This document shows positions 1 through 64,000 of a DNA stretch of 64,000 nt, one piece after another. The stretch is from Lysobacter arseniciresistens ZS79 (GTDB taxonomy: Bacteria; Pseudomonadota; Gammaproteobacteria; Xanthomonadales; Xanthomonadaceae): positions 1 to 64,000 of the forward strand of contig NZ_AVPT01000001.1 of the NCBI RefSeq assembly GCF_000768335.1, given 5' to 3'. The notes beneath the pieces were generated by a model. That model saw only the letters and a program-made list of their open reading frames with translations. It made no database searches and was not told where the DNA came from. The first letter of the stretch is position 1; each line of letters starts with the position of its first letter. The translations under genes and the position numbers were made by a program.

Positions 1-1077
1 GTAAGTGTCCGTGAAAACGGGGGTGAACCCATCTCCGACATCAACGCGCATACCTACACCTACCTGCTCAACGGCGCGGCGCCCGCGGGCAACTGGACCG
101 GCCTGTTCCAGCCGGGCGAGAAGGTGCTGCTGCGCTTCATCAACGCCTCGGCGATGACCTACTTCGACATCCGGATCCCGGGGCTGAAAATGACCGTGGT
201 CGCCGCCGACGGCCAGTACGTGCATCCGGTCAGCGTCGACGAATTCCGCATCGCCGTGGCCGAGACCTTCGACGTGCTGGTGGAGCCCGCCGGCGCCGAC
301 GCGTTCGCGATCTTCGCGCAGGACATGGGGCGCACCGGCTACGCCCGCGGCACCCTCGCCGTCCGCCACGGCCTGCACCCGCCGGTCCCGCCGCTGGACC
401 CGCGCCCGCTGCTGACCATGGACGACATGGGCCACGGCGGCATGGACCACGCGAGCATGGACCACGGTGGCGGCGCGATGAAGGGCATGGAAGGCGGTTG
501 CGGCGCCGACATGGGCCACGCGATGCCGGCGATGGACCACGGCGGCAGCGCGATGCAGCAGCACCCCGCCAGCGAGACCGGCAACCCGCTGGTCGACATG
601 CAGACGATGACGCCGGTGCCGCGGCTGGACGACCCGGGCATCGGCCTGCGCGACAACGGCCGCAAGGTGCTGGCCTACGCAGATATTCACAGCACGTTCG
701 AGGACCCTGACGGCCGCGAGCCCTCGCGCACGGTCGAACTGCACCTGACCGGCCACATGGAGAAGTTCGCGTGGTCGTTCGACGGCATCAAGTTCAACGA
801 CGCCGAGCCGCTGCGGCTCAACTACGGTGAGCGCATGCGCATCGTGCTGGTCAATGACACGATGATGACCCACCCGATCCATCTGCACGGCATGTGGAGC
901 GACCTGGAGGACGAGTCCGGCGAGTTCCTCGTGCGCAAGCACACCGTCGACATGCCGCCCGGCACGAAGCGCAGCTACCGCGTGCGCGCCGACGCGCTCG
1001 GCCGCTGGGCGTACCACTGCCACCTGCTCTACCACATGGAGGCGGGGATGATGCGCGAAGTGCGGGTGGTCGAATGA
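1..1077 (+). CDS. copA: Periplasmic multicopper oxidase CopA, 5' end missing
   Basis: C-terminal 358 residues of a CopA/PcoA-type copper oxidase, which oxidises and sequesters Cu(I) in the periplasm. From about codon 15 the text is typical of the family (TYTYLLNG, MTYFDIRIPGLKMTVVAADG, DEFRIAVAET). A Met/His-rich stretch (about 420-560) has several MDH units. The C-terminal copper ligands are present in HPIHLHGM and YHCHLLYHMEAGM. The N-terminal Tat signal and first cupredoxin domain lie outside the window. The stop overlaps the copB start (ATGA), so the two are translationally coupled. The first 14-15 codons look foreign to CopA; see findings. Confidence 0.93.
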   Translation, partial: VSVRENGGEPISDINAHTYTYLLNGAAPAGNWTGLFQPGEKVLLRFINASAMTYFDIRIPGLKMTVVAADGQYVHPVSVDEFRIAVAETFDVLVEPAGADAFAIFAQDMGRTGYARGTLAVRHGLHPPVPPLDPRPLLTMDDMGHGGMDHASMDHGGGAMKGMEGGCGADMGHAMPAMDHGGSAMQQHPASETGNPLVDMQTMTPVPRLDDPGIGLRDNGRKVLAYADIHSTFEDPDGREPSRTVELHLTGHMEKFAWSFDGIKFNDAEPLRLNYGERMRIVLVNDTMMTHPIHLHGMWSDLEDESGEFLVRKHTVDMPPGTKRSYRVRADALGRWAYHCHLLYHMEAGMMREVRVVE

Positions 1078-2084
1078 ACCGCCACGCCCTCCCCCGCCTG
1101 GCGCTGGCCGTCGCGCTGGTCGCCTGCTTCGGCGGCCCGGCGGCGCTGGCGCAGGACGATCCGCACGATTTGCATCAGGGCCACGGCCAGCACGCGCCGG
1201 CGCTGCCGACGGCCACGGACGAAGCCGATGTGGACCATTCGCAGCACCGGCCCGCGGCAGCGGACGACTCCGGCACGGACCACGCCGCGATGGGGCACTC
1301 CATGGACCACGCGGGAATGGACCATTCGACAATGGATCACTCGGGAATGGACGCCACCGCCGCGCCCACGCAGCCACGCGTGCCGATCCCGCCGCTCACC
1401 GATGCCGACCGTGCCGCCGCGTTCCCGGAGCTGCACCACACGATGCATCACGGCGACGGCGTTCATGGCTTCCTGCTGGTCGACCGGCTGGAGGCCTGGG
1501 ATGGCGACCACGGCACCGGCCAGGGCTGGGAGCTGCAGGGCTGGCTCGGCGGCGACATCAACCGCGCCTGGCTGCGCAGCGAGGGCGAGCGCGAAGGCGG
1601 TGAAACCCACGCGGCCGATATCGAGTTGCTGTACGGGCGCGCGGTCTCGGCGTGGTGGGACGTGGTCGCAGGCGTGCGCCACGACTTCGCCCCGGGGGAT
1701 TCCCGCAGCTGGGCCGCGGTGGGCGTGCAGGGGCTGGCGCCGTACATGTTCGAGACGCAGGCGACCGCCTACTTCGGCGAATCCGGGCGGGTCGAGGCGG
1801 TGATCGAGGTCGAGTACGAGCTGCTATTGACCAACCGGCTGATCCTGCAGCCGGCGGTCGAGGCCACCTTTACCGGCCGTGACGACGCCGACCGGGGCGT
1901 CGCCTCGGGACTGTCGTCGAGCGAGGCCGGTTTGCGGCTACGCTACGAGTTCACCCGCAGGTTCGCGCCGTACGTCGGTCTTGTGCACGAACGCAGCCAC
2001 GGCGGCACCGCCGACCTGCGGCGCGATGCCGGCGAGCCGGTCCACGACACCCGCTGGGTCGTCGGCCTGCGAACCTGGTTCTGA
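1074..2084 (+). CDS. copB: Copper resistance protein CopB (outer membrane)
   Basis: 336 residues. Signal peptide of about 26 residues ending ALA. A His/Met/Asp-rich segment follows, with tandem MDH units (around bases 1285-1350), then a conserved C-terminal beta-barrel domain (from FPELHHTMHHG to the terminal aromatic residues GLRTWF, as usual for outer-membrane proteins). CopB families sit in the outer membrane and bind copper together with periplasmic CopA. The ATG overlaps the copA stop by 4 nt. The Met/His repeats are normal for the family and are probably weak Cu(I)/Cu(II) sites. Confidence 0.93.
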   Translation: MNRHALPRLALAVALVACFGGPAALAQDDPHDLHQGHGQHAPALPTATDEADVDHSQHRPAAADDSGTDHAAMGHSMDHAGMDHSTMDHSGMDATAAPTQPRVPIPPLTDADRAAAFPELHHTMHHGDGVHGFLLVDRLEAWDGDHGTGQGWELQGWLGGDINRAWLRSEGEREGGETHAADIELLYGRAVSAWWDVVAGVRHDFAPGDSRSWAAVGVQGLAPYMFETQATAYFGESGRVEAVIEVEYELLLTNRLILQPAVEATFTGRDDADRGVASGLSSSEAGLRLRYEFTRRFAPYVGLVHERSHGGTADLRRDAGEPVHDTRWVVGLRTWF

Positions 2085-2154
2085 GCGCAAGTTCCTGGCA
2101 GACACGCCGGATCGACACGATCCCGACACACGCAGCATCCGAGAGAGACAGCCC

Positions 2155-2679
2155 ATGAAGACCCTGCCCGCCCTGTTCGCCACCTTCGTGCTTGCCGCCG
2201 CGCTGCCCGCCTGCGCCGGCGGCGACCCGGCGTCCCCGGCCACCGCTTCGGCCCAGTCCCACCAGGGCCACGCCGCGCAGTCCCCTGCCCCGGCGACGCT
2301 GCCGCAACTGCTGGTCCACAAGAGCCCGAGCTGCGGCTGCTGCGTGCACTGGGTCGAGCACATGCGCGAGGCCGGGTTCACTGTGGAAGTGCGCGACGTC
2401 GACAACGTGCAGGCGGTGAAGGACCGCGTCGGCGTGCCGACCGGCAAGGCCTCCTGCCACACGGCCGAGGTCGGCGGCTACTTCATCGAGGGCCACGTGC
2501 CGGCCGCCGACGTGAAGCGCCTGCTGGCCGAGGCGCCCGAGGCCCGCGGCCTGACGGTTCCCGGCATGCCGGCCGGTTCGCCGGGCATGGAGCTGCCCGA
2601 CGGCCGCGTCCAGCCCTACGCGGTGGAACTCGTTGCCAACGACGGCAGCACCACCGAGTTCTCGCGCCACGGCGAGTAA
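2155..2679 (+). CDS. DUF411 metal-binding protein, probable lipoprotein
   Basis: 174 residues. The N-terminus has a lipobox-like LPAC at residues 17-20. A short Ser/Ala/His linker follows, then a thioredoxin-like DUF411 domain with the family signature Cys60, Cys62, Cys63 (SPSCGCCVHW) and a further Cys101-His102. DUF411 proteins are found with copper and silver resistance genes and are thought to be periplasmic metal-binding proteins. It lies 70 nt after copB on the same strand and is probably co-transcribed. The biochemical role is not established. Confidence 0.85.
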   Translation: MKTLPALFATFVLAAALPACAGGDPASPATASAQSHQGHAAQSPAPATLPQLLVHKSPSCGCCVHWVEHMREAGFTVEVRDVDNVQAVKDRVGVPTGKASCHTAEVGGYFIEGHVPAADVKRLLAEAPEARGLTVPGMPAGSPGMELPDGRVQPYAVELVANDGSTTEFSRHGE

Positions 2680-2750
2680 GCGTTGGCGGTACGGTCAGGC
2701 ACGCGGTCGCGGTTGCGCGACAATGGCGGCCTGACCCTGCGGAACATCCC

Positions 2751-3164
2751 ATGTCGATCCGATCCAAGGCCAAGCGCGACGCCCGCCGCAAGCAGCAGTC
2801 GCGTGCCCCGCAACGCATCGTGGTGGCGCCGCGCCCCGGCGTGGAGGCCCACGCCGACCTGCGCGACGAGGCCGGCGAGTTGCTGGGCGGCATCGCCCGG
2901 CGCGAGGGCGAGTGGGTGCTCGGGCTGGACGGCCGGATCGTCGGCGGCTCGGAAAGCCCCGCGACGCTGCTGGCGATGCTCCGCCGCGCGGCGACCATGC
3001 AGCGCGAGGCCGGGCGCGAGGTCCGGCTCAAATTCTCCGACGCGCTGCGCACCGCGGCCGATGAGGAGGCGCGCGCGCAGGGCCTGAGCTTCGAGGAGTT
3101 CGAGGCCCAGCTGGACCACCGCCTGCGCACCGGTGACGCGGACGCCACGCCCCTCGCCCACTGA
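2751..3164 (+). CDS. Conserved hypothetical protein with basic N-terminus
   Basis: 137 residues, family not recognised. The first 20 residues are very basic (KAKRDARRKQQSR), followed by a compact mixed region (GIARREGEWVLGLDGRIVGG) and an acidic, probably helical C-terminal half. There is no signal peptide or membrane segment. Codon use matches its neighbours. It ends 6 nt before the convergent LysR gene. The basic tail could contact nucleic acid, but this is a guess. Confidence 0.7.
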   Translation: MSIRSKAKRDARRKQQSRAPQRIVVAPRPGVEAHADLRDEAGELLGGIARREGEWVLGLDGRIVGGSESPATLLAMLRRAATMQREAGREVRLKFSDALRTAADEEARAQGLSFEEFEAQLDHRLRTGDADATPLAH

Positions 3165-3170
3165 CCGGCC

Positions 3171-4190
3171 TCAGGCGACCTGGCTGGACACTCCGTCGTT
3201 GGCCGCGCCGCCGGCACCGGTACCGGTATCGATGCGATCGGCCGGGCACAGCCGCCGCACGTAGTCGGCATCGAAGGTGAGCCGCTCGACCAGGAAGTCG
3301 ACGAATGCCCGCACCTTCGGCGACGGCACGCGCCCGCGCGGAAACAGCGCCGTCAGCGCAAGGTCCGGGCCGACCCAACCCGGCAGCACGTGGCGGACCT
3401 GGTCGCGCTCGACATGCGCCTTGATGGTGATGTCGCAGGCCAGCATCAGCCCCTCGCCCGACAGCAGCGCGCCCTTGAGTCCGCTGAAGTCATTGGCGAC
3501 GAGCACCGGGTGGATCCGGTAGTCGCACAGCGGCCGCACACCGCAGGGCTGGCAGATCGCCGACGACTCCGCCAGCGGCCAGGCGAAGCCGTCGTTGCGA
3601 CGCCCCAGCGGCAGGCTCACGGTGCGGTGGCGCTGCAGGTCGTCGGGGTGGCGCGGCTCGCCGTGGCGGGTGATGTAGTCGTGGCTGGCGTAGACCTGGG
3701 TACGGAACACCGCCAGCCGCCGCGCGACCAGGCTGGAATCCGGCAGGTCGCCGATGCGCAGCGCCAGGTCGAACTCGGTGTCGATCAGGCCCGGCTCGTC
3801 GGTGCCCAGGGTCATTTCGACCCGGACCCCGGGGTGGCGCGCGTGGAACTCGCCCAGCAGCGGCGCGACCCACGTGATGCCGACGTCGTACGGCGCTGCG
3901 AACCGCAGCCAGCCACGCGGGCCGTCCTGCAGCTGGCCGATGGCGTGCTCGGCCTCCTCCAGCCCGCGGCAGATCCGGCGGGCATGCGCGAGGTAGACGT
4001 GGCCGGCGTCGGTCAGCCCGAGCGAGCGCGTGGTCCGGTGCAGCAGCTGCGCGCCGAGCCGGGACTCCAGCTCCTGCACCTTGCGGCTGACCGTGGTCCG
4101 CGGCATCGACAACGCCCGCGCGGCCGCGATGAAGCTGCCCCGCTCGGCGACGGTGGCGAACACCAGGGTCTCGTTGAGGTCGCGTCCCAT
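3171..4190 (-). CDS. LysR-family transcriptional regulator (paralogue 1)
   Basis: 339 residues. Winged HTH at about residues 3-62 (FIAAARALSMPRTTVSRKVQELE), then a LysR substrate-binding domain to about residue 300. ATG at 4190 was chosen because it gives the canonical start MGRDLNETL. It lies 14 nt downstream of a second LysR gene that is clearly a paralogue: GPRGWLRF, VGITW and SPKVRAFVDFLV are shared. The two probably form one transcript from the promoter at 5289-5316. A Cys-containing insertion (SSAICQPCGVRPLCDYR) in the effector domain is absent from the neighbour and might bear on ligand or redox sensing. Confidence 0.9.
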   Translation of the reverse strand: MGRDLNETLVFATVAERGSFIAAARALSMPRTTVSRKVQELESRLGAQLLHRTTRSLGLTDAGHVYLAHARRICRGLEEAEHAIGQLQDGPRGWLRFAAPYDVGITWVAPLLGEFHARHPGVRVEMTLGTDEPGLIDTEFDLALRIGDLPDSSLVARRLAVFRTQVYASHDYITRHGEPRHPDDLQRHRTVSLPLGRRNDGFAWPLAESSAICQPCGVRPLCDYRIHPVLVANDFSGLKGALLSGEGLMLACDITIKAHVERDQVRHVLPGWVGPDLALTALFPRGRVPSPKVRAFVDFLVERLTFDADYVRRLCPADRIDTGTGAGGAANDGVSSQVA

Positions 4191-4204
4191 CGGTCGGGCC
4201 GCCG

Positions 4205-5242
4205 TCAGGCGGCGGCCTCCTCCTCCTCGTCTTCCGGCCGGCGCAGGGCCAGGCTCGACAACGCCGCGGTGGTGGCCACGCGCGAGCGCTCCTCCACCTT
4301 GTTCTCCCGATGGTGGATACCGGGGCAGCGGCTCAGCATGTAGGCGGCGTCGAAATTGAGCCGGTCGACCAGGAAGTCGACGAACGCGCGCACCTTCGGC
4401 GACTGCATCCGCCCGCCCGGGAACACCGCGTTGAACTCCATGTCCGGGCCGGTCCAGCCGGCCAGCACCCGCCGTACCAGGCCCTGCTCGACATAGGGTT
4501 TGACGGTCAGGTCGCTGGCCAGCATCACGCCCTCGCCGCACAGCAGCGCCCCCTTCAGCGCGGCCGGGTCGTTGGCGACCAGCACCGGATCCACCCGGTA
4601 CTCGATGCTCTGCCGGCCGTCGTTCAGCGGCCAGGCGTAGCCGCCGTTGCGACGGAACTTCTGGAACGTCAACGCCCGGTGGTGCTGCAGGTCGTCCGGG
4701 TGGGCCGGCTCCCCGTGCGCCTCCAGGTAGCAGGAGGACGCGTACACCTGGCTGCGGAACACCGCCAGCCGCCGCGCGATCAGGTTCGAATCCGGCAGGC
4801 TGCCGAGCCGCAGCGCCACGTCGATTTCGGTGTCGATCAGGTCCAGCGACTCGTTGGCGAGCACCATCTCCACCCGCACCTCGGGGTGCAGTTTGTGGAA
4901 CTCGCCCAGCAGCGGGGCAATCCAGGTGATGCCGACCGAGTACGGCGCGGTGAATCGCAGCCAGCCGCGCGGGCCGCCCTGCAGCTGGCCGACCGCGGTT
5001 TCGGCCTCGTCCAGTTCATGGGCGATGCGCTTGCAGTGCTCGAAGTAGATGTTGCCGGCCTCGGTCAGGCCGAGCTTGCGGGTGGTGCGGTGGAGCAACT
5101 GCGCGCCCAGCCGGGTTTCAAGGTCCTGCACCTTGCGGCTGACGGTGGTCTTGGGCAATCGAAGCGAGCGGGCTGCGGCGATGAAGCTGCCGTGCTCGAC
5201 CACCTTCACGAAGATCAGGGTGTCGTTGAGGTCGCGGGCCAT
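4205..5242 (-). CDS. LysR-family transcriptional regulator (paralogue 2)
   Basis: 345 residues. N-terminal HTH (FIAAARSLRLPKTTVSRKVQDLE) and LysR effector-binding domain. ATG at 5242 is supported by a strong AAGGAG about 7 nt upstream. The C-terminus runs into a charged tail (RRPEDEEEEAAA) not expected in the family. It is transcribed away from the RND operon that begins at 5813, the layout of mexT/mexEF-oprN and smeRv/smeVWX, so it is a good candidate regulator of that pump. The immediate sequence type is the CrgA-like LysR group rather than obviously MexT. Confidence 0.9.
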   Translation of the reverse strand: MARDLNDTLIFVKVVEHGSFIAAARSLRLPKTTVSRKVQDLETRLGAQLLHRTTRKLGLTEAGNIYFEHCKRIAHELDEAETAVGQLQGGPRGWLRFTAPYSVGITWIAPLLGEFHKLHPEVRVEMVLANESLDLIDTEIDVALRLGSLPDSNLIARRLAVFRSQVYASSCYLEAHGEPAHPDDLQHHRALTFQKFRRNGGYAWPLNDGRQSIEYRVDPVLVANDPAALKGALLCGEGVMLASDLTVKPYVEQGLVRRVLAGWTGPDMEFNAVFPGGRMQSPKVRAFVDFLVDRLNFDAAYMLSRCPGIHHRENKVEERSRVATTAALSSLALRRPEDEEEEAAA

Positions 5243-5812
5243 CGTGAGCTCCTTGCATGCGGGCCTGTATTGGACCGCGAGGGGGACAATTATTCCCCGA
5301 TCCACCGGCTAATCAAGCGACACCGGGACGCCTAGGCTGCACGCCTGCCCTTCCCCGATGACCTCCGAGGCCACGCCGGTGTCCCGCCCGATCCCGTCCC
5401 GCTCCTCCCTCGCGCCGCTGTCCCGGACGGCGGCCAAGGGCATGCACGGCCCTGTGTCCGCAAGGCCACGCGCCAACGGCGGCGCGGGCTGGCGTGTGGA
5501 TGGGCGCCGGTCCCCATCTTCGCGTTCGCACATCGCCCGACGTGCCGGCGGCGCCTGCCAGCCGGTGGCGCACCCGGGCCCGGGCATCGGGCCCGGCCGC
5601 GATGACATCCCGCCGGCGGGATCAAAAATCCCGGCAACGGGACAATCCATCTGTCGATTTAGGCCTTCGTCACTCGCCGAGAGAGGACGAACCCGTCTTT
5701 GGCCCGGACAGCAGGCCCCGCGCGAGACGTGCACTCCCCTCGCACCCCGTTGCGCGCTGCCGGGCTCTTTTCTTCCCGCTTCCAGTCTTTCCACTTCCAG
5801 GACCCGAACGTC
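5243..5812. other. Intergenic region between LysR genes and efflux operon
   Basis: 570 bp without a convincing gene; the open frames here are composition artefacts. It holds the LysR promoter (5289-5316), a GGGGA-N7-TCCCC palindrome at 5282-5298 overlapping that promoter's -10, and a second inverted repeat, CGGGAT-N5-ATCCCG (5617-5633), on the efflux side. The latter lies about 180 bp before the adaptor start and could be a regulator site. I see no clear sigma-70 promoter for the efflux operon. Confidence 0.6.
5289..5316 (-). promoter_or_regulatory. Predicted sigma-70 promoter of the LysR pair
   Basis: On the minus strand, TTGATT (-35, 5316-5311), 16 bp spacer, AATAAT (-10, 5294-5289), about 47 nt upstream of the LysR ATG at 5242. 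The -10 sits inside the inverted repeat GGGGA-N7-TCCCC (5282-5298), which could be an autoregulatory operator. Seen by eye only. Confidence 0.55.
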
Positions 5813-7024
5813 ATGACCTCCCCCAAGGCCCCCTTCCCCACACCGCCCCGTCCCGCGGGCATCGTCCCCGAACTCGCCCTCGCGCTGGCCGCGCTGCTGG
5901 TGGTCGGCCTGTCCGGCTGCGGCACCCAGGCCGCGCCCGGCGGCGGCATGCCACCGCCGCAGGTCAGCGTCGCCACCGTTGTCGAGAAACCCGTCAAGCA
6001 GTGGGACGAATTCAGCGGCCGCATCGAGGCCGTCACCTCGGTCGATCTACGGCCGCGCGTCAGTGGCTACGTCGAGCGGATCGCCTACGAGGAAGGCCAG
6101 GAGGTCGGGAAAGGCGACCTGCTGTTCGTGATCGACCCGCGCCCCTACCGCGCCGCGCTCGCGCAGGCCGAGGCCAACCTTGAACGCGCCCGCAGCGAGG
6201 CCCGCCTCGCCGATGCCCAGCACGAGCGCGCGCAGTCGCTGATCAAGGCGCAGGCGATCTCGCGCGAGGAGGCCGAGGCACGCCGGGCCGCCGCCGCGCA
6301 GGGCAACGCCGCGGTCCGGGCCGCCGAGGCCGCCGTAGCCACCGCGCGGCTGGACCTGCAGTTCACCCGCGTCACCTCGCCGATCGACGGCCGCGCCGGC
6401 CGCGCGCTCGTCACCACCGGCAACCTCGCCCGGGCGGATGCCACCGTGCTGACCAGCGTGGTCTCGCTCGACCCGGTCCACGTCCACTTCGAAGGCGACG
6501 AGCAGACGTTCCTGCGCTACCGGGCGCTGGCCCGCAGCGGCGACCGTGCCGACTCGGGCAATCCGGTGCGGGTCGGCCTGGCCGGCGAGACCGGCTTCCC
6601 GCACAATGGCACGGTCGATTTCGTCGACAACCAGGTCGATCCGGCCACCGGCACGATCCGCCTGCGCGCGGAGCTGCCCAACCCGGATCGCGTGTTCACG
6701 CCCGGTCTGTTCGCGCGGGTGCAACTGCTGGCCCGCAACGAGCACGAGGCGCTGCTGATCGACGACCGCGCGGTGATGACCGACCAGGACCGCAAGTACG
6801 TCTACGTGCTCGGCGAGGGCAACAAGGCGGTGCGCAAGGACGTCCAGCTGGGCGACACCGCCGACGGCCTGCGCGTCGTCACCGCCGGGCTGACCGCGAA
6901 GGACAAGGTGATCGTCCACGGCGTGCAGAAGGTGTTCTTCCCCGGCATGCCGGTGGACCCGCAGACCATCGCGATGGGCGCGCCGTCCGCCGCCGCCGTC
7001 GCAACCGCCGCCGGCGCCAGGTAA
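5813..7024 (+). CDS. RND efflux periplasmic adaptor (MexE/SmeV-like)
   Basis: 403 residues. Lipoprotein signal with lipobox LSGC (Cys36), so probably anchored in the inner membrane facing the periplasm. Then the HlyD/AcrA pattern: beta-barrel and lipoyl halves (VDLRPRVSGYVERIAYEEGQEV ... VTSPIDGRAGRAL) around an alpha-helical hairpin of about 60 residues, and a C-terminal membrane-proximal domain. It joins the permease and outer-membrane channel encoded just downstream. ATG at 5813 was chosen over upstream in-frame starts because it gives a proper lipoprotein signal. Confidence 0.92.
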   Translation: MTSPKAPFPTPPRPAGIVPELALALAALLVVGLSGCGTQAAPGGGMPPPQVSVATVVEKPVKQWDEFSGRIEAVTSVDLRPRVSGYVERIAYEEGQEVGKGDLLFVIDPRPYRAALAQAEANLERARSEARLADAQHERAQSLIKAQAISREEAEARRAAAAQGNAAVRAAEAAVATARLDLQFTRVTSPIDGRAGRALVTTGNLARADATVLTSVVSLDPVHVHFEGDEQTFLRYRALARSGDRADSGNPVRVGLAGETGFPHNGTVDFVDNQVDPATGTIRLRAELPNPDRVFTPGLFARVQLLARNEHEALLIDDRAVMTDQDRKYVYVLGEGNKAVRKDVQLGDTADGLRVVTAGLTAKDKVIVHGVQKVFFPGMPVDPQTIAMGAPSAAAVATAAGAR

Positions 7025-7060
7025 GGCCGCCGGACGCAGGCAACCCGAACAGGAACCCAG

Positions 7061-10000
7061 ATGGATTTCTCCAAGTTCTTCATCGACCGGCCGATCTTCG
7101 CCGCGGTGCTGTCGATCGTGATCTTCGCCGCCGGCCTGATCTCGATCCCGCTGCTGCCGATCGGCGAGTACCCCGAAGTCGTGCCGCCATCGGTGATGGT
7201 CCGCACGGTGTACCCCGGCGCCAACCCCAAGGTCATCGCCGAAACCGTCGCCACGCCACTGGAGGAATCCATCCGCGGCGTCGAAGGCCTGATGTACATG
7301 AAATCGGTCGCCAGCTCCGACGGTTCGCTGCAGACCACGGTGACCTTCAGCCCCGGGATCGACGCCGACGAGGCCACCGTGCGCGTGCAGAACCGCGTCA
7401 GCCAGGCGCTCGCGCGGCTGCCCGAGGACGTACGCCGGCAAGGCGTGACCACCCAGAAGCAGTCGCCGGTGTTCCTGATGGTGGTGCACCTGACCTCGCC
7501 CAGCGGCAAGTACGACACGCTGTACCTGCGCAACTACCTCCGCCTGCACGTGAAGGACCGGCTGGCGAGCATCCCGGGCGTCGGAAACGCGCAGGCGTTC
7601 GGCGGTGGCGACTACGCGATGCGGCTGTGGCTGGACCCTGACAAGGTCGCGTCGCGCGGGCTGACGGCGGGCGACGTCGTGCGCGCCGTGCGCGAGCAGA
7701 ACATCCAGGTCTCCGCCGGCCAGCTGGGCGCCGAACCGATGCCCAACGGCAGCGACTTCCTGACCCTGATCAACGCACGCGGCCGGCTGGCCAGCGCCGA
7801 GGAGTTCGGCGACGTGGTGATCAAGACCGGCGCCGACGGCACGGTGGTGCGGCTGTCCGACGTGGCCCGGATCGAGCTGGCCGCCGGCGACTACAGCATG
7901 CGCTCGCGCCTGGACGGCGAAAACGCCGCCGCGATCGGCATCTTCCAGGCCCCCGGCGCCAACGCGCTGGAGATCCGCGACGAAGTCATCCGCCGCATGG
8001 ACGAGGCGGCCGAGAGCTTCCCGCCGGGCGTCGAGTACAAGTCGATCTACGACACCACCGTGTTCGTGCGCGATTCGATCAAGTCGGTGGTGACCACTCT
8101 GCTGGAGGCCACCCTGCTGGTGGTGCTGGTGGTGATCCTGTTCCTGCAGACCTGGCGCGCGTCGATCATTCCGCTGATCGCGGTGCCGGTGTCGATCGTC
8201 GGCACCTTCGCGGCGCTGTACCTGCTCGGCTTCTCGATCAACACGCTGACCCTGTTCGGCCTGGTGCTGGCGATCGGCATCGTGGTGGACGACGCGATCG
8301 TGGTGGTCGAGAACGTAGAGCGCCACATCGAAGCCGGCGCGTCCCCGCTGCACGCCGCGCACCTGGCGATGCGGGAGGTCTCCGGGCCGATCATCGCGAT
8401 CGCGCTGGTGCTGTGCGCGGTGTTCGTGCCGATGGCGTTCCTGTCCGGCGTGACCGGCGAGTTCTACAAGCAGTTCGCGGTGACCATCGCGATCTCGACC
8501 GTGATCTCGGCGATCAACTCGTTGACCCTGTCGCCTGCACTGGCCGCTCGCCTGCTGAAGCCGCACGGCGCCGCCAAGGACGCGCCGACGCGCCTGATCG
8601 ACCGCCTGTTCGGCTGGATCTTCAAGCCCTTCAACCGGTTCTTCGCCGACAGCTCCGACCGCTACGAGCGCGGCGTGGCGAAGGCGCTGGGCCGTCGCGG
8701 CGCGGTGTTCGTGGTCTATGCCGTGCTGCTGCTGGGCACGGGGCTGATGTTCCAGATCGTGCCGAAGGGCTTCATGCCGGTGCAGGACAAGGGCTACATC
8801 ATCGCCGGCATCAAGATGCCCGAGGGCTCGTCGATCGAGCGCACCGACGCGGCGCTGAAGAAGATCGGCGAGGCCGCGATGGGGATCGAGGGCGTGCAGC
8901 ACGACGTCGCCTTCCCCGGCTTCAACCCGCTGCAGTTCATCAACACGCCCAACTACGGCGTCACCTTCATCGGCCTCGATCCGTTCGACCAGCGCAGCCG
9001 CACGGCGAAGGAGATCACCGACGAACTCAACATGAAGATCTCCGGCATCCAGGAGGGCTTCGCGTTCGCGATGATGCCTCCGCCGATCCAGGGGCTGGGC
9101 AACGGCTCGGGCTACTCGTTCTTCATTGAGGACCGCGGCAACCTCGGCTATGGCGAACTGCAGAGCGCGGTGCAGGCGATGCAGGCCGCGGGCTCGCAGG
9201 TGCCGGGGCTGGGCTTCCTCAACAGCAGCTACCAGGCCAACGTGCCGCAGCTCGACGTCGAGGTCGACCGGGTCAAGGCCAAGGCGCAGGGCGTTCCGCT
9301 GACCGAGCTGTTCGACACCCTGCAGACCTACCTGGGCTCGGCCTACGTCAATGACTTCAACATGTTCGGCCGCACCTGGCAGGTCATCGCTCAGGCCGAG
9401 GCACCGTACCGCGACAGCGTCAGCGACATCGGCAACCTGCGCACCCGCAACGCCGACGGCGAGATGGTTCCGGTCGGCAGCATGGTGACGGTCAACGAGA
9501 CCTTCGGCCCCGACCCGGTGATCCGCTACAACGGCCACACCGCGGCCGACATCATGGGCGAGGCCGATCCGCGGCTGCTGTCGTCCGCACAGGCGATGGA
9601 GCAACTGGAGCAGCTCGCGCAGAAGGTGCTGCCGCAGGGCATGGAGATCGAGTGGACCGACCTGAGCTACCAGCAGGCCACCCAGGGCAACGCGGCACTG
9701 GTGGTGTTCCCGCTCGCGGTGCTGCTGGTGTTCCTGGTGCTGGCGGCGCTGTACGAAAGCTGGACCCTGCCGCTGGCGGTCATCCTGATCGTGCCCATCG
9801 TGATGCTGTCGGCGCTGCTCGGCGTCTGGCTGACCGGCGACAACAACGTGTTCGTGCAGGTCGGGCTGGTCGTGCTGATGGGCCTGGCGTGCAAGAACGC
9901 GATCCTGATCGTCGAGTTCGCCCGCGAGCTGGAAATGCAGGGCAAGGGCATCGTGGAGGCCGCGCTGGAAGCCTGCCGCCTGCGCCTGCGCCCGATCGTG

Positions 10001-10228
10001 ATGACCTCGATCGCCTTCATCGCCGGCACCGTGCCACTGGTGCTGTCCAGCGGTGCCGGCGCGGAGGTGCGCTCGGTCACCGGTATCACCGTCTTCGCCG
10101 GAATGCTCGGCGTCACCCTGTTCGGGCTGTTCCTGACCCCGGTGTTCTACGTCGCCCTGCGCAAGCTGGTGTCGCGACGGGCCGGCGCCCAGGCACACCG
10201 CGAACTGCAGGAGATAACCCATGCGTGA
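7061..10228 (+). CDS. RND multidrug efflux permease (MexF/OqxB/SmeW-like)
   Basis: 1055 residues, full length for HAE1 permeases. Starts with the family phrase MDFSKFFIDRPIFAAVLSI. TM4 carries the proton-relay pair Asp410-Asp411 (GIVVDDAIVVVEN) and TM10 carries Lys945 (ACKNAILIVEF), so it should be an active proton-drug antiporter. Overall text closely follows MexF/OqxB, whose usual substrates include chloramphenicol, quinolones and trimethoprim; the actual substrates here are unknown. It starts 36 nt after the adaptor and overlaps the outer-membrane gene by 8 nt. Confidence 0.95.
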   Translation: MDFSKFFIDRPIFAAVLSIVIFAAGLISIPLLPIGEYPEVVPPSVMVRTVYPGANPKVIAETVATPLEESIRGVEGLMYMKSVASSDGSLQTTVTFSPGIDADEATVRVQNRVSQALARLPEDVRRQGVTTQKQSPVFLMVVHLTSPSGKYDTLYLRNYLRLHVKDRLASIPGVGNAQAFGGGDYAMRLWLDPDKVASRGLTAGDVVRAVREQNIQVSAGQLGAEPMPNGSDFLTLINARGRLASAEEFGDVVIKTGADGTVVRLSDVARIELAAGDYSMRSRLDGENAAAIGIFQAPGANALEIRDEVIRRMDEAAESFPPGVEYKSIYDTTVFVRDSIKSVVTTLLEATLLVVLVVILFLQTWRASIIPLIAVPVSIVGTFAALYLLGFSINTLTLFGLVLAIGIVVDDAIVVVENVERHIEAGASPLHAAHLAMREVSGPIIAIALVLCAVFVPMAFLSGVTGEFYKQFAVTIAISTVISAINSLTLSPALAARLLKPHGAAKDAPTRLIDRLFGWIFKPFNRFFADSSDRYERGVAKALGRRGAVFVVYAVLLLGTGLMFQIVPKGFMPVQDKGYIIAGIKMPEGSSIERTDAALKKIGEAAMGIEGVQHDVAFPGFNPLQFINTPNYGVTFIGLDPFDQRSRTAKEITDELNMKISGIQEGFAFAMMPPPIQGLGNGSGYSFFIEDRGNLGYGELQSAVQAMQAAGSQVPGLGFLNSSYQANVPQLDVEVDRVKAKAQGVPLTELFDTLQTYLGSAYVNDFNMFGRTWQVIAQAEAPYRDSVSDIGNLRTRNADGEMVPVGSMVTVNETFGPDPVIRYNGHTAADIMGEADPRLLSSAQAMEQLEQLAQKVLPQGMEIEWTDLSYQQATQGNAALVVFPLAVLLVFLVLAALYESWTLPLAVILIVPIVMLSALLGVWLTGDNNVFVQVGLVVLMGLACKNAILIVEFARELEMQGKGIVEAALEACRLRLRPIVMTSIAFIAGTVPLVLSSGAGAEVRSVTGITVFAGMLGVTLFGLFLTPVFYVALRKLVSRRAGAQAHRELQEITHA

Positions 10229-11693
10229 CCTGAACCCCGCAGCGGCGACACGTGGCCTGGCCGCCTCGCTGCTGGCCCTGTCGCTGGCCGCCTGCATGGT
10301 CGGGCCGGACCACGTCCGCCCGTCCCTGCCGGCATCCGGCGAATTCACCCACGAACCGGCCGCCGACCCGCTTGCCGTCGCCCCGCAGCCCGCGCCCGAC
10401 GCGGACTTCTGGAACGCATTCGACGACCCGCTGCTGACCCGCCTGGTCGACGAGGCGCTGCTGGCGAACCACGACCTGCGCATCGCGCTGACCCGCTACG
10501 ACCGCGCCAACGCGCTGTTGCGCGGCGCCCGGTTCGATGCGTTCCCGACGCTGACCGCAAGCGGCCAGGCCAGCGACACCCGCGCCAGCGCCGACCAGAT
10601 GCCCGGCGCCACCCGCGACCAGCGCGACGGCGAGAGCTACTCCGCCGGCATCGACATGGCGTGGGAGCTGGATCTCTTCGGCCGCGTGCGTCGCAACGTC
10701 GAGGCCAACCGCGCCGGGACCGCCGCGGCCGCCGCGGACCTCGCGGCGCTGCAGGTCGCGATCGTCGCCGAGGTCGCGCGCAGCTACATCGACCTGCGCG
10801 GCCTGCAGGAGCGCCTGCAGGTGGCGCGCGACAACGCCGACAACCAGCGCGAGACGCTGCGCATCGTGCAGGCCCGCCTCGATGCCGGCAGCGCCACCGG
10901 TTTCGACCGCGCCCGTGCCAGCGCCCAGCTCGAGGCCACCCTCGCACGGGTGCCGGCGCTTGAAGCCGAGGCCGCGGTGATGATGAACCGGCTCGCGGTC
11001 CTGGCCGGCAAGACGCCGGGCGCGCTGGCGGTCGACCTCGCAACGCCCACCGGCCTGCCCACCCTGCCCGCACCGGTCGATCCCGGCACGCCGGGCGAAC
11101 TGCTGCGCCGCCGTCCCGACATCGCCGCCGCCGAGCACCGCCTGCACGCGGCGACCGCGCGCATCGGCGTCGCCACCGCCGACCTGTTCCCGCGCTTCAC
11201 GCTCGGCGGGCTGATCGGGAGCCAGGCGATCGACGCCGGCGATCTGTTCGAGCGCGACAGCGAGGCCCGCGTCGTCGCGCTCGGCATCGACTGGTCGTTC
11301 CTCGATATCGGCCGCGTCCGCGCCCGCATCGCCGCCGCCGATGCCGACGCCGCCGGCGAACTCGCGCGCTACCAGAAGACCGTCGCGCTGGCGCTGGAGG
11401 AAACCGAGAACGCACTCGTCCGCCACGCCCGCACCCGCGCCGAGGACCGGCACCTGCAACAGGCCGCCGCCGACAGCACCCGTGCCGCCGAACTCGCCCG
11501 CCTGCGCTACGACGCCGGTGCCACCGGCCTGCTGGAAGTGCTCGACGCCGAGCGCACCCGCCTGCAGGCGCAGGACGCGCTGGCCGACGTGCGCACGCGG
11601 GCGGCCAACAGCGCGGTCGCCGTGTACAAGGCGATGGCCGGCGGATGGCCCGGACGGCTGCCGGTCCGCGAGGACATCGCCGGGGTCGACTGA
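10221..11693 (+). CDS. Outer-membrane efflux lipoprotein (OprM/OprN/SmeX-like)
   Basis: 490 residues. Lipobox LAAC with Cys25, then the NodT/OprM double repeat: two outer-membrane efflux domains with long helices and matched motifs (DLFGRVRRNVEANRAGT in the first half; WSFLDIGRVRARIAAAD in the second). It forms the outer-membrane exit duct of the pump. The start overlaps the permease stop by 8 nt, so translation is coupled. No extra genes such as smeU1/smeU2 lie in this operon. Confidence 0.93.
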   Translation: MRDLNPAAATRGLAASLLALSLAACMVGPDHVRPSLPASGEFTHEPAADPLAVAPQPAPDADFWNAFDDPLLTRLVDEALLANHDLRIALTRYDRANALLRGARFDAFPTLTASGQASDTRASADQMPGATRDQRDGESYSAGIDMAWELDLFGRVRRNVEANRAGTAAAAADLAALQVAIVAEVARSYIDLRGLQERLQVARDNADNQRETLRIVQARLDAGSATGFDRARASAQLEATLARVPALEAEAAVMMNRLAVLAGKTPGALAVDLATPTGLPTLPAPVDPGTPGELLRRRPDIAAAEHRLHAATARIGVATADLFPRFTLGGLIGSQAIDAGDLFERDSEARVVALGIDWSFLDIGRVRARIAAADADAAGELARYQKTVALALEETENALVRHARTRAEDRHLQQAAADSTRAAELARLRYDAGATGLLEVLDAERTRLQAQDALADVRTRAANSAVAVYKAMAGGWPGRLPVREDIAGVD

Positions 11694-11760
11694 GCGCTTT
11701 GCACGCTCCGCAAACATGTGCGGGGCGAAGGTCGCAGGGTCGATCCCGGAGGGACAGCCC

Positions 11761-14388
11761 ATGCATGCCGCAAAGTCACCCCGCGCCCCGTGGCTCACCG
11801 GCGCGGTGTTCGCCCTGATCGGCCTGGCCCTCTCGGCCGGGGGAATCCGGCTGGTGCTGCTCGGTGGGTCGTGGTTCTACCTGGTTGCCGGCGTCGGCTT
11901 CGTCGTCGTCGCGCTGCTGCTGTGGATGCGGCGCGCGGCCGCCATACCGGCCTACGCGCTGGTGCTCCTGGGCACGCTGGCGTGGTCGCTGTGGGAGGCG
12001 GGGCTGGACTGGTGGCCGCTGGCGACGCGGCTCGGGCTGCCGTTCCTGCTCGGGCTGTGGTTGCTGCTGCCATGGGTGCGGCGCTCGCTGCGTCCGGTCG
12101 GCTCCGACCTGCCTCCGCCCGGTGGCGTCGCGCGGGCGCGCGCGGGCAAGCCGTGGCTGCTGGCGGGCGTGGTGGTTGCCGTGTTGCTGGTATCGGTCGC
12201 GTCGTGGATGGCCGATCCGCATCGCATCGAGGGCGAGGCGCCGGCCGCGCGTGCCGGCATCGCTGCAACTCCGGCGGAAGTACCACCCGGCGAGTGGCCG
12301 GTCTACGGTCGCACCCCCCACGGGCAGCGTTATTCGCCGCTGGACCAGATCACGCCGCGGAACGTCGACGAGCTCGATGTCGCCTGGACCTATCGCACCG
12401 GCGACGTCCCCGGCCAGCCCGGCGACCCGGTCGAGACGACCTTCGAGGTCACCCCGCTCAAGATCGGCAACCGTCTCTACCTGTGCACGCCGCACCAGTT
12501 CGTCATCGCACTGGACGCGACCACCGGCGAGGAGATCTGGCGGCTGGACCCGGAGATCCAGGGGGAACTGGCGCTGCAGCATCTGACCTGTCGCGGTCTG
12601 TCGTACCACCCCGGGCCGGTTGCCACGGACGACCCACAGGCTTCCGCGGCGACAAGCAAAGACCCCCCGGACGCGCCTGTCGCCACGCGGAGCGTTCCCG
12701 CCATTGATGCGAACGGCGGGACCGGCGATGAAGCCGCGGTACCGGTAGTTCGTAGCGACGCCGCGGCCGAAACCGGGGCCCCCACCGGCTCGCCAAACCC
12801 CACCGGCGCACCCGTCGCCACCGCGTCGCTGCCGGTCGCCGAGCGCTGCAGCGCGCAACTGTTCATGCCGACGTCCGACGGCCGCCTGCTCGCGATCAAC
12901 CCCGACAACGGCCGAGTCTGTCCGGAGTTCGGCAACGGCCGCGGCCAGATCAACCTGTGGCAGCACATGCCCAACATCAACCCCGGGTCGTACTACTCGA
13001 CCTCGCCGGTGGTGGTGACGCGGGGCCTGATTGTCGTCGGCGGCACCGTGCTCGACAACGTCACCGTCCACGACGCGTCCGGCGTGGTCCGCGCGTTCGA
13101 CGTCGACACCGGCGAGCTGGTGTGGGCCTGGGATTCCGGCAATCCAGGCGACACCACGCCGCCCGCACCCGGCGAGACCTACACCGAAAACTCGCCCAAC
13201 AGCTGGTCGATCTCCAGCGTCGACGAGGACCTCGGCCTGGTCTACGTGCCACTGGGCAACCAGCCGCCGGACCAGTGGGGCGGCAAGCGCAGCGACGCGG
13301 TCGAGCGTTTCTCCAGCAGCGTGGTCGCGCTGGACCTCGCCACCGGGCAGGTGCGCTGGGTGTTCCAGACCGTCCACCACGACCTGTGGGACTACGACGT
13401 GCCGGCGCAGCCGGGCCTGGTCGACCTGACCATCGACGGCCGCACCGTACCCGCGCTGGTGCAACCGACCAAGCAGGGCGAGATCTACGTGCTCGACCGC
13501 CGCACCGGCGAGCCGCTGCTGCCGGTCCGCGAGGTCCCCGCACCGCAGGGCGCCGCCGCCGGCGACCACACGGCGCCTACCCAGCCGGTCTCGGCGCTGT
13601 CGTTCAATCCGCCGCCGCTGACCGGCGCCGACATGTGGGGCGCAACCCTGGTCGACCAGCTGGTCTGCCGGATCAGGCTGAAGCAGTTGCGCTACGAAGG
13701 CCGCTACACCCCACCGACGACCGGCGGCTCGCTGGTCTACCCCGGCAACTTCGGCGTCTTCAACTGGGGCGGCGTCGCGGTGGACCCTCAACGGCAGATC
13801 GTGTTCGCGATGCCGACCTACCTCGCCTTCACCTCCAGGCTCATCCCGCGCGAGAACGACGAGAAGCTGTACGTGAGCGAAGGCAGCGTGCCGCCGCACA
13901 GCCCGCTGCCCAGCCTCAACGAGAACTTCGGCGCGCCGTTCGCGGTGGAGATGGCGCCGTTCCTGTCGCCGCTCGGCATTCCCTGCCAGGCCCCGCCGTG
14001 GGGCTACGTCGCCGCGGCCGACCTGACCACCGGCGAGATCATCTGGCGGCACCGCAACGGCACCGTGCGCGACCTCACCCCGCTGCCCCTGCCCTTCAGG
14101 ATGGGCGTGCCCGGCATCGGCGGGCCGATCATGACTGCCGGTGGCGTCGCGTTCCTCTCGGGCACGGTCGACAATTACGTGCGCGGCTATGACGTGACCA
14201 CCGGCGAGCAGGTCTGGGAGGAGCGCCTGCCCGCGGGTGGCCAGGCAACGCCGATGACCTACCTCGGCGCCGACGGCCGCCAATACCTACTGGTGGTCGC
14301 CGGCGGACACGGCTCGCTCGGCACCGACACCGGCGACCATGTCATCGCCTATGCGCTGGATGCGGATGACGTCGACGAAAGCGAGTGA
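11761..14388 (+). CDS. gcd: Membrane-bound PQQ-dependent glucose dehydrogenase
   Basis: 875 residues (E. coli Gcd is 796). About five N-terminal transmembrane helices (residues 1-150) anchor it and bind ubiquinone. The rest is a periplasmic eight-bladed PQQ propeller (GEWPVYGRTPHGQRYSPLDQI, QHLTCRGLSYH, TVHHDLWDYD, SGADMWGAT-like block, LPAGGQATPMTY). It oxidises glucose and other aldoses to lactones and feeds electrons to quinone. RBS GGAGGG precedes the ATG. Residues about 284-360 are a Pro/Ala/Thr/Asp-rich insertion where E. coli has roughly a dozen residues; see findings. A partner PQQ biosynthesis locus is not in the window. Confidence 0.93.
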   Translation: MHAAKSPRAPWLTGAVFALIGLALSAGGIRLVLLGGSWFYLVAGVGFVVVALLLWMRRAAAIPAYALVLLGTLAWSLWEAGLDWWPLATRLGLPFLLGLWLLLPWVRRSLRPVGSDLPPPGGVARARAGKPWLLAGVVVAVLLVSVASWMADPHRIEGEAPAARAGIAATPAEVPPGEWPVYGRTPHGQRYSPLDQITPRNVDELDVAWTYRTGDVPGQPGDPVETTFEVTPLKIGNRLYLCTPHQFVIALDATTGEEIWRLDPEIQGELALQHLTCRGLSYHPGPVATDDPQASAATSKDPPDAPVATRSVPAIDANGGTGDEAAVPVVRSDAAAETGAPTGSPNPTGAPVATASLPVAERCSAQLFMPTSDGRLLAINPDNGRVCPEFGNGRGQINLWQHMPNINPGSYYSTSPVVVTRGLIVVGGTVLDNVTVHDASGVVRAFDVDTGELVWAWDSGNPGDTTPPAPGETYTENSPNSWSISSVDEDLGLVYVPLGNQPPDQWGGKRSDAVERFSSSVVALDLATGQVRWVFQTVHHDLWDYDVPAQPGLVDLTIDGRTVPALVQPTKQGEIYVLDRRTGEPLLPVREVPAPQGAAAGDHTAPTQPVSALSFNPPPLTGADMWGATLVDQLVCRIRLKQLRYEGRYTPPTTGGSLVYPGNFGVFNWGGVAVDPQRQIVFAMPTYLAFTSRLIPRENDEKLYVSEGSVPPHSPLPSLNENFGAPFAVEMAPFLSPLGIPCQAPPWGYVAAADLTTGEIIWRHRNGTVRDLTPLPLPFRMGVPGIGGPIMTAGGVAFLSGTVDNYVRGYDVTTGEQVWEERLPAGGQATPMTYLGADGRQYLLVVAGGHGSLGTDTGDHVIAYALDADDVDESE

Positions 14389-14390
14389 AC

Positions 14391-14417
14391 AAAAAGGGCC
14401 GCCTTTCGGCAGCCCTT
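14391..14417 (-). terminator. Intrinsic terminator of the tRNA transcript
   Basis: Minus-strand hairpin AAGGGC-x-GCC / GGC-x-GCCCTT with a 4-nt loop and one internal mismatch, followed by TTTTTGTT. It lies 16 nt after the tRNA-Glu 3' end. The plus strand lacks a T-run, so it is oriented for the tRNA operon and not for gcd. Confidence 0.75.
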
Positions 14418-14433
14418 GATGCTTGTAGCGAAG

Positions 14434-14509
14434 TGGCGTCCCCACGGGGATTCGAACCCCGGTCGCAACCGTGAAAGGGTTGTGTCCTAGGCCTCTAGAC
14501 GATGGGGAC
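14434..14509 (-). tRNA. tRNA-Glu (anticodon UUC)
   Basis: 76 nt with encoded CCA. Begins GTCCCCATCG and ends GGGGACGCCA, the T arm is GGTTCGAATCC, and the anticodon loop CTTTCAC has UUC (bases 14473-14475). Very close to the standard bacterial tRNA-Glu. It is the second gene of a two-tRNA transcript. Confidence 0.97.
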
Positions 14510-14573
14510 GCAGTGGTTTTCCGCACCTTGGTCGGCTGCTTTCACTCAGCCGGGTAACGAAGAACCTTTGAAG

Positions 14574-14649
<76 letters not shown>

Positions 14650-14668
14650 ACGTGCTGGAAAGTCGACA

Positions 14669-14697
14669 AGCTTAAGGACGGTTCCCGAAGTCGTCAA
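14669..14697 (-). promoter_or_regulatory. Promoter of the tRNA-Ala/tRNA-Glu operon
   Basis: Minus strand TTGACG (14697-14692), exactly 17 bp, TAAGCT (14674-14669), placing the start about 12 nt before mature tRNA-Ala. The -35 overlaps the last codons of the DUF1249 gene, so the tRNA operon is promoted from within its upstream neighbour. Confidence 0.65.
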
Positions 14698-15188
14698 GCA
14701 ATCTTTTGCATTCCGGTGAAACTTTTTTCGGCCGGCCTCAACGTGGCCACACCGTGTCCCTGTTCGGACAGGTACTGCAGCCATTTTCCCAGAAAGGTGT
14801 TCATCCGCAAGCGGTGTCCGATGAGCTCCGCCGGCGGTGGATACATGCCGATGACGTCCTGCCAGCGGCGGCCGACGTAGCAGTGCGTCGCCTCCACCTG
14901 GCGGGCGTCGTGGTACTGCCGCAGGTACGCCGACGGGTCCGGCTCGCCGGTCACCGGGTCGGGCATGGCGTAGGTGAGGCGCAGCTCGGTGGTGTAGCGG
15001 TGCTGCTCCAGCACCTCGATACGCAGGTCGAGCCCGTCACCGACGCTGGAGACGAAGCAGCCCGGCTCCAGCCCCGCCGGCGCGAACATCGCGGCCAGCC
15101 GGCCGTGGTTCTCCGAATAGAGCGCCATCAGCCAGCCGAGCCGGCTCAGGGTGGGTATCCGCGCGTGGCGGCGGGCCAACGGGTTCAT
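14694..15188 (-). CDS. DUF1249 family protein
   Basis: 164 residues, soluble. Matches the DUF1249 pattern: N-terminal LMALYSENHGRLAAMF, a middle of beta strands (ELRLTYAMPDP), then the conserved YLRQYHDARQVEATHC and a C-terminal NTFLGKWLQYL. Function of the family is unknown. No obvious operon partner; the tRNA promoter starts within its 3' end. Confidence 0.8.
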   Translation of the reverse strand: MNPLARRHARIPTLSRLGWLMALYSENHGRLAAMFAPAGLEPGCFVSSVGDGLDLRIEVLEQHRYTTELRLTYAMPDPVTGEPDPSAYLRQYHDARQVEATHCYVGRRWQDVIGMYPPPAELIGHRLRMNTFLGKWLQYLSEQGHGVATLRPAEKSFTGMQKIA

Positions 15189-15292
15189 GGCTCGATGCTA
15201 CACGCGGCCCGTCCTGCGCGGCAGCGTTGACGGCCTATCCGGCCGGACGTAGGTTCAGGGTTTGCCCGCCCGCCCGCGCGCCGGGCTGCGGC

Positions 15293-16114
15293 TCAGAACA
15301 TCTCGCGCCGGATGCCCAGCGTCGACAGCACCTTGCTGGAGATCTCCTCGATCGAGGTGTGGGTGGTGCTGAGGGTCGGGATGCGCTCTGCGCGGAACAG
15401 CGCCTCGGCCTGGGCGACCTCGCGGCGGCAGGTCTCGAGCTTCGCGTAGCGCGAGTTCGGCCGGCGTTCCTGGCGGATCTGCTGGAGCCGCACCGGGTCG
15501 ATGGTCAGGCCGAACAGTTTCTGCCGGTAGGGTCGCAGGCGCGGCGGCAGGCGGTCGTGCTCGAGGTCTTCCTCGGTCAGCGGGTAGTTGGCCGCGCGGA
15601 TGCCGTAATGCAACGCCAGGTACACGCAGGTCGGCGTCTTGCCGGCCCGCGACACCGCCACCAGGATCACGTCGGCATCCTCGTAGTCCACCGCCTGGCC
15701 GTCGTCGTGGGTCAGCGCGTAGTTCATCGCGTTGATGCGGTGGTGGTAGGACTCGAAGTCGACGATCGCATGGGCCCGCCCGACGTGGCGCTGGCGTCCC
15801 TCCTGCAGCTCCCGCTCCAGCGGCTCGATGAATGGCGCGAACACGTCCAGGATCAGCGCGCCGCTCTCGGAGATGGCCTCGCTGACCTCGCTGTCCATGC
15901 AGGAGTTGATGACGATCGGGCGGATCCCGTGCACCTCGGCGGCGGCTTTGATCCGTTCGGCCGCCTCACGCGCCCGCTCGACGCTGTCGACGAAGGAAAT
16001 GCGCTCGCTGACGAACTGGGTGTCGGTGAACTGCGTCAGCAGGCTGTGGCCGATGGTTTCGGCGGTGATGCCGGTGCCGTCGGAAACATAGAAAACCGGC
16101 CTGACGTTCGCCAT
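15293..16114 (-). CDS. ppsR: PEP synthase regulatory protein (bifunctional kinase/phosphorylase)
   Basis: 273 residues (E. coli PpsR 277). DUF299 family: adds phosphate from ADP to a Thr of PEP synthase, inactivating it, and removes it by phosphorolysis. N-terminal [18 protein letters not shown] and the nucleotide-binding loop VSRAGKTP (Gly158-Lys159-Thr160) are intact. ATG at 16114 was chosen because a GAGGG RBS precedes it by about 7 nt and the protein then matches family length; two ATGs at 16129 and 16132 are alternatives. Divergent from ppsA, its target. Confidence 0.93.
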
Positions 16115-16244
16115 CGAAACCCTCGCCATCATCGTCGATCAACAAGAAAACCCCGCCGGATCAACCTTGTATGGCCCCGGCGCAGGAGCGATCATATCCG
16201 CTTGGCCGCGCCGGTCGGCGTGTCGGACCCTTCGGAGACCCCGC

Positions 16245-18623
16245 TTGAACGAGAACATCCTCTGGCTGCACGCGCTGCGCCTCAACGACCTGGCCCGCGT
16301 CGGCGGCAAGAATTCCTCGCTCGGCGAGATGATCGGCAACCTTGCCAACCTCGGTGTCTCGGTGCCCGGCGGCTTCGCCACCACGGCCGAGGCGTTCAAG
16401 GACTTCATCGCCCACAACGACCTGCACCAGCGCATCTTCGACCGCCTCGCCTCGCTCGATGTCGAGGACGTTGGCGCGCTGACGAAGGCCGGCGGCGAGA
16501 TCCGCGGCTGGGTGATCGACGCCCCCCTGCAGCCGGCGCTCGACAAGGACATCCGGGAGGCCTACCGCACGCTGTGCGCGGAGAACGGCGGCGGTGACGT
16601 CGCGGTTGCGGTGCGCTCCTCCGCCACCGCCGAGGACCTGCCCGACGCCAGCTTCGCCGGCCAGCAGGAAACCTTCCTCAACGTCACCGGCGAGGACGAC
16701 GTCGTCCACAAGGTCAAGGAAGTCTTCGCCAGCCTCTACAACGACCGCGCGATCGCCTACCGCGTGCACCACGGCTTCAAGCACGAGGACGTGTTCCTCT
16801 CCGCCGGCGTGCAGCTGATGGTGCGTTCGGACGTCGGCGCCTCGGGCGTGCTGTTCACGCTCGATACCGAGTCGGGCTTCCGCGACGTGGTGTTCATCAC
16901 CTCGAGCTACGGCCTGGGCGAGATGGTCGTGCAGGGCGCGGTCAACCCTGACGAGTTCTACGTCTACAAGCCCACGCTGGCGCAGGGCAAGCAGGCGATC
17001 CTGCGTCGCTCGATCGGCGCCAAGCAGCTGCGCATGGTCTACTCCGACCAGCCGGGCGAGCGCGTGCGCACCGAGGACACCCCGGCCGAGCTGCGCAACG
17101 CGTTCTCGATCTCCGACGAGGACGTGCACGAGCTGGCCCGCCAGGCGCTGACCATCGAGAAGCATTACGGCCGCCCGATGGACATCGAGTGGGCGAAGGA
17201 CGGCGTCTCCGGCAAGCTGTTCATCGTGCAGGCGCGTCCGGAGACGGTGAAGTCGCGCGCCAAGGCGACCCAGATCGAGCGCTACCAGCTCGGCGAGCGC
17301 GGCCCGGTGATCTGCGAAGGCCGCGCGATCGGCCAGAAGATCGGCAGCGGTGTCGCGCGGGTGGTGCGTTCACTCGACGACATGGCCCGCGTACAGCCCG
17401 GCGACGTGCTGGTCGCCGACATGACCGACCCCGACTGGGAGCCGGTGATGAAGCGCTCGGCCGCCATCGTCACCAACCGCGGCGGCCGCACTTGCCACGC
17501 CGCGATCATCGCGCGCGAGTTGGGCGTGCCGGCGGTGGTCGGCACCGGCAACGCGCTGGATACGATCCAGGACGGCCAGACCGTCACGATCAGCTGCGCC
17601 GAGGGCGACACCGGCTTCATCTACGAGGGCGCCCTGCCCTTCGAGCGCCACACCGCCGACCTGGACGACATGCCGCCGGCGCCGCTCAAGGTGATGATGA
17701 ACGTCGCAAATCCCGAGCGCGCGTTCGATTTCGCCATGCTGCCGAATGCCGGCGTCGGCCTGGCGCGGCTGGAGATGATCATCGCCAGCCACATCGGCGT
17801 GCACCCCAAGGCGCTGCTGGAGTACGACCAGCAGGACGCGGCGACGAAGAAGAAGATCGACGAGCGCATCGCCGGCTACGGCGACCCGGTCGATTTCTAC
17901 GTTGATCGCCTGGCCGAGGGCATTGCCACGATCACCGCGTCGGTCGCGCCGAACCCGGTGATCGTGCGCCTGAGCGACTTCAAGTCCAACGAGTACGCCA
18001 ACCTCATCGGCGGCAGCCGCTACGAGCCGCACGAGGAGAACCCGATGATCGGCTTCCGCGGCGCCAGCCGCTACGTCGATCCGAGCTTCACCGAGGCGTT
18101 CGCGCTGGAGTGCCGCGCGGTGCTGAAGGTGCGCGAGCAGATGGGCCTGACCAACTGCTGGGTGATGATCCCGTTCGTGCGCACGCTCGACGAGGGCCGC
18201 AAGGTGGTCGAAGTGCTGCGCGCCAACGGCCTCGAACAGGGCAAGGACGGCCTGAAGATCATCATGATGTGCGAGGTGCCGTCCAACGCGCTGCTGGCCG
18301 ACGAGTTCCTCGAGATCTTCGACGGCTTCTCGATCGGTTCCAACGACCTGACCCAGCTCAGCCTCGGCCTGGACCGCGACTCGAGCATCGTCGCCCACCT
18401 GTTCGACGAGCGCGACCCGGCGGTCAAGAAGCTGCTGTCGATGGCGATCCAGACCGCTCGCGCCAAGGGCAAGTACGTCGGCATCTGCGGCCAGGGGCCG
18501 AGCGACCACCCGGACCTGGCCGAGTGGCTGATGGAGCAAGGCATCGAGTCGGTGTCGCTCAACCCCGACACCGTGGTCGACACCTGGCTGCGGCTGGCGA
18601 AGGCGAAGGCCGGCGCGGCATGA
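16245..18623 (+). CDS. ppsA: Phosphoenolpyruvate synthase
   Basis: 792 residues, identical in length to the E. coli enzyme when started at TTG 16245 (GGAGA upstream; protein begins NENILWLH after the start). Makes PEP from pyruvate and ATP for gluconeogenesis. N-terminal ATP-grasp-like domain, central phosphohistidine domain with His418 in [15 protein letters not shown], and C-terminal PEP-binding barrel ending with the conserved GICGQGPSD. Thr416, two residues before the histidine, is the expected PpsR target. An in-frame ATG at 16167 would add 26 residues unlike the family. Terminator at 18666-18691. Confidence 0.95.
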
Positions 18624-18665
18624 CGGGCCGATAACGCCCGCGGCGTCACCATCACCGCAACAAAG

Positions 18666-18691
18666 CGAAGCCCCGCCCACGCGGGGCTTCG
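18666..18691 (+). terminator. Terminator after ppsA
   Basis: Perfect 11-bp stem CGAAGCCCCGC / GCGGGGCTTCG with a CCAC loop, 43 nt after the ppsA stop and just before the mscS gene. No strong T-run follows, but stem strength and position fit a terminator. Confidence 0.7.
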
Positions 18692-18723
18692 TACTTCCGG
18701 AGACCGCTCCCATTGGAGGCCCC

Positions 18724-19617
18724 ATGCCCGACCGCAGCCTGAGCTGGATCGACTACGCCCGTGCCGGCGAATGGACCGAGGCCCTGGTCGGCCTGGGCAT
18801 CCGGGTGGCGCTGGCGCTGCTGCTGTTCCTGGTCGGCCGCTACATCGTCGCGTGGCTGGTCAAGGTGATCGACCGCGCCCTCGCCCGCACCGATCTGGAT
18901 GCGACCGCGCTGCAGTTCCTGTGCAAGGTCTCGACGGTCGTGCTGACCATCGTGCTGGTGCTGGCGTCGCTGCAGGTTGTCGGCGTGCCGATGACCTCGA
19001 TGATCGCCGTGCTTGGTGCGGCGGGCCTGGCGATCGGCCTGGCGCTCAAGGACTCACTGTCGAACATCGCGTCGGGCGTGATGCTGGTGGCGCTCAAGCC
19101 GTTCCGCGTCGGCGACGTGGTGAACATCAACGGCGAAGGCGGCACCGTCGAGGCGATCAGCATCTTCCAGACCCGCCTGCGCGGCGCCGACAACCAGACC
19201 ATCGTGCTGCCCAACAGCCTGGTGACGTCGGACTCGATCATCAACTCCACCCCCGATGTGCACCGCCGGGTCGAGCTGGTGATCGGCATCGGCTACGACG
19301 ACGACATCGACCGCGCGCGCGCGATCGTCATGGACATCATGAACGCCGACAACCGCGTGCTGGCCGAGCCCGAGGCCGACGTGGTGGTGTACGAACTGGC
19401 CGAGAACAGCGTCAACCTCGGTGTGCGCTGCCACACCGCCAACGGCGACTGGTTCGCGGTGAAGGTGCACCTCAACGAGAGCATCAAGAAGGCGTTCGAC
19501 GCCGCCGGCATCAGCTTCCCGTATCCGCAGCGCGACGTGCACGTGTACCGCCATGCCGCCGGGGCGGCGACGGCGCGCAAAGGCGCCGGCGAAAACCCGG
19601 CTCCCGAACCACGCTGA
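18724..19617 (+). CDS. MscS-family mechanosensitive ion channel
   Basis: 297 residues. Three N-terminal transmembrane segments, then the pore helix pattern VLGAAGLAIGLALKDSLSNIASG and the cytoplasmic MscS domain (FRVGDVVNINGEGGTVEAIS, QTIVLPNSLV). Acts as an emergency osmolyte release valve in the inner membrane. Size matches minimal MscS. An Ala/Pro-rich tail of about 20 residues follows the last conserved block. Confidence 0.93.
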   Translation: MPDRSLSWIDYARAGEWTEALVGLGIRVALALLLFLVGRYIVAWLVKVIDRALARTDLDATALQFLCKVSTVVLTIVLVLASLQVVGVPMTSMIAVLGAAGLAIGLALKDSLSNIASGVMLVALKPFRVGDVVNINGEGGTVEAISIFQTRLRGADNQTIVLPNSLVTSDSIINSTPDVHRRVELVIGIGYDDDIDRARAIVMDIMNADNRVLAEPEADVVVYELAENSVNLGVRCHTANGDWFAVKVHLNESIKKAFDAAGISFPYPQRDVHVYRHAAGAATARKGAGENPAPEPR

Positions 19618-19638
19618 AAAGAGCGCGGCCCGGCGCGG

Positions 19639-20217
19639 TCAGAGCTCGGCCGGCTCCATCCCGCCCAGCCGGCCCATGAAGAAGCGGTAGTGCTTCAGTT
19701 CGGCGATCGAGTCGTGCACGTCGCTGAGCGCGGTGTGACGCGCCTCCTTGCCGACCCCGGCCAGAACCTCCGGCGCCCAGCGGCGTGCCAGCTCCTTCAG
19801 CGTGCTGACGTCGAGGTTGCGGTAGTGGAAGTACTGCTCCAGCCGCGGCATCTCCCGGTGCAGGAACCGGCGGTCCTGGCAGATCGAGTTGCCGCAGATC
19901 GGCGACGCCTTCGCCGGCACCCATTCGGCCAGGAAGGCCAGCGTGCGCTCCTCGGCCTCGGCCATCGGCACGCCCTGCTCCAGCACCCTCGCCCACAGGC
20001 CGGACTTGCGGTGCTGGTTGCGGTTCCAGTCGTCCATCGCCTCCAGCCGCTGCAGCGAGTGGCGGATCGCCAGCTCGGGGCCCTCGGCGAGGATTTCGAG
20101 GTTGGCGTCGGTCACGACGGTGGCGATCTCCAGGATCGAATCGTTGGCGGTGTCGAGGCCGGTCATTTCCAGATCGATCCAGATCAGCCGTTGCTCGTTG
20201 CCTGTCCGTGTGCCCAT
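19639..20217 (-). CDS. orn: Oligoribonuclease
   Basis: 192 residues. DEDDh 3'-5' exoribonuclease that degrades 2-5 nt RNA oligomers and pGpG. First motif [11 protein letters not shown] (Asp15, Glu17), middle [12 protein letters not shown], and [12 protein letters not shown]. Last motif [19 protein letters not shown] supplies the catalytic His and Asp. ATG at 20217 gives the family start. Convergent with mscS; divergent from the DUF2721 gene. Confidence 0.95.
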
Positions 20218-20290
20218 CGCTCGCCGTCTCCCACGTGAAGCGGCATGATATCCCACGCCCTCCCGCCACCGCCGCGCCGCGGCCGGAACC

Positions 20291-22086
<1,796 letters not shown>

Positions 22087-22090
22087 GACG

Positions 22091-22112
22091 AGGGCCACGT
22101 TTCCGTGGCCCT
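22091..22112. terminator. Bidirectional terminator between yggS and guaA
   Basis: Perfect 9-bp stem AGGGCCACG / CGTGGCCCT with a TTTC loop in the 58-bp gap between two convergent genes, so it can serve both strands. No long T-run on either side. Confidence 0.65.
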
Positions 22113-22144
22113 GCGTGGTGTCCGCTTGGCGCCTGCCGGCGCTC

Positions 22145-23710
<1,566 letters not shown>

Positions 23711-23713
23711 GGG

Positions 23714-25198
<1,485 letters not shown>

Positions 25199-25268
25199 TC
25201 ATTGTACCGCGTTCGCGGGCCGCGCATACGCGGGCCGGGCCGTGGGACGCTCCGTTCCGGGGGCGGGT

Positions 25269-26159
25269 TCAGGCCCGCCGGTCGCCGTCGGCGGCCTCGG
25301 CCGCCTCCAGGGTGTTCTGCATCAGGGTGGCAACCGTCATCGGCCCCACTCCGCCCGGGACCGGGGTGATCCAGCTGGCGCGCCGTGACGCGGCCTCGAA
25401 CCCCACATCGCCGCACAGCCGGCCGTCGTCCAGCCGGTTGATGCCGACGTCGATCACCACCGCACCCGGCTTGACCCACTCGCCCGGGATCAGCTGCGGG
25501 CGGCCGACCGCCACCACCAGGATGTCGGCGCCGCGCACCGCGGCCTCCAGCACGTCCGGCGGGGTGAATTTGTGGCAGGACGTGGTGGTGCAGCCGGCGA
25601 TCAGCAGCTCCAGCGCCATCGGCCGGCCAACGTGGTTGGAGACGCCGACGATGGTCGCGCTGGCGCCGCGCACCGGGCGGTCGGTATAGGCCAGCAGGGT
25701 CGTGATGCCGCGCGGGGTGCAGGGCCGCAGGCCGAACTGGCGCAGCGCCAGGTGGCCGACGTTCTCCGGGTGGAAGCCGTCGACGTCCTTGGCCGGGGAA
25801 ATGCGGTGGATCAGCGCGGTGGCGTCGCGGCGGTCCGGCAGCGGCAACTGGACCAGGATGCCGTGGACGTCGGGGTCGGCGTTGAGCCGGTCGATCAGCG
25901 CCAGCAGTTCCTCGTCGCTGGTGTCGGCGGGCATGTCGAAGTCGATCGCGCGGATGCCGACCTTCTGCGCCGCACGCCGCTTGTTGCGCACGTAGACCGC
26001 CGACGCCGGGTCGTTGCCGACCAGCACCACGGCCAGCCCCGGGGCCTTGCGTCCGCTGGCGACGCGGGCATCGACACGCGCCTTGAGGTTATCGAGCAGG
26101 TCCTCGGCGATGCCCTTGCCATCCAGGATGCGGGCGGTAGCGGCGGGCGTGTCGGTCAT
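25269..26159 (-). CDS. folD: Methylenetetrahydrofolate dehydrogenase/cyclohydrolase
   Basis: 296 residues from ATG 26159. Bifunctional one-carbon enzyme with the catalytic YVRNKRRAA (Lys60), [36 protein letters not shown] and the Rossmann segment [17 protein letters not shown]. The usual phrase is GRSxxVGxPxA; here it is [11 protein letters not shown]. The C-terminal [20 protein letters not shown] is intact. The upstream in-frame extension to 26330 is not family-like. Confidence 0.95.
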
Positions 26160-26190
26160 CGGGTGGCGGTCCTGCTTCGGCGGCCGGCCA

Positions 26191-27195
26191 TTATCCCCCA
26201 TCCGTGGGTGGAGTCGCCCCGACCGGGCAGCGCGGCACGCCCGAGCCGACCACGCACTGCACGCAACACCGGGTAGGCGTGCCCTGCTCCACCGGGGTCG
26301 CCGGGGGCATCCGCGGTGGCGGCGCGGCACGCAGCGAGGGATCCAGTTTCAGCAGCGCCGCCCAGTCCTGCCGGTTGAAGCTGCAGCCCGCCTCGTTGGC
26401 CGGCGAGCAGAACGGCGCCCCGCGTGGAAGCCCCCAGAGCCGGCCGTCGCGGTTGAGCGGCAGCAGGCGCTGGGTGACGCTCTGCAGGACGTTGCCCCCG
26501 ACCAGTTGCAGGCGCCCACCGCCGGCGCCGACGACGATCTCGCAGTGCATCGGGAGCGATCCGTCGGCGTTCGTCGCCAGCCATGCGCGCAGCCCTGCAG
26601 GGCCCATCGGCGTGCTGCCCCGGACGTAGCACAGCATGTCGCCGATGGCCGGTCGCGAGGCATCCGGGTCGACCAGTTGATAGGGGCTGCCGGCACCCGC
26701 GAGGTAGGCATCCCGCACGTAGTCGACATGGCGCGGTGACGGCCGGAAACCCGGGACCCCGGCACGGACCAGTACGAACGAGGTGAACGCGGCCGACCAT
26801 GGCCGGTCGATGATGAAAGCCCGGCAGTCCGGCGCGGGGTACGCGAGTCCTGCGGCGCGCGCGCAGGTGCCCGCACCGGGGAAGGCGCTCATCTGCCACA
26901 TAAGACCACTGCCGCGCCAGTACTCGGCCACCCGTTTCCAGGCGGGGGTGGTGCCGTCAGCCAACTCCCCGGCCTCGGCCTCGGTCGCGCTCATGCTGGC
27001 CAGGTGGCCGTCGGTGTTGATGAAGGGCTGGTACCAGAGCCAGTTCTCGCGGCATGCAATGGCCGCGATCCGCCCGCCCAGACTGGTCGCAGCGGCCGGG
27101 TCGTCCTTGCCGCAGGCCCATGCACGCCCCATCGGCCAAAGCGCGAGCACCAGCAGCACGCATGCCAGCCCGCTCCACCGCCACCCAGTCGCCAT
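26191..27195 (-). CDS. DUF2272 domain secreted protein
   Basis: 334 residues. Signal peptide ([20 protein letters not shown] ... RAWA) with a Cys just after the predicted cut. The middle ([63 protein letters not shown]) matches DUF2272, which looks like a CHAP/NlpC-type papain fold with Cys/His positions. A peptidoglycan- or peptide-directed role is plausible but unproven. The C-terminus is Pro-rich with several Cys (RCCVQCVV). Cys-rich tail and signal suggest periplasmic location. Confidence 0.75.
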
Positions 27196-27271
27196 CGTCC
27201 GCCTCCTCCCGTGTGCCGCCCATGGTCCGGAGGCGGCGTGAGTGCGAGGTACAGGCGGGGTGCAGGCCGGC

Positions 27272-28396
27272 TCAGCCGGCGCAGAACTGCTGGTAGTCGA
27301 TGTAGCCCGGGAACGGCGTGCCCGGCGCGCAGACGGGGCAGCCGGGGTCGGCCCGCAGGCCGGTTTCGTGGAAGCGCATCGACAGCGCGTCGAATTGCAG
27401 CAGTCGCCCGGCCAGCGGTTCGCCGATGCCGAGGATCAGCTTGACCACCTCGGTTGCCTGGAGCATGCCGACCACGCCGGGCAGGACACCGAGCACGCCG
27501 GCCTCGCTGCAGTTGGGCGCCATCTCCGGCGGTGGCGGCTCGGGGAACAGGCAGCGGTAGCACGGCGCCTCGCCACGCCGGCGCCCGGCATCGAACACGC
27601 TCACCTGTCCGTGGAAGCGGTGCACGGCGCCGTACACCAGCGGCTTGCCGAGCTTCACGCAGGCGTCGTTGAGCAGGTAGCGGACCGGGAAATTGTCGGC
27701 GCCGTCGAGGACTACGTCGGCATCGGCGATCAGCCGTTCGACGTTCCCGGCGGTGATGCGCTCGCGCATGCCGATGACCCGGATGGTCGGGTTGAGCGCT
27801 TCCAGCGCGACCCGGGCCGACTCGACCTTGGCGGTACCGATGCGCGCGTCGGTGTGCAGGATCTGCCGCTGCAGGTTGCTGCGGTCGACCACGTCGTCGT
27901 CTGCCAGACGCAGCGTCCCCACGCCGGCCGCGGCGAGGTAGTACGCCGCCGGCGAGCCCAGCCCGCCCGCCCCGACCACCGCCACCGTGGCCTGCTGCAG
28001 CCTGCGCTGGCCGGCCTCGCCGACCTCGGGCAGGCGCAGGTGGCGCGAGTAGCGGTCATTGAAATCGAGGTCGCCGTGGGCGGCGACCAGCGGCAGGTTT
28101 TCCAGCCGCCATTGCCGGGTCCCACCCTCGATCGAGGCCACCCGCTCGAAACCCGCGTCGACCAGCGCCTCGGCCGCCTGCCGCGAGCGACCGCCGACCT
28201 CGCAGATCAGCAGCACCTCGACATCGCGACGCGCCAGCACCGCGCCGGGCGCCGCTTCCAGCTCCGACCGCGACACCCCGAGCGCTCCCTCGGCCATGCC
28301 GAGCGCCCGCTCGTGCGCCTCGCGGACATCGATCAGCACCGCGCCGCCGAGCTGGCGCCGGCGTGCCTCCGCCGGGGTGATCGTCTCGACGGCCAT
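27272..28396 (-). CDS. moeB: MoeB/ThiF-type adenylyltransferase with N-terminal rhodanese
   Basis: 374 residues. Residues about 1-100 are a rhodanese domain (GGAVLIDVREAHE; loop CEVGGRSRQA with the Cys retained). Residues about 115-374 are an E1-like adenylation domain: VVGAGGLGSPAAYYLAAAGVG, DDDVVDRSNLQRQ, DGADNFPVRYLLND, and zinc Cys pairs CYRC and CPVC. It activates the C-terminus of MoaD/ThiS-like carriers for sulfur transfer. Domain order is rhodanese first, the reverse of MoeBR/MOCS3. It starts 9 nt after der on the same strand. Confidence 0.92.
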   Translation of the reverse strand: MAVETITPAEARRRQLGGAVLIDVREAHERALGMAEGALGVSRSELEAAPGAVLARRDVEVLLICEVGGRSRQAAEALVDAGFERVASIEGGTRQWRLENLPLVAAHGDLDFNDRYSRHLRLPEVGEAGQRRLQQATVAVVGAGGLGSPAAYYLAAAGVGTLRLADDDVVDRSNLQRQILHTDARIGTAKVESARVALEALNPTIRVIGMRERITAGNVERLIADADVVLDGADNFPVRYLLNDACVKLGKPLVYGAVHRFHGQVSVFDAGRRRGEAPCYRCLFPEPPPPEMAPNCSEAGVLGVLPGVVGMLQATEVVKLILGIGEPLAGRLLQFDALSMRFHETGLRADPGCPVCAPGTPFPGYIDYQQFCAG

Positions 28397-28405
28397 GCGC
28401 GCCGC

Positions 28406-29806
28406 CTAGCGGCCCTTCTTGACGTGCCGCAGCAGCCGGCGCTTCTTCGCCACCTGCTTGTCGGTCAGCACGTTCTTCTTGCCTTCGTAGGGGTTGCTGC
28501 CCTCCTTGAAGACGAAGCGCACCGGCGTGCCGACCAGCTTGAAGCGCTTGCGGAAGAAGTTCTCGAGGTAGCGCTTGTAGGTGTCGCTCAGCGTGCGCAG
28601 GCGGTTGCCGTGGATCGCGAACGTCGGCGGATTGCTCGCCACCGGGTGGGCGAACCGCAGCTTGGCGATATGGCCGCGCACGACCGGCGGCGGGTTGCTC
28701 TCGTAGGCGATCTCGACGGCGCGGGTGATCTCGCTGGTGCTGAACTCGCGGGTGGCCGACGCATGCGCGCGGTGGATCGCGCCGAACAGTTCGCGCAGGC
28801 CGGAACCGTGCTTGGCGCTGATGCGCACCGCCTCGGCCCAGTCGACGAAACCGAGCTTGCGCGCCAGCAGCGCCTCGGCCTGCTGGCGCTGGTATTCGGT
28901 CAGGCCGTCCCACTTGTTGACCGCGACCACCAGCGCCCGGCCGGCGTCGAGCGCATAGCCGAGCACGCTGGCGTCCTGGTCGGTGACGCCCTCGCTGGCA
29001 TCCAGCATCACCACCGCGACCTGGCACTGCTCGATCGCCTGCAGGGTCTTGATGATCGAGAACTTTTCGACCGCCTCGTCCACGCGCGACTTGCGGCGCA
29101 GGCCGGCAGTGTCGATCAGGCGGTACAGGCGACCGTCGCGCTCCATGTCGATCGCGACCGAATCGCGGGTGGTGCCGGGCACGTCGGAGGCGATCATCCG
29201 CTCCTCGCCGAGCAGCCGGTTGACCAGTGTCGACTTGCCGACGTTGGGCCGGCCGATGAAGGCGACGCGGATGCGCGACGGGTCGGTGTCGAGCTCGGGC
29301 GCGACGCCCTCTTCCGGCAGCCGCGCGACCACTTCGTCGATCAGGTCGTCGATGCCCTGCCGGTGTGCGGACGAGGTCGCCACCACGTCGCGGAAACCGT
29401 AGCGGGCAAACTCGTTGAGCGCGGCGCCGGTGTCGATGCCGTCGGTCTTGTTGACCACCAGCACTGTCGGGCGGGCGCTCTTTCGCAACCACGCGAGGAT
29501 CTCGTCATCCATTGCCGAGGCGCCCTCTCGGCCGTCGACGATGAACAGCACCAGATCGGCCTCGGTCGCCGCAGCGCGCGCCTGGCGGGTGGTTGCGCCG
29601 ACCAGTCCCTCGTCCTCGCCGGCGATGCCGCCGGTGTCCACCACGGCGAAGTGGCGCTGGCCTTCCGGCCGGCAGACACCATAGTGGCGGTCGCGGGTCA
29701 CGCCCGGCTGGTCGTGGACCAGCGCGTCGCGGGTACGCGTGAGCGCGTTGAACAGGGTGGATTTGCCGACGTTGGGTCGACCAACGAGCGCGACGAGGGG
29801 AAGCAT
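28406..29806 (-). CDS. der: Ribosome biogenesis GTPase Der (EngA)
   Basis: 466 residues. Two tandem GTPase domains, each with a P-loop ([14 protein letters not shown] near the N-terminus; [14 protein letters not shown] about residue 180), DTGG/DTAG switch motifs and NKTD/NKWD specificity motifs, then a KH-like domain (residues about 360-440) and a basic C-terminal tail. Needed for 50S assembly. Last but one gene in a same-strand run rlmN-pilF-HTH-yfgM-bamB-der-moeB. Confidence 0.97.
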
Positions 29807-29957
29807 GGATTCAGCCGTTTGGGGGCGTGGAACGGGAGCCGACGGGCAGACTTTGCCACGGCGGCGCGGGCCAGTGGCCGATCCCGGAAACAGGACCGGC
29901 GGCCGGATGGACGATGTCGCCCATTATCGGCCGCCGGCCCGGGTTTTCGCCAATGGG

Positions 29958-31163
29958 TTACTGCGCGATGCGGAAGGCGCTCAGCCCGCCGTCGACGTCC
30001 TGGGCGATGAGGATGTCGCCGGAGACCACCGGGACTGCGCGGATGGCGTCGCCACCGGCGCGGGCGCGGGCGGCAAAGGCACCCGTGGCGAGGTCGAGCC
30101 AATGCAGGTAACCGTCGTAGTCGCCGACCACCGCGTAGCCACCGTGCACCGCAGGCGCGGACAGGTTGCGCCGGACCAGGCCGGGCTGGGTCCACAGGGC
30201 GCTGCCGCCGCGCTTCTCGAGCCCGTAGACGTTGCCGTCGGCGGAGCTGACCGCCAGTACGCTCGGCGCCACCGCGGCACGGCCGGGGCCACCGTGGTTG
30301 CTGACCCACATCGGCTGCCCGGACGGCGCGTCGATCGCCATGGTGCGGCCGTCGAAGCTGGTCGCGATGATCGTGGTGCCGTCGAGCACCGGGGTGCCGT
30401 CGACATCCGCCATGCGGTCAAGCTCGGTGCGGCCTTCCTGCTGGCCGACGGCCTGCTCCCACAGCGGGCGACCGTCGGCGGCGGCGAGCGCGCTGACGGT
30501 GCCGTCGTCGCTGCCGACGAAAACGTAGCCCGGGCCGAGTACCGGCGCGTCGTTGCCGCGGACCGACAGCGACGGCACGTCGTGGTTCCAGAACCAGCGA
30601 CGCTCGCCGGTGGCGGCGTCGAACGCGGTCAGCCGGCCGTCGTTGGAGCGTACGAACACCATGCCAAGGCCGACCACGGGCTCGGCGATGATCTCGTTGC
30701 CGACCTTGGCCTGCCAGCGCTCGGCACCGGTGCTTGCGTCCAGCGCGATCACGTCGCCATCGAGGCTGCCGACCACGACCAGGCCGTCGCCGGCGCCCGG
30801 CCCACCGCTGAGGCGCAGTTCGCTCGGGTAATGCCAGATGCGCTTGCCGGTCTGCAGGTCGAGCGCGTGGACCCCGCCATCGACCGCCGCGGCATACACG
30901 CGGCCGTCGACGATCACCGGGTGCTGGCGGATGCCGAGCCTGTCCTCGCCCTCGCCGACGTCGGCCGACCACAACTCGCTGACCGTCACGGTGGGGGAAA
31001 ATTCGGTGAGCTTGGCCGGTTCGGTGGCGTCTTCGTCCTTGCCGTCGAACCAGCCCTTGACCGTGCTGCAACCGGCCACGGCCAGCACGCACAGGGCGAG
31101 CGCGCAAGCGCGCAGCAGCGGCGTCGCGGCCGCGGCGGAATGCGGGGTCGATGCAGGCTTCAT
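29958..31163 (-). CDS. bamB: Outer-membrane assembly lipoprotein BamB
   Basis: 401 residues. Lipobox VAGC with Cys32, then an eight-bladed PQQ-type propeller with repeated VVVGSLDGDVIALDASTG-like blades. Scaffold of the BAM complex that inserts beta-barrel proteins. The start shares one base with the yfgM-like stop (TGATG), so translation is coupled. 151 bp separate it from der. Confidence 0.95.
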   Translation of the reverse strand: MKPASTPHSAAAATPLLRACALALCVLAVAGCSTVKGWFDGKDEDATEPAKLTEFSPTVTVSELWSADVGEGEDRLGIRQHPVIVDGRVYAAAVDGGVHALDLQTGKRIWHYPSELRLSGGPGAGDGLVVVGSLDGDVIALDASTGAERWQAKVGNEIIAEPVVGLGMVFVRSNDGRLTAFDAATGERRWFWNHDVPSLSVRGNDAPVLGPGYVFVGSDDGTVSALAAADGRPLWEQAVGQQEGRTELDRMADVDGTPVLDGTTIIATSFDGRTMAIDAPSGQPMWVSNHGGPGRAAVAPSVLAVSSADGNVYGLEKRGGSALWTQPGLVRRNLSAPAVHGGYAVVGDYDGYLHWLDLATGAFAARARAGGDAIRAVPVVSGDILIAQDVDGGLSAFRIAQ

Positions 31164-31792
31164 CAGGACTTCGCCTCGGTGCTGGCGGGCGTGCCGCCGA
31201 CTTCCATGAGTTTCAGTTCGAGCAACTGGCGCTGCGGCGCCGCCACGTCGAGCCCGGCCAGCGCCTTCGAATAGTCTTCGCGCGCCTTTTCCTGCTGCCC
31301 GAGCGCCTGTTGAGCGTCGCCGCGGGCCTCCAGGGCAGCGGGCGTGGCAGCGTCGGCGAGCAGCTCAAGCGCGGCTTCGGCCTGGTCGGTGGCGATCAGC
31401 AGGCGGGCCAGCCGCTGGTCGACCACGTCGGCAACCGCCGGGTTGCCCGGCTTGATCGCGCGCAGGGTCTCGATCGCTTTCTGCGGTTCGTCAGCCTCGA
31501 CCTGGGCGGCGGCGAGTTCCAGTGCCGACAGGTTGGCGAACACGCCGTCCCCGAGCGCCGCGACCTTGGCGGCGGCCTCCTCGTCGTTCGCTTCGATCGC
31601 GCTGACCGCGGCGTGGTAACGGTCGGCGGCGGCCAGTTCCTGCTGCTGCTGGTGCTGCTGCCACCACTTCCAACCGCCGATTGCCGCCAGCCCCAGCACG
31701 ATGCCGCCGATCAGGCCGGCACCGTTGTTGCGCAGCCATTCCAGGACGCGTTCGCTTTGTTCGTGCTCGTCGAGCAGGTCGTCTATTGCCAT
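31163..31792 (-). CDS. YfgM-like ancillary SecYEG translocon subunit
   Basis: 209 residues. Cytoplasmic N-terminal helix (MAIDDLLDEHEQSERVLEWL), one transmembrane segment (about residues 24-42, GAGLIGGIVLGLAAIGGWKWW), a Gln-rich linker and a periplasmic TPR-like domain. The family links SecYEG to periplasmic chaperones. Sits directly upstream of bamB, as in E. coli. Confidence 0.9.
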   Translation of the reverse strand: MAIDDLLDEHEQSERVLEWLRNNGAGLIGGIVLGLAAIGGWKWWQQHQQQQELAAADRYHAAVSAIEANDEEAAAKVAALGDGVFANLSALELAAAQVEADEPQKAIETLRAIKPGNPAVADVVDQRLARLLIATDQAEAALELLADAATPAALEARGDAQQALGQQEKAREDYSKALAGLDVAAPQRQLLELKLMEVGGTPASTEAKS

Positions 31793-31887
31793 GCGGTAGC
31801 TGCTATCCAGCCCCGGCCGACGGCCGGAGACGCTTGATTACGGACGAGCCCGCGGGGCGGGCCGGTGGGAGTCGGACCCGTCGCGGG

Positions 31888-32700
31888 TCAGTCGACGACC
31901 GGCGCGAGGGAACCGTCAGAGGATAGCGTAAAGCGGGCCACGTTCGCGCGGCTGAACGGTGCCAGGTCGACCGGCTCGCCGTTGTGCATCACGTCGACCG
32001 CGGCGATGTTGCCAAGCACGACCCGGCCCACCTCACCCGGTTCGTAGCTGCGGCGGTCGCCCTCGGCCAGCAGGCCCTGCTCCAGCGAGCGTCCGTCCGG
32101 TGCGAACACCTGCACCCAGCTTTCGCCCTCGAACGCGAGTGACAGCGCCGGTTCGACCGGGCGCTGGGCGGGCGCACTGCGCATCGTGCCCATCGAGGCG
32201 ATCAGCGGGGTCCGCCGCGGCGGGGTTGCCGACGGCGCCGGCTCGGCGGTTGCCAACTCGGCCGGGACCTCCAGCGACTCGACGTGCGGGGTGTTGGACA
32301 GGTGCGGCTTGGTGGCCAGCCAGACCGGGACCGCGATGACCGCGGTGATCGCGATGTACATCGCGCGGCGGGTGGCCTGCTCGAACACGTGGCGGTAGCG
32401 CGGGACGTGGGTGTGGCTGACCAGCTCCGGCGGCGCGACCGGCCCGACCTGCGCCTGCACGAGGTCGGCCTCCAGGTCGATGCCCATCAGGCGGGCGTAG
32501 CTGCGCAGCTGGCCGCGCACGAACACGGGCGCACCGATGCGCGCCCAGTCGTCCGATTCAAGTGCCTCGATGACACGCACCGGCATCCTCAGCCGTGCGG
32601 AAACCTGCTCGCGGGACATGCCCGCCAGTTCCCGGGCCGCGCGAAGGCGCGCGCCACAGCTGTCGACGCCCTCGGGCGTGGTGTGGTTCGACTGCATCAT
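31888..32700 (-). CDS. RodZ-like helix-turn-helix membrane protein
   Basis: 270 residues. Cytoplasmic HTH domain (GARLRAARELAGMSREQVSARLRMP, about residues 15-80), a transmembrane segment (about residues 112-130), a Pro/Ala linker and a periplasmic DUF4115-type beta domain (SLAFEGESWVQVFAPDGRS). Matches RodZ, which ties MreB to the wall machinery, by architecture and locus. ATGATG at 32700 overlaps the pilF TGA stop, so pilF and this gene are coupled. Confidence 0.88.
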   Translation of the reverse strand: MMQSNHTTPEGVDSCGARLRAARELAGMSREQVSARLRMPVRVIEALESDDWARIGAPVFVRGQLRSYARLMGIDLEADLVQAQVGPVAPPELVSHTHVPRYRHVFEQATRRAMYIAITAVIAVPVWLATKPHLSNTPHVESLEVPAELATAEPAPSATPPRRTPLIASMGTMRSAPAQRPVEPALSLAFEGESWVQVFAPDGRSLEQGLLAEGDRRSYEPGEVGRVVLGNIAAVDVMHNGEPVDLAPFSRANVARFTLSSDGSLAPVVD

Positions 32701-33527
32701 CGTTTCCCGTCATCCCCTGTTCCGGAGCCCGACGTTGCCGGGAACTCCGCCCGCAGCCGTTGAACGTATCGGTCGGCGGCCTCCTTGTCGCCGAGTTTTG
32801 TTTCGATTTGTGACGCAAGCAACAACGAAGCCGCATCCGCGGGTGCAGCGGCCAGCCTGCGCTGGGAAAACGCCCGTGCCTGGAAGGCCCGCCCCGCGTT
32901 GAACTCGTAGCGCGCCATCGCCGACAGCGCCACCGGGTTGACCGGGTCCTGCTCCAGCGCAGCCTCCAGCAGCTTCGCCCCCTGCTCGGCCCGTCCGGCA
33001 TCGATCGCGCAGGCGCCGGCGTTGGCCATGGCGGTCGAGCGCCGCGGATAGTTGGGGTCGGCCAACGCCCGCTGGAACCAGCCCAGCGACTCCTCGGCAC
33101 GTCCGTTGGCGCACAACCACGTGCCGTAGTTGTTGAACATGCCGCCCTGGTGCGGGGCCAGCTCGACCGCACGTCGGTAGTGCTCGCCGGCGCGCTCGAT
33201 CTCGCCCCGATGGTCGGCGACCACGGCCCGGAGAGTGTGTGCCGCGGCCGAATCGGGATTCTGCTCGATCGACTGCTCGGCGAACCGCGCCGCCTCCTCC
33301 AGCCGTCCCGCCGAAAACGCGGCCTGCGCCTGCTGCAGGGAGATGCGGGCGCCGTCGTGGCGCGGGTCGGTCTGGATATCAAGCTCGGGCGCGGTGCGCT
33401 CGAAGTCGCCGCGGCCGAGGTCGGGCTTGATGAAGGTGAGCCGGCTGCAACCCGCCGCCACCAGCACCACCAGCACGCACGCCCCCCATCGCACCCCTCC
33501 GCCGGCGCCGCGCTCAGGCGGCCGCAT
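32697..33527 (-). CDS. pilF: Type IV pilus biogenesis/stability lipoprotein PilF (PilW)
   Basis: 276 residues. Lipobox AAGC at Cys27; after it a row of about five TPR units ([44 protein letters not shown]). PilF is the outer-membrane pilotin for the PilQ secretin. ATG at 33527 has a GGGGGA RBS and overlaps the rlmN 3' end by 14 nt; an upstream TTG (33548) is less likely. Confidence 0.9.
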
Positions 33528-34761
33528 CGTCGATCCCCCGCTCCGCAAGCGTCTTGCGGAACTCGGCCTGTCGGCGGGTGCGGTCCATCACCTGGCCCTT
33601 GAGCTGGCCGCAGGCGGCGTCGATGTCGTCACCGCGGGTCCGCCGCACGGTGGTCAGCACACGGGCGTCCTGCAGCAGTTTCTGGAACGTGCGGATGTCC
33701 GCTTCGGGCGAGCGCTCGTACTGCGTGCCCGGGAACGGGTTGAACGGGATCAGGTTGACCTTGGCCGCGTCCTTCATCTGCACCGCGTTGTCGAACTGGC
33801 GCATCAGGCGGGCCAGCTCGCGGGCGTGCTGCGGCTGGTCGTTGACGCCCTTCATCAGGGTGTACTCGAAGGTGATCGAGGAGCGCGGCTTTCGCTTGAC
33901 GTAGCGCTGGCAGGCCGCCATCAGCTCGGCGATCGGGTACTTTTTGTTCAGCGGGATCAGCTCGGTGCGCAACTCGTCGTTGGGCGCGTGCAGCGACACC
34001 GCCAGCGAGACGTCGCTGGCCTTCCCGAGCTGGTCGATCTGCGGCACCAGGCCGGAGGTCGACAGGGTCACGCGCTTGTTGGCCAGGCCGTAACCGAGGT
34101 CGTCGCGCATGATGCTCATCGCGCGCACGACGTTGTCGAAGTTCATCAGCGGCTCGCCCATGCCCATCATCACCACGTTGGTCAGCTTGCGCTGCTGGTG
34201 CGGCAGGTTGCCGAGCTGGCGGGCGGCGATCCAGACCTGGCCGATCACCTCGGCGGTGGTCAGGTTGCGGTTGAAGCCCTGGGTGGCGGTCGAGCAGAAG
34301 GTGCAGTTGAGCGCGCAGCCGACCTGGCTGGACACGCACAGCGTGCCGCGGCCCTTGTCGGGGATGTAGACCGCCTCGATGGCGTTTTTCGGGTCCATGC
34401 CGATCAGCCACTTGATGGTGCCGTCGGCGGAGGGCTTCTCGTGCAGGACCATCGGCGCACGGACCTCGGCGTGCTCGTGCAGCTTGGCGCGCAGCGCCTT
34501 GCCGAGGTCGGTCATGTCGTCGAAGTCGGTGACGTAGCGGTGGTGGATCCACTTCATCACCTGGTGCGCGCGGTAGCGCTTTTCGCCGAGGACGTTCTCG
34601 AAGAAGTCCTCCAGCGAAACGCGGTCGAGGTCGAAGATGTTGGTCTTCGACCCCGACGCGTCGCCGGCCGGGCGCGCCGCGGAACCGGCCACCCGCATCG
34701 CATCCGCTTGCGTGGAGGCATTGGCGAGGACGATGTCGATGGCGGTGTCGCGGGTGGTCAT
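33514..34761 (-). CDS. rlmN: 23S rRNA A2503 / tRNA A37 methyltransferase RlmN
   Basis: 415 residues. Radical SAM cluster Cys149, Cys153, Cys156 (CALNCTFC) and the catalytic methyl-carrying Cys384 in [13 protein letters not shown]. Makes 2-methyladenosine. The first about 40 residues are poorly conserved and the exact start could lie further in, but ATG 34761 is in the usual position 30 nt after ndk. Confidence 0.96.
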
Positions 34762-34791
34762 GGCCGGGATGTTGCGTGTATCGGTGATGCC

Positions 34792-35217
34792 TCAGCGGGC
34801 GTGGACGTCGGTCGCCGGGAAGAAGTACGCGATCTCGATCGCGGCGTTCTCCAGGCTGTCCGAGCCGTGCACCGCGTTGGCGTCGATGCTGTCGGCGAAG
34901 TCGGCGCGGATGGTGCCCGCGGCGGCGTCCTTCGGGTTGGTGGCGCCCATCAGGTCGCGGTTCTTGAGCACCGCGCCCTCGCCTTCGAGCACCTGGATCA
35001 TCACCGGGCCGGAGATCATGAACTCGACCAGCGCGCCGAAGAACGGGCGCTCGCGGTGGACGGCGTAGAAGCCTTCGGCCTCGGCCTTGGACAGGTGCTT
35101 CATCTTCGAGGCGACGACCTTCAGGCCGGCCTTCTCGAAGCGGGTGTAGATCTCGCCGATGACGTTCTTGGCGACGGCATCGGGCTTGATGATGGACAGG
35201 GTGCGCTCCAGCGCCAT
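34792..35217 (-). CDS. ndk: Nucleoside diphosphate kinase
   Basis: 141 residues, standard length. Active-site His117 in NAVHGSDS, preceded by [14 protein letters not shown] and [16 protein letters not shown]. Balances NTP pools by ping-pong phosphotransfer. First gene of the long minus-strand run. An intrinsic terminator lies just upstream, facing it. Confidence 0.97.
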
Positions 35218-35280
35218 GGGAGGTTCTCCGGGTAGGCGGGTCGCGGCCGTCTTGGGACAGGGTTCGCGCCCGAGGATAAC

Positions 35281-35308
35281 AGAAAAACCCGCGTCGGGAC
35301 GCGGGTTT
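35281..35308 (-). terminator. Orphan intrinsic terminator facing ndk
   Basis: Perfect 10-bp stem AAACCCGCGT / ACGCGGGTTT with a 4-nt loop. On the minus strand it is followed by a T-rich run (TTTTTCTGTT when stem Ts are counted). It is 64 nt upstream of ndk and would stop transcripts entering from the right, where no minus-strand gene is seen before 39878. Confidence 0.75.
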
Positions 35309-35388
35309 AGCCGATATGGCTACGGTAATGCTACCGGATTGCCGGTCGGGTTTGCACTGCCCTGCCCGCATTTCATGGCCGGCTGCGA

Positions 35389-35417
35389 TTGACGGTTCAT
35401 CATGTCAGGCCTAGCAT
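35389..35417 (+). promoter_or_regulatory. Promoter of the PsrA-like regulator gene
   Basis: TTGACG (35389-35394), 17 bp, TAGCAT (35412-35417). The expected start is near 35424, inside the palindromic operator. Leader of about 34 nt to the ATG at 35458. Confidence 0.6.
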
Positions 35418-35433
35418 CAAACAAGCGTTTGAT
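35416..35433. promoter_or_regulatory. PsrA-type operator
   Basis: ATCAAAC-AAGC-GTTTGAT, a perfect palindrome with 7-bp arms. It contains CAAAC-N4-GTTTG, which fits the published PsrA motif (G/C)AAAC-N2-4-GTTT(G/C). It overlaps the -10 box and predicted start of the regulator gene, so repression of its own gene is likely. Confidence 0.7.
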
Positions 35434-35457
35434 TCAGCCAGGCCCGACCCCGCGACC

Positions 35458-36075
35458 ATGTCGACCACGACCTTCTCCACGAAAGACCGGATCCTCGGCG
35501 CGGCCGAGGAACTGTTCGCCCAGTTCGGTTTCACCGGCACCTCGTTGCGGCAGGTCACCAGCCGCGCCGACGTCAACATCGCCGCGGTCAACTACCACTT
35601 CGGCAGCAAGGAAAACCTCGTCAACGAGGTGTTCCGGCGGCGCATGGACGATATGAGCCGGCAGAGGCTGGACGCCCTGAAGGCCGCCGTGGCGGACCAT
35701 CCGGGCGAGCTGGAGCCGATCCTGGCGGCGTTCGTGGAGCCGGCGCTGGCGCTGGCCCAGGACCGCCACGGTGGCGGCGCGTTCGTGCGCGTGGTCGCGC
35801 GGGCGTACGCCGAGAAGAACGACAGCCTGCGCAAGTTCCTGTCCGACCACTACGGCCACGTGCTGCGCGATTTCGCCCGCGCGATCGCCGCGTGCGTGCC
35901 GGGGCTGAGCAAGGAGGAGCTGTACTGGCGGCTCGACTTCCTCGCCGGCGCGCTGACCTATGCGATGGCCGACTTCGGCCTGATCAAGCGCCCCGCAGGC
36001 ACCGCCGAAAAGGCCCACCGCGAACGCGCCGCGCGCGAGCTGATCCGCTTCGCGGCGGCTGGATTCAAGAGCTGA
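35458..36075 (+). CDS. TetR-family regulator, PsrA-like
   Basis: 205 residues. HTH region TSLRQVTSRADVNIAAVNYHFGSKENLV is nearly the PsrA sequence, with the C-terminal ligand domain (RFAR-like YGHVLRDFARAI; ELYWRLDFLAGAL) of that group. PsrA of Pseudomonas senses long-chain fatty acids and represses its own gene and beta-oxidation genes. Here the gene is 28 nt upstream of fadB and preceded by a matching operator, so it probably controls the fadBA operon in response to acyl chains. ATG 35458 chosen because the promoter and operator lie upstream of it. Confidence 0.9.
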   Translation: MSTTTFSTKDRILGAAEELFAQFGFTGTSLRQVTSRADVNIAAVNYHFGSKENLVNEVFRRRMDDMSRQRLDALKAAVADHPGELEPILAAFVEPALALAQDRHGGGAFVRVVARAYAEKNDSLRKFLSDHYGHVLRDFARAIAACVPGLSKEELYWRLDFLAGALTYAMADFGLIKRPAGTAEKAHRERAARELIRFAAAGFKS

Positions 36076-36103
36076 TATTCCGATTTTTCAGGGAGTTACG
36101 ATA

Positions 36104-38479
36104 ATGTCCAAGAATCTGCTTGTACGTCGTGCGGCTGTCCTGGGCGCCGGCGTCATGGGCGCGCAGATCGCCGCGCACCTGACCAACGCAGGGGTCGACA
36201 CCGTGCTGTTCGACCTGCCGGCGAAGGACGGCGACCCGAACGGCATCGTCAACAAGGCGATTGCCGGGCTGGCCAAGCTGAGCCCCGCCCCGCTGGCCGA
36301 CAAGGCGCTGGCGTCGCGCATCACCGCCGCCAACTACGAGACCGGACTGGCCCTGCTGGAAAGCTGCGACCTCGTCATCGAGGCGATCGCCGAGCGCATG
36401 GACTGGAAGCAGGACCTGTACCGGAAGATCGCCCCGCACGTGCCGGCACACGCGGTGCTGGCCAGCAACACCTCGGGCCTGGGCATCAACAAGCTGGCCG
36501 AGGTGCTGCCGGAGGAAATGCGGCACCGCTTCTGCGGCGTGCACTTCTTCAACCCGCCGCGCTACATGCACCTGGCCGAGCTGATCCCGGCGCGCGGCAC
36601 CGATGCCGACGTGCTGGCCGGCCTGGAAACCTTCCTGACCACCACCCTCGGCAAGGGCGTGGTCTACGCCCGCGACACCCCGAACTTCATCGGCAACCGC
36701 ATCGGCGTGTTCTCGATGCTGGCGGCGATGCACCACACCGAGCAGTTCAAGCTCGGCTTCGACACCGTCGACGCGCTGACCGGCCCGGCGATCAGCCGGC
36801 CGAAGTCGGCCACCTACCGCACCGCCGACGTGGTCGGGCTCGACACCATGGTCCATGTCATCAAGACGATGGCCGACACCCTGCCCGACGACCCGTGGCA
36901 CAAGTATTTCAAGGCGCCGAAGTGGCTGGCGGGGCTGGTCGAGAAGGGTGCGCTGGGGGCCAAGACCGGCGCCGGCGTGTACACCCGCAAGGGCAAGGAC
37001 ATCCTCGTGCTGGACCTGCAGGCGCAGGATTACCGGCCGTCGAACCCGGAGCTCGACCCCGGGGTTGCCGCGCTGCTGAAGGAGCGCGACCCGGCGAAGA
37101 AATTCGCCGCCCTGCGCGCGTCCGACCACCCGCAGGCCAAGTTCCTGTGGGCCTGCTTCCGCGACACCTTCCACTACAGCGCCTACCACCTCAAGGACAT
37201 CGCCGAGACCGCGCGCGACGTCGACTTCGCGATGCGCTGGGGCTACGGCTGGTCGGTCGGTCCGTTCGAGAGCTGGCAGGCGGCGGGCTGGAAGCAGGTC
37301 GCCGAGTGGATCGCCGAGGACATCGTCGCCGGCGATGCGATGAGCAACGCCGAGTTGCCGGACTGGGTGTTCGACGGCCGCGAGGGCGTGCACGCCAGCG
37401 CCGGCAGCTACAGCCCGGCGCGCGACGCGATGGTGCCGCGCTCGTCCAACCCGGTCTACGCGCGCCAGCGCTTCCCGGACGCGCTGCTGGGGGAGAAGGC
37501 CTCGCAGGGTCGCACCGTGTTCGAGAACGACGGCATCCGGATGTGGGCCGACGAAGGCGATGAAATCGCGGTGGTGAGCTTCAAGACCAAGATGCACACG
37601 GTCAACGACCACGTGCTCGACGGCCTGCAGGAAGCGGTGCGGATCGCCGAGCGCGACTTCCGCGGGCTGGTGATCTGGCAGCCGAAGGAGCCGTTCTCGG
37701 CCGGTGCCGACCTGGCCGGCGCGCTGGGGCTGCTGCAGGCCGGCGACGTCAAGGGCTTCGAGGCGATGGTCGAGAACTTCCAGCGCACCAGCATGGCGAT
37801 CAAGTACTCGCTGGTGCCGGTGGTCGCGGCGGTGCGCGGCCTGGCGCTGGGCGGCGGTTGCGAGTTCCAGATGCACTCGGCACGCACGGTGCTGGGGCTG
37901 GAGAGCTACATCGGCCTGGTCGAGGCCGGCGTCGGCCTGCTGCCGGCCGGTGGCGGGCTGAAGGAACTGGCCGTGCGCGCCTCGGAGGCAGCCGGTCGCG
38001 ACGGCGATGTGTTCGCGGGGCTCAAGACCGTGTTCGAGACCGTGGCGATGGCCAAGGTCGCGACCTCGGCAGTGGAGGCGAAGAACCTGCAGCTCGCCCG
38101 TCCGGACGACGTGGTCGTGTTCAACGCCTTCGAACTGTTGCACGTGGCGAAGGCACAGGCACTGGCGCTGGCTGAATCCGGCTACCGCCCGCCCCTGCCC
38201 GCCCGCGCGATCCGCGTGGCCGGCGACGTCGGCATCGCGACTTTCAAGATGATGCTGGTGAACATGCTCGAGGGCCGTTTCATCTCGGAGCACGACTACG
38301 AGATCGCCACCCGGATAGCGACGGTGCTGTGCGGCGGCGAGGTCGACCGGCACTCGGTGGTCGACGAGGAGTGGCTGCTGCGGCTGGAGCGCGAGCACTT
38401 CGTGGCGCTGGCGCAGATGCCGAAGACGCAGGAGCGCATCGCCCACATGCTCAAGACCGGCAAGCCGCTGCGCAATTAG
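36104..38479 (+). CDS. fadB: 3-hydroxyacyl-CoA dehydrogenase / enoyl-CoA hydratase
   Basis: 791 residues. N-terminal NAD-binding domain (AAVLGAGVMGAQIAAHL; SNTSGLGI; GVHFFNPPRYMHL) to about residue 300. A middle helical dehydrogenase region follows, then a C-terminal crotonase domain (about residues 475-700: KEPFSAGADL, ALGGGCEFQMHS, GLVEAGVGLLPAGGG with the two Glu). The order dehydrogenase-then-hydratase is that of FadN-type proteins and the reverse of E. coli FadB. Performs the hydration and oxidation steps of beta-oxidation. Confidence 0.94.
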   Translation: MSKNLLVRRAAVLGAGVMGAQIAAHLTNAGVDTVLFDLPAKDGDPNGIVNKAIAGLAKLSPAPLADKALASRITAANYETGLALLESCDLVIEAIAERMDWKQDLYRKIAPHVPAHAVLASNTSGLGINKLAEVLPEEMRHRFCGVHFFNPPRYMHLAELIPARGTDADVLAGLETFLTTTLGKGVVYARDTPNFIGNRIGVFSMLAAMHHTEQFKLGFDTVDALTGPAISRPKSATYRTADVVGLDTMVHVIKTMADTLPDDPWHKYFKAPKWLAGLVEKGALGAKTGAGVYTRKGKDILVLDLQAQDYRPSNPELDPGVAALLKERDPAKKFAALRASDHPQAKFLWACFRDTFHYSAYHLKDIAETARDVDFAMRWGYGWSVGPFESWQAAGWKQVAEWIAEDIVAGDAMSNAELPDWVFDGREGVHASAGSYSPARDAMVPRSSNPVYARQRFPDALLGEKASQGRTVFENDGIRMWADEGDEIAVVSFKTKMHTVNDHVLDGLQEAVRIAERDFRGLVIWQPKEPFSAGADLAGALGLLQAGDVKGFEAMVENFQRTSMAIKYSLVPVVAAVRGLALGGGCEFQMHSARTVLGLESYIGLVEAGVGLLPAGGGLKELAVRASEAAGRDGDVFAGLKTVFETVAMAKVATSAVEAKNLQLARPDDVVVFNAFELLHVAKAQALALAESGYRPPLPARAIRVAGDVGIATFKMMLVNMLEGRFISEHDYEIATRIATVLCGGEVDRHSVVDEEWLLRLEREHFVALAQMPKTQERIAHMLKTGKPLRN

Positions 38480-38516
38480 CCATGAAGAAGATCGGGCATC
38501 CTGCCGCGACTTCTTC

Positions 38517-38550
38517 GCCTCTGGCGAAAAACGCGGTTTTCGCCAGAGGC
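38517..38550 (+). other. Strong hairpin 1 in fadB-fadA spacer
   Basis: Perfect 14-bp inverted repeat GCCTCTGGCGAAAA / TTTTCGCCAGAGGC around a 6-nt loop, beginning 38 nt after the fadB stop. No T-run follows, so it is not a clear terminator. It may protect the 3' end of fadB mRNA or mark RNA processing. Confidence 0.75.
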
Positions 38551-38575
38551 CGCGACGTCGCGCCGCGACGCCGCG

Positions 38576-38595
38576 CCGGCACATCCATGTGCCGG
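38576..38595 (+). other. Hairpin 2 / palindrome before fadA
   Basis: CCGGCACAT-CC-ATGTGCCGG, perfect 9-bp arms with a 2-nt centre, ending 28 nt before the fadA ATG. As DNA it could be a protein site; as RNA it makes a tight hairpin close to the ribosome-binding region. Confidence 0.65.
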
Positions 38596-38623
38596 TAAAC
38601 ACCACCGAATCCGGAGTCATCCC

Positions 38624-39829
38624 ATGACCAAACAGATCCAGGACGCCTACATCGTCGCCGCCACCCGTACCCCGGTGGCCAAGGCGCGCGGCGCATTCCG
38701 CAACACCCGTCCGGACGACATGCTCGCCCACGTGCTCCGTGCCGCGGTCGCGCAGGCGCCGGGCATCGACGTCAACCGCATCGAGGACGCCATCATCGGC
38801 TGCGCGATGCCGGAGGCCGAGCAGGGCATGAACGTGGCGCGCATCGGCGTGCTGCTGGCGGGCCTGCCCAACACCATCGCCGCCCAGACCATCAACCGCT
38901 TCTGCTCGTCGGGCCTGCAGGCGGTCGCGCTGGCGGCCGACCAGATCCGCCTTGGCCAGGCCGACCTGGTGCTGGCCGGCGGCACCGAGTCGATGACGAT
39001 GGTGCCGATGATGGGCAACAAGGTCGCGCTCTCGCCGAGCGTGTTCGAGAAGGACGAGAACGTCGCGATCGCCTACGGCATGGGCATCACCGCCGAAAAG
39101 GTCGCCGAGGAATGGAAGGTCAGCCGCGAGGACCAGGACGCGTTCGCGCTGGAGTCGCACCTGAAGGCGATCCGGGCGATCGAGGCCGGCGAGTTCCGCG
39201 ACGAGATCACACCGCTTGAAGTCGTATCGCACATCCCCGACCTCGCCGGCAACGCGATCCGGTTGAAGAAGACGCTGGTCGACACCGACGAAGGCCCGCG
39301 CGCGGGCTCGACCATCGAGGCGCTGGCGAAGCTGCGTCCGGTGTTCCGCAACGGCCAGTTCGGCGGTACGGTGACGGCCGGCAACAGTTCGCAGATGTCC
39401 GATGGCGCCGGCGCCGTGCTGGTGGCGTCCGAGCAGGCGATCAAGGACTACGGACTGACCCCGCTGGCGCGCTTCGTCAGCTTCTCGGTCGCCGGCGTGC
39501 GGCCGGAGGTAATGGGCATCGGCCCGATCGCGGCGATCCCGAAGGCGCTGAAGCAGGCCGGGCTGACGAAGGACCAGCTGGACTGGATCGAGCTCAACGA
39601 GGCGTTCGCCGCACAGGCGCTGGCGGTGATCCGCGACAGCGAACTGGATCCGTCGAAGGTCAACCCGCTCGGTGGCGCGATCGCATTGGGCCATCCGCTT
39701 GGCGCGACCGGCGCGGTGCGCACCGCGACCATCGTCCATGGCCTGCGCCGGCGCCAGCAGAAGTACGGCCTGGTGACGATGTGCATCGGTACCGGCATGG
39801 GTGCGGCGGGCGTATTCGAAGCGCTGTAA
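38624..39829 (+). CDS. fadA: Acetyl-CoA C-acyltransferase (3-ketoacyl-CoA thiolase)
   Basis: 401 residues. Nucleophile Cys94 in INRFCSSGL, then GGTESMTMVP, NEAFAAQALAV, GHPLGATGAVRT and the second Cys in CIGTGMGAAGVF, all standard thiolase motifs. Cleaves 3-ketoacyl-CoA in beta-oxidation and partners with the fadB product. 144 nt separate it from fadB, with two hairpins between. Confidence 0.95.
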   Translation: MTKQIQDAYIVAATRTPVAKARGAFRNTRPDDMLAHVLRAAVAQAPGIDVNRIEDAIIGCAMPEAEQGMNVARIGVLLAGLPNTIAAQTINRFCSSGLQAVALAADQIRLGQADLVLAGGTESMTMVPMMGNKVALSPSVFEKDENVAIAYGMGITAEKVAEEWKVSREDQDAFALESHLKAIRAIEAGEFRDEITPLEVVSHIPDLAGNAIRLKKTLVDTDEGPRAGSTIEALAKLRPVFRNGQFGGTVTAGNSSQMSDGAGAVLVASEQAIKDYGLTPLARFVSFSVAGVRPEVMGIGPIAAIPKALKQAGLTKDQLDWIELNEAFAAQALAVIRDSELDPSKVNPLGGAIALGHPLGATGAVRTATIVHGLRRRQQKYGLVTMCIGTGMGAAGVFEAL

Positions 39830-39842
39830 CGCAATGCGTGGG

Positions 39843-39866
39843 CCGGGCGTCCCGCCAGGCGCCCGG
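39843..39866. terminator. Possible terminator after fadA
   Basis: CCGGGCG / CGCCCGG stem of 7 bp with a 10-nt loop in the 48-bp gap between convergent fadA and the oxidoreductase gene. No T-run, so the call rests on position. Confidence 0.4.
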
Positions 39867-39877
39867 TCTACGCGATA

Positions 39878-41161
39878 TCAGCCGCGCCCGGTCGCGGCCT
39901 TCCAGGCATCCCGGGCTTCGGCCCACCAGTAGCTCAGCTGCGCGCCGACGAACCCGGCCGGCTTCCACGCCGGCACCAGTCCGAACTCAGCCAGGTCACG
40001 CCAGCGCGTGTCGCCTTCGGCGATCGCCGACGCCAGCAGCTCGCCGGAAAACGCCGTCGGTGCGACGCCGTGACCACCGAACGCCTGCGCCAGCCACAGG
40101 CCCGGATCGACCTGCCCGACCTGCGGCATCTGGTGGCGCGCATAGCTCATCAGGCCGGACCACGCGTGGTCGATGCGGACGCCTTCGAGCTGCGGGAAGA
40201 CCTTCAGCATGTCGCGGTACAGCAGTTGCCGCACCGCGTCCGGCGAACGGTCGCGCACCGAGATGCGTCCGCCCCACAGCAACCGCGTGTCCGGCAGCGG
40301 GCGGTAGTAGTCGAACGCGAAGCGGGTGTCGTACACCGCCGCGCGGGTGCGCATAACCTCGTCGAGGTGCGCACCGAGCGGCTCGGTCACCATGACGTAG
40401 GTCGCGATCGGCAGGATCGAGGCATCCACTTCGCGCCGAAGGCCAGCCAGGTACCCGCCACAGGCCAGAACGACCTGCCCGGCGCGGACGCAGCCGTCGT
40501 CGGCCGTGTGCACGCGCCAGCCATGGCCGTCGCGCTCCAGTCGCGACGCGACAGTGTGCTCGTGCACGACCAGCCCCTGCCGCACTCCTGCTTCGGCCAG
40601 CCCGGCCACGTACTTCAGCGGGTGGAAGTGGAACCCCTGACGCTCGAACAGCGCGTCGCCGTAACGCTCCGAATGGATCAACCGGCGCAACCCGGCCTGC
40701 GGCAGCCACTGCCAGTGCGCGTCGAAATGTTCCGTCAGCAGCGCCTGGCGTGCCTTAAGGATGGCCGGGTCGCGGAACCAGTTGGCCCAGATCACCCCGG
40801 CCTCGACCGCGTCGCAGTCGATCATGTAACGGGAGATGCGTTCGCGCACCAGTTCGACCGCATCGAGCGTGCCGCGGTAAAGCGACTTCGCCCGCTGCGG
40901 CCCGAGCTGCCGCAGCAACTCTCCTTCGCCGAGTGAGAAGCCGCCGAAGACGAATCCACCGTTGCGGCCCGACGCGCCGAAACCGAGCTGCTCGGCTTCG
41001 ATCAGGACAACGCCTTCGACGCCGCGCTCGACCAGCCCGACCGCCGTGTTGAGGCCGGCAAACCCTCCGCCGACCACGCAGACGCTGGCGTCCAGATGGC
41101 CGCGCAGGGACGGATACGGGCTGCGCGCCGGCGTCGTCGCGCGGTAGTAGGAGTCGTGCAT
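39878..41161 (-). CDS. FAD-dependent amine/amino-acid oxidoreductase (PuuB/DadA-like)
   Basis: 427 residues. N-terminal FAD motif VCVVGGGFAGLNTAVGL, then EAEQLGFGASGRNGGFVFGG, typical of the DAO family that includes gamma-glutamylputrescine oxidase. The C-terminal FAD-binding segment LWLAQAFGGHGVAPTAFSGE is intact. Substrate not deducible; putrescine derivatives are a reasonable guess since aguAB at 50.4 kb makes putrescine. Convergent with fadA. Confidence 0.85.
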   Translation of the reverse strand: MHDSYYRATTPARSPYPSLRGHLDASVCVVGGGFAGLNTAVGLVERGVEGVVLIEAEQLGFGASGRNGGFVFGGFSLGEGELLRQLGPQRAKSLYRGTLDAVELVRERISRYMIDCDAVEAGVIWANWFRDPAILKARQALLTEHFDAHWQWLPQAGLRRLIHSERYGDALFERQGFHFHPLKYVAGLAEAGVRQGLVVHEHTVASRLERDGHGWRVHTADDGCVRAGQVVLACGGYLAGLRREVDASILPIATYVMVTEPLGAHLDEVMRTRAAVYDTRFAFDYYRPLPDTRLLWGGRISVRDRSPDAVRQLLYRDMLKVFPQLEGVRIDHAWSGLMSYARHQMPQVGQVDPGLWLAQAFGGHGVAPTAFSGELLASAIAEGDTRWRDLAEFGLVPAWKPAGFVGAQLSYWWAEARDAWKAATGRG

Positions 41162-41242
41162 GGGGCGATGGTACCGGGCCGGGCGGGCGATGCCCTGGGC
41201 GCCCCCCCCCCGGATTCGAGGAGCCCGGTGCCGCGCGTCGCC

Positions 41243-42157
41243 CTACTCGAGTTCTTCGACGCCCATTTCCCGCAATGCGTCCTGCATCAGCGTCGTGGCG
41301 GCGTTGCTGAGCTTCTCGTGGTCGAGCGCGTAGCGGATCGTCGCCTCGATCAGGCCGATGTGGGTACCGCAATCGAACCGCGTGCCGCGGAACCGGTAGG
41401 CGTTGACCGCCTCCTCCTTCAGCAGCGCGGCGATCGCATCGGTGAGCTGGATCTCGCCACCGGCGCCGGGCGTGGTGCTTTCGAGCAGTTCGAAGATGCG
41501 CGGATTGAGCACGTAGCGACCGACCACCGCCAGCGTGCTGGGCGCATCGGCGGGCTTCGGCTTTTCGACGATCGCCTCGATCCGTCCCTCGCGGCCGTTG
41601 AAGTCCGGCGCGGCGACGATGCCGTAGCTGCCGGTCTTCTCGCGCGGCACGTCCTGCACCGCCAGCATGCTGGCGCCGCTGGCTTCGGCGGCATCGGCCA
41701 TCTGCTTGAGCGCGCCGTCGCCGCCTGAACCATTGTGGCGGTTCCAGATCAGGTCGTCGGGCAGGATCACGGCGAACGGCTCGTTGCCGACCACGGGTTT
41801 GGCGCACAGCACCGCATGGCCCAGCCCGAGCGCTTCGGCCTGGGTCACGAACACCGCACGGACGCCCTTGGGCAGCACGTTGCGGACCAACTCGAGCTGC
41901 TCGTGTTTGCCGGCGCGCTCGAGCTTCTGCTCCAGCTCGTAGGCCTTGTCGAAATAGTCGGCGACCGCGTGCTTGTAGCGGTTGGTCACGAACACCAGCG
42001 TGTCGCAACCGGCCTCGATGGCTTCGTCGACGGCGTACTGGATCAGCGGCCGGTCGATGATCGGCAGCATCTCCTTGGGGACGGTCTTGGTGGCGGGGAG
42101 GAAACGGGTACCGAGGCCGGCTACGGGGAACACGGCCTTTCGAATGCGTGCTGGCAT
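41243..42157 (-). CDS. galU: UTP-glucose-1-phosphate uridylyltransferase
   Basis: 304 residues from ATG 42157. Begins KAVFPVAGLGTRFLPATKTVPKEMLP (nucleotide-binding loop), with LGLGHAVLCAKP and EKPKPADAPS. Makes UDP-glucose for LPS core, exopolysaccharide and trehalose. The ATG shares one base with the upstream stop (TGATG). Last gene of the polysaccharide run. Confidence 0.96.
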   Translation of the reverse strand: MPARIRKAVFPVAGLGTRFLPATKTVPKEMLPIIDRPLIQYAVDEAIEAGCDTLVFVTNRYKHAVADYFDKAYELEQKLERAGKHEQLELVRNVLPKGVRAVFVTQAEALGLGHAVLCAKPVVGNEPFAVILPDDLIWNRHNGSGGDGALKQMADAAEASGASMLAVQDVPREKTGSYGIVAAPDFNGREGRIEAIVEKPKPADAPSTLAVVGRYVLNPRIFELLESTTPGAGGEIQLTDAIAALLKEEAVNAYRFRGTRFDCGTHIGLIEATIRYALDHEKLSNAATTLMQDALREMGVEELE

Positions 42158-44070
42158 CAAGACTTCCTTGCGGCCCGGGACGGGAACGCGACGACGATGG
42201 CCCGTTCGGCCGGCGCCGGCGCCCGGTGGGCGATGGGCTGGAACTCCGGTACTAGCTCACGGAGCACCATGGAAAGGATTTCACAATCGTACCGGCCCGA
42301 CGCCTCGCGCAGCTTCTCGAGTCCGGCCTGCACCAGCTCGGCCTGGATCGCGCGCGGTTCGGCCTGCAGGATCTTCGGGTGGGCGGTGGCGCGGTAGCGC
42401 TCGTCGGCGTGGAACAGCGTCTCGTGCAGCTTCTCGCCCGGCCGCAGCCCGGTGTAGGCGATCGAAATGTCGCGTCCGGGTTGCTTGCCGGCGAGCCGGA
42501 TCATCTGCTCGGCGAGCACGCGGATCGGCACGGGCTCGCCCATGTCGAGCGTGTAGATCGCCTCGTGGGTGCCGATCGCCGACGCCTGCAGGATCAACTG
42601 GCAGGCCTCCGGGATGGTCATGAAGTAGCGCGTGACCTCGGGGTCGGTGACGGTGACCGGGCCGCCGTTGCGGATCTGCTCGCGGAACAGCGGCACCACG
42701 CTGCCGGCCGAGTCCAGCACGTTGCCGAAACGCACGGTGACGAAACGCGTGCAACGCTGGTCGGCCAGGGCCTGGCAGCCCATCTCGGCCAGCCGCTTGG
42801 TCGCACCCAGCACGTTGCCCGGGTCCACCGCCTTGTCGGTGGAGATCAGCACGAAGGTACCGACGCCCGCCTCGCGGCACGCATGCGCGACCGTCCGGGT
42901 GGCGAGCACGTTGTTGCGCACCGCTTCGCGGACCTGGGTTTCCAGCAGCGGGACCTGCTTGTAGGCCGCCGCGTGGAAGACCGCTTCGGGTACCGCCTGT
43001 CGCAGTGCGTAGTCGATCACCGCGGGGTCGCCGCAGTCGCCCAGCACCGGGATGTACTCGAGATCGGGGAAGTCGCGGCGCAGCGTGGCTTCGGCCGTGA
43101 TCAGCGACAACTCGTCGAGCTCGACCAGCGTGATCCGGCGCGCACCGTGGCGCGCGCACTGGCGGCACAGCTCGGAGCCGATGGAACCGCCCGCGCCGGT
43201 CACCAGCACCGAGCGTGCGCCCAACCAGGCACGGATCGCCTTCCAGTCCGGCAACACCGGCTGGCGCCCGAGCAGGTCCTCGATCGCGACTTCCTTGAGT
43301 TCGCCCGGCAGCGAGCGGCCTTCCAGCACGTCGCGCAGGCGCGGCACCATCCGGAACGGCAGGCCCGAGCGTTCGCAGGCGACCACCACCCGCTGCATTG
43401 CGTCGGCGTCGGCCGACGGCATCGCGATCACCAGCAGGCGGGCGGCGGTTTCCCGGGCGATCTCGGCCACGTCCTCGACCCGCCCAAGTACCGGGACACC
43501 CTGCACCTTGGTACCGCGCAGGCGCGAGGCGTCGTCCAGGAACCCGACCGGCTGGTAACTGCCGAAGCGCCGCAGGTCACGGACCAGCGCTTCGCCGGCG
43601 TGCCCGGCGCCGAGGATCAGAATCCGCACCGACGCCTGGCCGCCCCGGTCCACATGACTGTCCTTCCATGCCCGGTACAGCAGCCGCGGGGCGCCCAGCA
43701 GGCCCATCAGCACCAGCGGATACAGCACCAGCACCGTGCGCGAGACCAGGTCGAGCCGGTTGTACAGGAACAGCCCGAGCACGATCGCGAAGAGGCCCAG
43801 CGCGCAGGCCTTGAAGATGTTCCACAGGTCCGGGACGCTGGCGAAGCGCCACAGGCCGCGGTAGAGGCCCACCTGCCAGAACACCAGCCCCTGGGCCGCC
43901 AGCACGAGCACGACCTCGGTCGACCACAGCGCCATTTCCGGCGGGTTCGGCATCACGCTGTAACGCAACCAGTGCAGCCCCTCCCACACCAGCCACACCA
44001 TCGCCAGATCGTGCGTCACCACGGCCACCCGAGGCACCGAGCTCGACCAGCGATCGCCCCACTTGCTCAT
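42157..44070 (-). CDS. WbpM/CapD-like nucleoside-diphosphate-sugar dehydratase
   Basis: 637 residues from ATG 44070. About four N-terminal transmembrane helices (residues 15-120), a CoA-binding-like Rossmann domain (RILILGAGHAGEALVRDLR), then the SDR catalytic domain with VLVTGAGGSIGSELCRQ, HAAAYKQVPLLE and LISTDKAVDPGNVLGATKR. This class converts UDP-GlcNAc to 4-keto-6-deoxy sugars for O-antigen. The catalytic Met of the family's M-x-x-x-K motif is Leu421 here (Lys425 kept). Overlaps the WbpL-like gene by 4 nt. Confidence 0.92.
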   Translation of the reverse strand: MSKWGDRWSSSVPRVAVVTHDLAMVWLVWEGLHWLRYSVMPNPPEMALWSTEVVLVLAAQGLVFWQVGLYRGLWRFASVPDLWNIFKACALGLFAIVLGLFLYNRLDLVSRTVLVLYPLVLMGLLGAPRLLYRAWKDSHVDRGGQASVRILILGAGHAGEALVRDLRRFGSYQPVGFLDDASRLRGTKVQGVPVLGRVEDVAEIARETAARLLVIAMPSADADAMQRVVVACERSGLPFRMVPRLRDVLEGRSLPGELKEVAIEDLLGRQPVLPDWKAIRAWLGARSVLVTGAGGSIGSELCRQCARHGARRITLVELDELSLITAEATLRRDFPDLEYIPVLGDCGDPAVIDYALRQAVPEAVFHAAAYKQVPLLETQVREAVRNNVLATRTVAHACREAGVGTFVLISTDKAVDPGNVLGATKRLAEMGCQALADQRCTRFVTVRFGNVLDSAGSVVPLFREQIRNGGPVTVTDPEVTRYFMTIPEACQLILQASAIGTHEAIYTLDMGEPVPIRVLAEQMIRLAGKQPGRDISIAYTGLRPGEKLHETLFHADERYRATAHPKILQAEPRAIQAELVQAGLEKLREASGRYDCEILSMVLRELVPEFQPIAHRAPAPAERAIVVAFPSRAARKS

Positions 44071-45059
44071 CCGTTTTCCTTGTTGTTCTTCGATACCGCC
44101 ATCGGCTCGAACCGCTGCACCCGCACCCACGCGAGTGCCGCCAACCCGTACCAGACCGCGCACACCATCCACGCCATGAAGACCTCGCCACGGGCGAGCA
44201 CGAGCGCCACAGCCAGTCCGACCGCCGTCCATCCGACATAAACCAACGTGACGACGGCGTGACCGGAACGACGCGCCCAGATCTGGTAGGCGTGCTGCGC
44301 GTGGGCGGTCCACCACTGTTCGCCACGCAGGACCCGCCGCGCCAGGGTGAGGCTGGAGTCCACCAGGAACGCGGACAACGGCAGCAACAGCAGGACCCCG
44401 CCGAACGCCCCGTGCCGACCGACCGTCACCACCCCCATCCCGGCGATCGCGAACCCGAGCGCCCCGCTGCCGACGTCCCCCATGAAAATCCGCGCCTGGG
44501 GGAAGTTGAACGGCAGGAACCCGGCGCAGGCCGCCACCAGCGCAAGCGCCAGCCACGTCCACGCGCCGCCCCCCAGCCACGCCAGCGCGACACCCAGCAG
44601 CAGCGCCTGGCTGGCCGCGATGCCGTTGATCCCGTCCATGAAGTTCCAGACGTTTGACAGGACCAGGGCCGCCACGAACGCCAGCCCCCCCCAGCCGACG
44701 CTCCCGGACGCGAATTGCACCGCCGCGCCGAACACCAGCCCGGCCACCGCATGCACCGCCAGCCTGACCCAGGCCGGCAACGGCCGGTGGTCATCGATCC
44801 ACCCCACCACCGCAACCAGTGAAAGCCCCGCCACGAACGCACCCAGCAACAGACGCTGCCCCGGATCACGCAAAGCGAGGGCGAATGCGGCCACCAGCAG
44901 CGCGAGTACCAGCGCGATGCCACCGCCACGCGGCGTCGGCGTGGCATGGCTGCGGCGGCCGCCGGGATGGTCCAGCAGCGCGCGCCCCAGCGCATAGCGA
45001 CGCGCAAGCCACGTCGCCAGCGCCGCGATGCCGGCATGCAGGATCAGCCAGGCCGTCAT
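44067..45059 (-). CDS. Undecaprenyl-phosphate sugar-1-phosphate transferase (WbpL/WecA-like)
   Basis: 330 residues with about ten transmembrane helices. Glycosyltransferase-4 motifs in order: HATPTPRGGG, GWIDDHRPLP, NVWNFMDGING and IFMGDVGSG. Starts O-antigen synthesis by putting a HexNAc-1-phosphate on undecaprenyl phosphate. ATGA overlap with the following dehydratase gene and a 3-nt gap from lapB show tight co-expression. Confidence 0.92.
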   Translation of the reverse strand: MTAWLILHAGIAALATWLARRYALGRALLDHPGGRRSHATPTPRGGGIALVLALLVAAFALALRDPGQRLLLGAFVAGLSLVAVVGWIDDHRPLPAWVRLAVHAVAGLVFGAAVQFASGSVGWGGLAFVAALVLSNVWNFMDGINGIAASQALLLGVALAWLGGGAWTWLALALVAACAGFLPFNFPQARIFMGDVGSGALGFAIAGMGVVTVGRHGAFGGVLLLLPLSAFLVDSSLTLARRVLRGEQWWTAHAQHAYQIWARRSGHAVVTLVYVGWTAVGLAVALVLARGEVFMAWMVCAVWYGLAALAWVRVQRFEPMAVSKNNKENG

Positions 45060-45062
45060 CCC

Positions 45063-46241
45063 TCAGACCACGGCGTAGTTCAGCAGCGGCTTGATCGTGC
45101 CCCATTCCTTGCAGCTCGGGCACTGCCAGTGGTGGCTGCGCGCACCGAAGCCGCAGCGGTTGCACCGGTAACTGGGATTGCGCACCAGCAACTGGTCGGT
45201 GATGTGCTTGAGGTCCAGCAGCGTCGCCGCCGGGTCCGCGCCGTCGGCGAGGCTGAGGTCGATGAGGGCGGCCTCGCCCCGCACCGACGGCCGGTCCTTG
45301 AGCTGCTCGGCCAGGTAGGCGCGGGCGGCGGGAACGCCGTCGCCGCTCTCGACCATGCGCGTGAGCGCCAGCACCGGCGCGATGCCGCGGTAGTGCTCGC
45401 ACATCTCGGCGAGGAACGCCCGGGCGCCGGGGATGTCCCCCACCCGCTCGTAACTGGCCAGCAGCGGCGGCATCACTTCGGGCAAGTAATCCGGATCGTG
45501 GCGGGCGACGCGCTCGAACGCGCGGATCGCCGCCTGGTGGTTGCCCGCCTCGACCTCGATCCGTCCTTCCAGCATCCCCGCCCGCACCGAGTTCGCGTCG
45601 GCCTGGTAGGCCCGCGCCACCGCCGCGCGTGCAGCCGCGTCGTCGCCGGCGGCGCGGTGGCGGTCGGCCAGCTCGCATTCGAACTGGGCGATCAGCTTGC
45701 CCATCGGCTCGTCAGTCGCGGCCTCGTAGCGCTGGGCGTTCTCGATCGCCTTGTCCCAGTCGCGCTCGGACTGGTAGATGTTGATCAGGTGGCGCAACGC
45801 CAGCGGCGCGCGCATGTCGAGGTCGACCAGGTCGCTGAAGACGGTCTCGGCGCGGTCCAGCAGGCCCGAACGCATGTAGTCCTCGCCGAGCGCGAGCAGC
45901 GCCTGGACCTTCTGCTGGTCGCTCAGGCCGGGCCGCTGCACGAGCGCCTGGTGCAACCGGATCGCGCGGTCGACCTCGCCACGGCGGCGGAACAGGTGCC
46001 CCAGCGCGACCTGCGTCTCGAAGGTGTCCTTGTCGAGCTCGGCGATGTGCAGGAACAGCTCGATCGCCTTGTCGGGCTGCTCGTTCAACAGATAGTTGAG
46101 GCCGCGGAAATAGGTGGTCGACAGCCGGCTGACCTGGGAGTCGCTGTGGCGCTCGCCGCCGCGCCGGCCGATCACCCAGCCGCTGACCGCCGCGATCGGC
46201 AACAGCAGGAAGAACCAGAACCACTCGTTGATGAAGGCCAC
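45063..46241 (-). CDS. lapB: LPS assembly regulator LapB (YciM)
   Basis: 392 residues from GTG 46241. N-terminal membrane anchor (FINEWFWFFLLLPIAAVSGW), about nine TPR units, and a C-terminal rubredoxin-type metal knuckle with two Cys pairs (YRCNRCGF; WQCPSCKEWG). LapB brings LpxC to FtsH and so controls LPS amount. Starts 1 nt after lapA. No ATG nearby fits. Confidence 0.94.
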   Translation of the reverse strand: MAFINEWFWFFLLLPIAAVSGWVIGRRGGERHSDSQVSRLSTTYFRGLNYLLNEQPDKAIELFLHIAELDKDTFETQVALGHLFRRRGEVDRAIRLHQALVQRPGLSDQQKVQALLALGEDYMRSGLLDRAETVFSDLVDLDMRAPLALRHLINIYQSERDWDKAIENAQRYEAATDEPMGKLIAQFECELADRHRAAGDDAAARAAVARAYQADANSVRAGMLEGRIEVEAGNHQAAIRAFERVARHDPDYLPEVMPPLLASYERVGDIPGARAFLAEMCEHYRGIAPVLALTRMVESGDGVPAARAYLAEQLKDRPSVRGEAALIDLSLADGADPAATLLDLKHITDQLLVRNPSYRCNRCGFGARSHHWQCPSCKEWGTIKPLLNYAVV

Positions 46242-46242
46242 G

Positions 46243-46497
46243 TCAGGTCCTTGCGGTTGCCGTGGCGGGGCGTTCGGCGCGGGCGAGGCGACGACGCAGC
46301 GGCAGCACCACGCTGGCGCTGATGACCAGCCCGCCCAGCAGCACACCGAGCAGCAACGCGATGATCAGCGCAACGCCGAGGTTGGTCGGCAGGTGGGCGA
46401 AGCCCAGGTCGATCGACACCGGCTGGCGGTTGAGTGCGCCCACCACCGCGCCCACTGCGAGGCCGGCGAATGCGATCAGGTAGCGGATCAGGCGCAT
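46243..46497 (-). CDS. lapA: LapA-family membrane protein (DUF1049)
   Basis: 84 residues with two transmembrane helices (IRYLIAFAGLAVGAVVGAL and VALIIALLLGVLLGGLVISA) and a short basic tail. Partner of LapB in LPS assembly. ATG 46497 gives the family length. Confidence 0.88.
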   Translation of the reverse strand: MRLIRYLIAFAGLAVGAVVGALNRQPVSIDLGFAHLPTNLGVALIIALLLGVLLGGLVISASVVLPLRRRLARAERPATATART

Positions 46498-46576
46498 GGC
46501 GGAACTCCGGAAGACTCCATGTTCAGCCAATAGCTTAGCCGACACGCCGTCGGCGGCGATATCCGAATCGCGTCGC

Positions 46577-46879
46577 TCAGTCGTTCTCGTCGAGCGGCAC
46601 GGCGTTGCTGACGCGCTCGCGCAGCTCCTTGCCGGGCTTGAAATGGGGGACGTGCTTGCCTGCGAGTGCAACCGACTCGCCGGTCTTCGGGTTGCGCCCC
46701 AGGCGGGGCGGACGGTAGTGCAGCGAGAAGCTGCCGAAACCGCGGATCTCGATGCGTTCGCCGTTGGCCAGCGCGCCTCCCATCATCTCAAGCAGCGCCT
46801 TGACCGACAGATCCACGTCCTCGGCCTTCAGATGGGCCTGGCGCTGGGCGAGGATTTCGATCAGTTCGGACTTGGTCAT
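46577..46879 (-). CDS. ihfB: Integration host factor beta subunit
   Basis: 100 residues. HU/IHF fold: [17 protein letters not shown] start, [25 protein letters not shown] arm, [12 protein letters not shown]. Bends DNA at specific sites with IhfA. The longer in-frame extension to 46948 is not family-like. Between rpsA and lapA as in pseudomonads. Confidence 0.96.
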
Positions 46880-46947
46880 GGGTGGCAAGGCACTCGACGG
46901 GGACGGCTGCGGGCGTTGCGCCCGTACAACGGTGGTGCGGGTTTCCA

Positions 46948-46981
46948 TAAAGGAACGGCCCGGCCGGAGCCGGGCCGTTCC
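46948..46981 (-). terminator. Terminator after rpsA
   Basis: Perfect 12-bp stem GGAACGGCCCGG / CCGGGCCGTTCC with a 6-nt loop, 40 nt after the rpsA stop, followed on the minus strand by TTTATGG. Separates rpsA from ihfB. Confidence 0.8.
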
Positions 46982-47021
46982 CTGTTACAGCGATGCGACA
47001 AGCACCACTCGGCAGGACCGA

Positions 47022-48716
47022 TTACTCGGACTTGCTGTTGAGCTGCTCGCGCAGCAGCGCGCCCAGCTTGGTGGTGCCGCTGGCGGCCTCGGCCGAAGCG
47101 GCGGAGCGGTTGTAGTCGGCCACGGCCTCCTGCATCTCCGCCTCGTCCTTCGCCTTGATCGACAGCTGCATCGTGCGGCCCTTGCGGTCCATGCCGATGA
47201 AGCGCGCCTCGACCTCGTCACCGACCTTCAGGTGCTTGGTGGCGTCGTCCACGCGCTCCTTGGCGATGTCGCGGGCGGCGATGTAGCCCTCGATGCCGTC
47301 GGCCAGTTCGATCGTGGCGCCCTTGGCGTCGACTTCCTTGACCGTGCCGGTGACAATCGAGCCCTTCGCGTTCGACGCCATGTACTGGCCGAACGGGTCC
47401 TGCTCGAGTTGCTTGACGCCCAGCGAGATGCGCTCGCGCTCCGGATCGACCGCCAGCACGACGGCCTCGAGGGTGTCGCCCTTCTTGAAGTTGCGGACGA
47501 TGTCCTCGCCGGTGGTGTTCCAGCTGATGTCGGACAGGTGGACCAGGCCGTCGATGCCGCCGTCCAGGCCGATGAAGATGCCGAAGTCGGTGATCGACTT
47601 GATCTGGCCCTCGACCTTGTCGCCCTTCTTGTGCAGCACGGCGAAGGTCTCCCACGGGTTGGAGGTGACCTGCTTCATGCCCAGCGAGATGCGGCGACGC
47701 TCCTCGTCCACGTCCAGCACCATGACCTGGACCTCGTCACCGACCTGCACGATCTTGGACGGGTTGACGTTCTTGTTGGTCCAGTCCATCTCGGACACGT
47801 GCACCAGGCCCTCGACGCCCGGCTCGATCTCGACGAACGCGCCGTAATCGGTGACGTTGGAGACCTTGCCGAACACGCGGGTGTCGGCCGGGTAGCGACG
47901 CGCGATGTTGTCCCACGGATCCTCGCCCAGCTGCTTGAGGCCGAGGCTGACGCGGTTGCGCTCGCGGTCGTACTTGAGCACGCGGACGTCCATCTCCTGG
48001 CCGACTTCCACCACCTCGGACGGATGGCGCACGCGCTTCCAGGCCATGTCGGTGATGTGCAGCAGGCCGTCGATACCGCCCAGGTCCACGAACGCGCCGT
48101 AGTCGGTGAGGTTCTTGACCACGCCCTTCAGGATCGCGCCCTCGACCAGCTTCTCCATCAGCGCCTCGCGCTCCTCGGAGTGCTCGCTCTCGACCACCGC
48201 GCGGCGGGAGACGACGATGTTGTTGCGCTTGCGGTCCAGCTTGATGAGCTTGAACTCGAGTTCCTTGCCTTCCAGGTAGGTCGAGTCGCGCACCGGGCGC
48301 ACGTCGACCAGGGAACCGGGCAGGAAGCCGCGGACGTCCTTGATGTCGACGGTGAAACCACCCTTGACCTTGCCGCTGATGCGGCCGGTGATGGTCTCGT
48401 TCTTCTCGAGCGCTTCCTCGAGCTCGTCCCACACCATGGCGCGCTTGGCCTTCTCGCGCGACAGGACGGTCTCGCCAAAGCCATTCTCGATGGCGTCCAG
48501 CGCGACCTTGACCTGGTCGCCCTCGGCCACGTCGATCTCGCCGGCGTCGTTACGGAACTGCTCGATCGGCACGATGCCTTCGGACTTCAGGCCGGCGTTG
48601 ATCACCACCACGTCGCCACGGACCTCGACGACGGTACCGGTGACGATGGCGCCCGGCTTCAGCTTGGCCAGGTAGGCCTGGCTCTGTTCGAACAGTTCGG
48701 CAAATGATTCGGTCAT
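47022..48716 (-). CDS. rpsA: 30S ribosomal protein S1
   Basis: 564 residues from ATG 48716 ([15 protein letters not shown]). Six S1 OB-fold repeats, for example [21 protein letters not shown] and [19 protein letters not shown]. Binds mRNA and helps initiation. In-frame sequence upstream to 48872 is not S1-like. The 184-bp leader holds direct repeats; see findings. Confidence 0.98.
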
Positions 48717-48900
48717 TGGAAAAATATCCGGTTGAACACACGGGCCGCACCGGTTGGCACTCGCTCCCCGACGGGGCAGCGCAGGCAACACGTGGTCGAC
48801 CCACCCGTTGATGTGGTGCGATGCAGCTGCACCATGTGTCGGTTGGTTGATCCGCCGCGCTGCACCATGCAACGTGGCGGGGCTGTTCTGCCGCGGTCGG
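48717..48900 (-). promoter_or_regulatory. rpsA leader region
   Basis: 184 bp between cmk and rpsA. Contains two direct copies of GCTGCACCATG (48826-48836 and 48859-48869, 33 bp apart) and an inverted pair TGGTGC / GCACCA (48814-48834). In E. coli the rpsA leader folds and mediates S1 autoregulation; whether these repeats do so is not known. Confidence 0.4.
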
Positions 48901-49593
48901 TCAGGCCCCCGGACCGACGGGACGTGCCGGCATCAGCGCCAGCACGCGGTCGACCACCTCGTCGATGCCAAGCCCGGTGGTATCGATCCGCACGGCGTCT
49001 TCGGCCGGGCGCAACGGAGCCACCGCGCGACTGGCATCGCGGGCGTCGCGGGCCAGAATCTCCCGCAGCAGACCGGCCAATGTAACCGGAACCCCCTTGT
49101 CATTCAACTGCTTATAGCGTCTTTCGGCCCGCTCCTCGGCGCTCGCGGTGAGGAACACCTTGTGCGCGGCATCGGGGAAGATCACCGTGCCCATGTCGCG
49201 GCCGTCGGCGACCAGCCCCGGCGGCTGCCGGAAGGCGCGCTGGCGGTCCTTCAGCGCGGCCCGGACCTCGGGGATCGCGGCAATCGCGGAGGCGGCAGCA
49301 CCGGCGGTCTCGGTCCGCAGCTCGTCGGTCGCGTCCTGGCCGTTGACCAGCACCCGCAGTTCATCGCCCTCGTCGCGGAAGCCGATCTCGGTGTCGAAGG
49401 TGCAGCGCACCAGCGCGGCCGGGTCGGCCAGGTCGATGTCGCCCCAGCCGGCGGCCACGCCGACCGCGCGGTACAGGGCGCCGGAATCGAGGTAGTGCCA
49501 GCCCAGTTTGCGGGCCACGAGGCGGCTGATGGTGCCCTTGCCGGAGCCGGAAGGGCCGTCGATGGTCAATACGGGGGTGTCGAGGGTCGTCAT
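48901..49593 (-). CDS. cmk: Cytidylate kinase
   Basis: 230 residues from ATG 49593. P-loop [41 protein letters not shown] and the lid [10 protein letters not shown]. Phosphorylates CMP and dCMP. Upstream of rpsA as in E. coli. Confidence 0.97.
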
Positions 49594-49669
49594 GCCGGCA
49601 TTATGCGGGTCAGCCGGCGCCCGATCGCGGGGATTGTGCGCGGGCACGGTAAATTTTTGCCGCAACCAC

Positions 49670-49699
49670 TTGATCCCACTGGCAAATGCCCGCTATCAT
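49670..49699 (+). promoter_or_regulatory. Promoter of rpmJ
   Basis: TTGATC (49670-49675), 18 bp, TATCAT (49694-49699), 39 nt before the rpmJ ATG. Divergent from cmk. Confidence 0.55.
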
Positions 49700-49738
49700 C
49701 GCGGGCTTGCTCAATTTCCCCGTTTGCCGAGGTCTGTC

Positions 49739-49864
49739 ATGAAGGTCCTGTCCTCCCTGAAGTCGGCGAAGAACCGTCACCGCGACTGCAAAGTCGTCCG
49801 CCGTCGTGGCAAGGTCTTCGTGATTTGCAAGTCGAACCCGCGTTTCAAGGCGCGCCAGCGCTGA
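49739..49864 (+). CDS. rpmJ: 50S ribosomal protein L36, zinc-independent type
   Basis: 41 residues starting [20 protein letters not shown] and ending NPRFKARQR. It has only two Cys, lacks the full zinc ribbon, and so is the YkgO-like form, which is the usual L36 in xanthomonads. Own promoter and terminator. Confidence 0.93.
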
Positions 49865-49904
49865 ACCGCCGGCCGCGCCGGTTCACCGGCGTGCGTTTCG
49901 ACCG

Positions 49905-49928
49905 GAAGGCCGCCCCTGGGCGGCCTTC
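49905..49928 (+). terminator. Terminator after rpmJ
   Basis: 10-bp stem GAAGGCCGCC / GGCGGCCTTC with a CCTG loop, 40 nt after the stop, then TGTCATT. Confidence 0.65.
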
Positions 49929-50090
49929 TGTCATTGGGGCGGATGCCGCGCCGGCCGGATGCGGCGGCGCACGGGTTCCGTGATGACGGTATGCCGCCCT
50001 TCCCGCGCCCGCCGCATACAATCGGCCGGAAACCTGAGCGGCCCGGCCGTTCGGCCATCACCAGACCGTATACAAGGACAGGGGATTCCC

Positions 50091-50417
50091 ATGAAGACGA
50101 GCATCGCCGCACTTCCGCTGATCGCCCTGCTGGCCATGGCCGGCACCGCATCGGCCGAAACCCTGCTGATCGACCGCGTCCAGCAGGAGCCCGCCAGCGC
50201 CCCCGTGCGCGGCCAGAGCATGGCCCAGGTGGAGTCGCAGTTCGGCGCCCCGGCCGAGCGCATGGACCCGCGCGGCGGCCAGAAGAGCCAGTGGCCGACC
50301 ATCAACCGCTGGGTCTATCCGGCCTTCACCGTCTATTTCGAGAAGAACCGCGTGATCGACGTCGTCGCCAACAAGGCGACCGCCGCCGAGATCGGTCCAA
50401 AGCCGCCCATCCGCTGA
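50091..50417 (+). CDS. Small secreted protein, BamE-like motif
   Basis: 108 residues. Clear signal peptide (MKTSIAALPLIALLAMAG ... ASA). The mature part has GQSMAQVESQFGAPAERMDP and VYPAFTVYFEKNRVIDVVAN, a pattern like the SmpA/BamE/OmlA fold (helix, G-x-P turn, then strands). No lipobox. Function unknown. RBS GGGGA precedes the ATG. It lies 13 nt before aguA and may be co-transcribed. Confidence 0.75.
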   Translation: MKTSIAALPLIALLAMAGTASAETLLIDRVQQEPASAPVRGQSMAQVESQFGAPAERMDPRGGQKSQWPTINRWVYPAFTVYFEKNRVIDVVANKATAAEIGPKPPIR

Positions 50418-50430
50418 TCCTCCGCACAGA

Positions 50431-51468
50431 ATGACCGCAACCGCACCGCGCTTCCCTGCCGAGTGGGAGCGCCAGTCGGCGATCCTGATCGCCTGGCCGC
50501 ATGCCGACACCGACTGGGCCGACCGGCTCGGCGACGTCGAGGAAACCTACATCGCGCTGGTCGCGGCGATCACCCGGTTCCAGCCGGTACTGGTCTGCGT
50601 CGCCAACGACGACGTGGAGGCCTACGCGCGCGCGCGGCTGGCGTCGGCGCGGGTCGACATGGAGCGGGTGCGGTTCGTCGAGGTCGAGTACGACGACACC
50701 TGGCTGCGCGACTCCGGCCCGATCACGCTGCGTGACGGGTCCGGCTTCCGCCTGCTCGACTTCCGCTTCACTGGTTGGGGCGGGAAGTTCGCAGCCAGCC
50801 GCGATGACCGGCTGGTCGAGGAGCTGGTGGAGCGCGACACCTTCCACGCCGACCGCCACGACAGCATCGACTTCGCGCTGGAAGGCGGCGCCATCGAGAC
50901 CGACGGCGCCGGCACCCTGCTGACCACCTGGCAGTGCCTGCACGAGCGCCACCCGGACGCCTCGCGCGAGGAACTGGGCCGCCGGCTCGCCGACTGGCTG
51001 CACCAGGACCGCGTGCTGTGGCTCGACCACGGCTACCTCGAGGGCGACGACACCGACGCCCACATCGATACCCTCGCCCGCTTCGCCGCGCCCGACGCGA
51101 TCGTCTACCAGGGCTGTGGCGACCCGGCCGACTCGCACCACGCAGAACTGCAGGCGATGGCGGCCGAGCTGGCCGCGCTGCGCACCCGCGACGGCCAGCC
51201 CTACCGGCTGTTCGAGCTGCCGTGGCCGCAACCGGTGATCGACGGCGGCCGCCGCCTCGCCGCCAGCTACGCCAACTTCCTGATCGTCAACAACGCGGTG
51301 CTGATGCCGGCCTACGGCGACCCGGCCGACGATGCCGCCGCGGCGGTACTGGCGCAGGCCTTCCCGGGCCGCGAGATCGTGCAGGTGCCGTGCCGCCCGC
51401 TGATCTGGCAGAACGGCAGCCTGCACTGCATCACCATGCAGCTGCCCGAAGGCCTCGTCGCCGCTTGA
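50431..51468 (+). CDS. aguA: Agmatine deiminase
   Basis: 345 residues. Guanidine-modifying fold with YDDTWLRDSGP, ALEGGAIETDG, WLDHGYLEGDDTDAHID and nucleophile Cys333 (LHCITMQ). Converts agmatine to N-carbamoylputrescine. Pairs with aguB 76 nt downstream. Confidence 0.95.
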   Translation: MTATAPRFPAEWERQSAILIAWPHADTDWADRLGDVEETYIALVAAITRFQPVLVCVANDDVEAYARARLASARVDMERVRFVEVEYDDTWLRDSGPITLRDGSGFRLLDFRFTGWGGKFAASRDDRLVEELVERDTFHADRHDSIDFALEGGAIETDGAGTLLTTWQCLHERHPDASREELGRRLADWLHQDRVLWLDHGYLEGDDTDAHIDTLARFAAPDAIVYQGCGDPADSHHAELQAMAAELAALRTRDGQPYRLFELPWPQPVIDGGRRLAASYANFLIVNNAVLMPAYGDPADDAAAAVLAQAFPGREIVQVPCRPLIWQNGSLHCITMQLPEGLVAA

Positions 51469-51544
51469 CCCTCCGGCAACGGTCCACGTGCGACCGTCGC
51501 CGTCGAGCCGCCGGACCGTGCGGCGCAACACCGGACCCATCGCA

Positions 51545-52429
51545 ATGAAGAAGCAGACCCTGCCCGTCGCCCTGATCCAGGAGCGCAACCACGGCGACGC
51601 CGACGCCAACCTGAGCGTGATCGAGCAGCGCGTGGCCGAGGCCGCCAAGCGCGGCGCCAGGCTCGTCCTGCTGCAGGAGTTGCACAACGGCGCGTACTTC
51701 TGCCAGCACGAGGACGTCTGCGAGTTCGACCTGGCCGAACCGATCCCCGGCCCCAGCACCGAGCGCCTCGGGGTACTGGCGAAGCAGCACGGCGTGGTGC
51801 TGGTCAGCTCGCTGTTCGAGCGCCGCGCGGCCGGGCTGTACCACAACACCGCGGTGGTGTTCGAAGCCGACGGCAGCGTCGCCGGCAAGTACCGCAAGAT
51901 GCACATCCCGGACGACCCGGGCTTCTACGAGAAGTTCTACTTCACCCCGGGCGACATCGGTTTCGAGCCGATCGACACCTCGGTCGGCCGGCTCGGCGTG
52001 CTGGTCTGCTGGGACCAGTGGTACCCGGAAGGCGCGCGCCTGATGGCGCTGGCCGGCGCCGAGCTGCTGCTGTACCCGACCGCGATCGGCTGGGACCCGG
52101 ACGACGACCAGGCCGAGAAGAACCGCCAGCGCGACGCGTGGGTCCTCAGCCACCGCGGCCATGCGGTGGCCAACGGGTTGCCGGTGCTCAGCTGCAACCG
52201 CGTCGGCCACGAGCCCTCGCCGCTCAAGGCGTCGGGCATCGACTTCTGGGGCAACAGCCACGTGCTTGGGCCGCAGGGAGAGTTCATCGCCGAAGCCGGC
52301 GGCGAGCCGGAGATCCTGATGGCCGAGGTCGACCTGCAGCGCAGCGAGCACGTGCGGCGGATCTGGCCGTTCCTGCGCGACCGCCGGATCGACGCCTACG
52401 GTGACCTGCTGAAGCGCTACCGCGACTGA
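51545..52429 (+). CDS. aguB: N-carbamoylputrescine amidase
   Basis: 294 residues. Nitrilase-fold triad Glu45 (LLQELHNGAYF), Lys118 (KYRKMHIPDDP) and Cys155 (VLVCWDQWYPEGAR). Gives putrescine, CO2 and ammonia. With aguA completes the agmatine route; an arginine decarboxylase is not in the window. Confidence 0.96.
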   Translation: MKKQTLPVALIQERNHGDADANLSVIEQRVAEAAKRGARLVLLQELHNGAYFCQHEDVCEFDLAEPIPGPSTERLGVLAKQHGVVLVSSLFERRAAGLYHNTAVVFEADGSVAGKYRKMHIPDDPGFYEKFYFTPGDIGFEPIDTSVGRLGVLVCWDQWYPEGARLMALAGAELLLYPTAIGWDPDDDQAEKNRQRDAWVLSHRGHAVANGLPVLSCNRVGHEPSPLKASGIDFWGNSHVLGPQGEFIAEAGGEPEILMAEVDLQRSEHVRRIWPFLRDRRIDAYGDLLKRYRD

Positions 52430-52492
52430 GGGGCTGCCCACTGCGCCGACGAACGGCACGAACGAATCGAACGGGCGTGCTATTTTTCGCCC

Positions 52493-53101
52493 ATGACCGT
52501 CGCTCCCGCCACTTCGAAAGGCGCCGCCACCCGCGAGGCGATCCTCGAGCACGCCTATGGCATCGCCTGCTCTGCGGGGCTTGAGGGGCTGTCGATCGGC
52601 GCCCTGGCGCACGCGGTGCGGATGTCCAAGAGCGGGGTGTTCGCGCATTTCGGCTCGCGCGAGGACCTGCAGCTGGCGGTGCTCGATACCGCCGCGCAGC
52701 GCTTCGTCGCCCACGTGTTCCAGCCCGCCCTGCGCAAGCCGCGGGGGCTGGCGCGGCTGCGGACGATCATCGAGCAGTGGTTCGACTGGGTCCGGCACGA
52801 GGACGATGGCGGCTGCCTGTTCCTGGCCGCGGTGAGCGAATACGACGATCGTCCCGGCCCGCAGCGCGACTTGCTGCTGCAGCAGGACCGGCAATGGCGC
52901 CAGGCGCTTGCCCACGCGGTGTCGCTGGCGGTCGAGGCCGGCGAGCTGCGGCCGGACATCGACATCGAACAGCTGGTGTTCGAGATCTACGCGTTGCCGC
53001 TGCTGGTCCACCACGACGCCGGGCTGTACGGCTTCGAAGCGGCCTGCTCGCGCGGCCTGCGTGCCTACGACCGTTTGATCGGCGCCGCATCCCTTCCTTG
53101 A
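52493..53101 (+). CDS. TetR-family transcriptional regulator
   Basis: 202 residues. N-terminal HTH (GLSIGALAHAVRMSKSGVFAHFGSREDLQ) and a TetR_C domain. It lies 21 nt before an alpha/beta hydrolase gene and probably controls it and itself. A half-repeated GCACGAACG / CGAACG pattern precedes it (52456-52480) and recurs as a palindrome at 53151-53160. Confidence 0.9.
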   Translation: MTVAPATSKGAATREAILEHAYGIACSAGLEGLSIGALAHAVRMSKSGVFAHFGSREDLQLAVLDTAAQRFVAHVFQPALRKPRGLARLRTIIEQWFDWVRHEDDGGCLFLAAVSEYDDRPGPQRDLLLQQDRQWRQALAHAVSLAVEAGELRPDIDIEQLVFEIYALPLLVHHDAGLYGFEAACSRGLRAYDRLIGAASLP

Positions 53102-53122
53102 CCTTCGACCGGAGGCCCGACC

Positions 53123-54046
53123 ATGCCCATTGCCCTGCCCCTAATTAGCACGAACGTTCGATCTTTCGCATTCTGGAAGCTGCTGCGGCTGCGGTTCCGA
53201 CTGGGCGGCCTGGTCGCGCCGGCCGCCACGGTCGAACGTGCCTCGGCACTGTTCTGCACGCCCTACCCCGGCACGCGCGAGCGCGCCTTGGCGGCGCCCA
53301 CGGGCGATGCGCGGCTGGACGTGATCGATGCCGGTGGCCACGCGCTCACCCGCTACACCTGGGGCGAGCCGACGCGGCAGCCGTACGTCCTGTTCGCGCA
53401 CGGCTGGTCGAGCCATGGGGCGCGGGTGCTGCCCTGGGTCCAGCCTCTCCGCGACGCCGGTTACGCCGTCGTCGCCTTCGACCAGCCGGCGCACGGTCGC
53501 AGCGAGGGCCGCCAGAGCAACCTGTACGACTTCACCGAGCGGCTGCTCGACGTCGGTCGGCTCACCGGGCCGGCCGCCGCGGTCATCGGGCACTCACTGG
53601 GCGGCGCCGCGGCCGGGCTGGCGCTCGCGCGCGGGTTGCAGGCCGAGCGCGCGGTGCTGGTCGCGGCGGCCGCCGATCCGGTCGACGCCGGCCGTCGCTT
53701 CGCGCGCCGGATCGGGCTGTCGGAGGGGTTGCGACGACGGATGTACGAACTGTTCGAGACGCGGCTGTCGATCCGCTTCGACGAGATGATGGCCGAGCGC
53801 AATGCACCCGCGATCGACCGCCCGGCGCTGATCGTGCATGACCTTGCAGACCGCGAGGTGCCGTGGTGCGAGGGCGAGCGCTGGGCACGCCACTGGCGCC
53901 GCGCGCGCCTGCTCGACACCCGCGGGCTGGGCCACCACCGCATTCTCGGCGACCCGGAGGTGTTGGCCGCGGTGCTGCGGTTCCTCGATGGCGATGCGGT
54001 CGGCGACCGGCTGGTGTCGTCGCCGAACCTCGCACACGTTGCATGA
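53123..54046 (+). CDS. Alpha/beta hydrolase
   Basis: 307 residues. GGAGG RBS 8 nt before the ATG. An N-terminal amphipathic region is followed by an alpha/beta hydrolase core: LFAHGWSSHG oxyanion segment, nucleophile Ser in VIGHSLGGAAAG, late Asp in HDLADREVPW, and His in GLGHHRILGD. Substrate unknown; esterase or lipase-like. Paired with the upstream TetR gene. Confidence 0.88.
   Translation: MPIALPLISTNVRSFAFWKLLRLRFRLGGLVAPAATVERASALFCTPYPGTRERALAAPTGDARLDVIDAGGHALTRYTWGEPTRQPYVLFAHGWSSHGARVLPWVQPLRDAGYAVVAFDQPAHGRSEGRQSNLYDFTERLLDVGRLTGPAAAVIGHSLGGAAAGLALARGLQAERAVLVAAAADPVDAGRRFARRIGLSEGLRRRMYELFETRLSIRFDEMMAERNAPAIDRPALIVHDLADREVPWCEGERWARHWRRARLLDTRGLGHHRILGDPEVLAAVLRFLDGDAVGDRLVSSPNLAHVA
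53141..53160. promoter_or_regulatory. Paired palindromes at the hydrolase gene start
   Basis: CTAATTAG (53141-53148) and CGAACGTTCG (53151-53160), both perfect palindromes, within codons 7-13 of the hydrolase gene. GCACGAACG is shared with the region upstream of the TetR gene. A TetR operator inside the coding start is possible. Confidence 0.4.
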
Positions 54047-54208
54047 ATCCCGGCGCCCGCGAGGGTTTGCCGGCGCCCCGGTGACGCCCTAAGCTGCCCG
54101 GTCGCACGCTCCGTGCGTCCCGAGCCGACCGACCGATGCCCTTGCCGTCCCCCGCCCTTCCGTCACGCCTTCGCGCGCGTTCCATCATCGTCGACGGAGG
54201 CTGCCAGC

Positions 54209-55426
54209 GTGGATGAGGGCAACGCGGCGCCGGTGCTTGACGGCCAGCCGCACGCGATCGTCGAGCGTGACGGCGTGCGCTACACCCTGCTCGGCACCGC
54301 GCACGTCTCGCAGGCGAGCGTCGACGCGGTGCGTACCGCGATTGCCGGTGGCGGTTACGACGCGGTGGCGGTCGAGCTCGACGAGCCGCGGCTGCAGGCA
54401 CTCACCGACCCGGACGCGCTGGCGCGGCTGGACCTCATCCAGGTGATCCGCACCGGCCGGACCGCGATGTTCGCCGCCAACCTTGCGCTGTCGGCCTACC
54501 AGCGCCGGCTGGCCGAGCAGCTCGGGATCGAACCCGGCGCCGAACTCAAACTCGCCGCCCTGCAGGCCCGCGAACAGGGCCTGCCGGTGCACCTGATCGA
54601 CCGCGAGGTCGGCCTCACTTTCAAGCGCGCCTCGGCCCGGCTGGGGTTCTGGGGCCGCGCCAAGCTCGGCGGCGGCCTGCTCGGTTCGCTGTTGGCCAGC
54701 GAGGACGTCGGCCACGACGAAATCGAGAAGCTCAAGCAGGGCGACATGCTGGAGGCGAGCTTCAACGAGTTCGCCGCCGAGAGCCCGGCGATCTACGAGA
54801 CCGTGATCGCCGAGCGCGACCGCTACATGGCCGCGCGCCTGCGCGAGGTCGGTGAAGAATCCGGCCCGGAGGTGCGCGAGGTGCTGGCCGTGGTCGGCGC
54901 CGGCCACCTGCAGGGCCTGGCCCGCCATCTGCGCGAGGAGCAACGCCCCGGCCCGGCGGTCCGCGAAGAGCTCGAAACGCTGCCGGAGAAGAGCGGCATC
55001 CCGTGGTTCACGCTCGCGCTGGCGGCGTTCGTGCTCGGCGGCTTCGCCTGGGGCTTCTGGCAGGGCGGGCTGGATGTCGGCTCCGACCTGCTGCTGCAGT
55101 GGGTGCTGGCCACCGGCGTGCTCGGCGCGATCGGCTGCGCGATCGCCGGCGGCCACCCGCTCAGCATCATCGTCGCCTTCCTCGCCTCGCCGATCACCCC
55201 GCTCCACCCGGCGCTGGCCTCGGGCACGCTGAGCGCGCTGACCGAGGCCTGGCTGCGCAAACCGACCTACGCCGACTTCATGGCGCTGCGCAACGACGTG
55301 CAGACGCTGAAGGGCTGGTGGCGCAACCGTGTCGCGCGGATCCTGCTCAACTTTTTCCTGACCAGCCTGGGCACGGCGATCGGCGTGTGGACCGGCGGGC
55401 TCAGGATGCTGGGGACATTGTTCTGA
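54209..55426 (+). CDS. TraB/PrgY family membrane protein
   Basis: 405 residues from GTG 54209 (GGAGG upstream). Soluble TraB domain with YTLLGTAHVSQAS, VAVELDEPRL, ERDRYMAARL and VVGAGHLQGLARHL, followed by about three to four C-terminal transmembrane helices. The fold is related to Tiki/erythromycin-esterase-like metalloproteases (GxxH and GxGH motifs), but the bacterial role is not settled. Its 3' end overlaps the convergent RND gene by 26 nt. Confidence 0.88.
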   Translation: MDEGNAAPVLDGQPHAIVERDGVRYTLLGTAHVSQASVDAVRTAIAGGGYDAVAVELDEPRLQALTDPDALARLDLIQVIRTGRTAMFAANLALSAYQRRLAEQLGIEPGAELKLAALQAREQGLPVHLIDREVGLTFKRASARLGFWGRAKLGGGLLGSLLASEDVGHDEIEKLKQGDMLEASFNEFAAESPAIYETVIAERDRYMAARLREVGEESGPEVREVLAVVGAGHLQGLARHLREEQRPGPAVREELETLPEKSGIPWFTLALAAFVLGGFAWGFWQGGLDVGSDLLLQWVLATGVLGAIGCAIAGGHPLSIIVAFLASPITPLHPALASGTLSALTEAWLRKPTYADFMALRNDVQTLKGWWRNRVARILLNFFLTSLGTAIGVWTGGLRMLGTLF

Positions 55427-58400
55427 GCCCGCGGGCGTGGCGCACCGTGCGGACGGTGTTGTTGCGCAGGTCGTCGAGGATCGCGTAGATCGTCGGCAGG
55501 AACAGCAGGCTGACCACCGTCGAGAACGCCAGCCCGCCCGCCACCGCGCGGGCCATCGGGTAGTAGGTGATCCCGCCCAGCACTTCGGTCGTGCTCAGGC
55601 CGATCGGCACCATCGCCAGGATCGCCGTGCCCATCGTCATCATGATCGGCCGCAGGCGCTCGCGGCTGCCCTCCACCAGCGCATCGGTGCGGCACTTGCC
55701 CATCCGGCGCAGGTTGTTGATGTGCTCGATCATCACGATGCCGTTGTTCACCACCACGCCCATCAGCACCAGGATGCCGATGAAGGCCATCACCGAGAAC
55801 GCGGTGCCGGTGATCCAGAACAGCCAGAACACGCCGAACACCGAGAACAGCACGCAGCTCATGATTGCCGACGGGAACAGCAGCGACTCGAACACCGCCG
55901 CCATCACCACGTAGATCATCACCAGCGCGATGATCAGGTTGAAGAACATCTGCTTCTGCGCGTCCGAGTCGCGCTCGAACGCGCTGCCGTCGAAGCTGTA
56001 GCCGTAGCCCGGCGGGAAGGCGACGCTCTCCATCGTCTGCTCCATCACCTGGCGCGCCTCGGGCACGGTGGTCTCGCCGGCCAGGCCGGCCTGGATGGTC
56101 AGCGTGGTCTGGCGGTTGTTGCGGCGGATCTCGGTCGCGGCGGGGAGAACCGCCACGTCGACCATCGCCATCAACGGCACCGTGCGGCCATCCGGTGCGC
56201 GCACGGTGAAACCGGCGATGTCCTCGACGCCGAAGCTCTCGGCGCCCTCGAAACGCACCCACACCGGCACCTCGTTCTCGCCCTGGCGGAAGTCGCGCAA
56301 CTGCGCGCCGCGCAGCGCCAGCGAAACGAACTGCGACACGTCCTGCGCGCTGAAACCGAATGCCGCCGCGCGGTCGCGGTCGACCCGTACGGTCAACTCG
56401 CTGTTCTGGTCGCCCGCGTCCACCCGCACGTCACGCAACTGCGCGGTGTTGGCGGCGAGGACCGGCATGATGTCGCGGGCCAGCTCGGCCAGCACCGTGG
56501 TCGAGTCGCCGACCAGCTGCACCTGCACGTTGCCGCCCTCGCCACCGCCGCCACCACCACCGCCGCGCTCGCCGATGCCGATCTTGGCGCGCGCCGACTT
56601 CGGCAGCTCCTTGCCGATGGTCTCGACCAGCGCCTTGGAGTCACCCACCGATTCGTCGAAGGTGACCTCGGTGCCGGCCCAGCCCTGCTCGCTGTACCAG
56701 GAGTAGATCTGGGTGATGTGGAACCGCTCGCGGTTGTCGTCGAGGAAGCGCTCGACGCGGCGCACCTCGTCGGAGATCTGCTCTTTCGTGTAGCTGCCGT
56801 TCCACTGGTAGAAGATGTTGGCCTCGCCGCTGTCCTCGCCGCCGCCGAACATGTCGAACCTGGTCTGCGTCATCGGCACGATGCTGATCGCGATGATCAT
56901 CAGGATGCCGAACACGCTCCAGCCGCGATGCTCCAGCGTCCAGCGCAGGAACCGCGCGTAGCGGGCCTGCAACCGGTGGATCAGGCCGTTCTCGTTGCGC
57001 ACCGCCGGCGGGGTCTTCATGCGTGCCGAAAGCATCGGGATCAGGCTGACCGCGACCAGCCACGATGCCAGCAGCGATACCGAGATGGTGATTGCGATCT
57101 GCGACATGAAGATGCTGATGTCGTTGGTCTCGCCGAACAGGTTCGGCACGAACACGATGCAGTGGCACAGGGTGCCGGCCGACAGCGCGATGGCGACGTT
57201 GCGGGTGCCGATGATGGAGGCGCGCATCGGCTGGCCCGGCAGCTTCTCGCGCTCCTGGTAGATGCTCTCGACCACCACCACCGCGTTGTCGACCAGCATG
57301 CCGACCGCCAGCAGCAGTCCCATCAGCGACAGCACGTTGAGCGTGACGCCGGCGAAGTACATGAAGCCCAGCGTCATCACGAAACAGATCGGGATCGCCA
57401 GCGTCACCATCAGGGTCGACGGCCAGTGGCGCAGGAAGAAGAACAGCACCGCGATCGACAGCACCAGGCCAACGCCCCCGGCCTCTGCCAGCTCCAGCAG
57501 CGAGCTGGTGACATCCTCGCCGAGGTTCTCCACCACCTTGACCTGGATGCCGCTCAGTTCCGGGTGCTTGCGGATGCGCTCGATCTCGGCCAGTACCGTG
57601 TTGGACACCTCCACCAGGTTGGCGTTGCGTTCCTTGAAGATTTCCAGGCCCACCGCCGGCTGGCCGTCAAGACGGCGGCCGTAATCCATGCGCTGCGCCT
57701 TGAGCCGCACATCCGCGATGTCGCCCAACCGCAGGCCGCGGTGGTTGATCACCAGGTCGCGCAGCTGGGCCAGGTCGGTCAGCTCGCCGACCGGCTGCAC
57801 GCGCAGGCGCTGGTCGCCGGCCTCGATCTGCCCGGCCGACAGCGAGAAGTTGACCGCACGCAGGCGCGTGCTCAACTCGTTGAGGTTGAGTCCGTGCGCG
57901 CCGAGGCGCTCCGGGTCGATCGCGATCTCGACCTCGCTCGGCGGCGCGCCGACGATGTCGACCTTGGCCACGCCCGCGACGCGCTCCAGCGGGCGCTGGA
58001 ACTCGCGCTCGATCAGTTCGTAGGCGCCGGTCAGGTCGCGCTCGCCGGCCAGGCGTATCTGCAGGATCGCCTGGTCGTCGGTCGAGAAGTTGCCGACGAA
58101 GTAGCGCTGCAGGTCCTCCGGCAGCTCGTCGCGGATCGCGTCGATCCGCTCGCGCGCTTCCGACGCGGCGATCTGCACGTCGGTATCCCAGTCGGAGTAC
58201 GACACCTGCACCATCGCGCTGTCGGCGCTGGCCCGACCCTGCAGCCGCTCCAGCCCGCTCATGGTCGAGAGCGCTTCCTCGACCGGGCGCAGCACCGTGC
58301 GCTCGACTTCCTCCGGCGTCGAACCCGGATACGGCAACTGCACGAACACCGCCGGGAACGAAAGCGACGGCAGCGCTTCCAGCGGCAACCGCACGGCCGC

Positions 58401-58481
58401 GATCAGGCCGATGACGAACATCGACACGAACAGCATGATCGTGGTGACCGGCCGTTTCAGGCTCAGCTCGGCGATGCTCAT
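55401..58481 (-). CDS. RND permease, second of a pair, atypical proton relay
   Basis: 1026 residues, HAE1-type architecture with 12 TM and two large periplasmic loops. TM4 reads GMLVDNAVVVVES (Asp398-Asn399 instead of Asp-Asp), and TM10 reads VVVNNGIVMIEH (Asn912 where AcrB-type pumps have Lys). A run of eight glycines ([12 protein letters not shown]) lies in the second periplasmic loop. It overlaps the upstream permease by 4 nt. Probably pairs with it in a mixed trimer, with this subunit not carrying protons by the usual relay. Confidence 0.92.
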   Translation of the reverse strand: MSIAELSLKRPVTTIMLFVSMFVIGLIAAVRLPLEALPSLSFPAVFVQLPYPGSTPEEVERTVLRPVEEALSTMSGLERLQGRASADSAMVQVSYSDWDTDVQIAASEARERIDAIRDELPEDLQRYFVGNFSTDDQAILQIRLAGERDLTGAYELIEREFQRPLERVAGVAKVDIVGAPPSEVEIAIDPERLGAHGLNLNELSTRLRAVNFSLSAGQIEAGDQRLRVQPVGELTDLAQLRDLVINHRGLRLGDIADVRLKAQRMDYGRRLDGQPAVGLEIFKERNANLVEVSNTVLAEIERIRKHPELSGIQVKVVENLGEDVTSSLLELAEAGGVGLVLSIAVLFFFLRHWPSTLMVTLAIPICFVMTLGFMYFAGVTLNVLSLMGLLLAVGMLVDNAVVVVESIYQEREKLPGQPMRASIIGTRNVAIALSAGTLCHCIVFVPNLFGETNDISIFMSQIAITISVSLLASWLVAVSLIPMLSARMKTPPAVRNENGLIHRLQARYARFLRWTLEHRGWSVFGILMIIAISIVPMTQTRFDMFGGGEDSGEANIFYQWNGSYTKEQISDEVRRVERFLDDNRERFHITQIYSWYSEQGWAGTEVTFDESVGDSKALVETIGKELPKSARAKIGIGERGGGGGGGGEGGNVQVQLVGDSTTVLAELARDIMPVLAANTAQLRDVRVDAGDQNSELTVRVDRDRAAAFGFSAQDVSQFVSLALRGAQLRDFRQGENEVPVWVRFEGAESFGVEDIAGFTVRAPDGRTVPLMAMVDVAVLPAATEIRRNNRQTTLTIQAGLAGETTVPEARQVMEQTMESVAFPPGYGYSFDGSAFERDSDAQKQMFFNLIIALVMIYVVMAAVFESLLFPSAIMSCVLFSVFGVFWLFWITGTAFSVMAFIGILVLMGVVVNNGIVMIEHINNLRRMGKCRTDALVEGSRERLRPIMMTMGTAILAMVPIGLSTTEVLGGITYYPMARAVAGGLAFSTVVSLLFLPTIYAILDDLRNNTVRTVRHARGLRTMSPAS

Positions 58482-61400
58482 GCAGGCTGCTCCGCCTCGT
58501 CACCACCCGCGTTGCCCGACAGCTGCGCGCCGCGCCGGCCGCGCTCGCGGTAGTGCTCGTCGGCGCGGCGGTCGAGGCGGTCGTACACCACCGGAATCAC
58601 CACCAGCGTCAGCAGCGTGGAGACCAGCAGGCCGCCGATCACGGTGATCGCCATCGGCGAGCGCACCTCCGAGCCCTCGCCGAAGGCCAGCGCCAGCGGC
58701 AGGAAGCCGAACAGCGTGCACAGCGTGGTCATGATGATCGGCCGCAGGCGCGAACGCGCACCCTCCACCAGCGCCTCGCGCTTGGCCACGCCGGCCTCGC
58801 GCAGCTGGTTCACCTTGTCGATCAGGATGATCGCGTTCTTGGTCACCAGCCCGACCAGCAGGATCAGGCCGATGAACACGACGATCGAGACCGTCGAACC
58901 GGTCAGCAGCAGCGCCAGTACCGCGCCCACCATCGCCAGCGGGATGGTGAAGAGGATCACGAACGGGTGCAGCAGCGACTCGAACTGCGAGGCCATCACC
59001 AGGTAGACCAGGAAGATCGCCAGCCCGAACGCGAACAGCAGCGAGTTGATCGACTGCTCCAGTTCCTCGCCCTGGCCACCGATGTTCATGCGCACGCCGG
59101 GGCCGAGCGGGTTCTGCTCGACGATCGAACGGACCTCCTGCACGGCGCTGCCCAGGTCGATGTCGCGCAGGTTGGCCGAGACGATCGCCACCCGGACCTG
59201 GTCGGCGCGGTGGATCTCGCTCGGGCCGGTGGTGGCCACCACATCGGCGACCGAGGCCAGCCGCACCGGCGCGGCGCCGGACGGGTTGACGATCAGGTTG
59301 CCGATGTCCTCCACCGACGCGCGGTCGGTCTGCTGCGCGCGCACCAGCACGTCGATCTTGCGGTCGCGGAAGCTGTAGCGCGTGGCCACCTCTCCGCGCA
59401 CCTTCGCCACCACCGCGTCGGCGATCTGGCGCGTGGTCAGGCCCAGCGCCGCGGCGCGCTCCTGGTCGAAGTGGATCTGGATCTCGGGGAAACCCTGCTC
59501 CACCGTCGAGCTGACGTCGGCGTAGTGCGGGTTGGCGCGCAGCAGCTCGGCCATGCGCCGGCCGGCCTGCTCGATTTCGGCCAGGTCGTTGCCCTGAAGC
59601 TCGATTTCCAGCGGTGGCGAGAAGCTGAAGAGTTCCGGCCGGCTGAAGTCGACCTGCGTGCCCGGATGCGCCTGCATGGTCTCGCGCAGGCGCTCGGTGG
59701 TGGCGGCCTCGACCTCTTCGCTGCCGCCGTCGGCCATCACGATGCTGAGCTTGCCGATGTTCTCGCCGCTTTCGGTCGGGCTGGCGTCCAGTCGCGTGCC
59801 GCTGCCGCTGACACCGTAGAGCGCGTGGATACCCGGCTCGTCGGCGTGCTTGCGCTGCAGCTCGCGGACCAGCGCGTCGGTCTGTGCCAGCGGCGTGCCC
59901 GGCGGCAGCTTCACGGTCATCTCGAACCGGTCCTGCGCCAGCTGCGGGATCAGGTCGGCGCCGAGCAGCGGCACCATCGCCAGGGTCAGCACGAATGCAG
60001 CCGCGGCAGAACCCATCACCAGCCACGGACGGGCCAGCGCTGCTGGCAGCAGGCGCAGGTAGCCCCGCTCGGCACGAGCGTACGGCGCCATCGCGATGTC
60101 GCTGGCCTTGCGCATCACCGGCCCGACCAGCGCGACCAGCAACCGCCACGCCCGCACCACGACCCACGCCAGCCCGAAGAAGCCGCCGCGCGCCCCCGCG
60201 CTGACGCCCCGCTCGGCCAGCGCCAGCGGCTTCTGGAGCTTCGACATCGGCTGCCACTTCGGGTGTGGCGGCTCCTCCGGGAACGACATCGGCGGCCGGC
60301 CCTTGAGCGCACTCAGCATCGGGATCAGCGTCATCGACACCAGCAGCGAGATGCCGATCGCCAGCGCCACGGTCAGCGCCTGGTCGCGGAACAGCTCGCC
60401 CGCCACGCCCTCGACGAACACCAGCGGCAGGAACACCGCGATCGTGGTCAGCGTCGACGCGACCACCGCCATGCTGACCTCGCGCGTGCCCTGGATCGCC
60501 GCCTGCAGGATGCCCAGCCCGCGTTCGCGCGCCTTCGCGATCGACTCCAGCACCACGATCGAGTCGTCCACCACCAGGCCGGTGGCCAGCGCCAGGCCGC
60601 CCAGCGACATCACGTTGAGGCTCAGGTCCAGCTGGCCCATGAAGAAGAACGTGGTGATGATCGAGACCGGCAGCGACAGGCTGATCACGAACGTGCTCCA
60701 GCCATCACGCAGGAACAGGAAGATGATCAGGATCGCCAGCACGCCGCCGATCACCGCATCCACCTTGACGTCGCTGATGGCGTGGCGGATGAAGGTCGAC
60801 TGGTCCTCGATGACGGTCAGCTCGATGTCCGGCGGTACCTGCTCGCGGATCTGCTCGAGCCGCGCGTGCACCGCATCGGCAGTGGCGACGGTGTTGGCGT
60901 CGCCCTCCTTGTAGATCGCCAGCTCGACCGCTTCCTGTCCGTCGAGACGGATGATCGCCTCGCGCTCCTTGTAGCCCTGGCGAACGGTCGCGACGTCCTT
61001 CAGCCGCACCGGCATGCCGCCGGCGACGGTCGAGCCGCCACCCGACGACGCGCTCTGCACCGAGGCCGCGGCCGCCATCGCGTCGGCCGACCCCGTCGCC
61101 GCGGCCACGCGCGCCATCTGCAGCGCCGCGTCCTGCGCCGCGTTGTCACCGCCGCTGCGGGTCGACACCAGCATGTTGCCGATCTCCTCGACGCTGGCGA
61201 ACTGGTTGACCGTGCGCACGAGGTAACGCTGCGAGCCTTCCTCCAGCCGGCCACCGGAGATGTTGATGTTCTCCTGCTGCAGGCGCTCGATCACGCGCTC
61301 GATCGGCAGGTTGAGCTGGGCCAGCTTCTGCTGGTCGATCAGCACCTGGATCTCGTCCTCCAGGCCGCCGCCGACCTTGACCGCGGCGACGCCCTCGACC

Positions 61401-61975
61401 GGTTCGAGCTTCTTCTTCAGGTCCTCGTCGGCGTAGCGGCGCAGCGTCGTCAGCTGGGCCACCGCGTCATCGCCGCCCTTGGCCGACAGCGCCAGCCGCA
61501 GCACCGGTTCGGTCGACGGGTTGAAGCGCAGCAGCACCGGCGGCTCGGCCTCCAGCGGCATCTGCAGCGCTTCCATCTTGTCGCGCACTTCCAGGCTCGC
61601 CTGGTCCATGTCGGTGCCCCAGGCGAACTCCAGCACCACGTCGCTCTGGCCGGTGCGCGACACCGACTTCAGCTTGCGCAGGCCCTTGACCACGCCGACC
61701 GCCTCTTCCACCGGCTCGGAGATCAGCGTCTCGATCTCGGCCGGCGCGGCGCCGGTGTACTCGGTGCGCACGGTCAGCGTCGGGTAGCTCAGGTCCGGCA
61801 GCAGGTTGACCTTGAGGTTGCCGAGCGCGATCAGGCCGAACAGCAGGAAGGTGATCGTCACCATCGCCACCGTCACCCGGCGGCGGGTGGAGAACTCGAC
61901 CAGGCTGAAGTTGCGCGGGGCGTGCGAGTCCACTGACCCGTCCGGCCCGCCGGAAGGACGATTGATATCGCTCAC
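58478..61975 (-). CDS. RND permease, first of a pair, canonical relay
   Basis: 1165 residues, longer than the usual 1030. TM4 has Asp470-Asp471 (GLVVDDSIVVLES) and TM10 has Lys1046 (LVTKNAIILID), so it should carry protons. The extra length comes from an Ala/Ser/Gly-rich loop in the first periplasmic domain (about residues 275-325, around DAALQMARVAAATGSADAMA) and an additional segment between TM6 and TM7 (FPEEPPHPKWQP to about 70 residues later) with a further hydrophobic stretch. 15 nt after the adaptor gene. Confidence 0.93.
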   Translation of the reverse strand: MSDINRPSGGPDGSVDSHAPRNFSLVEFSTRRRVTVAMVTITFLLFGLIALGNLKVNLLPDLSYPTLTVRTEYTGAAPAEIETLISEPVEEAVGVVKGLRKLKSVSRTGQSDVVLEFAWGTDMDQASLEVRDKMEALQMPLEAEPPVLLRFNPSTEPVLRLALSAKGGDDAVAQLTTLRRYADEDLKKKLEPVEGVAAVKVGGGLEDEIQVLIDQQKLAQLNLPIERVIERLQQENINISGGRLEEGSQRYLVRTVNQFASVEEIGNMLVSTRSGGDNAAQDAALQMARVAAATGSADAMAAAASVQSASSGGGSTVAGGMPVRLKDVATVRQGYKEREAIIRLDGQEAVELAIYKEGDANTVATADAVHARLEQIREQVPPDIELTVIEDQSTFIRHAISDVKVDAVIGGVLAILIIFLFLRDGWSTFVISLSLPVSIITTFFFMGQLDLSLNVMSLGGLALATGLVVDDSIVVLESIAKARERGLGILQAAIQGTREVSMAVVASTLTTIAVFLPLVFVEGVAGELFRDQALTVALAIGISLLVSMTLIPMLSALKGRPPMSFPEEPPHPKWQPMSKLQKPLALAERGVSAGARGGFFGLAWVVVRAWRLLVALVGPVMRKASDIAMAPYARAERGYLRLLPAALARPWLVMGSAAAAFVLTLAMVPLLGADLIPQLAQDRFEMTVKLPPGTPLAQTDALVRELQRKHADEPGIHALYGVSGSGTRLDASPTESGENIGKLSIVMADGGSEEVEAATTERLRETMQAHPGTQVDFSRPELFSFSPPLEIELQGNDLAEIEQAGRRMAELLRANPHYADVSSTVEQGFPEIQIHFDQERAAALGLTTRQIADAVVAKVRGEVATRYSFRDRKIDVLVRAQQTDRASVEDIGNLIVNPSGAAPVRLASVADVVATTGPSEIHRADQVRVAIVSANLRDIDLGSAVQEVRSIVEQNPLGPGVRMNIGGQGEELEQSINSLLFAFGLAIFLVYLVMASQFESLLHPFVILFTIPLAMVGAVLALLLTGSTVSIVVFIGLILLVGLVTKNAIILIDKVNQLREAGVAKREALVEGARSRLRPIIMTTLCTLFGFLPLALAFGEGSEVRSPMAITVIGGLLVSTLLTLVVIPVVYDRLDRRADEHYRERGRRGAQLSGNAGGDEAEQPA

Positions 61976-61990
61976 GTTGGGGTCCCGGGG

Positions 61991-63139
61991 TTACTGGTTG
62001 TTGGACGGGGCGTTGGCCGCCGGCGTCGCGCTACCGCCTTCCGACGACGCGACCGCCTTGCTCTCCGGCGCGCCGATCACCGCCACCGCGCTGCCATCGC
62101 GCAACGCGGCCTTGCCGGCGACGACCACCTGTTCGCCCACCTCGACACCCTTGCGCACCTCGGCCCACTGGCCGTCGAGGTAGCCCAGCTCGACCGGCAC
62201 CCGCGCGGCCTTGCCGTCGCGCACGACGAACACCGCCGCGTCGCTGCCGGCTTCCAGCAGTGCCGAGCGCGGCACCACGGTGGCATTGGCGCGGCGGTCG
62301 TAGTCGATGCTGATGCGGCCGAACATGCCCGGCTGCAGCAGCCCGCCGCTGTCGAACTCGGTGATCACCCGGAACGTGCCGCTGCCGGCATCGACCACCG
62401 GCGAGACCCGGTCGATCGTGCCGTCGAAGGTCTTGCCCGGCAGCGCGTCAACGCGCAGCGCCACCGGCAGGCCGGCCTGCATCGTCGCCAGTTCGCGCTC
62501 GGGGACGTTGAGCACCGCCTCCAGCGTCGAGGTGTCGACGATGCGCACGATCGGCGTGTTGATCTGCACGAAGTTGCCCGGCTTGGGGGTCACCGAGGCG
62601 ACCACGCCGCTGATCGGCGCCTTGACCGCGGCGTAGGACAGTTCGAGGTTGGCCAGCCGGTTGGCGGCGCGCGCGTTCTCCAGGTCGAAGCGGATCTGGT
62701 CGTAGTCGGACGCGGCGATCAGCTGCTCCTTGGCGAGCGTCTGCGCGCGGGCGAACTGGTTCTGCAGCTTGTGCATCTGCGCGGCGGTCTGCGCGGCCTG
62801 CAACTCGGCGCGCGAAGAGTCCAGCCGCACGAGGGTCTGGCCGGCGCGCACCACGTCGCCTTCCTCCACCAGCACGCTCAGGGCGACACCGGAGGTCTTG
62901 GCAACCACCTGCGACTCGGCCGGCGCTTCCAGCGGCGCGGTGCCCGAGTAGCTGGCGGCGACCGCGCGCGTCTCGACCGGGGCGACCTCGACGGATATCG
63001 CTTCAGGCCCTTTCATGCCGCCGGCTCCCGCCTTGGCGTCGGCCGGCGGGCCACCCCCGCAGGCCGCCACCGACAGCGCGCAGGCCAGGGCGAGGACAAT
63101 GGCGCGGACCTGGCCGCGTGACATGGTGTGGTGGCGCAT
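61991..63139 (-). CDS. RND periplasmic adaptor (HlyD family)
   Basis: 382 residues. Lipobox VAAC at Cys27. Lipoyl halves SQVVAKTSGVALSVLVEEGDVV and KAPISGVVASVTPKPGNFV flank a short helical hairpin. Then the beta-barrel (LQPGMFGRISID) and a C-terminal domain ending in an Ala/Pro/Asn tail. Serves the two permeases downstream; no outer-membrane channel gene follows, so a TolC from elsewhere is expected. ATG 63139 chosen; ATG 63124 is possible. Confidence 0.92.
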   Translation of the reverse strand: MRHHTMSRGQVRAIVLALACALSVAACGGGPPADAKAGAGGMKGPEAISVEVAPVETRAVAASYSGTAPLEAPAESQVVAKTSGVALSVLVEEGDVVRAGQTLVRLDSSRAELQAAQTAAQMHKLQNQFARAQTLAKEQLIAASDYDQIRFDLENARAANRLANLELSYAAVKAPISGVVASVTPKPGNFVQINTPIVRIVDTSTLEAVLNVPERELATMQAGLPVALRVDALPGKTFDGTIDRVSPVVDAGSGTFRVITEFDSGGLLQPGMFGRISIDYDRRANATVVPRSALLEAGSDAAVFVVRDGKAARVPVELGYLDGQWAEVRKGVEVGEQVVVAGKAALRDGSAVAVIGAPESKAVASSEGGSATPAANAPSNNQ

Positions 63140-63189
63140 CGGGGGACCCCAGGAAAAGGTTGCAGGACGTTGTCTGCCGGGCGTATGCC

Positions 63190-63213
63190 GGTGTTGTATG
63201 TAGGTATATCACC
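63190..63213. promoter_or_regulatory. Imperfect palindrome upstream of the RND adaptor
   Basis: GGTG ... CACC flanks around an AT-rich centre (TATG/TATA), 51-74 nt upstream of the adaptor ATG, in an otherwise GC-rich gap. Could be a regulator site or contain the promoter. No certain -35/-10 pair. Confidence 0.3.
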
Positions 63214-63314
63214 CGCCTCCGGAACCACCATGCGCCAGAGGTCATGGTGAGCGACGGCACCACCCGCGATGCCGTTGTCCGGCGTCCGGGGTTCGTTGCA
63301 GGCGGGGCGCAAGC

Positions 63315-63320
63315 TATACT
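63315..63320 (+). promoter_or_regulatory. Possible -10 box of the cytochrome operon
   Basis: TATACT, with a weak TTCGTT 17 bp before it (63292-63297). About 90 nt before the cytochrome ATG at 63410. Confidence 0.35.
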
Positions 63321-63409
63321 CCACGGATTATGCGCCGGGGTTGCGGACACGCTCCGCCGCGCAGCCAGCTTCGATTCCCTGCCAGCTACCAGAGATTGCG
63401 GACTACGAC

Positions 63410-63775
63410 ATGATGCGACCGCTGACGATCGCCGCCTTGGCGCTTACCACTGCCTTCGCCACTCCGGCGCTGGCCCAGGACACCGCGGCCCCGGCGGCCG
63501 CAGCCGCTGCCGCCCCGGCCACGGGCGACATCGAGAAGGGCCGCCTGCTGACCTACACCTGCCAGGGCTGCCACGGCGTCGAGGGTTACAAGAACGCCTA
63601 CCCGAACTACCACGTGCCCAAGATCGGCGGCCAGTCGTCGGTCTACCTTGTCAACGCGCTGACCGCGTACCAGCAGGGCACCCGCGCGCACCCGACGATG
63701 CAGGCCCAGGCCGAGAGCTTCTCGGACCAGGACATCGCCGACATCGCCGCCTTCCTTTCCAGCCTGAGCAAGTGA
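63410..63775 (+). CDS. Small periplasmic cytochrome c
   Basis: 121 residues. Signal peptide ending ATPALA, an Ala/Pro-rich linker, and one haem site (Cys51-Cys54-His55, CQGCH). A likely axial Met is in HPTMQAQ. C-terminal FSDQDIADIAAFLSSL is the class I cytochrome c end. Resembles cytochrome c553-like/c4-related electron carriers. A second cytochrome gene follows after 10 nt, so the two are one operon. Confidence 0.9.
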   Translation: MMRPLTIAALALTTAFATPALAQDTAAPAAAAAAAPATGDIEKGRLLTYTCQGCHGVEGYKNAYPNYHVPKIGGQSSVYLVNALTAYQQGTRAHPTMQAQAESFSDQDIADIAAFLSSLSK

Positions 63776-63785
63776 GCAGACGCCA

Positions 63786-64000
63786 ATGACGATCCGCAAC
63801 CTCGCATTCGCCCCTGCCCTTGCTTCCGCGCTGCTGCTGGCCGCCTGCTCGTCGGGGTCCGGCGACCACGCCGCCGCCGCGACGTCCTCCTCGGCCGGCC
63901 TGCCCCAGGGCAACATCGCCGCCGGCGAGCAGCTGGCCAACGCCAAGGGCGCCGCCACCGGCCAGTCGTGCGTCGATTGTCACGGCCCCGACGGCAACGC
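63786..64000 (+). CDS. Cytochrome c lipoprotein, cut by window end
   Basis: First 71 residues only. Lipobox LAAC with Cys21, a Ser/Ala linker, AAGEQLANAKGAATGQ and a haem site Cys62-Val-Asp-Cys65-His66 with GPDGN after it, as in class I cytochromes. The rest is outside the window, so a second haem or fused domain cannot be excluded. Confidence 0.85.
   Translation, partial: MTIRNLAFAPALASALLLAACSSGSGDHAAAATSSSAGLPQGNIAAGEQLANAKGAATGQSCVDCHGPDGN

Follow-up and report, generated by a model that had tools for sequence, protein, structure and literature searches.

A TetR-family regulator gene stands directly ahead of fadB- and fadA-type genes and has a palindrome touching the -10 of its own promoter, and the question raised by this locus is what the regulator controls and what releases it. 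The window, meaning the whole stretch of DNA analyzed, comprises the first 64,000 nt of a contig from a genome of 3,085,112 bases (3.09 Mb), and the feature region within it spans positions 35389-36103. The regulator is very probably an autorepressor of the PsrA / Smlt2053 kind that controls a fadBA operon and leaves its DNA site when long-chain fatty acids are present.

A consensus scan placed a sigma-70-like promoter at 35389-35417 of the plus strand, with the -35 hexamer TTGACG at 35389-35394, the -10 hexamer TAGCAT at 35412-35417 and a 17 nt spacer between them. The regulator gene (35458-36075, plus strand, 205 amino acids) begins with the ATG at 35458, and position 35389 is both the start of the -35 hexamer and an in-frame TTG upstream of the gene. 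The stop codon is followed after 28 nt, on the same strand, by a gene for a fadB-type multifunctional enzyme (36104-38479, 791 amino acids), and a gap of 144 nt (38480-38623) then leads to the plus-strand gene of a fadA-type thiolase (acetyl-CoA C-acyltransferase; 38624-39829, 401 amino acids). The thiolase contains Thiolase_N and Thiolase_C and scored above the NF006553 cut-off (729.1 against 567 bits). The fadB-type enzyme matched NF052272 over its full length at a score below the cut-off, and its Pfam domains place 3-hydroxyacyl-CoA dehydrogenase first and enoyl-CoA hydratase last. In E. coli FadB the hydratase domain precedes the dehydrogenase domains, and the window enzyme has this order reversed. 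The first-pass annotation had named the next genes fadB and fadA; both are present on the same strand, but the fadB is of the dehydrogenase-first form. A hydratase-first multifunctional beta-oxidation enzyme is also encoded in the genome (G000 contig C19:84578-87853, L087), and the genome pattern searches found no PsrA-type palindrome on contig C19. On the other side of the regulator, a divergent minus-strand neighbor (34792-35217) reads from its translation as a nucleoside diphosphate kinase, and a minus-strand hairpin resembling a terminator (35308-35285) lies between this gene and the TetR promoter.

The regulator contains the Pfam domains TetR_N and TetR_C_30, and its best match in the PDB was 2fbq_A (E 9.3e-32, residues 7-204), entered there as a probable transcriptional regulator, which we take to be PsrA of P. 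aeruginosa. Identical residues numbered 74 of 197 aligned, with 32 of 50 in the DNA-binding part and 42 of 147 in the C-terminal part, and the regulator thus has the full-length homology and the conserved DNA-binding domain of a Pseudomonas PsrA, provided that 2fbq_A is PsrA as assumed. Relative to 2fbq_A, conservation is much stronger in the DNA-binding part, where a PsrA-type helix-turn-helix had been noticed at the outset, than in the remainder of the protein. The NCBIfam PsrA model NF053516 gave a near full-length match of 157.7 bits, under its cut-off of 300 bits, and its short name suggests that the model was built on Vibrio proteins. Identity to the homolog of Stenotrophomonas maltophilia IAM 12423 (L059) is 81% over 200 amino acids, a figure that refers to this strain and not to K279a. 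Elsewhere in the genome there is no close copy of the regulator; the runner-up matches at 33% over 55 residues.

The candidate operator is the perfect palindrome ATCAAACAAGCGTTTGAT at 35416-35433 (assigned to neither strand), which is of the PsrA type and consists of the half-sites ATCAAAC and GTTTGAT on either side of AAGC. It overlaps the -10 hexamer of the regulator's own promoter by 2 bases, as the first-pass annotation had stated, and a start point about 7 bases past the -10 would fall within it. The genome scan for the same palindrome that had been proposed as a check was run, and the exact 18-mer occurs as a single copy in the whole genome, this being the operator itself. Within the window promoter, no second PsrA-type site was found at three or fewer mismatches except for overlapping registers and GC-rich three-mismatch matches. 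Searched with one mismatch or none, the core CAAACN4GTTTG gave one match in the window, itself exact, against a shuffle mean of 0.56 and at least one match in 48 of 100 shuffles; this looser test alone is weak evidence against chance, and a single window match proves little.

The palindrome can be placed beyond chance because it is conserved upstream in relatives when these are compared with control windows. Relatives were taken as the best 80 of at least 562 confirmed, all 80 being named records. Among them fadB is the next gene, in the same direction, in all 80, and fadA lies behind fadB in 75, the remaining 5 loci ending too early. The best upstream match to TCAAACN4GTTTGA in these best 80 of at least 562 had zero, one or two mismatches in 52, 21 and 7 cases, respectively, whereas the same counts in 4628 equal-size control windows from the same loci were 0, 0 and 17. 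With two mismatches allowed, every one of the 80 upstream regions therefore has the operator, compared with 17 of the 4628 control windows; with one allowed, the figures are 73 of 80 and none of 4628. Two of the seven two-mismatch cases (L073 and L081) have their best match elsewhere upstream, off the usual operator position, and in five Arenimonas-type loci (L069, L071, L073, L078 and L081) mainly the right half-site is retained at the expected place. The pattern SAAACN2-4GTTTS was found no more than 150 nt upstream in 67 of the 80 relatives, whereas 729,583 bases from other parts of these loci contained 2 occurrences. A chance origin of this inverted repeat could be argued from the core with one mismatch, which is expected 0.56 times per window, but conservation at the same place, with its 73 relatives against no control window, makes this hardly credible. 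Gene order, promoter match, operator and their conservation are observed directly.

Across the family and the order, the same arrangement recurs. The exact 16-mer TCAAACN4GTTTGA was counted genome-wide, at any position and not specifically at promoters, in 119 family genomes drawn evenly across the family, and was present in 79 of them (71 with one copy and 8 with two) and absent from 40, against 2 of 119 for the reversed control; the 40 genomes without it are partly accounted for by one-mismatch forms. Of 150 genomes from the order, 111 have a match to the regulator at E 1e-30 or better. Twenty more distant relatives at order level (43-67% identity) all carry an operator with at most one mismatch within 200 nt upstream, in a search that allowed spacers of 2-4, returned 4 as the best spacer in all 20 and had no control of its own, and a fadB relative lies downstream in all 20. 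In 13 of these, fadB follows directly after the TetR gene with fadA behind it, and in the other 7 (L215-L221) a distance of 2.3-2.8 kb separates the TetR gene from the start of fadB. The four intervening proteins scanned, from L216, L217, L219 and L220, match FadE acyl-CoA dehydrogenase models, with scores that exceed the cut-off for two of them and fall short of it for the other two. The control unit is accordingly widespread at order level with a variable gene content. Conservation of a PsrA-type operator before TetR-fadBA is thereby confirmed, with controls, in the family and extends to the order-level relatives examined, and the conserved operator makes fatty-acid catabolic control predictable in many unstudied genomes.

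In the proposed mechanism, the regulator would bind the palindrome at 35416-35433, presumably as a dimer, and the bound palindrome, which touches the -10, should cover the start point and so block RNA polymerase. The regulator, fadB and fadA would be transcribed as an operon from this one promoter. Once the C-terminal domain had bound long-chain fatty acids, the repressor would leave the DNA, upon which the beta-oxidation enzymes and more repressor would be made, and once the acids had been consumed the repressor would close the operon again. For the window organism we infer binding, ligand, repression and the single transcript by analogy with the ortholog Smlt2053 of S. maltophilia. According to the available part of the published account, deletion of Smlt2053 raises Smlt2052 and Smlt2051, and Smlt2053 shifts its own promoter, a shift that is undone by fatty acids longer than 12 carbons, by iso-C15:0 and by DSF (PMC10304680). 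These ortholog data for Smlt2053-2051 argue, by analogy, for the predicted autorepression with readthrough onto the beta-oxidation genes. The first-pass annotation had also named long-chain acyl ligands as the relieving signal; for the free acids this probably holds, in that the ortholog is released by DSF and by free fatty acids with chains longer than 12 carbons, and acyl-CoA lies outside the set of ligands, all free fatty acids, that the available part of that account describes (PMC10304680). In Pseudomonas, oleic acid is described as releasing PsrA from fadBA5 (in the part available of PMC13104628).

Were the regulator to repress only itself, fadB and fadA would need a promoter of their own, and the structured 144-nt gap that precedes fadA might be read in this way. 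The scans, however, found no plus-strand terminator or promoter match in the 28-nt gap between the TetR gene and fadB and no plus-strand promoter match in 38400-38700. The shortness of the TetR-fadB gap and the gene order retained in 80 of 80 relatives (best 80 of at least 562) also stand against separate control, as does the rise of both downstream genes upon deletion of the regulator in S. maltophilia (PMC10304680, available part), and self-repression alone is considered very unlikely.

The spacer between fadB and fadA (38480-38623) is nevertheless a feature in its own right, being strongly structured with a 14-bp perfect stem (z -7.4). Two identities were considered for its hairpins and set aside: a mobile repeat, for which scoring of 40 of 87 first-look candidates across the genome yielded just one further hit, this being the spacer itself read on the opposite strand, and a terminator, for which the gap contained no terminator match. 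The sequence of the central stem is absent from the other loci compared. Of 73 usable fadB-fadA gaps in relatives, 7 hold perfect stems of 10 bp or more, with differing sequences, and among gaps of at least 100 nt such stems are present in 5 of 34 against 0 of 34 after shuffling, so hairpins may be favored in this gap. With the 144-nt gap and its predicted hairpins, the expression level of fadA may differ from that of fadB.

Set beside operon-wide control by this regulator is the reading of a global PsrA as in Pseudomonas, acting at many promoters beyond its own operon. The PsrA-like DNA-binding domain and the operator are compatible with it, and a genome search for the 18-mer with up to three mismatches gave 14 places, compared with 6 when the pattern was reversed as a control, which leaves room for a few weak extra targets. 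The 13 places other than the operator, however, have 2-3 mismatches, the best of them 2, and SAAACN4GTTTS occurs at 3 places in the genome, the same number as for its reversed control. The two of these other than the operator adjoin ssb/rmlB (L083) and gcvH with a histone-like gene (L084), with no fatty-acid genes among them by the names read from the translations. The family counts given above, in which a single copy of the 16-mer predominates (71 of 119 genomes), point the same way, and seven genes were listed as changed in RNA-seq of the Smlt2053 mutant, the two belonging to the operon being confirmed while the other five could not be validated (PMC10304680, available part). Pattern searches of the whole genome, judged on the exact 18-mer and the SAAACN4GTTTS places, yielded no convincing second target, and a global regulon is held to be improbable. 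With one strong genome site and the RNA-seq of the ortholog, control by the regulator looks local, and there may be further weak targets. Teper et al. describe, in the available part of their report, fadB and fadA as unaffected by TfmR, another regulator, and beta-oxidation control in the family is not a single-regulator matter because TfmR leaves these two genes unaffected.

The promoter itself exists in two forms among the best 80 of at least 562 relatives. TTGAC stands at the place equivalent to the window's -35 in 36 of the 80, and a further 40, which lack TTGAC, carry the palindrome TGCTGCANNGCARMATG where the -35 would stand. Presence of TGCTGCANNGCARMATG was defined as at most three mismatches to TGCTGCANNGCANNATG, and the 36 relatives with TTGAC have a best match to the latter with at least four (exactly four in two of them). 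The four loci with neither element are L030, L033, L073 and L081, the last two of which were measured from the wrong place. The second palindrome begins about 40-45 nt before the operator (for example, L059:4404-4423, with the operator at 4450), and the window has none ahead of its TetR gene. By record titles, its 40 carriers are Xanthomonas, Stenotrophomonas and Pseudoxanthomonas together with one bin labelled Massilia (L040). The type of promoter changes at least three times on the protein tree (40 against 40 loci), and the split between box and -35 is not an independent statistic (a Fisher p of about 1e-15 was set aside) because the trait follows the tree and is largely inherited.

The second palindrome resembles a PhaR/PhbF box, TG[N]TGC[N]3GCAA being the consensus inside the DNase I footprint of PhbF, a PhaR relative, in Herbaspirillum (PMC3206438, available part). 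Upstream, the strict form TGNTGCN3GCAR is present in 23 of 80 loci, the background being 0.004 per window, and the window itself does not have it there. One PhaR gene each is present in the 35 genomes tested of the 80 (18 with the element and 17 without), and also in the window's genome, and PhaR presence does not separate the promoter types because both carry one such gene. The PhaR box TGCTGCANTGCARNATG with up to one mismatch has 0 matches in the window's own genome. In four of the 40 carrier genomes, the box occurs at 7 places, 4 of which are the TetR-fadBA promoter. The first of the extra places lies 25 nt before a frame that, read from its translation, begins like a PHB depolymerase; the C-terminal piece of this frame matches PHB_depo_C and the other scanned piece has no family. 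The depolymerase-like gene (L140:1543-2790, Pseudoxanthomonas sp. NC8) is spread over several frames, perhaps through a sequencing fault. The second place is close to where a TonB-receptor-like gene begins (L141, read from translation) and the third is in L142; one of the three extra places thus speaks for PhaR and the other two give no support. PhaR is a regulator that senses polyhydroxybutyrate, and we tentatively suggest, at somewhat less than even confidence, that in the Xanthomonas/Stenotrophomonas/Pseudoxanthomonas branch TGCTGCANNGCARMATG replaces the -35, binds PhaR and couples stored polymer with fatty-acid breakdown, the window's branch lacking this element. If true, one promoter would be the meeting point of polyhydroxybutyrate and fatty acids as carbon stores. 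A search of the literature on PhaR, Stenotrophomonas, beta-oxidation and polyhydroxybutyrate returned, by title, nothing on the TetR-fadBA promoter, which is a weak negative.

The operon Smlt2053-Smlt2052-Smlt2051 of S. maltophilia K279a is the closest known system, with the order TetR, 3-hydroxyacyl-CoA dehydrogenase and acetyl-CoA C-acyltransferase as in the window and with the same type of operator at the Smlt2053 promoter (PMC10304680, available part). L059 from strain IAM 12423 likewise matches the window in operator and gene order. Two differences concern the promoter: that of Smlt2053 has a second inverted repeat (PMC10304680, available part), whereas the window is without a second PsrA-type site, and the S. 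maltophilia records L043 and L059 lack the TTGAC -35 that the window has. XAC2014-2012 of Xanthomonas citri, compared by description, is alike in operon and type of operator as far as the available parts of PMC6637906 and PMC10304680 go, and the window shares with this Smlt2053/XAC2014 subgroup the TetR-fadB-fadA order, G/CAAACN2-4GTTTG/C at its own promoter and a high whole-protein identity. PsrA of P. aeruginosa and P. putida is also of the TetR type, with an operator C/GAAACN2-4GTTTG/C at its own promoter (PMC13104628, available part), but psrA in Pseudomonas is a single gene (PMC10304680, available part) with many targets, whereas the window regulator heads a fadBA operon and has one strong site. 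The mechanism has already been published for the ortholog, and the window system is very probably a further example of it, well conserved and ordinary.
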